Positions 1 to 36,180 of a stretch of 36,180 nucleotides of DNA are shown here, piece by piece (positions within the stretch are counted from its first letter, which is position 1; the number at the start of each line of letters is the position of its first letter). Position numbers and translations under genes: made by a program. Below the pieces are notes generated by a model. That model did no database searches, was not told the DNA's origin, and was given only the letters and a program-made list of their open reading frames with translations. The DNA is from Anaeroplasma sp. (lineage in GTDB: Bacteria > Bacillota_I > Bacilli_A > Acholeplasmatales > Anaeroplasmataceae), in assembly GCA_022768655.1 (NCBI GenBank), contig JALEQD010000063.1:1-36180 (forward strand). The letters run 5' to 3'.

Positions 1-522
1 CACTAAATCATGGCCTAAGGCTTTATATTCAATCTTAGTTGAATAGCTACAATTTTTACAATAATCGTATTCGTTATGCCCGTCTTCTTCACAGCTACGA
101 TTCTTTTTTTCTACATGAACTAACTCGTGAGGCAATGCAGAAATAATTTTTATAGTTGAATAATCACATCTACTACATTTTTCATGTGCTTCATATCCTT
201 CACTTGCACAGGTTGGTGCTTTAGAATCTACATGCTGTAAATCATGACCTAAGGCTTCTATATCTTCATCAATTTTATAGCCACATGAGCATGATTTAGT
301 TTTTTTTCCTAATTCTGTACAGGTAGGTGCCTTAGTTTCTTCCCATTCTGAAAATTTATGTAAGGCTTCACTTTTTATTTTACCGCAATCACATATATAA
401 TAATGTGAATCAGCATTATATTCCATTTTATATGTATGTAAATGAAATTTGCCTATGTCGCAGCTTACAAGTAAAAAGCAAAAGAAAATTCCAATTAATA
501 AAATAGAAAATCTTTTTTTCAT
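1..522 (-). CDS. Lipoprotein with repeated cysteine (CxxC) modules, 3' end cut by window edge
   Basis: An open frame runs from ATG at 522 to the left edge (174 codons), so the C-terminus is missing. The N-terminus is a lipoprotein signal: MKKR, a hydrophobic stretch, then the lipobox LVSC with Cys near residue 21, implying an anchor on the outer face of the membrane. The rest is about three copies of a 37-39 residue unit of the form A-L-x-H-D/E-L, then K-A-P-T-C, then C-x-x-C-x-Y-S-T. The paired cysteines could bind metal or form disulfides. Such short Cys/His-rich repeats occur in uncharacterised Firmicute surface proteins; no function is assigned. The ribosome site GGTGAG lies 5 nt before ATG. 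It follows galK by 43 bp with no clear terminator, so co-transcription is possible. Confidence 0.75.
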   Translation of the reverse strand, partial: MKKRFSILLIGIFFCFLLVSCDIGKFHLHTYKMEYNADSHYYICDCGKIKSEALHKFSEWEETKAPTCTELGKKTKSCSCGYKIDEDIEALGHDLQHVDSKAPTCASEGYEAHEKCSRCDYSTIKIISALPHELVHVEKKNRSCEEDGHNEYDYCKNCSYSTKIEYKALGHDLV

Positions 523-565
523 ATTTCTCACCAGCCTTTACAAAAATTTTAATGCAAAAAATATT

Positions 566-1735
566 TTAAATCTCTTTTACGTGATATGAGCCTTCATTTC
601 TAACAGATATTTTGTGAACATTATTTTCACCAAAAATTTTAACCATTTGCTTGATATATTCTTCTACACAAGCATTACTAATAAATACTAAAATAGTACC
701 CTCAAATCCACCACCATGAATTCTAAAGGCTCCATCATGCACATATTTTTTAGATACTGCTAGGGCTAAATTAATATTTTGTGTTAAGCTTCCAGGAACA
801 CATGTGTTTTGTAAAAACATATATGAGCTTTCTCCTGATTCCTTTACAGCGTTTAAAAATGCATCTTTATCACAATTTTTTAAGGCATTAAAGCCTGATT
901 CAACAGTCTTATTTTCATTATAGAAATGAATTGCACGAAGAATTGCTCTATCATTAACATGATTTCTTAATTCCTTAATTGAATCATAGAATATTTTTTC
1001 ATCAACCTCTGATAAGGTATTTTTTCCAAAATATTTAGCGACACTTTTCATTTCCTGTGGAATTGATGCGTAAGCATCAGTTAAATTACTATGAGATCCA
1101 CCTGTATTTACTAATACTAATGAATATCCTTCTAAATTAAAATCCAAATGTGTAACAGTTGGATTATCAATTTTAGAAAAATCAATTTTATTTATTCCAC
1201 CAAATGCTACACCACATTGGTCTAATAATCCACAAGGCTTTCCAAAATAAATATGCTCAGCAAATTGCGAAGCTATTGCCATATCAAAGCGATTCATTGA
1301 ATCATTATTATAATAATAATTTTCAATTTCAGCAATTAAGCATTCAAATGCTGCAGAAGATGATATTCCAGAGCCTGCTGGCAAAATTGAATTTACATAG
1401 GCTGTAAATCCACCAACCTTATAGCCTAAATCCATCATTTTAACTAATACACCTTTTATGATAGCTTTATTTGTTCCTTCTTCTTCCTTCTTTTTTTCTA
1501 AATCAGTTAAATCAAATTTTATTTCTTCATATCCTTCTGAATATAAATGAATACTCTTAGATTTTTTTGTTGCCGCAAGTAAATCTAAATTAACTGCACC
1601 AACAATAACCTTACCGTGATTATGATCAGTATGATTTCCTAAAATTTCTATTCTACCTGATGATGAAAATAAATCTTTAGCATCATCATTAAAATAATTT
1701 TTATAATCAATAATTATTTTTTTTGATCTATCCAT
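566..1735 (-). CDS. galK: Galactokinase
   Basis: Phosphorylates D-galactose with ATP to galactose 1-phosphate, the first committed step of the Leloir pathway, in the cytoplasm. The 389 residues match the usual length. All GHMP-kinase landmarks are visible: the galactokinase signature GRIEILGNHTDHNHG (27-41), the ATP-binding loop LPAGSGISSSAA (about 118-129), the catalytic aspartate in CGLLDQ (D172), and the C-terminal glycine-rich GGGFEGT. The signature reads EILGNHTDHN where many relatives have NLIGEHTDYN, a conservative variant. GGAG lies about 8 nt before the ATG. The gene follows galT by 26 bp and is the third gene of the beta-galactosidase-galT-galK operon. Confidence 0.95.
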   Translation of the reverse strand: MDRSKKIIIDYKNYFNDDAKDLFSSSGRIEILGNHTDHNHGKVIVGAVNLDLLAATKKSKSIHLYSEGYEEIKFDLTDLEKKKEEEGTNKAIIKGVLVKMMDLGYKVGGFTAYVNSILPAGSGISSSAAFECLIAEIENYYYNNDSMNRFDMAIASQFAEHIYFGKPCGLLDQCGVAFGGINKIDFSKIDNPTVTHLDFNLEGYSLVLVNTGGSHSNLTDAYASIPQEMKSVAKYFGKNTLSEVDEKIFYDSIKELRNHVNDRAILRAIHFYNENKTVESGFNALKNCDKDAFLNAVKESGESSYMFLQNTCVPGSLTQNINLALAVSKKYVHDGAFRIHGGGFEGTILVFISNACVEEYIKQMVKIFGENNVHKISVRNEGSYHVKEI

Positions 1736-1761
1736 ATATAAATCTCCTATTTATCAAGTGA

Positions 1762-3261
1762 TTAAAATTCAATAGATTTTAAAAATCTATATGCATGTTC
1801 ATTTCCCTTTGAATCATTTTTAAATACTGCTGTATTTTCTAATATATTTTTACAAACATTATTTATATAATTTTTAATTTCTTCCTTTGGATTTGCAGGA
1901 TGTAATTTTTGTAATGATAAAATCATATCATTATGAACTCTCATATCCTCATTTTCAAGATAGAATTTTTCTAAATCATAATTATCATCGACAATTAATT
2001 CTTCCATTTTCTTGCATTGTCTTTGAAGTCTTCCTGGCAAAATGAATAAGCCCATCGCTTCTATTAATCCAATACCTTCCTTTTTGATATTGTGATATTC
2101 TTTATGTGCATGGAAAATACCATCAGGATATTTTTCATCACAACGATTATTTCTTAATATTGCATAAGCTATATATTCATCATTTACTTTCCTTAGAATT
2201 GGAGTTATTGTGTTATGAGGTGTATTATTTGTATGAGATAAAATATCACATTCAATATCATCATAATCCTTCCATTTAATTCTAAGCTTATCCATTGCGT
2301 CAATTATAGATTCCTTATCATGTGATTTGATACATACACATGAATTAAACCAATCCAAATAGCTAACCTTAATATTAGGATTATTTGTCTTAATTTCAAA
2401 TCTATCCTTAGAATACATTAGAGGCATTAGATGAATACCACCCTGATAATGCTCATGTGATAAAATAGAACCACCCACTATTGGTAAATCAGCATTTGAA
2501 CCAATGAAATATTCTGGAATTAAATCGACAAAGTCAGCATGTCTTTTAAATGTTTCTCTTGATATCTTCATTGGAGTATGCTCATCATTAATAATTATTA
2601 CATGTTCATCATAGTAACAATATGGTGAATATTGCATAAAGAATCCTTCATTATTTAGCTTCATTGGAATAATTCTAATATTTTGTCTTGCTGGATGGGT
2701 AGCTGTACCTTTAAAGCCTAGGTTTTCTCTACATAATAGGCATTTAGGATACTTAATATCTGATTTAGACTGAAGTAATGCTTTTGCAATATCCTTATTA
2801 TTTTTTTCAGGCTTAGATAAATTTATAGTTATTTCTATGAAATTATCAGGCATTTGGTATTTCCACATTATATTTTTATCTATTGCGGTTTTTTGAATAT
2901 AATTATTTTTTATTTGTAAATTATATATATAATCTAAAGCCTTCTTTTTATCATCATTTTGTCTTAGGCTTAAGAAATTTTTGTATACAACAGATGGTGA
3001 TGGTGTAATCATTCCCATTATTTCTGTAGCTATTCTTTCCTTATCAGGTCTATCGCCTAATAATGAATAAAGCTCATTAATTAAATAGTCTGGAACCTCT
3101 AAAGAATCAATTAATTTTTTGGAAGGTTCATTTGTTGATGGAAAATCCTCATTAAATTTATTTAATAAAAGATTTTCTAAATAAATCATATCCATTTCAT
3201 CAACGCCTAAATGCTTATAGGCATAATATGCAAAATTTTTTGCTAAATCCTTATAATCCAT
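1762..3261 (-). CDS. galT: Galactose-1-phosphate uridylyltransferase, class II
   Basis: Exchanges UMP between UDP-glucose and galactose 1-phosphate, giving UDP-galactose and glucose 1-phosphate. The length (499 residues) and the active-site block GGSILSHEHYQGG identify the long Gram-positive class II GalT, not the short E. coli type; the HEHYQ motif lies at about residues 269-273. An HPARQ motif and a CLLC pair come earlier. A longer frame opens at 3282 but has no ribosome site. The ATG at 3261 has TTGGAG 7 nt upstream, directly after the stop of the preceding galactosidase (3275), so 3261 is chosen. UDP-glucose 4-epimerase, needed to close the cycle, is not in this window. Confidence 0.95.
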   Translation of the reverse strand: MDYKDLAKNFAYYAYKHLGVDEMDMIYLENLLLNKFNEDFPSTNEPSKKLIDSLEVPDYLINELYSLLGDRPDKERIATEIMGMITPSPSVVYKNFLSLRQNDDKKKALDYIYNLQIKNNYIQKTAIDKNIMWKYQMPDNFIEITINLSKPEKNNKDIAKALLQSKSDIKYPKCLLCRENLGFKGTATHPARQNIRIIPMKLNNEGFFMQYSPYCYYDEHVIIINDEHTPMKISRETFKRHADFVDLIPEYFIGSNADLPIVGGSILSHEHYQGGIHLMPLMYSKDRFEIKTNNPNIKVSYLDWFNSCVCIKSHDKESIIDAMDKLRIKWKDYDDIECDILSHTNNTPHNTITPILRKVNDEYIAYAILRNNRCDEKYPDGIFHAHKEYHNIKKEGIGLIEAMGLFILPGRLQRQCKKMEELIVDDNYDLEKFYLENEDMRVHNDMILSLQKLHPANPKEEIKNYINNVCKNILENTAVFKNDSKGNEHAYRFLKSIEF

Positions 3262-3274
3262 AACATTCTCCAAA

Positions 3275-5584
3275 TTAATCATTTACTATTTCAAGCATAA
3301 CCTTCATATTTCCATATCTATTAGAATGGATTGTTACCATTTCTTTACCAGATAGGACCTTCGATTTTACCCAAAAGCTTCTTACTCCGCCAATTAATGA
3401 AATAATAGTATCTCCTATTACCTCAAGACCATTTGATACTTCAATAGAAAAGCTATCAAATGCATAATCAACTCTATGACCATAATTACCAATTGCTTCT
3501 AAGTCAATCTTACATGTATCATAGCTTCTTTTTGTGTGTAAAATATGTGTTGATTGTCTAATTTCAATATGATCTAAATGCTGAGCACCAACCATAATAT
3601 TTTTCACTTCTTTACCACTAATATATCCAATGAAATTATATGGAGTAGGATGTGATCCCCAATTTGCAACATATTTTCCATAATATTTCCATGCATCATC
3701 AATATCTTCTTTTGAATACTTAGATGTAACTTCTTCTCTATCATTTATTCCATCATATTCAAGCATTAATTTGATACATTGCTTTAAATGATCTGATCTA
3801 TCCTTAGTTAATCCTTCAACATCTGTTAGGATATTTCCTAATAAATCCTCAACCTTTATTGCTCCACCACATGGACCAAATAAATTGTTATATGTATCAA
3901 CTAAAATACCATTATGATACATCTCTACTTTTTCACAATTTGTCATAATTGAGATGTATCTTAAATATCCACCATTATGCTCACCAATATTTAGGTTTGA
4001 TGTAACCTCCAAAAATGGCTCACGACCAAATGTCATATATGGATAAGCAGCATATTTTATATTTCTAAAAATATCTAAAACACCATGATAGCAAATTAAA
4101 TCTCCACTACCAAAATCTAGATGCGTATTGTAATCTGCAAAGCACCAGCCAAATGCACCTAAAATCAAATCATCATTTGCACATTTTTTCAAAACCTCTG
4201 TATGAATTAATGCATGATCTGTTCTTCTAATCTCATTATCAAAGGATTTTGTAGGAAACATATGTCCACCATATTCTGATACCAAATATGGTTTATTAGA
4301 TTTAGTAACCTCATCCTTATTTCTAAGAGCTATTCCTTTATTAGTACAAATAAAATCATTATATGTATAAACATCCTCTAAAAGCTCAGAATCTCTAATA
4401 CACCTTACTCCGCCTGTCATACGATATGGATCAGTTTTATGTGCCATTTCATTTGTTTTAGTGTAAAAATCATGATAATCACCTGATTCATTGATTCTCA
4501 CACCCCATAAAATAATAGATGGGTGATTTCTATCACGCATGATCATATCATAAACATTATTAATTGCGATATTTTGCCAATTTTCATCTCCAACAAATTG
4601 CCAACCTGGAATTTCTTCAAAAACTAACAATCCAAGCTCATCACAGGCCCTTAAAAAATCTGGGGATTGAGGATAATGTGATGTTCTTACAGCATTAAGC
4701 TTTAATACATTTTTCATCATTTGAGCATCCTCAATTTGTGCTCTATGTGGCATTGCATAACCAACATATGGATATGATTGATGTCTATTTAGTCCTCTTA
4801 TTTTTATTTTTTTATCATTTAAGAAAAATCCATTTTCTCTAAATTCTATTGTTCTAAAGCCCACCTTATCAGTAATGCTATCTAAAACATTACCATCATC
4901 ATCGATTAAATCAAGTTTCATTGTATATAGGTGGGGATTATCTATATCCCAAAGCTTAACATTAGATAATAAACCACTAATTACATCGCCATTTTTCACT
5001 CTTTTTCCAAATGTTGATGCACCATCAGTAAATGTTACATTTATATAGCATGCCTCATCTTTTGATAATGTGTAATCGATGAAGTATTCATTTTTAGTAT
5101 TATGCATATAATAACTACTTATATGTAGTGGATTTAATATATCCAAATATACATCACGATATACACCACCAAAGCATAAATAATCAACGACAAAACCAAA
5201 TGGTGGTTGATTTATTTCGTTTGAATCAACAACAAGTGTAATTTCATTTTTTCCTAGTCTTGCAAATTTGTTTAATTCAACCTTAAATTGAGTGTATCCA
5301 CATTTTTGAATATGAGCTAGACTTCCATTAACATAAACCTTTGTTAAATGACCTACTCCTTCAAAAACTAATTTATAAATTTTTGATAAATCATCAATAT
5401 CAATAAATTTTTTATATGTGCTAATTTTATTTGAAATTGTTGATGAAAAATTAGATAGTGGAACCTCCTGATTTGTATGTGGAATATTTACAATATCAAA
5501 GCCATCTAGATTTCCTAAATTAAGATCCACATCATCATAATTTGGCTTAAAATACCAATCATAATTTTGATAAATATTACGCAT
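3275..5584 (-). CDS. Glycoside hydrolase family 2 beta-galactosidase
   Basis: Likely cytoplasmic beta-galactosidase (769 residues, no signal peptide). The GH2 order is visible: N-terminal jelly-roll with a substrate-loop segment (about 1-150), Ig-like domain (about 155-255), then the TIM barrel. The barrel holds NRHQSYPYVG, VRTSHYPQS, the acid/base region NHPSIILWGVRINES (Glu of NES) and the nucleophile region YLVSEYGG (Glu of SEY). About 200 further residues follow the barrel. Substrate is inferred from the galT and galK genes that follow; GH2 also includes glucuronidases and mannosidases, so specificity is not proven. A frame opens at 5638, but ATG 5584 has a near-perfect ribosome site AAAGGGAGG 6-7 nt upstream and is chosen. 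First gene of the gal operon. Confidence 0.88.
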   Translation of the reverse strand: MRNIYQNYDWYFKPNYDDVDLNLGNLDGFDIVNIPHTNQEVPLSNFSSTISNKISTYKKFIDIDDLSKIYKLVFEGVGHLTKVYVNGSLAHIQKCGYTQFKVELNKFARLGKNEITLVVDSNEINQPPFGFVVDYLCFGGVYRDVYLDILNPLHISSYYMHNTKNEYFIDYTLSKDEACYINVTFTDGASTFGKRVKNGDVISGLLSNVKLWDIDNPHLYTMKLDLIDDDGNVLDSITDKVGFRTIEFRENGFFLNDKKIKIRGLNRHQSYPYVGYAMPHRAQIEDAQMMKNVLKLNAVRTSHYPQSPDFLRACDELGLLVFEEIPGWQFVGDENWQNIAINNVYDMIMRDRNHPSIILWGVRINESGDYHDFYTKTNEMAHKTDPYRMTGGVRCIRDSELLEDVYTYNDFICTNKGIALRNKDEVTKSNKPYLVSEYGGHMFPTKSFDNEIRRTDHALIHTEVLKKCANDDLILGAFGWCFADYNTHLDFGSGDLICYHGVLDIFRNIKYAAYPYMTFGREPFLEVTSNLNIGEHNGGYLRYISIMTNCEKVEMYHNGILVDTYNNLFGPCGGAIKVEDLLGNILTDVEGLTKDRSDHLKQCIKLMLEYDGINDREEVTSKYSKEDIDDAWKYYGKYVANWGSHPTPYNFIGYISGKEVKNIMVGAQHLDHIEIRQSTHILHTKRSYDTCKIDLEAIGNYGHRVDYAFDSFSIEVSNGLEVIGDTIISLIGGVRSFWVKSKVLSGKEMVTIHSNRYGNMKVMLEIVND

Positions 5585-5638
5585 AAAAGTCCTCCCTTTA
5601 TTATAAAATTTTAAATAGAATTGTGCTTTACATATCAT

Positions 5639-5667
5639 ATTATACTATAGAAAAACCCAAAATAAAA
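5639..5667 (-). promoter_or_regulatory. Candidate promoter of the beta-galactosidase-galT-galK operon
   Basis: On the minus strand a perfect -10 TATAAT lies at 5644-5639, about 55 nt before the galactosidase start. The -35 position with a 17-bp spacer (5667-5662) reads TTTTAT, which is weak, so an activator may be needed. It begins directly after the terminator of the upstream ROK gene, which makes the gal operon a separate transcription unit. No palindromic operator was identified. Confidence 0.5.
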
Positions 5668-5694
5668 GAAAAAAGCCGTTAATAAACGACTTTT
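5661..5694 (-). terminator. Rho-independent terminator after the ROK kinase gene
   Basis: Minus-strand hairpin: arms 5694-5685 and 5680-5671 (10 bp, AAAAGTCGTT with AACGGCTTTT, one G-U pair), 4-nt loop, followed by TTCTTTTATT. It lies 13 bp after the stop of the ROK gene and separates it from the gal operon. Confidence 0.75.
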
Positions 5695-5706
5695 ATTTAT
5701 AATTTA

Positions 5707-6591
5707 TTATAAATAGGCAGCGCCTAACATACCAGCCTTATTTCCTAATCTAGCTAGTTTAATTTTTGTATCAACAAGAGCGAAATGACAATATTTTTTA
5801 TAATATTTAACTATACTATCTATTAATATTTGACCACAAGCTGCAACACCACCACCAATATAAAATACATCAACATCAGTTGTACACGCTATATTCGCAA
5901 TACCTCTTGCTAGATACTTACTAACCTCATCAAAAACAAATGAGCATAATGGATCATTTTCCTTAGCCTTATCAAATACATCCTTAGCTGTAAAATCATC
6001 TTCCTTAAGTGATGTTTCATAATCTCTATAATATGTTTTAGCAAGTCTTACAATTCCAGTTGCTGAAGCAACAGTTTCTAAACATCCCTTTAACCCACAA
6101 GAGCATAAAAATTCATGCTTATGATCAATATACATATGGCCTATTTCAGCACAAGCACTATGAGCACCATCTAACACCTTACCATTTAAGACAAAGCCTC
6201 CACCTACACCTGTACCTAATGTAATCATATAGCTAGATTCTGGCTTTTCATCATCACACAATGCTTCTCCTAATGCTGCAGCATTTGCATCATTACAGCT
6301 TTTTATTTTAATATTTGGAAAATAATTACTTACCTTTTTTGCAAGATCAAAATTAGTTATTCCAATATTTGGCATATTAATAATGAAATTATCCTTAACA
6401 ACTCCAGGAATACCAAAGCCTATTGCTTCAATTTCTATATTATTGTTTTTCTGATAATCAGAAATTGATTTACATACATCATCAAATAAAGTATCCTTTG
6501 TTGTTTCAATTTGATATGAATGCTTAATTTCATAATTATCGATAAAGCCAATTTTTACTGTTGTACCACCTACATCAACACCAATTCTCAT
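5707..6591 (-). CDS. glk: ROK-family sugar kinase, probable glucokinase
   Basis: Likely phosphorylates glucose to glucose 6-phosphate, for example the glucose released by the neighbouring beta-galactosidase. The 294-residue protein opens with the ROK phosphate-binding motif GVDVGGTTVK, has LGTGVGGG in the middle, and carries the zinc-binding ROK signature as H-x3-C-S-C-G-x2-G-C-L-E, where the His and three Cys hold zinc. There is no N-terminal DNA-binding domain, so this is a kinase and not a NagC/XylR-type repressor. ROK enzymes also act on fructose, N-acetylglucosamine or N-acetylmannosamine, so glucose is inferred from context. GAGGT lies 6-7 nt before ATG. It starts 15 bp after the HAD gene, with which it forms an operon, and ends at a strong terminator. 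Confidence 0.85.
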   Translation of the reverse strand: MRIGVDVGGTTVKIGFIDNYEIKHSYQIETTKDTLFDDVCKSISDYQKNNNIEIEAIGFGIPGVVKDNFIINMPNIGITNFDLAKKVSNYFPNIKIKSCNDANAAALGEALCDDEKPESSYMITLGTGVGGGFVLNGKVLDGAHSACAEIGHMYIDHKHEFLCSCGLKGCLETVASATGIVRLAKTYYRDYETSLKEDDFTAKDVFDKAKENDPLCSFVFDEVSKYLARGIANIACTTDVDVFYIGGGVAACGQILIDSIVKYYKKYCHFALVDTKIKLARLGNKAGMLGAAYL

Positions 6592-6606
6592 TTTTTTTAC
6601 CTCTTT

Positions 6607-7281
6607 CTATAATAAATTATTTATTTCATCATATACCTTTTTCCAATTAAAGCCCTGTAATCCAAGCTTAGGTTGATCCTTTGGAGTAAGATTTGAATGT
6701 ATATAAATAGCCTTAAGACCTAAGGATTTAGCCGCTTTATAATCACACTCATAATCATTACCAATCATAATAGTGTTTGATATACCTAAATTGTATTTTG
6801 ATATAAGAGCATAATAAAAGCTTGATGATGGCTTTTTATATCCATACATTGATGATATAGCAATACCATCAAAATATGGTACTAATTCAAATTTATTTAA
6901 TTCGGGCATAGTAAATGATTCCTGAGCATTTGATAATAAATAAATATTATGTCCATCATCACGCAGCTTAGATAAAAGCTTTTTTACACCTGGATATAAT
7001 CTAATATACTTAGTAGATAATCTTCTAAATTCAGATGCGATAAGCTTAGTAGTATCTAAATCCTGATGAAAAAGCTCTCTAAAAACCTCTAAAATATCTA
7101 TTTCATCTACTTCATTAGAAAGCTTAATGCAATAATCAAAATATTTACGCTTTAATTCTTCTTTTTTGTATGGATGATACTCAAATGTTCTTTTTGAAAA
7201 TGCCTTCCAAAAGCTACCCTTTTCTTCATCAGTATGAATATCAATTAATGTTCCATATAAATCGAATAAAATATTTGCCAT
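6607..7281 (-). CDS. HAD-superfamily hydrolase, subfamily IA (probable phosphatase)
   Basis: Cytoplasmic haloacid-dehalogenase-type phosphatase of 224 residues. Motif I is FDLYGTL (nucleophile Asp at about residue 6, with Tyr where many members have the acid/base Asp), motif II is LLSNAQ, motif III is the Lys of YGYKKP, and motif IV is IGNDYECD. An alpha-helical cap sits between motifs I and II. The Tyr in DLYGT is common in the YjjG/PhoE-like branch of subfamily IA; the substrate cannot be read from sequence. The first ATG (7287) is directly against the ribosome site GGGAG, so the second ATG (7281), 6 nt away, is chosen. It is the first gene of a two-gene unit with the ROK kinase, hinting at a sugar-phosphate or housekeeping substrate. 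Confidence 0.8.
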   Translation of the reverse strand: MANILFDLYGTLIDIHTDEEKGSFWKAFSKRTFEYHPYKKEELKRKYFDYCIKLSNEVDEIDILEVFRELFHQDLDTTKLIASEFRRLSTKYIRLYPGVKKLLSKLRDDGHNIYLLSNAQESFTMPELNKFELVPYFDGIAISSMYGYKKPSSSFYYALISKYNLGISNTIMIGNDYECDYKAAKSLGLKAIYIHSNLTPKDQPKLGLQGFNWKKVYDEINNLL

Positions 7282-7334
7282 AGCCATCTCCCATTTTTTA
7301 TTCTATACTTTTGAATTACCCTACTCTATTTTCA

Positions 7335-7363
7335 ATTATAACATTTTTTTTACATAATAAAAT
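7335..7363 (-). promoter_or_regulatory. Candidate promoter of the HAD-glucokinase unit
   Basis: A perfect -10 TATAAT on the minus strand at 7340-7335 lies about 54 nt before the HAD start. The -35 position at 17 bp reads ATTTTA, a poor match, so this rests mainly on the -10 and its position after the malQ terminator. Confidence 0.45.
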
Positions 7364-7384
7364 AAAATATTACTTAAAAATAAC

Positions 7385-7410
7385 CTAAGCCATAGAAATC
7401 TATGGCTTAG
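7385..7410 (-). terminator. Rho-independent terminator after malQ
   Basis: Perfect 11-bp stem, CTAAGCCATAG (7385-7395) against its complement (7400-7410), with a 4-nt loop. On the minus strand it is followed by GTTATTTTTAAG, a moderate T tract. It lies 21 bp after the malQ stop. Confidence 0.75.
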
Positions 7411-7431
7411 TCAAAGGGAAAAGAATTTTTA

Positions 7432-8928
7432 TTATCTATTATATTTAGTGTTATAGTCTAGTATTCTTTTTGCTAGGCTATCACTAAGATAATCTCTTCT
7501 AATTCTATAGCTCCAATTATCAGTTGATACTGTCGAAGGAAGATTCATTCTAGTACTACTTCCCTGAGCTAAGAAATCTTGAATTGGAATAATACATATA
7601 TTTGCCTTAGATGCAAATGCTAATTCCACTACTGTATTTACTAAATTAGTGACAATGTCATATTTTGCTTCTACATTAAGCACACTACATTCATATTTTA
7701 AATCCTGTATAAATGTTTGTAATTGCTTTTCGCTTAATTCATCAATATAACCCTTTAGTGGCATATTGTCATGAGTGCCTGTATAAACTAAATAATTTTC
7801 AGTATAATTTGATGGCTTATGCTCATTATATATGCTTCCATCAAACGCAAATTCTAATATTTTCATACCAGGATAACCAGTATTTTTCATAAGAGTAATT
7901 ACACCCTCATCAATAACACCTAAATCCTCAGCTACAATATTTAAGCTTAATTTATCCTTAAATAAATCAAATTTAGGACCATCAAGCCATGAACCAATCC
8001 TTGCATTTACATTTCCAGCAGGAATTGCATAAAATCTATCAAAGCCTCTAAAATGATCTATTCTTAAATAATCAAATAACTCAAATGCTTTAGAAATTCT
8101 ATAATTCCAAAACTTATAGCCTGTAGCCTTATGATATTTCCAATCATAAACAGGATTACCCCATAATTGTCCGTCATCAGAAAATGCATCAGGAGGACAT
8201 CCTGCCGCAAATACAATCCTCTTATTCTCATCTAGCATAAATAATTCTGGATGCTTCCAAACCTCAACTGAATCATATGCTACATATAATGGCATATCTC
8301 CCATAATGGAAATACCTTTTTCACATGCATATTTTTTTAAATTTTTCCATTCATTTAAAAATTCAAATTGTGTCCATTGCCAAAATAAAAATTCCTTTGA
8401 ATATTTTACACATATTTCCATTTCAAGATTTTTTGAATATGATTGATATTTTATATCCCATTGATCCCATGAATTATAATTATTTAAAGCTTTAATTGTC
8501 ATAAATAAAGAAAAGTCATCATATTCATGCTTTGCCAAAAAATCTTCAAATTCTTTGTTTTTAGCATTATAATTTGAAAAAGCCTTTTTTAAAACTGATA
8601 CCTTGTTATTAAATAATGCACTATAATCTACTCTATCTTCATTATTACCAAAAAATACTCCTTCATAATCAGCCTTAGCTAATAATCCCTTTTCTTCTAA
8701 AATATCAAAATCTATGAAATAATAATTTAAAGCAGTAGAGCATACTGATTGATATGGTGAATCACCATAATTTGTTGGAACAAGTGGTAGTACCTGCCAT
8801 ATTTTTAAGCCAGCAGATTCCATCCAATCAATAAATTCATAAGCTTCCTTACCCAGAGTACCAACACCATATTTAGTAGGTAATGATGAAATATGAAGTA
8901 ACACTCCTGATTTTCTATTTATATTCAT
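7432..8928 (-). CDS. malQ: 4-alpha-glucanotransferase (amylomaltase)
   Basis: Transfers alpha-1,4-glucan segments between maltodextrins and releases glucose; cytoplasmic, GH77. The 498 residues match the usual length. Visible GH77 landmarks are RKSGVLLHISSLP at the N-terminus, GDSPYQS, GDMPLYVAYDS, GCPPDAFSDDGQLWGNPVYDW, the nucleophile region LRIDHFRGF (Asp), the acid/base AEDLG (Glu), and YTGTHDN with the third carboxylate. A longer frame opens at 8979, but ATG 8928 follows AGGAGTG by 6 nt and places the conserved N-terminus correctly. It has its own terminator and is divergent from the LacI-type regulator. No glycogen or maltodextrin phosphorylase is in the window. Confidence 0.95.
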   Translation of the reverse strand: MNINRKSGVLLHISSLPTKYGVGTLGKEAYEFIDWMESAGLKIWQVLPLVPTNYGDSPYQSVCSTALNYYFIDFDILEEKGLLAKADYEGVFFGNNEDRVDYSALFNNKVSVLKKAFSNYNAKNKEFEDFLAKHEYDDFSLFMTIKALNNYNSWDQWDIKYQSYSKNLEMEICVKYSKEFLFWQWTQFEFLNEWKNLKKYACEKGISIMGDMPLYVAYDSVEVWKHPELFMLDENKRIVFAAGCPPDAFSDDGQLWGNPVYDWKYHKATGYKFWNYRISKAFELFDYLRIDHFRGFDRFYAIPAGNVNARIGSWLDGPKFDLFKDKLSLNIVAEDLGVIDEGVITLMKNTGYPGMKILEFAFDGSIYNEHKPSNYTENYLVYTGTHDNMPLKGYIDELSEKQLQTFIQDLKYECSVLNVEAKYDIVTNLVNTVVELAFASKANICIIPIQDFLAQGSSTRMNLPSTVSTDNWSYRIRRDYLSDSLAKRILDYNTKYNR

Positions 8929-9030
8929 TTTAACACTCCTATGTTCATCGCTCTTTCTATACTTTAATTTTATATACATATAAATAAAAATTCAATATTT
9001 TTCTAAAAAAAATTAAAACTTTAAAAACAC

Positions 9031-9068
9031 ATTATAGTTTTTCGAAATATTTTCGTTTTTTTTCGAAA
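9031..9068. promoter_or_regulatory. Phased TTTCG operator-like repeats and malQ -10 in the malQ/lacI-type intergenic region
   Basis: The divergent malQ-regulator spacer holds two copies of the palindrome TTTCGAAA at 9040-9047 and 9061-9068, exactly 21 bp apart, with TTTCGTTT at 9051 between them. The TTTCG starts at 9040, 9051 and 9061 are thus on one helix face. Palindromes with a central CG are typical LacI-family operators. On the minus strand a TATAAT at 9036-9031 is the best -10 for malQ; its -35 region is replaced by these repeats. A regulator bound here would therefore cover the malQ promoter and sit just upstream of its own promoter. Binding is inferred. Confidence 0.55.
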
Positions 9069-9073
9069 TTGGA

Positions 9074-9102
9074 TTGTCAAAGCTGCTCTTTTGTATTATA
9101 AT
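9074..9102 (+). promoter_or_regulatory. Sigma-A-type promoter of the LacI-family regulator
   Basis: TTGTCA at 9074-9079 and TATAAT at 9097-9102 are separated by 17 bp, close to consensus. The expected start of transcription is near 9109, leaving a leader of about a dozen bases with the ribosome site GAGGTG at 9111. Confidence 0.8.
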
Positions 9103-9120
9103 CTAAAATAGAGGTGAACG

Positions 9121-10116
9121 ATGATGAAAATCAAAGACATAGCTAAGGAGCTACATTTATCTATTTCTACTGTCTCAAAAGCATTAAATGGTGCATTTGA
9201 CATAAGTGAAGAAACAAAGGAAATGGTTTTAAAATACGCAAAAGAGCATGGATATGTTTCAAGGGATCAAAGGCTTAGAATTACTTCAATGAGAAGACTA
9301 TGCTTTTTATATGACAATGTTGATGCATCAAGCCAAGCTAATATCATTCTTCCACTTTCTTCTTTTTTTTCAAAATGTGCTAGACAAAAAAATTTTGAGG
9401 TTTTACAATGCCCAATAACTGACATAAAAAAGAGTTATGCTGATTTTATGAAAAAAAATAATTTTGATGGTGCATTAATTGCAGGCTTAAATTTAAAAAG
9501 TCCACTACTTCCAGAATTAATTGAAACAAATATACCTACTGTTTTATATGATAATAATTTAGAGGGAGAAAAAATATCTACTGTTTGTAATGAAAACATA
9601 AACACATTTGCAAAAATTGTTTCTTACTTATGTGAAAATGGACATACTAAAATCGGGTTTATCCATGGTGATAAAAACTCATTTGTTAGTAATGAAAGAT
9701 TTGCAGGCTATATCATTGGTCTTGGAATCAATAATATTGAATACAATAAAGAATATGTATATTATGGAAGATTTGATGAAAAATCAGGTGTTGAAGCAGC
9801 AAAATATTTTGTAGAAACTGATGTTACTGCCATTGTATGTGTATCTGATGTAATATCTATAGGACTAATAAAGGGTCTACAATCATTAGGAAAAAGAATA
9901 CCTGAGGATATATCAGTTACTGGGTATGATGATTTAGATATTTCAAATTATATTACTCCATCGTTAACAACAGTTCATCAGGATTTAGATAAAATTGCAA
10001 ATTTATCAGTTGGACTTCTTCTATCTTTGATGATGAATAGAACTGCGCAAAGAATTGTTGTTAATGGTAAAATTATAATAAGAAATTCTACCGGACCAAA
10101 TGTGAACAAAGAGTAA
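9121..10116 (+). CDS. LacI/GalR-family transcriptional regulator
   Basis: Cytoplasmic DNA-binding repressor or activator of 331 residues, the family's usual length. The N-terminal LacI helix-turn-helix with hinge is KIKDIAKELHLSISTVSKAL, followed by a periplasmic-binding-protein-like effector domain (about 60-325). That domain includes GFIHGDKNSFVSNERFAGY, AIVCVSDVISIGL and the ending ISVTGYDDLDISNYITPSLTTVHQD. Either of two adjacent ATGs (9121 or 9124) could start; GAGG at 9111 fits both, and 9121 is kept. The gene is divergent from malQ with operator-like repeats between them, so maltodextrin or galactoside control of this block is likely, though the ligand is unknown. It ends at a shared bidirectional terminator. 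Confidence 0.92.
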   Translation: MMKIKDIAKELHLSISTVSKALNGAFDISEETKEMVLKYAKEHGYVSRDQRLRITSMRRLCFLYDNVDASSQANIILPLSSFFSKCARQKNFEVLQCPITDIKKSYADFMKKNNFDGALIAGLNLKSPLLPELIETNIPTVLYDNNLEGEKISTVCNENINTFAKIVSYLCENGHTKIGFIHGDKNSFVSNERFAGYIIGLGINNIEYNKEYVYYGRFDEKSGVEAAKYFVETDVTAIVCVSDVISIGLIKGLQSLGKRIPEDISVTGYDDLDISNYITPSLTTVHQDLDKIANLSVGLLLSLMMNRTAQRIVVNGKIIIRNSTGPNVNKE

Positions 10117-10118
10117 AA

Positions 10119-10146
10119 AAAATTGAGATTATCTCAATTTTTTTTT
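10119..10146. terminator. Bidirectional terminator between the LacI-type regulator and the sensor kinase
   Basis: Inverted repeat AAAATTGAGAT (10119-10129) and its complement (10131-10141), with T runs on both sides. It follows the regulator stop on the plus strand by a few bases. On the minus strand it overlaps the TGA stop of the sensor kinase (10136-10134), so the convergent genes share it. Confidence 0.8.
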
Positions 10147-12668
10147 ACTTCATTAATTATTTTAATTAATTTCTTAATATTAATTGGTTTTGAAATAAAC
10201 GCATTCATTCCAACTTCAAATGCTTTATCACGATCCTCATCAAATGCATTGGCAGTCATCGCAATTATCGGAATATTTGCTTTATAGTCTTCATTTAATT
10301 CTCTTATTTTTTTTGTCGCAGTGTATCCATCCATAATAGGCATTTGAATATCCATTAAAATTAAATCAATGTCACCTTTTTTAGATTCTTTCACTTTATT
10401 AATTGCTTTTTGTCCATCATTAACCACAGATACATCAAACCCAATCGATGATAATAATTCATAAGCAATTTCAACATTTAAATCATTATCCTCAACTAGT
10501 AATATCTTATATTTTTTATTCTCACAATAATCAGTATTTATTCTATTTTCTTCATACTTACATTCATTGATTATTTCAAAATTACAAGCTTCATCACTAT
10601 TGTGTTTTAATGGTAGTCTAACTGTAATAGTTGTTCCTAAATTAGGTTTTGAATTTACAGTTATAGATCCGTCCATCATATCAACAAATTTTTTTACAAT
10701 AGCCATACCTAAGCCTGTACCTTGTATCTTATTTACAGTGGAGCTATATTCACGTTCAAATGAATCAAAAATTTTTTCAGCAAATTCATGACTCATACCT
10801 ATTCCTGTATCACTAACCTCAAATACATAAAGCCCAACATTTTTAATATTTCCATCTTCAAAAGCTTTAATACTTATATTTCCACCATTTTGAGTATATT
10901 TTACTGAATTTGACAATAAATTTAATAATATTTGTTTTAATTTAATTTTATCACAATATACATTTTCATTTTTAATATTGTTGATATCTACAGATAAATT
11001 CAATTCTTTTTTTGTAAGCTCTGTGTCAATAATACCTGTCAAATTAATAATCAAATCTCTTAAATTACATTGTGATTCAACCATTTTCATTTTACCACTT
11101 TCTATTTTACTCATATCTAATACATCATTAATTAATGATAATAAATGATTACTTGATGATAATAGCTTTAGTAAATATTCTTTTGTTTTTTCTGGATTAT
11201 CCGTATTTGATAGGGCTAATGTAGTAAAACCAACTATTGCGTTCATAGGTGTTCTTATGTCGTGGGATATATTTGATAAAAAACTACTTTTTGCTCTATT
11301 GGCACTTTGTGCTTCATATGCCATTTTTTCAAATTCTTTATTCTTTTGTCTTTCTTCAGTTCTATCGCTCATAACTAAAACATACTTTTTCTCTTTAAGT
11401 ATTTTTGTTTGCTTAGCAGTAATTTGATAATAATAAATATTACCATTTTTTTTATGCTTATACTCCTCATACCAATTTACAGTTTCTTCAACCGATAAGG
11501 ATAGAAGCTTATCCTTTATCTTTAAATCATCTGATAAATTAGACAATTCATCTATTTTGAAAATATTATCCTTTAATTCTTCTTCTGATAGTCCTAATAA
11601 TCTATCAACATTAGGACTAATATAATCTAATGAATAATCTTTTGAATCAATCATCATAAAAATATCATTTACATTAATTGATAAATATGTAAATAATTCA
11701 TCTCGAAGTAAAATCATATTATCCTTTTGCCTTAACTTTTCCTTATTTCTTAACGCAAAATATATAAGCACAGAAACAAAGAACAAAGCTACTAATAATG
11801 AAACTATAATCATAGTATTATATTGTAGCTTATTCATACTATAATTTACTATGTTTGCGGGAACTAATCCTACAATCATACAATCAGTTATGCCTATATC
11901 ATCATATACTAAATAATACTTAACACCATTATATTTTAATAATTTTGCACCACTTTTAAGATTTATAAAATCACTAATCACTGATTCTATTTCTATCTCA
12001 TCAAAAGATGAGTAGTTTAAGATTTCAAATAAATTATCTACTTTCTCAATTTTTGTTATATTTTCCTCATTTGTGTCTGCAATAACACTTCCGTCAGAAT
12101 GAATAGCATAACTTATAGATCTACCATTAAAAGATGATACCTGTAAAATACTAACTATATCTTCATTATTAAAGCTAATGGCAATTGCTTCATATTCGAA
12201 GCCCTTATATACACCCTTTGAACAAGGTGAAGCAAAGATTATATATTGTGATTCATCAAAAAATCTAGTACTTACTACGATATCCTTTTTTTCATTCATT
12301 AAGGCATTAAATTTATCTTTTAAATTAATTTTTCCAGTTTCCTTATTAGTTGTAAAATAATTTTCTTCCTTATCAATAAAATAAAACTTGGTAAAGCCTA
12401 TATCATTTTCTGAGGTTAATAAATAATCATCAATAGAATCCTCATTTGATACATTTTCTAAATAATGTGAAAATAAATGTAAATCATCCCAATTACTTTT
12501 AATCATATTACTTATAGATTTCTTTTTTTGATAATACACCTCAATTAAATGAGATGTACTTTCATCGTACACTGTACTAGAAACAAATGAAAAATAATTA
12601 ATTAATATTATAATAATTGATAATAAGACAAATACTAATAGTAAAATACCAGTAATTCTTTTTTTCAC
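10134..12668 (-). CDS. Hybrid sensor histidine kinase (extracellular sensor, PAS, HisKA, HATPase, receiver)
   Basis: Membrane sensor kinase of about 844 residues. Order: TM helix (about 5-28), an extracellular sensor of about 250 residues, TM helix (about 282-305), a PAS-like domain (about 330-440), HisKA with the phosphorylated His in SNISHDIRTPMNAIVGF, HATPase_c with the N box LKQILLNLLSNSVKY and the loops DTGIGMS and GTGLGMAIV, then a receiver with VEDND and the phospho-acceptor Asp in LMDIQMPIMDG. No output domain, Hpt protein or separate response regulator is nearby. An ATG at 12677 abuts the ribosome site AAGGAG with no gap, so the in-frame GTG at 12668, 9 nt away, is preferred. Ligand unknown. 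Confidence 0.9.
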   Translation of the reverse strand: MKKRITGILLLVFVLLSIIIILINYFSFVSSTVYDESTSHLIEVYYQKKKSISNMIKSNWDDLHLFSHYLENVSNEDSIDDYLLTSENDIGFTKFYFIDKEENYFTTNKETGKINLKDKFNALMNEKKDIVVSTRFFDESQYIIFASPCSKGVYKGFEYEAIAISFNNEDIVSILQVSSFNGRSISYAIHSDGSVIADTNEENITKIEKVDNLFEILNYSSFDEIEIESVISDFINLKSGAKLLKYNGVKYYLVYDDIGITDCMIVGLVPANIVNYSMNKLQYNTMIIVSLLVALFFVSVLIYFALRNKEKLRQKDNMILLRDELFTYLSINVNDIFMMIDSKDYSLDYISPNVDRLLGLSEEELKDNIFKIDELSNLSDDLKIKDKLLSLSVEETVNWYEEYKHKKNGNIYYYQITAKQTKILKEKKYVLVMSDRTEERQKNKEFEKMAYEAQSANRAKSSFLSNISHDIRTPMNAIVGFTTLALSNTDNPEKTKEYLLKLLSSSNHLLSLINDVLDMSKIESGKMKMVESQCNLRDLIINLTGIIDTELTKKELNLSVDINNIKNENVYCDKIKLKQILLNLLSNSVKYTQNGGNISIKAFEDGNIKNVGLYVFEVSDTGIGMSHEFAEKIFDSFEREYSSTVNKIQGTGLGMAIVKKFVDMMDGSITVNSKPNLGTTITVRLPLKHNSDEACNFEIINECKYEENRINTDYCENKKYKILLVEDNDLNVEIAYELLSSIGFDVSVVNDGQKAINKVKESKKGDIDLILMDIQMPIMDGYTATKKIRELNEDYKANIPIIAMTANAFDEDRDKAFEVGMNAFISKPINIKKLIKIINEVKKN

Positions 12669-12795
12669 ATTATACATCTCCTTGACTGATAATACATTTA
12701 AAAATCATATCTATATTATATAAATTGTTTTTTTATAAATTATATCTTATTTTTAGAAAAAAATGTAAAAATATGTCGAATATGATAAGAAAATA

Positions 12796-12822
12796 AAAAA
12801 ATCCTTTTTCAAGGACTTTTTT
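12796..12822. terminator. Terminator after tRNA-Cys
   Basis: Hairpin with arms 12796-12806 and 12811-12821 (11 bp with one G-U on the minus strand), 4-nt loop, followed on the minus strand by a T-rich run. It ends tRNA-Cys transcripts 40 nt past the CCA. A second small hairpin, GCAAGT-ATG-ACTTGC at 12834-12848, lies between the tRNA and the terminator. Confidence 0.75.
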
Positions 12823-12860
12823 ATATTCATGAAGCAAGTATGACTTGCTATTTATTTTAA

Positions 12861-12934
12861 TGGAGGCCCCAATCGGATTCGAACCAACGATCAGGCAGTT
12901 GCAGTGCCGTGCCTTACCACTTGGCTATAGGGCC
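12861..12934 (-). tRNA. tRNA-Cys (anticodon GCA)
   Basis: 74-nt cloverleaf with encoded CCA. Acceptor GGCCCTA pairs with TGGGGCC, the D arm is GCC-AAGTGGTAA-GGC, the anticodon loop is CTGCAAC with GCA at 12902-12900, and the T arm is GTTGG-TTCGAAT-CCGAT. The discriminator is U, as expected for Cys. The top of the anticodon stem (positions 27-43) is a C-U mismatch, which is unusual but outside the key identity set. Confidence 0.95.
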
Positions 12935-12952
12935 ATTTACATGAACGATGTT

Positions 12953-12981
12953 ATTATATCAAAATAAGAATTCATTGTCAA
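12953..12981 (-). promoter_or_regulatory. Consensus sigma-A promoter of tRNA-Cys
   Basis: On the minus strand TTGACA (12981-12976) and TATAAT (12958-12953) are separated by exactly 17 bp, a full consensus match. Transcription should begin about a dozen bases before the tRNA 5' end. Confidence 0.88.
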
Positions 12982-13001
12982 ATCAAAATTTAATATATTT
13001 A

Positions 13002-13046
13002 TTTTTGGCACTCTACTGTTGACAGTGCCAAAAATAAGTGTATAAT
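13002..13046 (+). promoter_or_regulatory. clpB promoter overlapped by a CIRCE-like (HrcA) operator
   Basis: TTGGCACTC (13005-13013), a 9-bp spacer, then CAGTGCCAA (13023-13031). This matches the CIRCE form TTAGCACTC-N9-GAGTGCTAA with compensating changes that keep the arms complementary and one mismatched inner pair. The symmetry extends outwards to 13002-13034. The -35 TTGACA (13019-13024) spans the spacer and inner edge of the right arm, and -10 TATAAT follows at 13041-13046 (16-bp spacer). A bound HrcA would block the -35 box, giving heat-shock control of clpB. Confidence 0.8.
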
Positions 13047-13088
13047 ATAATTGTAGATGGAAAAAACATCTATGAAAGGAGATAAATT

Positions 13089-15200
13089 ATGATGACTAAT
13101 AATCAAGAAAACGAAAACGTATTAGAAAAATATGGCCGTGATATTGTTGCTCTTGCCAGAGAAGGAAAAATTGATCCAGTTATTGGGCGAGATGAAGAAA
13201 TTAGACGTATAATCAAAATTTTGTCTCGTAAAACAAAAAATAACCCAGTATTAATTGGTGAACCAGGTGTTGGTAAAACTGCAATAATTGAAGGACTAGC
13301 AAGAAGAATTGTTGCAAATGATGTACCTTCTTCTTTAAAAAATAAAACAATATTTGAGCTAGATATGGGTGCCTTAGTAGCAGGTGCTAAATATCGTGGA
13401 GAATTTGAGGAAAGGCTTAAAGCCGTTTTAAACAAGGTTAAAGAATCAGATGGAAATATAATTATGTTTATTGATGAAATTCATTTGATTGTAGGTGCTG
13501 GTAAGTCAGATGGTGCACTTGATGCATCAAATATGTTAAAGCCAATGCTTGCGCGTGGTGATTTACATTGTATTGGTGCTACTACCTTAAAGGAATATAG
13601 AGAATACATCGAAAAGGATTCTGCACTTGAACGTAGATTTCAAAAGATTTTAGTTAGTGAGCCTACTGTTGTTGATACTATTTCTATTTTAAGAGGTATT
13701 AAAGAAAGATTTGAGCTTCATCATGGAGTTACTATCCAGGATAATGCCATCGTTGCTGCCGCAACTCTTTCAAATAGATACATTACAGATAGATTCTTAC
13801 CTGATAAGGCTATTGATTTAATTGATGAGGCTTGTGCATCTTGCAGAATGGAAATAGATTCTAAGCCAGTAGAGCTTGATGATATCGACCGTAAGATTGC
13901 TCAATTAAAAATCGAAAAAATGGCTTTAAAAAAGGAAAGTGATCCTACTTCTATTAAAAGATTAGATGCTATCAGCGAAGAATTAAATGAATATGAGAAT
14001 AAAGCTAAAGTCTTAACAGAAAAATGGCAAAAGGAAAAAGCCGAAATTTCAGATTATAAAGAAACAAAGAAAAAGCTTGAAGATGCTAAATTTCAACTAG
14101 AACAAGCTTTTAATCAGGGCAATTATCAAAAAGCATCTGAGCTTCAGTATTCTGTAATTCCAAAAATTGAAAACAAGGTTAAAGAATATCAAGATAAATC
14201 AAAAGACGATCATCTATTATCAGAATCTGTAACTGAAGAGGATATTGCAACAATTGTTGCAAAATGGACTAATATTCCTATTTCTAAGTTGATGCAAGGA
14301 GAAAAAGAAAAGATCCTTCACCTTGCAGATACATTAAGAAAAAGAGTAATTGGTCAGGATGAAGCTGTAGAGTTAATAAGTGATGCAATAATTAGACAGC
14401 GTGCAGGAATCAAAGATGAAAATAAGCCAATTGGTTCATTTTTATTCCTTGGTCCTACTGGTGTTGGTAAAACAGAGCTTGCAAAAGCCTTAGCTGATGC
14501 ATTATTTGATAGCGAATCACATATTATAAGGCTTGATATGTCAGAATATATGGAGCCACATAGTGTTGCTAAGCTAATAGGTGCACCTCCAGGATACGTT
14601 GGATATGATGAGGGTGGTCAATTAACTGAAAAGGTTAGAAGAAATCCATATTCTATTGTATTATTTGATGAAATTGAAAAAGCACATCATGATGTTTTTA
14701 ACATTTTACTTCAAATATTAGATGATGGTAGATTGTCTGATTCTCAAGGAAGAACAGTAGATTTTAAAAACACAATTATAATTATGACATCTAATTTAGG
14801 TAGTCAGCTTCTTCTATCACATTCTAAAGATAAAGCAAAAGAAATTGATTTATTGTTAAAGGAAAACTTTAAACCAGAATTCTTAAATAGAATTGATGAA
14901 ATAATTACATTTAATCCTCTTGATAAAGATGTTCAAATTAAAATCGTTGATAAATTACTTAGAATTTTAGATATGAGGCTTCTTGCTCAAGATATTAATA
15001 TAACATATACTGATGCATTAAAGAAACACATTCTAAATGAAAGCTTTAATGAAGAATATGGTGCTAGACCAGTCAAAAGATATATTCAAAAATACGTTGA
15101 AACATTTATTGCAACAAAGATTATTTCTGGTGAAATAAAGCCCGGAATTCAATATGTATTAGATGCAATAAATGGTGAAATAAGGCTATTATTAAAATAA
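13089..15200 (+). CDS. clpB: ATP-dependent disaggregase ClpB, short form lacking the N-domain
   Basis: AAA+ chaperone that rescues aggregated proteins with DnaK. The 703 residues start almost directly at NBD1: Walker A GEPGVGKT (57-64), Walker B and MFIDEIH, then a coiled-coil middle domain (about 265-390), and NBD2 with GPTGVGKT (about 455-462), [10 protein letters not shown] and a ClpB-type C-terminal domain. The usual N-terminal Clp_N repeats (about 140 residues) are absent. The middle domain separates it from ClpA, and no ClpP-binding IGF/L loop is seen. Mycoplasma ClpB proteins have a similar length. AAAGGAG lies 7 nt before the ATG. It has its own CIRCE-type promoter and terminator and is one of only two plus-strand genes. 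Confidence 0.93.
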
Positions 15201-15202
15201 AA

Positions 15203-15234
15203 GGTTGTAGGATAATCCTACAACCGATTTTTTT
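15203..15234 (+). terminator. Rho-independent terminator after clpB
   Basis: Perfect 10-bp stem GGTTGTAGGA/TCCTACAACC (15203-15212 and 15216-15225), 3-nt loop, then GATTTTTTT. It starts 2 bp after the clpB stop and may also serve the convergent minus-strand gene ending at 15243. Confidence 0.88.
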
Positions 15235-15242
15235 ATAATATT

Positions 15243-15524
15243 CTAAAAGAATTTTCCCATATAGCCAAAAATACTTAAAATAAAAAATGCTATATAGAAA
15301 ATCAATACAATAATTCTAACTGTTTTGTTTTTGATAGAAAGAATCCAAAATAATCCTACAATACATGGTAGAACATATAATACTAATTTAGCATAATAAG
15401 CTATTTTAGTTAATAATGGAAGTGTTCCATTAAATTGATTTAAAATCCATTCTGCTCCTGTGCATAAAACAGCAATAACTGCACATAATCCAATAACCCA
15501 AAAAATACCTGTATATTTCTTCAT
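15243..15524 (-). CDS. Small three-helix membrane protein of unknown function
   Basis: 93 residues, predicted three membrane helices (about 7-27, 41-62 and 68-88), very short loops, no recognised domain. The ending N-K-T-V followed by a hydrophobic helix, and an F-N-G in the first loop, are shared with the next upstream gene, so the two look like diverged tandem copies. AGGAG lies 6-7 nt before ATG. It follows its neighbour by 35 bp and probably shares its promoter. Confidence 0.75.
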   Translation of the reverse strand: MKKYTGIFWVIGLCAVIAVLCTGAEWILNQFNGTLPLLTKIAYYAKLVLYVLPCIVGLFWILSIKNKTVRIIVLIFYIAFFILSIFGYMGKFF

Positions 15525-15559
15525 TTTCTTCTCCTACTAATTTTTTTGCTTAAATGTAA

Positions 15560-15868
15560 TTAAATAAATGATACTCCTATTAATCCAGCTAAGCACAATA
15601 CAACAATTACCCAATATATTACAATCCACACTGTTTTATTGCCAGGCAAATGTGATCTTTTTAAAGCCTTCCAAGAAATCATAATAACAGCAATTGTCAT
15701 TAATAGTGATGCAATAAAATTTAAAATACCTCCATTAAAGCTTCCACCTAATGCCTTAATAAGAAAAGAAATAAACCAAATGATTCCAGATACAAAAATT
15801 GAAATCAAAGATAATATTCCAGCTAATCTATCATAGCTTATTGAACCATTATTTTGTTTTTTTGCCAT
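15560..15868 (-). CDS. Small three-helix membrane protein, probable paralogue of its neighbour
   Basis: 102 residues from ATG 15868: a polar start (MAKKQNNG), then three hydrophobic helices (about 18-40, 46-66, 80-101). A frame opens at 15889, but GGGAGG ends 9 nt before 15868 and the earlier ATG has no ribosome site. It shares F-N-G and N-K-T-V landmarks at matching places with the gene at 15243-15524. No family is recognised. First gene of a two-gene unit between clpB and a carboxypeptidase. Confidence 0.75.
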   Translation of the reverse strand: MAKKQNNGSISYDRLAGILSLISIFVSGIIWFISFLIKALGGSFNGGILNFIASLLMTIAVIMISWKALKRSHLPGNKTVWIVIYWVIVVLCLAGLIGVSFI

Positions 15869-15897
15869 AAAAAAATACCTCCCTTTCATTTACTATA

Positions 15898-15926
15898 ATT
15901 ATATAACAAATCTCTTTGGTAAACAA
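15898..15926 (-). promoter_or_regulatory. Promoter of the small membrane protein pair
   Basis: Minus-strand TTGTTT (15926-15921), 17-bp spacer and TATAAT (15903-15898), about 30 nt before the start codon. The rest of 15927-16137, between this promoter and the end of the carboxypeptidase gene, is AT-rich with no supported feature or clear terminator. Confidence 0.6.
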
Positions 15927-16137
15927 TAAATATAAATACTTTTTTCTACATTTTTTATGATATTATTATCTTTAAAAAATATATTAAAACTTCTATCTAT
16001 TTATTAGATATTTTTATGCCTATTTAAATCATTTATTTGGTTTGTAATTCATTTTAATTTTTATAGATTAATAATAACATCAGTAAAATAATTTCATTTT
16101 TTTCCTTAAAATAAAAATCTAACAAAGACAAATATAT

Positions 16138-17136
16138 TCATACTGAAATATTATCTTTATTCATCACATCTAGTCTTTTTTTAAAAATTATTTCATTTTT
16201 TAAATAGACATAAATATATGAATAATCTTGATACAAGAAGATTTTATATTTTATATTATTTATTTCTTCTTTTTTCAGTGCAATACATATTCTTTCATCT
16301 ACAACTAAAAATACTTCATCATCAACAGCTAAACTGTATATTCCAGGCTTTAATATTTCTTCAAAATAATAATTGTTAAAGGAATTAGCTTTTGTTTTAT
16401 GAAAATTCCAATCATCAGAATTATTAATAGTAACAATAATTAAATCCATATTATTTTTTTGATAGTTTGAAACTAGCACTCTATGACTTTTTTTAGTGTA
16501 TCCTGTTTTACCCCAAATAAATTCATCTAAAGAATTAACTAATTTATGCTTATTGATAAAAGTCCTACTAATTAAACTGCTTGTTGATACATAATTATGT
16601 GCTTTAGCAATTTCTAAAAATTCTTCATTTTTTGAGGCATATGATGCAAGAATTGCCATATCATAGGCAGTTGATAAATTGTACTCCTTTTCATCAAGGC
16701 CTGAAGCATTTGAAAAGGTCGAATTTAGCATTCCTATTTTTTTGGCTAGTTCATTCATTTTATAAATAAAATCAAATGAATTATTATTGCTTAATGCACT
16801 TGCTGCATCATTTGCTGATCTGAGCATCAATGCATAAAGTAAATCTTTTCTTGTGATTTGTTCTCCTTCCTTTAAATAAATGCTTGAACCAATTGCTAAG
16901 CTGTCGTTTTTAGTTATAGTAATTACCTCATTTAAATCATAATTTTCAATTGTAGTTATTGCTGTTAATATTTTAGCAGTTGATGCTACTAGCATCTTAT
17001 TATTTATATTTTCTCCTTCTAAAATTCTATTAGTTGTTTTTTCTATAACAATATAGCTAGATTCTTTATTATAACCTGCACCAATTGAAAATAAACTTAA
17101 TAAAAAAACAAATATTAATAAAGGATTCTTTTTCAT
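16138..17136 (-). CDS. D-alanyl-D-alanine carboxypeptidase (PBP5/DacA-type, peptidase S11)
   Basis: Removes the terminal D-Ala from peptidoglycan stem peptides outside the membrane. All three active-site motifs are present: S52-T-A-K55 (nucleophile Ser and Lys), S107-A-N109, and K210-T-G212 in WGKTGYTKK. A signal peptide precedes (MKKNP plus hydrophobic stretch, likely cleaved after about residue 20). At 332 residues it is shorter than typical DacA: the catalytic domain is complete, but the second domain is short and no clear C-terminal amphipathic anchor is seen. GGTGG lies 7 nt before ATG. It stands alone, with a terminator upstream from the next gene, and shows that this organism makes a wall. 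Confidence 0.92.
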   Translation of the reverse strand: MKKNPLLIFVFLLSLFSIGAGYNKESSYIVIEKTTNRILEGENINNKMLVASTAKILTAITTIENYDLNEVITITKNDSLAIGSSIYLKEGEQITRKDLLYALMLRSANDAASALSNNNSFDFIYKMNELAKKIGMLNSTFSNASGLDEKEYNLSTAYDMAILASYASKNEEFLEIAKAHNYVSTSSLISRTFINKHKLVNSLDEFIWGKTGYTKKSHRVLVSNYQKNNMDLIIVTINNSDDWNFHKTKANSFNNYYFEEILKPGIYSLAVDDEVFLVVDERICIALKKEEINNIKYKIFLYQDYSYIYVYLKNEIIFKKRLDVMNKDNISV

Positions 17137-17290
17137 ACAAAGACCACCGATGCATTATATGATTCTATTTTTATTGATATTACAGTAAAAAAAATCGGCA
17201 ATTATAAAACCAAATACTAGATGATATCACTATATCAACATTAATGTTCTGAGCTTCATTATAAATATATAATCCGAACTATTAAAAAAT

Positions 17291-17313
17291 CCTAGACAAT
17301 TGATATGTCTAGG
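17291..17313 (-). terminator. Rho-independent terminator after the PPi-phosphofructokinase gene
   Basis: Stem CCTAGACA/TGTCTAGG (17291-17298 and 17306-17313), 7-nt loop, followed on the minus strand by ATTTTTTAATAG. It lies 18 bp past the gene's stop. The spacer up to the carboxypeptidase (17137-17290) also holds the 12-bp palindrome AACATTAATGTT at 17237-17248, function unknown, and several weak -10-like boxes. Confidence 0.75.
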
Positions 17314-17330
17314 AAATTTTATTTTTTATC

Positions 17331-18989
17331 TTATTCTTTTTCTAACGCAAGAGTTCTTGTTGTTAAATCACATACCTCAGTTGGTCCATAATACTGAATA
17401 GCACCTGGATATGTATAACAAGTTTCAACTGCCCACTCATCTCTATGAGCTTCAAAATACTTAAATGGTTTTCCTTCAAGTTCAACTAATGCTTTTTTAA
17501 TAACTGGCTTATCTTCACCATGTCTTCTTTCCATATTCATCATTTTAGTAATAGGCATACCACCAGCTACCCATTCTTCAGCTGGCTTTGATAAATTTGA
17601 AACCTTTGATAAATAGCCATTATATCCATATTGAATTAGCATAAATGCATTATATCCTAATGAATAACAATAATCAGCATCAAAATTAGAAGGGAATGCA
17701 CATCTACCTTCATATCCAAAGAAATGATGTAATGCATTAAATTTACCTTTGAATGTACCCTTTGCTTTTCTTTCATCTAGATTAGCTTTTACTAATGCTG
17801 AGAATAGTTTTTCAGATTCAATTAATGAAACCTGAACATTTCCATGTGGATCTCTTTCCATGAATAATTGCTGTTGAATATTTTCAGGTAAAATAGCAAA
17901 TACAGCCATTGATTCCTTTGTTAATCCTTCTTCAATAAATGCATATTTTTCCTTCCAAGTAGATAATAAATTAAACGCATCAGCCTTGCTTCCAGCTAGT
18001 AATTCATTTATTTCTTGAATTAATTTCTTGAATTCAGGAACAAATTCAACAACACCCTCTGGAATAATTGCAACACCAAAATTCATTCCTTTTTCGCTTC
18101 TTTTTACAACTGAATCAGCGATATAATCTGCAATTTGTGCAAGTGACATTTTTTTACTTGCTACCTCTTCAGAAATTAAACAAATATTAGGTTGAGTTTC
18201 TAAAGCACACTCTAATGCAACGTGTGATGCAGAACGGCCCATAACCTTAATGAAATGCCAATATTTCTTTGCAGAATTTGCATCTCTTTGAATATTACCA
18301 ATTAGTTCACTATAAGTTTTAGTTGCAGTGTCAAATCCAAAAGAACATTCAATATCATCATTTTTTAAATCTCCATCGATTGTTTTTGGACAACCAATAA
18401 CCTGAACACCTGCATTATTTGCTGCAAAATATTCAGCTAATACTGCGGCATTTGTATTTGAATCATCTCCACCGATGATAACAATAGCTGTAATACCATG
18501 CTTCTTACAAACCTCTAAGGCAACAGCGAATTGTTCCTTTGTTTCAAGCTTAGTTCTTCCTGAACCAATGATATCAAAACCACCAGTATTTCTAAATTGA
18601 TTAATATATTCATCATCAAAAATTAAATAGTTATCATCAAGTAATCCACTAGGACCATTTTTAAATCCTAATAAAACATTTTCCTTGTTTGTTTGCTTTA
18701 ATGCATCATATAGACCACAAACAACATTATGTCCTCCTGGTGCTTGACCTCCTGATAAAATAACACCCACAACTTGTTTTTTAGAAACAGATGTGTTTTT
18801 TCCCTTTTGGAAGGTAATCTCCCTTTTACCATATGTGTTTGGGAATAATGCTTTAATCTTTTCTTGGTCAGCAACGCTTTCTGTTAATGCGCCTTCCTTA
18901 ACACATATTTCTGAAATACCATTTCTTAACATCCCTGGAAGTTTTGGGACATATGAGTATCTCGCAATTTGAAGTGGTGATAGCTTCAT
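17331..18989 (-). CDS. pfp: Pyrophosphate-dependent 6-phosphofructokinase
   Basis: Interconverts fructose 6-phosphate and fructose 1,6-bisphosphate using pyrophosphate instead of ATP, so the step is reversible. The length (552 residues) and motifs fit the long PPi-PFK clade. [14 protein letters not shown] is the phosphate-donor loop, GGDDSNTNA carries the Asp that marks PPi use (ATP enzymes have Gly: GGDGS), [10 protein letters not shown] holds the catalytic Asp and the second PPi-type Lys, and MGRSASH binds fructose phosphate. [10 protein letters not shown] lies near the C-terminus. AAAGGAG lies 9 nt before ATG. It is a single-gene unit with its own promoter and terminator. Confidence 0.95.
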
Positions 18990-19027
18990 ATTAAATTTCT
19001 CCTTTGTAGTTAATTATATTTGTTATT

Positions 19028-19056
19028 ATTATATCATTTAATTCTTTAAAAGTTAA
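19028..19056 (-). promoter_or_regulatory. Promoter of the PPi-phosphofructokinase gene
   Basis: Minus-strand TTAACT (19056-19051), 17-bp spacer, TATAAT (19033-19028), about 40 nt before the start codon. Confidence 0.6.
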
Positions 19057-19123
19057 CAAATAATCTTTAAACAAATCTAAATTATCTACGAAAACGTATT
19101 CTTAATAGTAAAAAAAAATATTT

Positions 19124-20494
19124 TTACAAATTAAAGACTCTTTTTGTACATTCTAATGCTAAATCCATCTTTTCTATTACTGATTTGATATCCTCCTCAG
19201 TAATCATTACAGATGGTTCAAATCTAATTGTTTTAGCATTTACTAATGTTCCTGCAGTTAATACTCTTCTTTTAAACATTCCCTTTGATACCTGATAACC
19301 ATATTTAGTATCATGAAATTCTACTGCAAGCATTAACCCAACTCCTCTAACCTCTTGAATGATTTCTGGATATTTTTGATGTAGGCTTTCTAGACCAGCC
19401 TTTAATATTTCCCCTTTTCTTCCGCATTCAGCTGGAACATTATGCTCAATCATATATTTTATTGTTGCAAGTGCGGCAGCACAGCATAATGGATTACCTC
19501 CAAATGTAGGAGAACCCAATAGCCAAGGATTATCAACAAGCTCCTTTGTCCACATATGTGGTCTACAAATAATTCCTGTTATAGGCATTATTCCTCCACC
19601 AAATGCCTTACCAAATGTCATAATATCTGGTGTGACATTTTCTGCTTCGCATCTCCACATTGTACCAGTTCTACCCATACCTGTTTGAATTTCATCAAAA
19701 ATTAGGGCAACCTTATATTCATCACATATTTTTCTAACCTCAGTTAAATACCCCTCAGGTGGCACAATTACACCAGCCTCACCTTGAATAGGCTCTAATA
19801 TAACTGCCGCAACAGACTCTCCTACCTCAACTACATTTCTAATTGCCTTACGAATATCCTCTGCTACTCCATATTCAACATGTACTACCTGCTGAACCAT
19901 AGGTGCATATGGCTTACGATATGTACCCTTGCCACCCATAGATACTGCACCCATAGATTTACCATGGAAGGCATGCACAGTAGAAATATACCAACGTCCA
20001 CCAGTTGCGATTCTAGCAAGCTTTAGTCCCATTTCAACTGCTTCAGCACCACCATTTGTGAAAAAGCAATACTTTAAATCACCTGGTGTTATTTCGCTAA
20101 CAGCCTTAGCTAAATAACCACGTAGTGGATCAAGTAATTCCTGTGAATGCAAGGCTTGATGCTCAAGCTGTGCCTTTACAACCTCCAATATTTCATCATT
20201 TCTATGACCACAGGTATATATACCAAAGCCACCAAGGCAGTCAATAAATTTTTCACCCTTTAATCCATAAACATATTGGTTTTTATCTGTCCACTCTAAA
20301 ATAGCACCTAACGCATCATCTGTAGAAACACTTTTTCGATATTTCAACCAGCCTGGTGAAACATATTCATTGAAATTAACTAATGTGTCTGAAACCATCT
20401 TATTTTTTTCTTCCTTTGTAATATGAGATGGATTCTCCTTTATTAGTCTAATCACTTCCGTTATTTCGTTTAATACCTTTTCATTTTTTTCCAT
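19124..20494 (-). CDS. patA: Class III aminotransferase, putrescine aminotransferase-like (PatA/YgjG)
   Basis: PLP enzyme that most likely moves an amino group from putrescine to 2-oxoglutarate, giving 4-aminobutanal. From memory of E. coli PatA (459 residues), the 456-residue product shares its length and blocks such as FIDCLGGFGI, LHSQELLDPLRG, AVILEPIQGEAGV, FDEIQTGMGRTG and TFGGNPL. The PLP lysine is in FGKAFGGG (about residue 296). Acetylornithine and ornithine aminotransferases are close relatives, but the SQELLDPLR block favours the diamine branch. The frame opens at 20524, but ATG 20494 follows a G-rich ribosome site (AGGGGGGG, 6 nt) and is chosen. No polyamine synthesis or aldehyde dehydrogenase gene lies nearby. 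Confidence 0.85.
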   Translation of the reverse strand: MEKNEKVLNEITEVIRLIKENPSHITKEEKNKMVSDTLVNFNEYVSPGWLKYRKSVSTDDALGAILEWTDKNQYVYGLKGEKFIDCLGGFGIYTCGHRNDEILEVVKAQLEHQALHSQELLDPLRGYLAKAVSEITPGDLKYCFFTNGGAEAVEMGLKLARIATGGRWYISTVHAFHGKSMGAVSMGGKGTYRKPYAPMVQQVVHVEYGVAEDIRKAIRNVVEVGESVAAVILEPIQGEAGVIVPPEGYLTEVRKICDEYKVALIFDEIQTGMGRTGTMWRCEAENVTPDIMTFGKAFGGGIMPITGIICRPHMWTKELVDNPWLLGSPTFGGNPLCCAAALATIKYMIEHNVPAECGRKGEILKAGLESLHQKYPEIIQEVRGVGLMLAVEFHDTKYGYQVSKGMFKRRVLTAGTLVNAKTIRFEPSVMITEEDIKSVIEKMDLALECTKRVFNL

Positions 20495-20512
20495 AATAAC
20501 CCCCCCTATAAT

Positions 20513-20544
20513 AAAAAAAAGCATAAATATAAAAATATTTACGC
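20513..20544 (-). terminator. Terminator-like hairpin in the patA leader (possible attenuator)
   Basis: Minus-strand stem GCGTAAATA (20544-20536) with TATTTATGC (20529-20521), 9 bp with one G-U, 6-nt loop, directly followed by eight T (20520-20513). The ribosome site begins a few bases later, so no promoter fits between hairpin and patA. Any patA mRNA must pass through it. Confidence 0.65.
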
Positions 20545-20561
20545 CTTTGTAATATATATTT

Positions 20562-20590
20562 AGTATATCATAAGATAAATCATTTGTTAA
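20562..20590 (-). promoter_or_regulatory. Promoter of patA
   Basis: Minus-strand TTAACA (20590-20585), 17-bp spacer, TATACT (20567-20562). Predicted transcription start near 20555, only about 11 nt before the terminator-like hairpin. Further upstream, a perfect 14-bp palindrome AAAATTCGAATTTT (20636-20649) could be an operator. Confidence 0.65.
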
Positions 20591-20683
20591 TACATTTTTG
20601 AAATATTATACAAATTTTCGACAAAAAGTATGTTAAAAATTCGAATTTTAAAATTGATTAACTTTTAATTATTACATTTTTAA

Positions 20684-21283
20684 TCAATTATTCGCATTAT
20701 ATTCATATAGACACTTTTTATAAAATAATGGTATATCTTCTTCTAGTTTTTTCTCCAATTCAGGATAATCAATACAAGAATACGATAATGTATAAAATTC
20801 CTTTATTCCAAGCATATTTTTGTATCCATTTAGATAAGGAGTTGCAATATCTACATTGTTGTAATCATTAATTACTCCCCCTCTAACTGATAAATAAATG
20901 AGTTTTTTGCAATTAATAATTCCTTTTACACCAAATTCATCATCAACAAATGTTAAATTGTAAACTAATGTTTGCTCAATAAAGCATTTTAAAATAGTCG
21001 GAAAGCATAAATCATAAAATGGTGCAGCAATTACTAATGCGTCACATGATTTAAGCTTTTTAGCAAAACAATAATAGTCATCATAAAATCTTTTATTATA
21101 ACAATCACTATCTCTTTTTGCTAAAAGACAATCATTTAATGGCATAAGATAAGGGTTATTATTTAAATATATAGTATCAATTTCAATATCTCTATTATTA
21201 TTCATTTCTGCTAAAAATCTATTTAATACCATTCTTGTTTTAGAATTTTCTCTAATAGATGAATCAATAACTAATATTCTCAT
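20684..21283 (-). CDS. Flavodoxin-fold NAD(P)H oxidoreductase (AzoR/quinone-reductase type)
   Basis: Likely soluble FMN-binding reductase, 199 residues. It has the flavodoxin-like layout of the AzoR/NQO family: start MRILVIDSSIRENSKT (FMN phosphate loop), the mid-region CDALVIAAPFYDLCFPTILK, where families have a P-x-x-N/D-F-x-x-P motif, and a later LSVRGGV segment. The electron acceptor cannot be read from sequence. ATG 21295 lies inside the ribosome-site context; ATG 21283 follows GGAG by 6 nt and is chosen. It is 26 bp after the SGAS-repeat lipoprotein and is the last gene of the ABC operon. A weak 8-bp inverted repeat (TTGATTAA/TTAATCAA) overlaps its end. Confidence 0.75.
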   Translation of the reverse strand: MRILVIDSSIRENSKTRMVLNRFLAEMNNNRDIEIDTIYLNNNPYLMPLNDCLLAKRDSDCYNKRFYDDYYCFAKKLKSCDALVIAAPFYDLCFPTILKCFIEQTLVYNLTFVDDEFGVKGIINCKKLIYLSVRGGVINDYNNVDIATPYLNGYKNMLGIKEFYTLSYSCIDYPELEKKLEEDIPLFYKKCLYEYNANN

Positions 21284-21309
21284 GTTTATCTCCATTTATA
21301 AAATATAAT

Positions 21310-22242
21310 TTAATTATTAAGCTTATTTACTATGCAGCTTGTACTCTTTTCAATATCAAGTATACCATTTTTGCTTCGATAATCAAGCTCGCTTGCACCA
21401 GATAGCTTAGCTATCATTTTATTTACAAAATCAACCTTCATTGTTGATGCACCTGAAATATCAGCCTTATCAATTGTAATTACCTGCATGTCTAATAGAT
21501 CAAGGCTTGATGCACCTGATAAAATAACATCTAAATATTCAATGTTTCCTATACCTTTTAAGCTTGATGCACCACTCAAATAAAGGTGAAAAGCCTTAAT
21601 AATGCTTTCATTTAATGAAGAATTAGAGGCTCCACTTAAATTCATACTTATATTTCTAATTGTTGAATTTAAAACCTCAAATCTTGAAGCACCACTTATA
21701 TTAATATCAGCCTTATCTAATGTTAATTTGTTAATAGTAGCATTTGATGCACCACTTATTTCAGCCTTTAATTCATCACAATTGATTTCTTCAATATTAG
21801 CTCTTGTAGCACCATATAGCTTAATATTAATATATTCATTAGCTAAAGTATCCTTCTTAATATTTACCTTAGAGTTCGAAAAGCTTAAATCCTTAAATGT
21901 ATATCCATATACATAAATATCAACTGTTTCAGTAACATAATTAGTATATTTATTTGCATAAATATTCAATTCATCAGCTTCTTTTTTTACGTTGATTTTA
22001 TTTATAACATCAACAGATGCGCTAACTGAAACATATTTTTCTTCACTATCTAATATGTAAACATTAGGCCCAAAATATGAATTTTTTTGTTTTAAACAAA
22101 TATCCTTTACACTAATTTTACTTACTTCTTCTATATCATACCTTGCTGTTTGAAACTCTTCACTTGCATGATAATCATCTCTACATCCAGAAAATAATAA
22201 TATTGAAAAGATAGATATCAATAAAACTATATATTTTTTCAT
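21310..22242 (-). CDS. Lipoprotein with SGAS-repeat beta-helix (DUF2807-like, GIN-domain type)
   Basis: 310 residues. Signal peptide with lipobox LFSGC (Cys about residue 20), so anchored outside the membrane. From about residue 140, seven SGAS motifs (SGASN, SGASR, SGASN, SGASS, SGASS, SGAST, SGASE) recur every 18-21 residues, preceded by a degenerate YGATR turn. This regular ladder is characteristic of right-handed parallel beta-helix domains of the DUF2807 type, where each unit forms one coil. Molecular role unknown in the family; adhesion or envelope-stress sensing are only suggestions. Its ATG overlaps the permease stop (TAATG), giving translational coupling with the ABC exporter. Confidence 0.8.
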   Translation of the reverse strand: MKKYIVLLISIFSILLFSGCRDDYHASEEFQTARYDIEEVSKISVKDICLKQKNSYFGPNVYILDSEEKYVSVSASVDVINKINVKKEADELNIYANKYTNYVTETVDIYVYGYTFKDLSFSNSKVNIKKDTLANEYINIKLYGATRANIEEINCDELKAEISGASNATINKLTLDKADINISGASRFEVLNSTIRNISMNLSGASNSSLNESIIKAFHLYLSGASSLKGIGNIEYLDVILSGASSLDLLDMQVITIDKADISGASTMKVDFVNKMIAKLSGASELDYRSKNGILDIEKSTSCIVNKLNN

Positions 22243-23144
22243 TATGATCTTTCCTTTCTTTTAGAAAATATATTAATCAAAATATAAGCACCAATGAATA
22301 ATACTACTGATGAAATTATTACAATGTAGCTCATCCAATTTTCTACCTTGTGATCAAAGAAATATAGTACAGCATCAAAATTCTTTTTAATTCCATCTAT
22401 TACCTCTTGAGGGAAATTATTATTTCCAAATTCATCTATTACACCACGCATAAAGTGACTATGCATTAATGAAGTACCATAAGAACCAGGTAAAAACATT
22501 AATATTCTTTGTAAAGTAATTCCAAACTGACTCATTGGCATATAAGCACCACATATAAATCCATAGCCTGTACTAATTAATGTACCTACTGCTGACATTT
22601 GTCCTTGTGTTTTTAAGAAATAATTAATTAATGATGATAATGATGTACCAAATAATACTAAGATGAATACATCAATAATAATTAATATTACATCAACAAA
22701 TGATAAATACCAACCAACACAAGCTAAATAAATAAAGCCTACAATTAATGCAAGATAGCAAATAATTAATGTTACCAATGCTGATGAAATAAAATATCCA
22801 AGAGAAAGAGTAGTTTTCTTAATTGGTGCAATTGTCAAATCAGGCAAAATTCCATCTGCTTTATCCTGTATCATTAGTAAATTAGAGCAAAACGCAATTG
22901 TTACACATGATACTGATAATAAACTAGAAAATAACCAACCACCAATAAATCCTTCAATTAAGCTTTTAGAAATATTCATTCCTTCAGGAAGACTTGAGTT
23001 AAATGAATCACGATATACATTACCTAAGAATGTAACAAACAACAAAATCAAGATTAATGGTGTAATCAATGATGTTAAAAACATTGCTTTATCCTTGAAG
23101 AAAAGCTTTGTATTTCTTTTAATCAAACTTAACAACACTTTCAT
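22242..23144 (-). CDS. ABC-2-type exporter permease
   Basis: Membrane subunit of an ABC exporter, 300 residues with about six helices: one at about 20-42, then about 68-90, 110-135, 145-168, 180-200 and 272-293. The layout, with a short polar N-terminus and long extracellular loop before the last helix, is the ABC-2/DrrB type used for drugs, lipids or polysaccharides. It follows the ATPase directly; its ribosome site GGGAGG is formed by the last codons of the ATPase gene (K-G-G-N) and sits about 8 nt before ATG. Substrate unknown. Confidence 0.88.
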   Translation of the reverse strand: MKVLLSLIKRNTKLFFKDKAMFLTSLITPLILILLFVTFLGNVYRDSFNSSLPEGMNISKSLIEGFIGGWLFSSLLSVSCVTIAFCSNLLMIQDKADGILPDLTIAPIKKTTLSLGYFISSALVTLIICYLALIVGFIYLACVGWYLSFVDVILIIIDVFILVLFGTSLSSLINYFLKTQGQMSAVGTLISTGYGFICGAYMPMSQFGITLQRILMFLPGSYGTSLMHSHFMRGVIDEFGNNNFPQEVIDGIKKNFDAVLYFFDHKVENWMSYIVIISSVVLFIGAYILINIFSKRKERS

Positions 23145-23145
23145 T

Positions 23146-24054
23146 TTAGTTACCTCCCTTTAAATCCTTTCCAGTTACAGCTAAAAATACATCATCCATT
23201 TTACCCTTTGTTATTTCATAATCGACAAATAAATCAGGATTGTCCAAAACTAGCTTTGTTGCCATTTTAGTATTTTCAACCTCAACACGGTATCCGCCTC
23301 TAATTTTTGTGTAATTCAAATTCATATTTTTAATTACATCCTCTTCAACATTATAAAATGTAATATAATCGCCTGTATATTTATTTTTTAGATCAATAGG
23401 CGTACCTTCTGCCACTATTTTGCCACTATCTAATATAACAACATAATCAGCATCAATAACCTCTTCCATATAATGTGTAGTTAAAAATACTGTTAGACCT
23501 CTTTCCTTTCTTAGCTTATGAATTACATCCCATACATTTTTTCTAGTTTGTGGGTCTAATCCAGTTGTTGGTTCATCTAAAATTAATATCTTAGGATCAT
23601 GTAATAAAGCTCTTGCAATATCAACTCTTCTTTTTTGACCACCTGAAAGCTTTTTAATTGGTCTATTAAGTATTTCATCTAAATCAAATAATTTACATAG
23701 TTCATTCAATTTTTTTTCAAATTCAGCACCACAAATTCCATATAAACCTGCTCTATATTTTAAATTGTCCTTAACTGATAATGGTTTATCTAATGCAGAT
23801 GCTTGAAATACTACTCCAATATCCTTTCTCACCTTATCAATGTCCTTATCAAGATTATGACCATTAACTATAACCTCTCCTGAATCTTTTGATAATTGAC
23901 CACACATAATTGATATTGTTGTTGATTTTCCAGCACCATTAACTCCTAAAAAAGCAAAGAATTCTCCTTCTTTAACTTTAAAGCTAATATCTGATACTGC
24001 TAATAAATCATTATAGCTTTTACTTAGATTGCTAATTTCAATTATATTATTCAT
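23146..24054 (-). CDS. ABC exporter ATP-binding protein (DrrA/CcmA-type)
   Basis: Energises the adjacent permease. 302 residues with Walker A GVNGAGKST, Q-loop in VFQAS, the signature LSGGQKRR, Walker B LILDEPTTGLDP and switch His in TTHYME. About 85 residues after the ATPase core (from about 220) form a DUF4162-like C-terminal domain common in drug-type exporters. Upstream in-frame starts exist (TTG at 24069, ATG at 24060), but GGGAGG ends 7 nt before ATG 24054, which also gives the usual MNNIIEISNLSK start. First gene of a four-gene unit: ATPase, permease, SGAS lipoprotein, flavodoxin-fold reductase. Confidence 0.93.
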   Translation of the reverse strand: MNNIIEISNLSKSYNDLLAVSDISFKVKEGEFFAFLGVNGAGKSTTISIMCGQLSKDSGEVIVNGHNLDKDIDKVRKDIGVVFQASALDKPLSVKDNLKYRAGLYGICGAEFEKKLNELCKLFDLDEILNRPIKKLSGGQKRRVDIARALLHDPKILILDEPTTGLDPQTRKNVWDVIHKLRKERGLTVFLTTHYMEEVIDADYVVILDSGKIVAEGTPIDLKNKYTGDYITFYNVEEDVIKNMNLNYTKIRGGYRVEVENTKMATKLVLDNPDLFVDYEITKGKMDDVFLAVTGKDLKGGN

Positions 24055-24123
24055 AAACATACCTCCCAAAAATTTTTACACTATCATTTTAATTATTTTT
24101 TATTATTATTCTATAAAAAAAAT

Positions 24124-24154
24124 GTAAAATGCATAATTTTAGAAGTAAAATGCA
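24124..24154 (-). promoter_or_regulatory. Paired direct repeats upstream of the ABC operon, candidate LytTR binding site
   Basis: TGCATTTTAC on the minus strand occurs twice, at 24154-24145 and 24133-24124, perfectly conserved and 21 bp apart. LytTR-type activators (AgrA, ComE, VirR) bind two direct repeats of about 9-10 bp spaced by one further turn, i.e. a 21-22 bp period. The site lies 70-100 bp before the ATPase start, next to a gene for a LytTR protein. AT-rich candidate -10 boxes follow at about 24115-24105. Binding is inferred. Confidence 0.5.
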
Positions 24155-24211
24155 ATAGCATTTAGTATTTTTACATAATTAACAATATACATTAAAACAA
24201 ATAATGCAAAT

Positions 24212-24242
24212 AAAAAACATCAAAGCTAATTAGCAATGATGT
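24212..24242 (-). terminator. Terminator upstream of the ABC operon, ending transcripts from the LytTR/remnant side
   Basis: Minus-strand hairpin ACATCA (24242-24237) with TGATGT (24222-24217), an internal TT/TT bulge, an inner GCT-AATT-AGC, then six T (24217-24212). It insulates the ABC operon from the upstream genes on the same strand. Confidence 0.65.
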
Positions 24243-24302
24243 CATTAAATAAATATATTCTTCTTTTTTATAATTTATCATCAAATAGATAAATACAAAA
24301 TA

Positions 24303-24480
24303 TTATTTTAATAAATCTTCCACAGAACAATCTAGTGTTTTAGCAAGCTTTAATAATGTTTCTCATTGAGCCGTTACCATATTTTGGTATTTCAATTATA
24401 TTTTTTGAACCATGATATATAATTATTTCTTTATTTACTTTACCATCTCTAACATTTTTGTACCATTGTAATGGTAGTTA
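24303..24480 (-). pseudogene. Remnant: DUF3990-like N-terminus joined out of frame to an HTH (XRE) C-terminus
   Basis: No intact gene fits 24070-24546. On the minus strand 24477-24340 reads LPLQWYKNVRDG, then VNKEIIIYHGS and NIIEIPKYGNGS, resembling the opening of DUF3990-type proteins (YHGS...IE.P.FG.G). There is an in-frame stop just before it, and the frame ends soon after. In another frame, 24362-24303 reads TLLKLAKTLDCSVEDLLK and a stop, the typical tail of a small XRE/Cro regulator. The two pieces overlap in DNA, as expected after deletion and frameshift. Family identifications are from memory of short motifs. A TTGTTA-N16-TATAAT promoter-like pair precedes it near 24550-24520. Confidence 0.5.
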
Positions 24481-24546
24481 TTCAACTGAAATAATATTTT
24501 TTTCTAATTATTTATAGTATTATAATTTCAAAATAATTAGTAACAA

Positions 24547-25914
24547 TTAAACAATATTCTTTAATTCCTTGGTATATCCTCTTGAAACAATAATAGTTTC
24601 TCCATTAGATAGATTAGCACGTAATCTACTATTTTTTTCTTTTTCGATTGATACTATTTTTTTATAATTACAAATCATTGATTTTGAACATCTAATAAAA
24701 TTTTCATTTAAGCTAGATTCTATTTGATATAGCTTTTCCTTTGATTCATAAAATGAATTTTTTGTATAAATAAATGTTTGATTATCTACTGCCTCAATAT
24801 AATAAATATCATTAAATGAAATAGAATATATTTTATTGTCCTTATATCCTGATATTTTATCTACTACCTTATCTAGTTCTTTTACAACCTCGGCAAATGA
24901 TTCATATTCCTTATCAAATTCTATATTTCTTCTATTTAATACTAGCTTATAATTTGTATAATTATAATCATATATATTATTTAGTTTTAAGCTAACAAAT
25001 TTATCATAATCATTTTTCTTTTCAAAAACAATACTAACTGTTTTATCCTTAGAATAAAAACATTTACCATTTAGATTACATAAATTATTTTCAACATATG
25101 ATTCAAATAATTTTTGTGATTCTTCTTCACCTATGATAGATGATAATGATTCACTATTAACTAAGGTTACATTACAAATGTAGAATAATTTATTTTTTTC
25201 AATAAATTCTTCAATCATTATTTCAAATGCATTTCTATCAAAAACAAGACCTTTACCATCTGCTAAAAACTTATCAGAATTTTCAAATGACATATAAATA
25301 AATTGAGTCATAAGCACAATTGCTAGACTTGATAACAACCATGTAGGATTAAAATATTGAATTATCGTAATTATTACCCATGATGAAATTGCAAGTAAAA
25401 TCATGATTTTTTCATATTTTGTAAATCTTTTATTATATTTGATAATAAAAATTATAGATAATACAATATATATTACTACAAATGTATATATTGTATTAGC
25501 CATAAATCCATAAGAATAATATCCATCTAATCCAACATAATATTCTAAATCACCAAAAATAATTAATAATACTGTTATGATTATGGGTATTATTCTAATT
25601 ATTAATTCTTTTTTACTATATTTTTTTTGTTTTCTAGCTCTAGAATCTATATATAAAAATAACATCATGACAATTATATCTATTGACCCTATAAATAATT
25701 GGTGAACAAACCTATTAAACCAAGCAGGTACTGTATCTAGATGTGTTATAGTATATAATGTAAAAAATTCTACTATTATATTAAATAATCCAAAAACAAT
25801 AAAACAGGTAAAAAACCTAGTTGATCTTAAAGGTAATCTTTTATGTATAAAAAAATTAATCGTTATAACAAGCATCATACATAAGGATGCGATTTGAATT
25901 CCATGCTCAATCAT
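24547..25914 (-). CDS. Membrane-bound LytTR transcription regulator (7TM, degenerate GGDEF, LytTR)
   Basis: 455 residues. Seven membrane helices fill the first ~210 residues. A middle part (about 218-345) opens like a GGDEF domain (GLVFDRNAFEIMIEEFIEKN), but the GGDEF site is replaced (YSKDKTVSIVF), so it cannot be an active diguanylate cyclase. The last ~95 residues are a LytTR DNA-binding domain (ISFNDIYYIEAVDNQTFIYT, FIRCSKSMICNYKKI, LSNGETIIVSRGY). Signal sensing and DNA binding thus lie in one protein with no kinase or receiver. GGGGAG lies 9 nt before ATG. It follows the flippase by 33 bp, probably as the last gene of the polysaccharide operon, and faces a repeat pair upstream of the ABC operon. 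Confidence 0.85.
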   Translation of the reverse strand: MIEHGIQIASLCMMLVITINFFIHKRLPLRSTRFFTCFIVFGLFNIIVEFFTLYTITHLDTVPAWFNRFVHQLFIGSIDIIVMMLFLYIDSRARKQKKYSKKELIIRIIPIIITVLLIIFGDLEYYVGLDGYYSYGFMANTIYTFVVIYIVLSIIFIIKYNKRFTKYEKIMILLAISSWVIITIIQYFNPTWLLSSLAIVLMTQFIYMSFENSDKFLADGKGLVFDRNAFEIMIEEFIEKNKLFYICNVTLVNSESLSSIIGEEESQKLFESYVENNLCNLNGKCFYSKDKTVSIVFEKKNDYDKFVSLKLNNIYDYNYTNYKLVLNRRNIEFDKEYESFAEVVKELDKVVDKISGYKDNKIYSISFNDIYYIEAVDNQTFIYTKNSFYESKEKLYQIESSLNENFIRCSKSMICNYKKIVSIEKEKNSRLRANLSNGETIIVSRGYTKELKNIV

Positions 25915-25947
25915 ACTACAATACTCCCCATTGTATTTTTTTAATTG

Positions 25948-27357
25948 TCATTTACGTTTAATAATAGAATTTAATATTTTTAATATAATTTCATGATAAA
26001 AAGCAAACATTAAAATAATTAGTACAAAAATATAAACAATAAAGCCTAACCATACATTAAGTAAAAATGATGTTAAATAAAATGCTAGAGTTAAAATAAA
26101 TAAGAAGCTTATATTTTTAATTGGATTTGCCTTATATTCTTTTACAAAGAAGAATTCTGATAAGAAATACCATAAAAATAAGGATATAACAGAAGCTATT
26201 GAAATATACATTGGTTCTTTTAATAATACTATAGCAAGTATATTTAAAATAATAGCACATATTAAAATAATCAGACTTTTAATAAAAAATGATAAATTTT
26301 TATTTGCAACCTTGTAATAATTTTGCATAACAACTGTTATGCAAGATGATACTGCAAGGCCTGGAAGTATTATTTTAAAAATCAATAAAGAATCAATATA
26401 TTTTTCTAAATACCATCTTATAAATGCATCAAGTGGAAAATATAATGCTAGACCACCAAATACAACCATAAGCATCAAAGCTATTGCCTTATTATAATTA
26501 TCCTTTACTTTGTCGCCATTCATTTTCTTTAGCATTGGATATAAAACCATTGATACTGCAGTTATAAATGTATTTGCGATAGAAAAAAGGCTGTATGCAA
26601 ATGAATAAAATGCATATATATTTGTATCATATAATCTTTCAACAAATATACGATCACAGCTTAATATTAGTGTTGATACTAAATTTGCGATTAATAGTGG
26701 AAGTCCTAGCTTAATTAGTGATATGATTTCATCCTTTTCACTTCTTATGCTGTTAGATTTGCCAAATATTATTTCTTTATATTTAATAAAATAATATAAA
26801 AGTAAAATGTAATTAGTTGAAACAACAATAATAATATAAATAAAATAATTTGCATTAGGAATAATATATATTAATCCTACACCAATTAAGGTTAATATAC
26901 TCCAAAATATATTAAAAATTGATAATATATTAAACTGACTTGAAAGCTGTGAAACAGATGCAAAATATGTAAGTAGCTGTTGAGCAGTTAGATTAACTGC
27001 GATACTTATAAATATAATCTTTGATTCACCCTTAAAAAAGAAAAATGATACTACAAAGATAATAACAGATATGATTAGCTGTAAATAAAATAATGCCTTT
27101 ATATAGCATCTAAATTTATTTCTATCTAATTCATTATAATCCTTACCACCATATTTCAAATATATACCATCTATTAATCCTAAGGAAAATAAACCTATAT
27201 ATGTCATATATAGGGTATATGTTTTATAATAACCATAATCCTCAATAGATAAAAACTTAGGAATAACTAGTCCAATTGCCATACCGGCAACAAGCCTAAT
27301 AATATTACTTATTGTAACAATAAGTATATTTTTGGTAAATCTTTTACCCTCTTCCAT
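25948..27357 (-). CDS. Polysaccharide flippase (Wzx/PST family)
   Basis: Moves undecaprenyl-linked sugar repeat units across the membrane. 469 residues with 12-14 predicted helices and the family-type start KNILIVTISNIIRLVAGMAIGLVIPKF cut into TM1, then SIEDYGYYKTYTLY, a pattern common in PST/MATE-like exporters. A frame opens at 27378, overlapping the stop of the upstream glycosyltransferase, but AGGAGGTG ends about 6 nt before ATG 27357, which is chosen. It sits at the end of the cluster of sugar transferases. Confidence 0.88.
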   Translation of the reverse strand: MEEGKRFTKNILIVTISNIIRLVAGMAIGLVIPKFLSIEDYGYYKTYTLYMTYIGLFSLGLIDGIYLKYGGKDYNELDRNKFRCYIKALFYLQLIISVIIFVVSFFFFKGESKIIFISIAVNLTAQQLLTYFASVSQLSSQFNILSIFNIFWSILTLIGVGLIYIIPNANYFIYIIIVVSTNYILLLYYFIKYKEIIFGKSNSIRSEKDEIISLIKLGLPLLIANLVSTLILSCDRIFVERLYDTNIYAFYSFAYSLFSIANTFITAVSMVLYPMLKKMNGDKVKDNYNKAIALMLMVVFGGLALYFPLDAFIRWYLEKYIDSLLIFKIILPGLAVSSCITVVMQNYYKVANKNLSFFIKSLIILICAIILNILAIVLLKEPMYISIASVISLFLWYFLSEFFFVKEYKANPIKNISFLFILTLAFYLTSFLLNVWLGFIVYIFVLIILMFAFYHEIILKILNSIIKRK

Positions 27358-27377
27358 AGCTTCACCTCCTAAGCTCA

Positions 27378-28469
27378 TTATCTTTTAGATATTACATCCT
27401 CAAATATTTCTAAATGTCTTTTAGCCATTTTTTCAATTGTGTATTCCTTACTAATATTAATCGCATTAGTCTGCATTTCATAATATTTATCATATGGTAA
27501 TGTCAATATGTTTTTTATGCAATCTACATATTTATCAATATCTAATACATCAACCATTTCACCACAGCCTGCAAGCATTTCATGGCATGCAAGGCACATA
27601 TTTGATGATACAACAGGTAATCCTTTCGCAAGTGCCTCATTTATCACCAATCCCCATTGATCTTCTCTTGTTGGAAGTAAAAATACATCTGATGCTAAAT
27701 AATATTCCTCTAAGCTTTTTTTATCCAAAAAGCTTATAGTTTTTATATTTAAGCCCATAGATTCTTTTAATTTAATATATTCATCACTTAAATTACCACC
27801 AATCATAACAAGCTCATATTCTTCTAGCTTAGAATAAATTTGAAATAATAGATCAATTCCTTTTCTATGAACAAACTGACCAACAAACAATATTGTTTTT
27901 TTCTTTAAGCCAAGCTTTTCTTTTAATTTTGTCTTTTCTTCAATTGTAATTGGTTTATCTATTACATAGGATGAATGAATCGATGTAAATGGATAAATAT
28001 AATTATTCATACCACCATAATATTTATTTACATCAACACTATAATCACCTGTAGTGACTAAAAATTCAGAATTAGAAAACATTTTTCTTTTAAGCTTTAA
28101 TTTGAATTTATTTTCATTTTCATGCTTAAAAATACCATCAATACTTAATCCATATGGTATTTTATGCTTAATACAATATCTTGATGAAATAATGGAATTA
28201 ATAGTATGATAATTACCAAATAAAACAATATCATATTTATCCTTCAAATATTTTTTGGCTTCAAATGAAATAACTGCATCATCACCATACTCTATGCCCT
28301 TTAAAAAATGATATTTGAAATTTTTAAAATTATTACTCATCCATTCATCATTTCTTGATTTAGCATTATTTCTTTCAAATAATACTGTTAAATCAACATA
28401 TTTACCAATTTCATTAAAGAAATCTACTCTATATGGAGATGGTACATTAGTTATAAATAAAACTTTCAT
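27378..28469 (-). CDS. Glycosyltransferase, GT4-type
   Basis: 363 residues, cytoplasmic, two Rossmann-like halves (GT-B). The N-terminus MKVLFITNVPSPYRVDFFNEI is typical of the WcaI/PimB-like GT4 branch. The C-terminal half shows ILFVGQFVHRKGIDLL (R-x-x-x-K-G, binds the nucleotide sugar phosphates) and the E-x7-E region EDQWGLVINEALAKGLPVVSS. Sugar and acceptor unknown. Its ATG overlaps the preceding gene's TGA by 4 nt (ATGA). Confidence 0.88.
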   Translation of the reverse strand: MKVLFITNVPSPYRVDFFNEIGKYVDLTVLFERNNAKSRNDEWMSNNFKNFKYHFLKGIEYGDDAVISFEAKKYLKDKYDIVLFGNYHTINSIISSRYCIKHKIPYGLSIDGIFKHENENKFKLKLKRKMFSNSEFLVTTGDYSVDVNKYYGGMNNYIYPFTSIHSSYVIDKPITIEEKTKLKEKLGLKKKTILFVGQFVHRKGIDLLFQIYSKLEEYELVMIGGNLSDEYIKLKESMGLNIKTISFLDKKSLEEYYLASDVFLLPTREDQWGLVINEALAKGLPVVSSNMCLACHEMLAGCGEMVDVLDIDKYVDCIKNILTLPYDKYYEMQTNAINISKEYTIEKMAKRHLEIFEDVISKR

Positions 28470-29497
28470 ATTTTTTCCTTTATGCTATCAAATATTATTT
28501 TTGATACATTAAACCATGTATATTTAGAAAGTATTTCATTTCTTTCATCTTCTGTAATAATTTTAGATTCCTTTAACAATGGTTTAATTGTATTAACATT
28601 ATTTGGATCGCAATAGCTTACATAATCGCCATAGCATTCCCTAAACACTTCTATGTCAGATAGAATTATTCTCTTACAGCCACAAGCTATTGCCTCAAGT
28701 GGTGGAATACCAAAGCCCTCATAAAAGCTTGGTAAAATAAATGCCTCACATTTACTATATAAATAATTAATATCCTTATCACCTAAATACCCTGTAAAAA
28801 TAACATTATCAAGGCTTTCTAAGCTTTCATCTGAATAAATATTACCAGCACCACCAGTAATAACAAACAAATATTCTGGATTTTGTTTTGCAGCATCAAT
28901 TATGTAATTTAAATTTTTTGTTTTGTTCATACTTCCAACAGTAAAAAAATATGGTCTATCAAATTTTAATTTTTGATTATCAATATCTACTACTTCTTTT
29001 TCTCTTACACCATTTGATGTTACTACTACATTTTTTACATTATAGTAATCCTCTATTCTTTTTTTTGAAAAGTTAGATACTGTAAATATAGGATCATATC
29101 TTTTTATATTTCGTTTTGTTATATACTTAACAACAAATCGATATAAAAAGCTATAAAATTCTTTATTATCTATTAAATTTAGATCATGTATTGTACAAGC
29201 ACCCGGAAATTTTATTGGTGCTAAATTACACAAATTCAATAATATTTTACCTTTATTTTTCTTTATATATTTTGGAAGTGTAAATTGCTCAAAGTAATAT
29301 CCACTTCCTTTTATTTTTACATATTTAACATGCTTATAATCTAAAGGAATTACTGCATCCTTAGGACATACAACTAAAAAGCTGTAATCTTTATAAATGG
29401 AATTATTTTCAAATTCATAAACTATTTCTCTGGCATATCTTTGTACACCTGTTAATTTTTGAGATAAATATTTACCATTTATATAAATTGTATTCAA
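28466..29497 (-). CDS. Glycosyltransferase, GT4-type (mannosyltransferase-like)
   Basis: 343 residues. The N-terminus has ING.YLSQKLTGVQRYAREI, typical of GT4 enzymes such as mannosyl/rhamnosyl transferases of O-antigen loci. The C-terminal half has FTVGSMNKTKNL, GYLGDKDINYLYSKCEAF and LPSFYEGFGIPPLEAIACG, with the conserved E-G-F-G-x-x-x-x-E. The start is a TTG at 29497, preceded by GGAGG 7 nt away. That ribosome site lies within the last codons and stop of the upstream polymerase gene (E-V-stop), so the two are translationally linked. Sugar unknown. Confidence 0.88.
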   Translation of the reverse strand: MNTIYINGKYLSQKLTGVQRYAREIVYEFENNSIYKDYSFLVVCPKDAVIPLDYKHVKYVKIKGSGYYFEQFTLPKYIKKNKGKILLNLCNLAPIKFPGACTIHDLNLIDNKEFYSFLYRFVVKYITKRNIKRYDPIFTVSNFSKKRIEDYYNVKNVVVTSNGVREKEVVDIDNQKLKFDRPYFFTVGSMNKTKNLNYIIDAAKQNPEYLFVITGGAGNIYSDESLESLDNVIFTGYLGDKDINYLYSKCEAFILPSFYEGFGIPPLEAIACGCKRIILSDIEVFRECYGDYVSYCDPNNVNTIKPLLKESKIITEDERNEILSKYTWFNVSKIIFDSIKEKI

Positions 29498-29499
29498 GC

Positions 29500-32274
29500 T
29501 TACACCTCCAGTAATTCATTTTTTATATTATATTTTTTAGATAATTGCTTTTTCAAAAAGCCATCCTTTGCATCAATATAAATATCTTTTGCTTGCATAT
29601 TTATAGATAATAATGCAAGTAATACACTATTATTAGGACTAATTACATTTATTTTATCGATACCATATTTTTTCATAAATACAATTAAAATAACAACAAT
29701 ATAAATATATCCTTTATTATAATAAATTTCAACATTATCCTTTACTTCTTTTTTAGAATTTTTTGAAGTAACAAGAATAATATTTTTTTGATTATTATCT
29801 AATGTAGCCATTTCTATTTCGGGTACAATATGTAATATTACTCTATCATTTAATAGTTCATCTTTAATTTTACCATCTATCATATATTTATCACTTAATG
29901 ATGATATAAATAAAATTGGTATAAAGAAAGCTGTTGAATAGCTCATTAAGGTTGCTTCAAACATTGAGAATATAAAATATGTAATTAAAACAGCTAAATA
30001 TTTTGTATTATTACTCTTTACCACTTTAATTGCTGTGATTGTATACAATAATGCATATACACCATATGTTATAAAGCCTTCATAGAAAATAACATTCATA
30101 TATAAGTTATCAATTATCAAATTAAATTCAGGAATACCCCTTAAAGTTACCCAATCATAGTGTATAAATCCATCGTGAATCAATGTTAATCTTCCACTTA
30201 ATATATCATTAAGTTTATTTCCAACATATCCAAATCTTATTGCCATTAGATATGTCGCAGCAGTAAAACCAATAAATAAGAAAGAAAATATATAACGCCA
30301 TCTTCCTTTTAATTTAATAAAATCAGATAAAGTATCTAAAATTATTAGTATGAATAATGTAATGCACCCAGTTCTAGAATGTGTATAATAATAGCATCCA
30401 TATACTAAAATAATACCAAATATTCTTGCAGTCCAACTAGGCTTGTTATATAAAATATAGCATGATATGCCAACAAACAAGAATAAAGATACTGTATTTG
30501 GATGTCCAAATCCTAATGAATTTCTCTTTGTTTCAGTAGGTTCAAAATCTCCAATATTCCATATATAGAAAACATCATTTTTAAGTGTTCCAAAAGCACA
30601 TAGTAGTAATGTTACTATAAACATAATAGTAATAGATATATACATTGACCTACAATACTCTTTTGGTCCCTTTTTCACAAAGCATGCACCCAAAGCTAAA
30701 AGCATAATAAATACATAATCTTTTGAAGCCCATGCAGCAAGAAGAGCTAGAATTGAATATAATATAAATTTCAGATAATTTATACTATTTCTGGTATTAA
30801 TCAAAAAGTAAATACCACAGAAAAAAATAAATACCAGAACAAAAATAGAATTAATAATATTAAAACTAGAGTCACCAACATACAATGTATAAAATTTAAA
30901 TCCAATCAAATAGAATGTTAAAAGCTCCGGTATATTAGAAATAATATATGAATAAATAGTTGAAATCACTTGTTTAAAAGATAAACCACCATTATTTTTC
31001 ATATAAGATAATTTATTAACTAAAAATAAAATACAACCTGATAAAAGTATCAAAAATAATAATGGAATAATTATATACTTAGCATACCCAGATACTTCAA
31101 CCATAAAAGTATCAAATGTTTTTTGAGTTTCTTCTACCTTCGAAAAGAAATATTTAAATTCTATTGGTAATTCATTTGATTCGTATGAGAATACATGTCC
31201 TTCTTTCTTCAAATTTAAAATAGTAAAATTAACGAAAGGTACATCATCACATAATATCAAATCAACTTTAACATTTTCGATATTTTGATAGTTTTTCTTA
31301 TTTAAATTAAAATTAAATTCATATAAAGGATATTCATATCTACTATCCATACCAGTTACTGAATTATAACTAATCACAAATTCATTAACATTTTGAGGGA
31401 TAGATATATTATAAATTAATAATCTTTTTTCATTTACTATATCATCTAATGAAATTGAATTTAATCCAATATTGTCAAATTTATTTAATATTTCGTTTTC
31501 TAAAACCACTAAAGCATCATCTATATCTACATCATCATATTTAGATAATAAATAAGAAAATAGCTCAGTTGAATTTGAAAATATTACTTTATTTTGAATA
31601 GATGATAGTTGAAAATCTATTTCTTCTTTAGATATAATAAATGATTTTTCTTCAATTGTAGGAACTAATAATGCATCATTATTAAAACTATCATCAAGAT
31701 TATCAATTTCTTTTTTTGTTAAATTCTTATATGCTAGGTTAGAAGTAATTAATCCATATCTATTTATAGCCTCATAATCTATTCCAACCATTAAATCTTC
31801 TTGATAATCATATTCGTAAAAATAGAATAAACTATCAGAATAATTTGACAAATATTTATTATCTAATAAATAATTATATGAATTTTTTATTAAATCAGTT
31901 TCTAAAAAATTATTCTTTGATGGACCATAGTATTCTTTATATGATAAATTTGTATTAAAACTTCTTTGAACCTTTGATTGAAAGTCAGAAGAATTACTTC
32001 TTAAGGATACGAAAAATGGAACAATAGCGTTAATATCATTATTATGTTCAAATCCGTATTTAGCTTCTACACTACCAAGCATAGCATCATCTGCACTTTT
32101 TCCTTCTGAATAATCAAATTTTAATCTTAATTCTTTTACATCAACCTCTTCAGAAAAAATAACATCTGGATTATAATCTCTGGTTCTTGTTTCAAATATA
32201 TATGGATTAGCAGATAGCCACGCAGCAAAAAAAACTAATAAAAACAAAACAATTAAATAAAACTTCCTTTTCAT
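29500..32274 (-). CDS. Large Wzy-like polysaccharide polymerase with an extracellular N-domain and cytoplasmic C-domain
   Basis: 924 residues, about twice the size of normal polymerases. Order: TM helix (about 5-24); a soluble part of about 370 residues, predicted outside, no recognised family; TM helix (about 398-418); then about a dozen helices with Wzy/O-antigen-ligase landmarks SLGFGHPNTVSLFLFV and YYYTHSRTGCITLFI (about 590-660) and a large loop with SGRLTLIHDG; finally about 115 cytoplasmic residues starting DRVILHIVPEIEMATLD. That tail resembles the first part of a GT4 transferase but has no catalytic half. The TM-ectodomain-TM start is topologically like Wzz chain-length regulators, without clear sequence match. 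GAGGAGG lies 7 nt before ATG; the start overlaps the upstream stop by 4 nt. Confidence 0.78.
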   Translation of the reverse strand: MKRKFYLIVLFLLVFFAAWLSANPYIFETRTRDYNPDVIFSEEVDVKELRLKFDYSEGKSADDAMLGSVEAKYGFEHNNDINAIVPFFVSLRSNSSDFQSKVQRSFNTNLSYKEYYGPSKNNFLETDLIKNSYNYLLDNKYLSNYSDSLFYFYEYDYQEDLMVGIDYEAINRYGLITSNLAYKNLTKKEIDNLDDSFNNDALLVPTIEEKSFIISKEEIDFQLSSIQNKVIFSNSTELFSYLLSKYDDVDIDDALVVLENEILNKFDNIGLNSISLDDIVNEKRLLIYNISIPQNVNEFVISYNSVTGMDSRYEYPLYEFNFNLNKKNYQNIENVKVDLILCDDVPFVNFTILNLKKEGHVFSYESNELPIEFKYFFSKVEETQKTFDTFMVEVSGYAKYIIIPLLFLILLSGCILFLVNKLSYMKNNGGLSFKQVISTIYSYIISNIPELLTFYLIGFKFYTLYVGDSSFNIINSIFVLVFIFFCGIYFLINTRNSINYLKFILYSILALLAAWASKDYVFIMLLALGACFVKKGPKEYCRSMYISITIMFIVTLLLCAFGTLKNDVFYIWNIGDFEPTETKRNSLGFGHPNTVSLFLFVGISCYILYNKPSWTARIFGIILVYGCYYYTHSRTGCITLFILIILDTLSDFIKLKGRWRYIFSFLFIGFTAATYLMAIRFGYVGNKLNDILSGRLTLIHDGFIHYDWVTLRGIPEFNLIIDNLYMNVIFYEGFITYGVYALLYTITAIKVVKSNNTKYLAVLITYFIFSMFEATLMSYSTAFFIPILFISSLSDKYMIDGKIKDELLNDRVILHIVPEIEMATLDNNQKNIILVTSKNSKKEVKDNVEIYYNKGYIYIVVILIVFMKKYGIDKINVISPNNSVLLALLSINMQAKDIYIDAKDGFLKKQLSKKYNIKNELLEV

Positions 32275-33560
32275 ATTGAAGCCTCCTCTTCTTTATTAGT
32301 TTTTTCAATTATTGCCAATATAATCATTAAAATCATCATAAAATAGTACATATGGTATGTATTATCTATTAATCCATAAATATCTATAACAATAAAGCCT
32401 ATTAATAGCATGCTATTTAATATATTTTTATTTTTAATAACAAATAGATATTTTTGATATAAATGAATAATTAAAACAATAAGACCAACAATACCTACAC
32501 ATGCCAAAGTTTCATATAAAGTAGAATGACAAACTATAACAGCATCCTTTATATCAACATCAAATGGCATACCAGCTCCAAATAAAAAATATAAGGGATT
32601 ACGTTTTATAATTGATAATGCTTTTTCATATAGTTCAAATCTACCATTGTCATCGATTGCATCAATCGCATGCTTTAAAACCCAATCATATTTGATGTAA
32701 ACGAATGCAATTATTGCAAGTATTCCTGAAGATAATGCAATGTAAAATATTTTCTTGTAGCCTTTTTTCCATAAAAAATATAAAGATAAAAAGCATCCTT
32801 CAGCAAGTGCGAACATATAAGCACCACGACTTAGGGTTGCTAAAACCCCAACCATTGAAAGAATTAAAACAAATAAATCATATAAACATTCTTTCTTTAA
32901 AAAATTTTTGTAAAGTCTATAAAAAGTAAATGGTAAAGCAAGAATTAACATAATTCCAGCCTCATTACAGATTCCCCATCCTAGTGTATAAATGTCACGG
33001 AAATTCCCTGTTGTTGAAGCTATTCTTAATATTGAAAGAATACCTTCAAGAGAAAGTAAAATACTTAAGCCTTCCATTGACATTGCTAATTCTTCTTTAA
33101 TATCTTTTTTAACAGAACAAACAATAAAGATATATATTACAAAATAGCCAGACCATGCTAAATACAAAAAAATATAACTAAATTCTTTTGCACCACTCCA
33201 AAAAATTGGGATAAAAAATAATATTGCCATTATAAGTATAGGTATTCCGAATTTACCAAGTGTAAATTTAACCTTATTACGTATCAAATATACTAAAATT
33301 ACAGCTACTAAAAGTATTACACCAACAATTGTACCTATTGATATATTTGTTGTTGCGGCAACAGTACCATTAACAAAAATAAAGTTTATAAAGAATGGAA
33401 GGGCAAGTTTTATATCATTAGAAATAAATAATACTATAGCACATAAAATCATCATTATTCCGAGTGAAAACATTCCACCATATCCCCACAACAATGATGA
33501 TATTAAAGCAATTAAAAACGTATATATTAAATAATGTTTTCTATTTTTTACTATATTCAT
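32271..33560 (-). CDS. O-antigen ligase/polymerase-family membrane protein (Wzy_C type)
   Basis: 429 residues, about 11 membrane helices. The landmark is the helix VLATLSRGAYMFALAEG followed by a large outer loop (NGRFELYEKALSIIKRNPLYFLFGAG and H-S-T-L-Y-E-T), the Wzy_C/WaaL pattern in which Arg and His residues act on the lipid-linked sugar. It could be the polymerase or the ligase that moves the finished chain to its carrier. A TTG-started frame opens at 33578, but GGGAGG lies 6 nt before ATG 33560. A hairpin separates it from the upstream transferase. Confidence 0.82.
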   Translation of the reverse strand: MNIVKNRKHYLIYTFLIALISSLLWGYGGMFSLGIMMILCAIVLFISNDIKLALPFFINFIFVNGTVAATTNISIGTIVGVILLVAVILVYLIRNKVKFTLGKFGIPILIMAILFFIPIFWSGAKEFSYIFLYLAWSGYFVIYIFIVCSVKKDIKEELAMSMEGLSILLSLEGILSILRIASTTGNFRDIYTLGWGICNEAGIMLILALPFTFYRLYKNFLKKECLYDLFVLILSMVGVLATLSRGAYMFALAEGCFLSLYFLWKKGYKKIFYIALSSGILAIIAFVYIKYDWVLKHAIDAIDDNGRFELYEKALSIIKRNPLYFLFGAGMPFDVDIKDAVIVCHSTLYETLACVGIVGLIVLIIHLYQKYLFVIKNKNILNSMLLIGFIVIDIYGLIDNTYHMYYFMMILMIILAIIEKTNKEEEASI

Positions 33561-33598
33561 TATTGCCTCCCAGTACAACGTAAATTCATATAGTTTAA

Positions 33599-33624
33599 AA
33601 GAAACTTCAGCCTTGAAGTTTCTT
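33599..33624. terminator. Strong hairpin inside the polysaccharide cluster, weak terminator or processing site
   Basis: Perfect 11-bp stem AAGAAACTTCA/TGAAGTTTCTT (33599-33609 and 33614-33624), 4-nt loop, starting within the stop codon of the upstream glycosyltransferase. On the minus strand only TTTAAAC follows, so the T tract is poor. No promoter is evident in the ~40 bp before the next gene, so at least part of the transcripts must read through. Confidence 0.5.
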
Positions 33625-34747
33625 AATTATCATTTAATAAATTTAAGCAATTTATCTTGAAATCTTTAAATAGCATAAGCTCTTCTACTCGCTTATAAGC
33701 ATTTAAAGCATATTCTTCTTTCATTTTTTCATTTTTTCCTAATTCATTGATACATCTTGCAAAATCTAATGAATTTCTATTTTCTGCTTCTAACCCAGTC
33801 ACATTATTGATTGAAACATAATTCACACCTGAACCTTCAATTGTAAATGTAACTGCTGGCTTTTTAAAATACATACCTTCAGCAAGTGCTAAACCAAATG
33901 CTTCATTTTTAGTTATTGATGGAAAGGCATATATATCCATAATGGATAAATATACCTTTAAATCAGAATCTGATAATTTTCCTAAAAATTCAACCTTATT
34001 ATCACCAAATGCTAATTTCTTATTTTTTTCTAATAATGGTCCAGTACCACCAATAAAAATTTTAAAGCTTTCATCTAAATATTTAGATGCTTCAATTAAA
34101 TAACGAAAGCCTTTATATTTTACATGTCTACCAAAAGAAAATACAATCTTTTTATCTTTTAGTTCTTCTTTTAATTTTATAGCTTTATCCTTTTCAGCAT
34201 CAGTTAATATTAATCTTTTTTCATTAATACAGCTTGGAATAACAATTACCTTTTCTTGAACATTTTTTAAAAATTTTGATTTTTCTTTATAGATTGGTGA
34301 TGTTGTAACAATTTGATTTGCACGATTAATTAATCTTTTTGTTTGTAGATCAAAAAACTTACGAATAAACTTTTGTTTTACTATATCCATATGATACCAA
34401 AGGATAAAACGAATATTATTATCCTTTAGATATGGCAATAAATAATGTGCAACATATGGATTTGGATAATGAAATATTACAATATTTGGTTTATAATTAT
34501 TAAAATATTCATCTAATGCTTCTTTATATGAAAAAGAAATAGATTGTGATAATACTTTTTTCCATACACCACATTTTCTAACCTCTACACCATCTATTAT
34601 CTCACATTTGTCTTGTTCATCCTCACTGAAGCATAATACCTTTTGTTCATATGCACCAGCAAGTGAATCAACAATGTCGTGACATGTTTGTTCAATGCCA
34701 CCAATATGAGGTTTATAATAGTTAGGAATATGTAAAATCCTATCCAT
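33623..34747 (-). CDS. Glycosyltransferase, GT4-type
   Basis: 374 residues. N-terminal donor-fold start ILHIPNYYKPHIGGIEQTCHDI, with the G-G-I/M-E loop typical of GT4. The C-terminal half has FSFGRHVKYKGFRYLIEA (R-x-x-x-K-G) and PSITKNEAFGLALAEGMYFKKP (E-x-F-G-x-x-x-x-E). Possibly mannosyl- or heptosyl-transfer, given the neighbouring heptose genes, but the sugar is not readable. GGAAGG lies about 10 nt before ATG. It lies between gmhB and the ligase-like gene. Confidence 0.9.
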   Translation of the reverse strand: MDRILHIPNYYKPHIGGIEQTCHDIVDSLAGAYEQKVLCFSEDEQDKCEIIDGVEVRKCGVWKKVLSQSISFSYKEALDEYFNNYKPNIVIFHYPNPYVAHYLLPYLKDNNIRFILWYHMDIVKQKFIRKFFDLQTKRLINRANQIVTTSPIYKEKSKFLKNVQEKVIVIPSCINEKRLILTDAEKDKAIKLKEELKDKKIVFSFGRHVKYKGFRYLIEASKYLDESFKIFIGGTGPLLEKNKKLAFGDNKVEFLGKLSDSDLKVYLSIMDIYAFPSITKNEAFGLALAEGMYFKKPAVTFTIEGSGVNYVSINNVTGLEAENRNSLDFARCINELGKNEKMKEEYALNAYKRVEELMLFKDFKINCLNLLNDN

Positions 34748-34769
34748 TTGATAAACACCTTCCTATAAA

Positions 34770-35255
34770 TTAAAGTTTAATATATTCAAAATCAACTGGA
34801 TATTCTTCATATCTAGTTTTTTTAAATATTAATGTTTTTATTCCTGCTTTATTTGCAGCCTCTAAATCACTCATCTTATCCCCAATAGCTACTGAGCTAT
34901 TTGGATCAATATCAAATTCTTCTATTGCCTTTAAAAACATACCAGGCTTTGGTTTTCTGCAGTCGCACATATCCTGTGGAGTATGAGGACAATAATAAAC
35001 CTTTGTTAAATTTATGCCATGCTTAATAAATTGTTCTTCCATCCATTTATTAAGAATTATAAAATCCTCTTCAGTATATAGCTTTTTTCCTATTCCTGCT
35101 TGATTTGTAACAACAATAAGCATATAGCCTTCATCATAATATTTTTTACAAAAATCAAATATGAAATCAGTAAATTTAAAATCCTCTATTTTATGAACAT
35201 GTCCATAATCTATATTAATTATTCCATCTCTATCAAGAAATAATGCTTTATTCAT
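34770..35255 (-). CDS. gmhB: D-glycero-D-manno-heptose 1,7-bisphosphate 7-phosphatase
   Basis: Removes the 7-phosphate from heptose 1,7-bisphosphate; cytoplasmic HAD enzyme, 161 residues. Motif I is FLDRDGIIN (Asp 8 nucleophile, Asp 10 acid/base), motif II is VTNQAGIG, and IGDKMSDLEAA is motif IV. The GmhB zinc loop is visible as C-P-H-x6-C-x-C-R-K-P-K-P. Histidinol-phosphatase has the same fold, but adjacent hddC and gmhA decide for heptose. A longer frame opens at 35300 inside hddC; ATG 35255 has GAGG 9 nt upstream and overlaps the hddC stop by 8 nt, so it is chosen. Confidence 0.92.
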   Translation of the reverse strand: MNKALFLDRDGIINIDYGHVHKIEDFKFTDFIFDFCKKYYDEGYMLIVVTNQAGIGKKLYTEEDFIILNKWMEEQFIKHGINLTKVYYCPHTPQDMCDCRKPKPGMFLKAIEEFDIDPNSSVAIGDKMSDLEAANKAGIKTLIFKKTRYEEYPVDFEYIKL

Positions 35256-35922
35256 TTTTATTATCCTCAATAAATTTATAATAATCCTCTGGAATTCCAA
35301 TATCTATAAAATAATCATATGATTTATATGCATAGATATTTAATTCTTTCATATATACCTCAAAGAAATCCTTTTCCATAGAAAATTTCTTATCAAGATG
35401 ATATCTTGTAAAGATATCTGATGGTAAATAATATATACCACCATTTATATATCCTTCATCAACATGTTTTTTTTCTTCAAATGCTTGAATAATTCCATTT
35501 TTAATTTTAACCTCGCCATAGCGATCAAAATTAAACATTTTTCTACATGCGATAGAAATTTTGTTTGTTTTTGCCATTTCTTTATAATTAATTTTAAAGA
35601 ATGTGTCACCATTAATTACAAAAACAAAATCATCTTCAGATAGCTCCATTGCTTTTTTTACACAGCCACCAGTTCCAAGTGGTTCATTTTCAATAGAATA
35701 TAATATTTTCATACCCTTATATGAATCACCATAGTAATCCATTATTACTTCCTTTTTATATCCTACTGCTAAAATAACCTTATCAAATTCTTGTTCTACA
35801 AGTTCATCTAAAATATAAGATAAAAATGGAACATTACCTATTGGTGCCATTGGCTTTGGAACATCTGATACAACGCTTTGAAGTCTTGTACCAAAGCCAC
35901 CAGCTAATATTATTGCTTCCAT
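35248..35922 (-). CDS. hddC: D-glycero-alpha-D-manno-heptose 1-phosphate guanylyltransferase
   Basis: Transfers GMP from GTP to heptose 1-phosphate, giving GDP-D-glycero-alpha-D-manno-heptose. 224-residue nucleotidyltransferase with the signature LAGGFGTRLQSVVSDVPKPM (residues 6-25), the sugar-binding region EPLGTGGC, the metal-binding INGDTFF, and GYINGGIYYLP. The SVVSDVPKPMAPI form is characteristic of HddC-type enzymes and differs from glucose-1-phosphate thymidylyltransferases; exact nucleotide use is inferred. GGAG lies 6 nt before ATG. It starts 3 bp after the gmhA stop. Confidence 0.85.
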   Translation of the reverse strand: MEAIILAGGFGTRLQSVVSDVPKPMAPIGNVPFLSYILDELVEQEFDKVILAVGYKKEVIMDYYGDSYKGMKILYSIENEPLGTGGCVKKAMELSEDDFVFVINGDTFFKINYKEMAKTNKISIACRKMFNFDRYGEVKIKNGIIQAFEEKKHVDEGYINGGIYYLPSDIFTRYHLDKKFSMEKDFFEVYMKELNIYAYKSYDYFIDIGIPEDYYKFIEDNKNE

Positions 35923-35925
35923 ATT

Positions 35926-36180
35926 TTACTCCTCTTCATTAAAGAATTCATTTTCTAATGCTAAGCATATTGCATGATATATTGGTAAATGTAATTCTTG
36001 AATCTTATATGTTTCTTCTTCTGGTGCTTGAATTGTAATATCAGATAATTCTAGTAGCTTAGAATCCTTTTTACCAGTTAATGATACTACATACATACCT
36101 AATGCTTTTGCAACCTTTGCAGCATATACACAGTTTAATGAATGACCAGATGTTGAAATACATAATAATGTATCATTTAA
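35926..36180 (-). CDS. gmhA: Sedoheptulose 7-phosphate isomerase, C-terminal part (cut by right window edge)
   Basis: The last 84 residues of a SIS-domain protein, 5' end outside the window. Visible landmarks are the SIS phosphate-binding ISTSGHS, AAKVAKALGMYVVSLTGK and the GmhA-typical ending TYKIQELHLPIYHAICLALE, with the active-site Glu and His of QELHL. It converts sedoheptulose 7-phosphate to D-glycero-D-manno-heptose 7-phosphate, the first step of the heptose pathway. Only the kinase (HddA) step is missing from the visible set; it may lie just beyond the edge. Confidence 0.9.
   Translation of the reverse strand, partial: LNDTLLCISTSGHSLNCVYAAKVAKALGMYVVSLTGKKDSKLLELSDITIQAPEEETYKIQELHLPIYHAICLALENEFFNEEE

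Follow-up and report, generated by a model that had tools for sequence, protein, structure and literature searches.

The gene examined here encodes a protein of 924 residues that is, judged from its homologues and profile matches, a real and rare three-part fusion, in which an anchored extracellular module precedes a Wzy-like membrane core and a fragment of a GT4 glycosyltransferase follows it. It lies in a window of 36,180 nucleotides of Anaeroplasma sp. DNA, the whole stretch that was analysed. All of the parts are of known kinds; their combination would add a new domain architecture to the Wzy superfamily, present in a small clade, and no Wzy polymerase with such a domain was found in the open-access literature searched. 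We propose, with moderate confidence, that the composite is a Wzy-superfamily repeat-unit polymerase that has captured a complete membrane-anchored surface protein, DUF4424-like, at its N terminus and carries a GT4 fragment at its C terminus.

A single reading frame kept in three genomes

The composite gene starts within the last 4 bp of the 435-aa Wzy_C gene upstream, and a GT4 gene begins 2 bp after its stop. Hydropathy shows hydrophobic segments at residues 5-23 and 401-419, separated by a polar region and followed by a block of multiple TM segments and a tail that is largely polar (Table 1). The initial annotation had read this layout as an extracellular part of about 415 residues, a Wzy-like core and about 115 residues resembling a GT4 transferase; that order turns out to be kept in three genomes, and the boundaries were accurate to about 10 residues. 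The 924-aa protein itself gave nothing significant in Pfam or NCBIfam.

A survey of homologues for the three-part order found two further full-length proteins, each a single open frame with the same architecture: one of 932 aa (41% identity) in G155, which belongs to another genus of the same family, and one of 920 aa (38%) in G015, from the same genus as the window. Full-length composites were present in 3 of the 55 genomes searched within the family (the window's own, G015 and G155), all with the gene order Wzy_C - composite - GT4 - GT4 - Wzx. Relative to the window, the ectodomains of G155 and G015 are 37-40% identical, their cores 42-49% and their tails 19-22%. Taken together with the comparisons described below, these alignments demonstrate separate origins for the three parts, and a fusion and five-gene cassette that have been kept in all three genomes. 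The homologue searches were limited to sampled genomes: about 390 genomes sampled from the class and about 390 from the phylum held no further composites, one profile scan of genome contigs returned no relative of the composite and a second just the stand-alone G320 protein itself (see below), and neither a scan of viral contigs with the core nor a plasmid search with the stand-alone module gave any match.

Table 1. Coordinates of the composite gene, its parts, its neighbours and the relatives of its N-terminal module. Positions are those of the window unless a contig or genome is named.
Feature	Location	Strand	Description and basis
Composite gene	29500..32274	minus	924 aa, ATG start, no internal stop; ORF reading and full-length homologues
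Residues 1-23, N-terminal hydrophobic segment	32206..32274	minus	Signal peptide or signal anchor; hydropathy and alignment
Residues 24-397, DUF4424-like ectodomain	31084..32205	minus	Extracellular; profile searches and alignments
Residues 398-424, transmembrane anchor	31003..31083	minus	Last part common to stand-alone modules; hydropathy and alignment
Residues 440-802, Wzy/WaaL-superfamily core	29869..30957	minus	Profile comparison and alignment
Residues 803-924, GT4 N-terminal-domain fragment	29503..29868	minus	Profile searches and alignment
Wzx-type flippase (PF01943)	25948..27378	minus	Conserved cassette gene; Pfam
GT4 transferase	27378..28469	minus	Conserved cassette gene; Pfam
GT4 transferase	28466..29497	minus	Conserved cassette gene; Pfam
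Wzy_C (PF04932) protein	32271..33578	minus	435 aa, second polymerase/ligase-type gene, conserved neighbour; Pfam
GT4 transferase	33623..34747	minus	Same type as the tail-matched G034 enzyme
gmhB, hddC, 3' part of gmhA	34770..36180	minus	D-glycero-D-manno-heptose activation; gmhA cut by contig end
Wzz-like and EpsG-type genes on C73	L071:2405-3676 and 3755-4954		
Stand-alone relatives of the module, 285-306 aa	G028, G029, G035, G140, G144		
Stand-alone relatives of the module, 425-470 aa	G248, G320, G338, G350, G391, G424		
Relatives with an extra multi-TM block, 543-554 aa	G003, G025 (window's own genus)		Beside a gpmI-like gene
Relative with multi-TM, cytosolic and zinc-ribbon parts, 888 aa	G031		

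The Wzy-like core

The Wzy-like character assigned to the core was borne out by profile-profile comparison with the family of the neighbouring Wzy_C protein (E 5.8e-8; controls with reversed and flippase sequences gave 0.03 or more). The core reached no Pfam or NCBIfam family: against Pfam Wzy_C, judged by its gathering score, the window's copy had no match, and one of seven relatives matched at E 0.012. R634, R695, D722 and E773 are invariant in all seven cores. Hydropathy gives about seven strong segments and a low-confidence AlphaFold2 model (core plus tail, one-sequence input, mean pLDDT 42) about 12 helices; the Wzy/WaaL superfamily has 10-14 TM helices (PMC12004945). The composite is like Wzy polymerases and O-antigen ligases (Wzy_C, PF04932; CAZy GT121-GT135) in the homology of its core to the neighbouring Wzy_C family, in being encoded with Wzx and glycosyltransferase genes and in its invariant Arg, Asp and Glu residues, but differs from them in having a core without a Pfam match of its own, preceded by a large surface module and followed by a GT4 fragment.

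Core-only homologues were found in G034 (385 aa, 31% identity), G225 (371 aa), G210 (381 aa) and G354 (401 aa), and a profile of these four proteins finds the composites at about 1e-35. The G225 homologue lies in a capsule-type operon with Wzz (PF02706, E 3.4e-16), a CpsD-like kinase, a CpsB-like phosphatase, a priming glycosyltransferase, other glycosyltransferases, a flippase and an LCP protein (PF03816, E 1.7e-29), the roles given here without a family having been read from sequence. It is the only polymerase candidate seen in that operon, as is its counterpart in the stretch of G354 examined; G210 has an EpsG-like protein besides the core homologue. The stand-alone proteins of 371-401 aa are likely to be the polymerases of ordinary Wzx/Wzy operons.

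An ectodomain with stand-alone relatives

Ala22, within the hydrophobic N-terminus of the module, is invariant in 12 module sequences, and this segment, a signal peptide or signal anchor, may be cleaved. The ectodomain had been described initially as belonging to no recognised family, which holds for the composite in Pfam, where the module has no direct DUF4424 match, but its relatives point to a family distantly like DUF4424. Searching with a profile built from the modules of the three composites brought up an independent protein of 425 aa in G320 (E 1.2e-6), which adjoins an mgtE-like gene and has an identical copy in the Acholeplasmatales MAG DTU067, and from its relatives a broad family of membrane-anchored surface proteins was traced within the class. 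A profile restricted to stand-alone members matches the three composites over almost the whole module (residues 1-416, 3-428 and 1-419), and alignments of composite and stand-alone modules that share no member match each other at E 2.1e-7 (profile-profile). When the TM segments are removed the same comparison gives E 1.6e-5, with reversed and shuffled controls at 0.5-0.9, and its confident stretch is the C-terminal subdomain; by these comparisons homology of the ectodomain is firm only for that subdomain, colinearity being what argues for the N-terminal half.

Seven stand-alone relatives match DUF4424 (PF14415) below threshold, always its N-terminal part, the best with 23.7 bits against a gathering cut-off of 27 bits, and because these matches lie below the cut-off we call the module DUF4424-like, a distant resemblance for which family membership is not claimed. 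The DUF4424 structure 4g2a was not recovered by profile search, and PDB sequence searches with the module, core and tail profiles gave nothing credible. DUF4424 proteins begin with a signal sequence. Their domain is a 19-stranded beta sandwich that has been proposed to assist a catalytic partner (PMC3848476). In a low-confidence AlphaFold2 model of the module (two-sequence input, mean pLDDT 37) the N- and C-terminal thirds are largely beta and the middle is helical.

Residues 1-424 of the composite align end to end with the 425-470 aa proteins among the stand-alone DUF4424-like surface proteins of Bacilli, but those proteins end after one TM segment or run into other membrane parts, and the composite has conserved blocks of its own. 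The strongest of these composite-specific blocks lie in the ectodomain at residues 259-278 and 303-322, and their conservation suggests a surface that is in use. Where they could be seen, stand-alone module genes lie outside polysaccharide loci, and their neighbours read, by sequence and without a family search, for example as mgtE, infC or gpmI.

Several members of the family have layouts of their own. In G031 (L021:184-2850) the ectodomain is joined to multi-TM and cytosolic parts with a zinc-ribbon end, a sensor-like layout, and in two proteins of the window's own genus (L056:1501-3165 and L057:1144-2775), each beside a gpmI-like gene, it is followed by about five extra TM helices. G391 has a second, tandem copy of the stand-alone module by an mgtE-like gene, with a stop codon inside it (L014:17-1036, also L017).

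A partial GT4 domain at the C terminus

The GT4-like tail noted in the initial annotation matches GT4 N-terminal halves at a profile-profile E of 2.4e-6 (controls at 0.3 or above), although just part of such a half is present. Beyond the composites, the best match of the tail profile is a GT4 enzyme of the related G034 locus (E 1.1e-5), to which the G155 tail is identical at 18 of 34 positions over one stretch. Matches in G002, G011, G027 and G030 (E 0.001-0.008) were judged to be chance. In all three composites the tail, which stops after about 120 residues, aligns only inside the GT4 N-half and lacks the C-terminal nucleotide-sugar-binding domain. It resembles the N-terminal half of cassette-type GT4 glycosyltransferases but departs from these enzymes in having no C-terminal donor-binding domain and no Pfam match. 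Because only part of the N-terminal half is there, the tail probably lacks transferase activity. It evolves faster than the rest of the protein, the window's copy being the most diverged of the three, and may be decaying.

The polysaccharide locus

The window is contig C58 of a draft genome in 228 contigs that is 94.6% complete. The gmhA gene is split between this contig and C73: with the gmhA protein of G034 as reference, C73 covers residues 25-103 and the window end residues 115-194. From this split, C73 appears to adjoin the window at position 36180 with a short stretch missing between them. It encodes a heptose-kinase-like protein, a Wzz-like protein of 423 aa (PF02706, 21.2 bits against a cut-off of 25.5), an EpsG-type polymerase (PF14897, E 5.7e-17) and a second flippase-like protein, and if the two contigs do adjoin, the locus would include a Wzz-like protein of its own and three candidates for polymerase or ligase. 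Elsewhere in the genome, two priming transferases (PF02397) are encoded. No LCP (LytR-CpsA-Psr) protein was found in it, in a search whose controls worked, a missed gene being possible in a draft of this completeness.

Discussion

In the polymerase model that we favour, the GT4 enzymes of the cassette would build a repeat, probably one that contains heptose, on a lipid carrier, Wzx would flip the lipid-linked repeat, and the core would join repeats on the outer face of the membrane. The fused ectodomain, tethered by its own TM segment, would sit next to the core active site, most likely in an accessory role, either keeping hold of the growing chain or its acceptor or tying the polymerase to a surface or ligase partner, for instance the Wzy_C protein encoded next to it. 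More broadly, we infer a role in handling the chain or acceptor, in tethering or in sensing. The tail, with its donor-sugar-binding half missing, would be at most a docking surface for cytosolic transferases. The two other polymerase-type genes of the locus, those for the Wzy_C protein and for the EpsG-type protein on C73, count against dividing the polymerase and ligase roles with any assurance.

The main rival, which we consider less likely, reverses these roles: the Wzy_C protein would be the polymerase and the composite a glycan ligase, with a core that takes chains completed by the Wzy_C or EpsG-type protein and transfers them to an acceptor at the surface, bound by the ectodomain. WaaL and TacL transfer chains onto their acceptors. 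Two Wzy/WaaL-superfamily proteins are encoded in each of the cassettes of the window, G015 and G155, as in G034, and with no LCP protein found in the genome the polymer, if it is attached at all, would need another attachment route. TacL, a Gram-positive lipoteichoic acid ligase (PMC5727136), is a precedent for a ligase of this kind. However, the core-only homologues of G225 and G354 share their operons with LCP proteins and with no other polymerase candidate in the stretch examined, which fits a polymerase, and the Pfam match to a ligase-named family belongs to the neighbour and not to the composite.

It is rather improbable that the ectodomain is a sensor or a passive passenger, a mobile surface module with no direct part in catalysis. 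Its being joined elsewhere to unrelated membrane parts (about five TM helices in one case, multi-TM and zinc-ribbon parts in another) is what such a module would lead one to expect, but here the fusion has been kept over deep divergence, with 37-40% ectodomain identity to the window, and composite-specific blocks have been conserved. Still less probable, to the point that we give it little weight, is a fusion of the polymerase with a chain-length regulator of the Wzz type, as the initial annotation had entertained. The TM-ectodomain-TM layout on which that idea was founded does exist, and the two hydrophobic segments flanking an extracellular part are shared with Wzz and CpsC co-polymerases, but the layout is equally common to unrelated stand-alone surface proteins. 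None of the modules in the family alignment matches Wzz (PF02706), their homologues are surface proteins from outside polysaccharide loci, and the adjoining contig carries a separate Wzz-like gene. Wzz-type co-polymerases have an extracytoplasmic domain that is mainly helical, whereas beta structure prevails in the outer thirds of the low-confidence model, around a helical middle. Length control of the Wzz type is not upheld at the level of homology. Finally, although the genome is a draft in 228 contigs, an assembly or gene-calling artefact that joined separate genes is ruled out for practical purposes, since the uninterrupted frame and its neighbours recur in two further genomes, nor are the extra parts ordinary loops of a known large polymerase family.

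A related arrangement is that of WadA, a GT121 ligase joined to a GT25 domain (PMC10920833), which like the composite is a membrane enzyme of the Wzy/WaaL superfamily fused to a glycosyltransferase domain of cytosolic type. In WadA the globular GT25 domain is present, whereas the composite keeps just part of a GT4 domain and has an ectodomain in addition.

Wzy polymerases are usually bare membrane proteins, and their partners, Wzz and the ligases among them, are separate proteins that are hard to prove. A natural fusion would name a partner for the polymerase and supply a construct for testing the extracellular domain against chain length, acceptor choice and attachment; the unexplained DUF4424-like surface proteins, too, would gain a clue to their function. 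The polymerase model could be taken further, to a self-contained machine that polymerises and holds: in a cell with no detectable LCP ligase, the DUF4424-like ectodomain would grip the growing chain or its acceptor above the Wzy active site and so couple polymerisation to retention at the surface within one polypeptide, although we consider this doubtful. The fusion bears on how cells that apparently have no LCP proteins keep polysaccharide on their surface.

Two minor observations concern possible regulation. Within the window, a protein with multiple TM segments and a LytTR DNA-binding domain at its C terminus is encoded after the Wzx gene on the same strand (24547-25914) and is a possible regulator of the locus. 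Directly upstream of the G155 cassette (L005:5664-9516) are genes for two proteins that, from sequence reading alone, look like GGDEF/EAL (c-di-GMP) proteins. As for the history of the cassette, identity between the window and G155 is 72% for Wzx, 68 and 63% for the GT4 enzymes, 52% for Wzy_C and about 41% for the composite, and the window's composite is closer to that of G155, from another genus, than to that of G015, from the same genus, which suggests that the cassette may have been exchanged between lineages.
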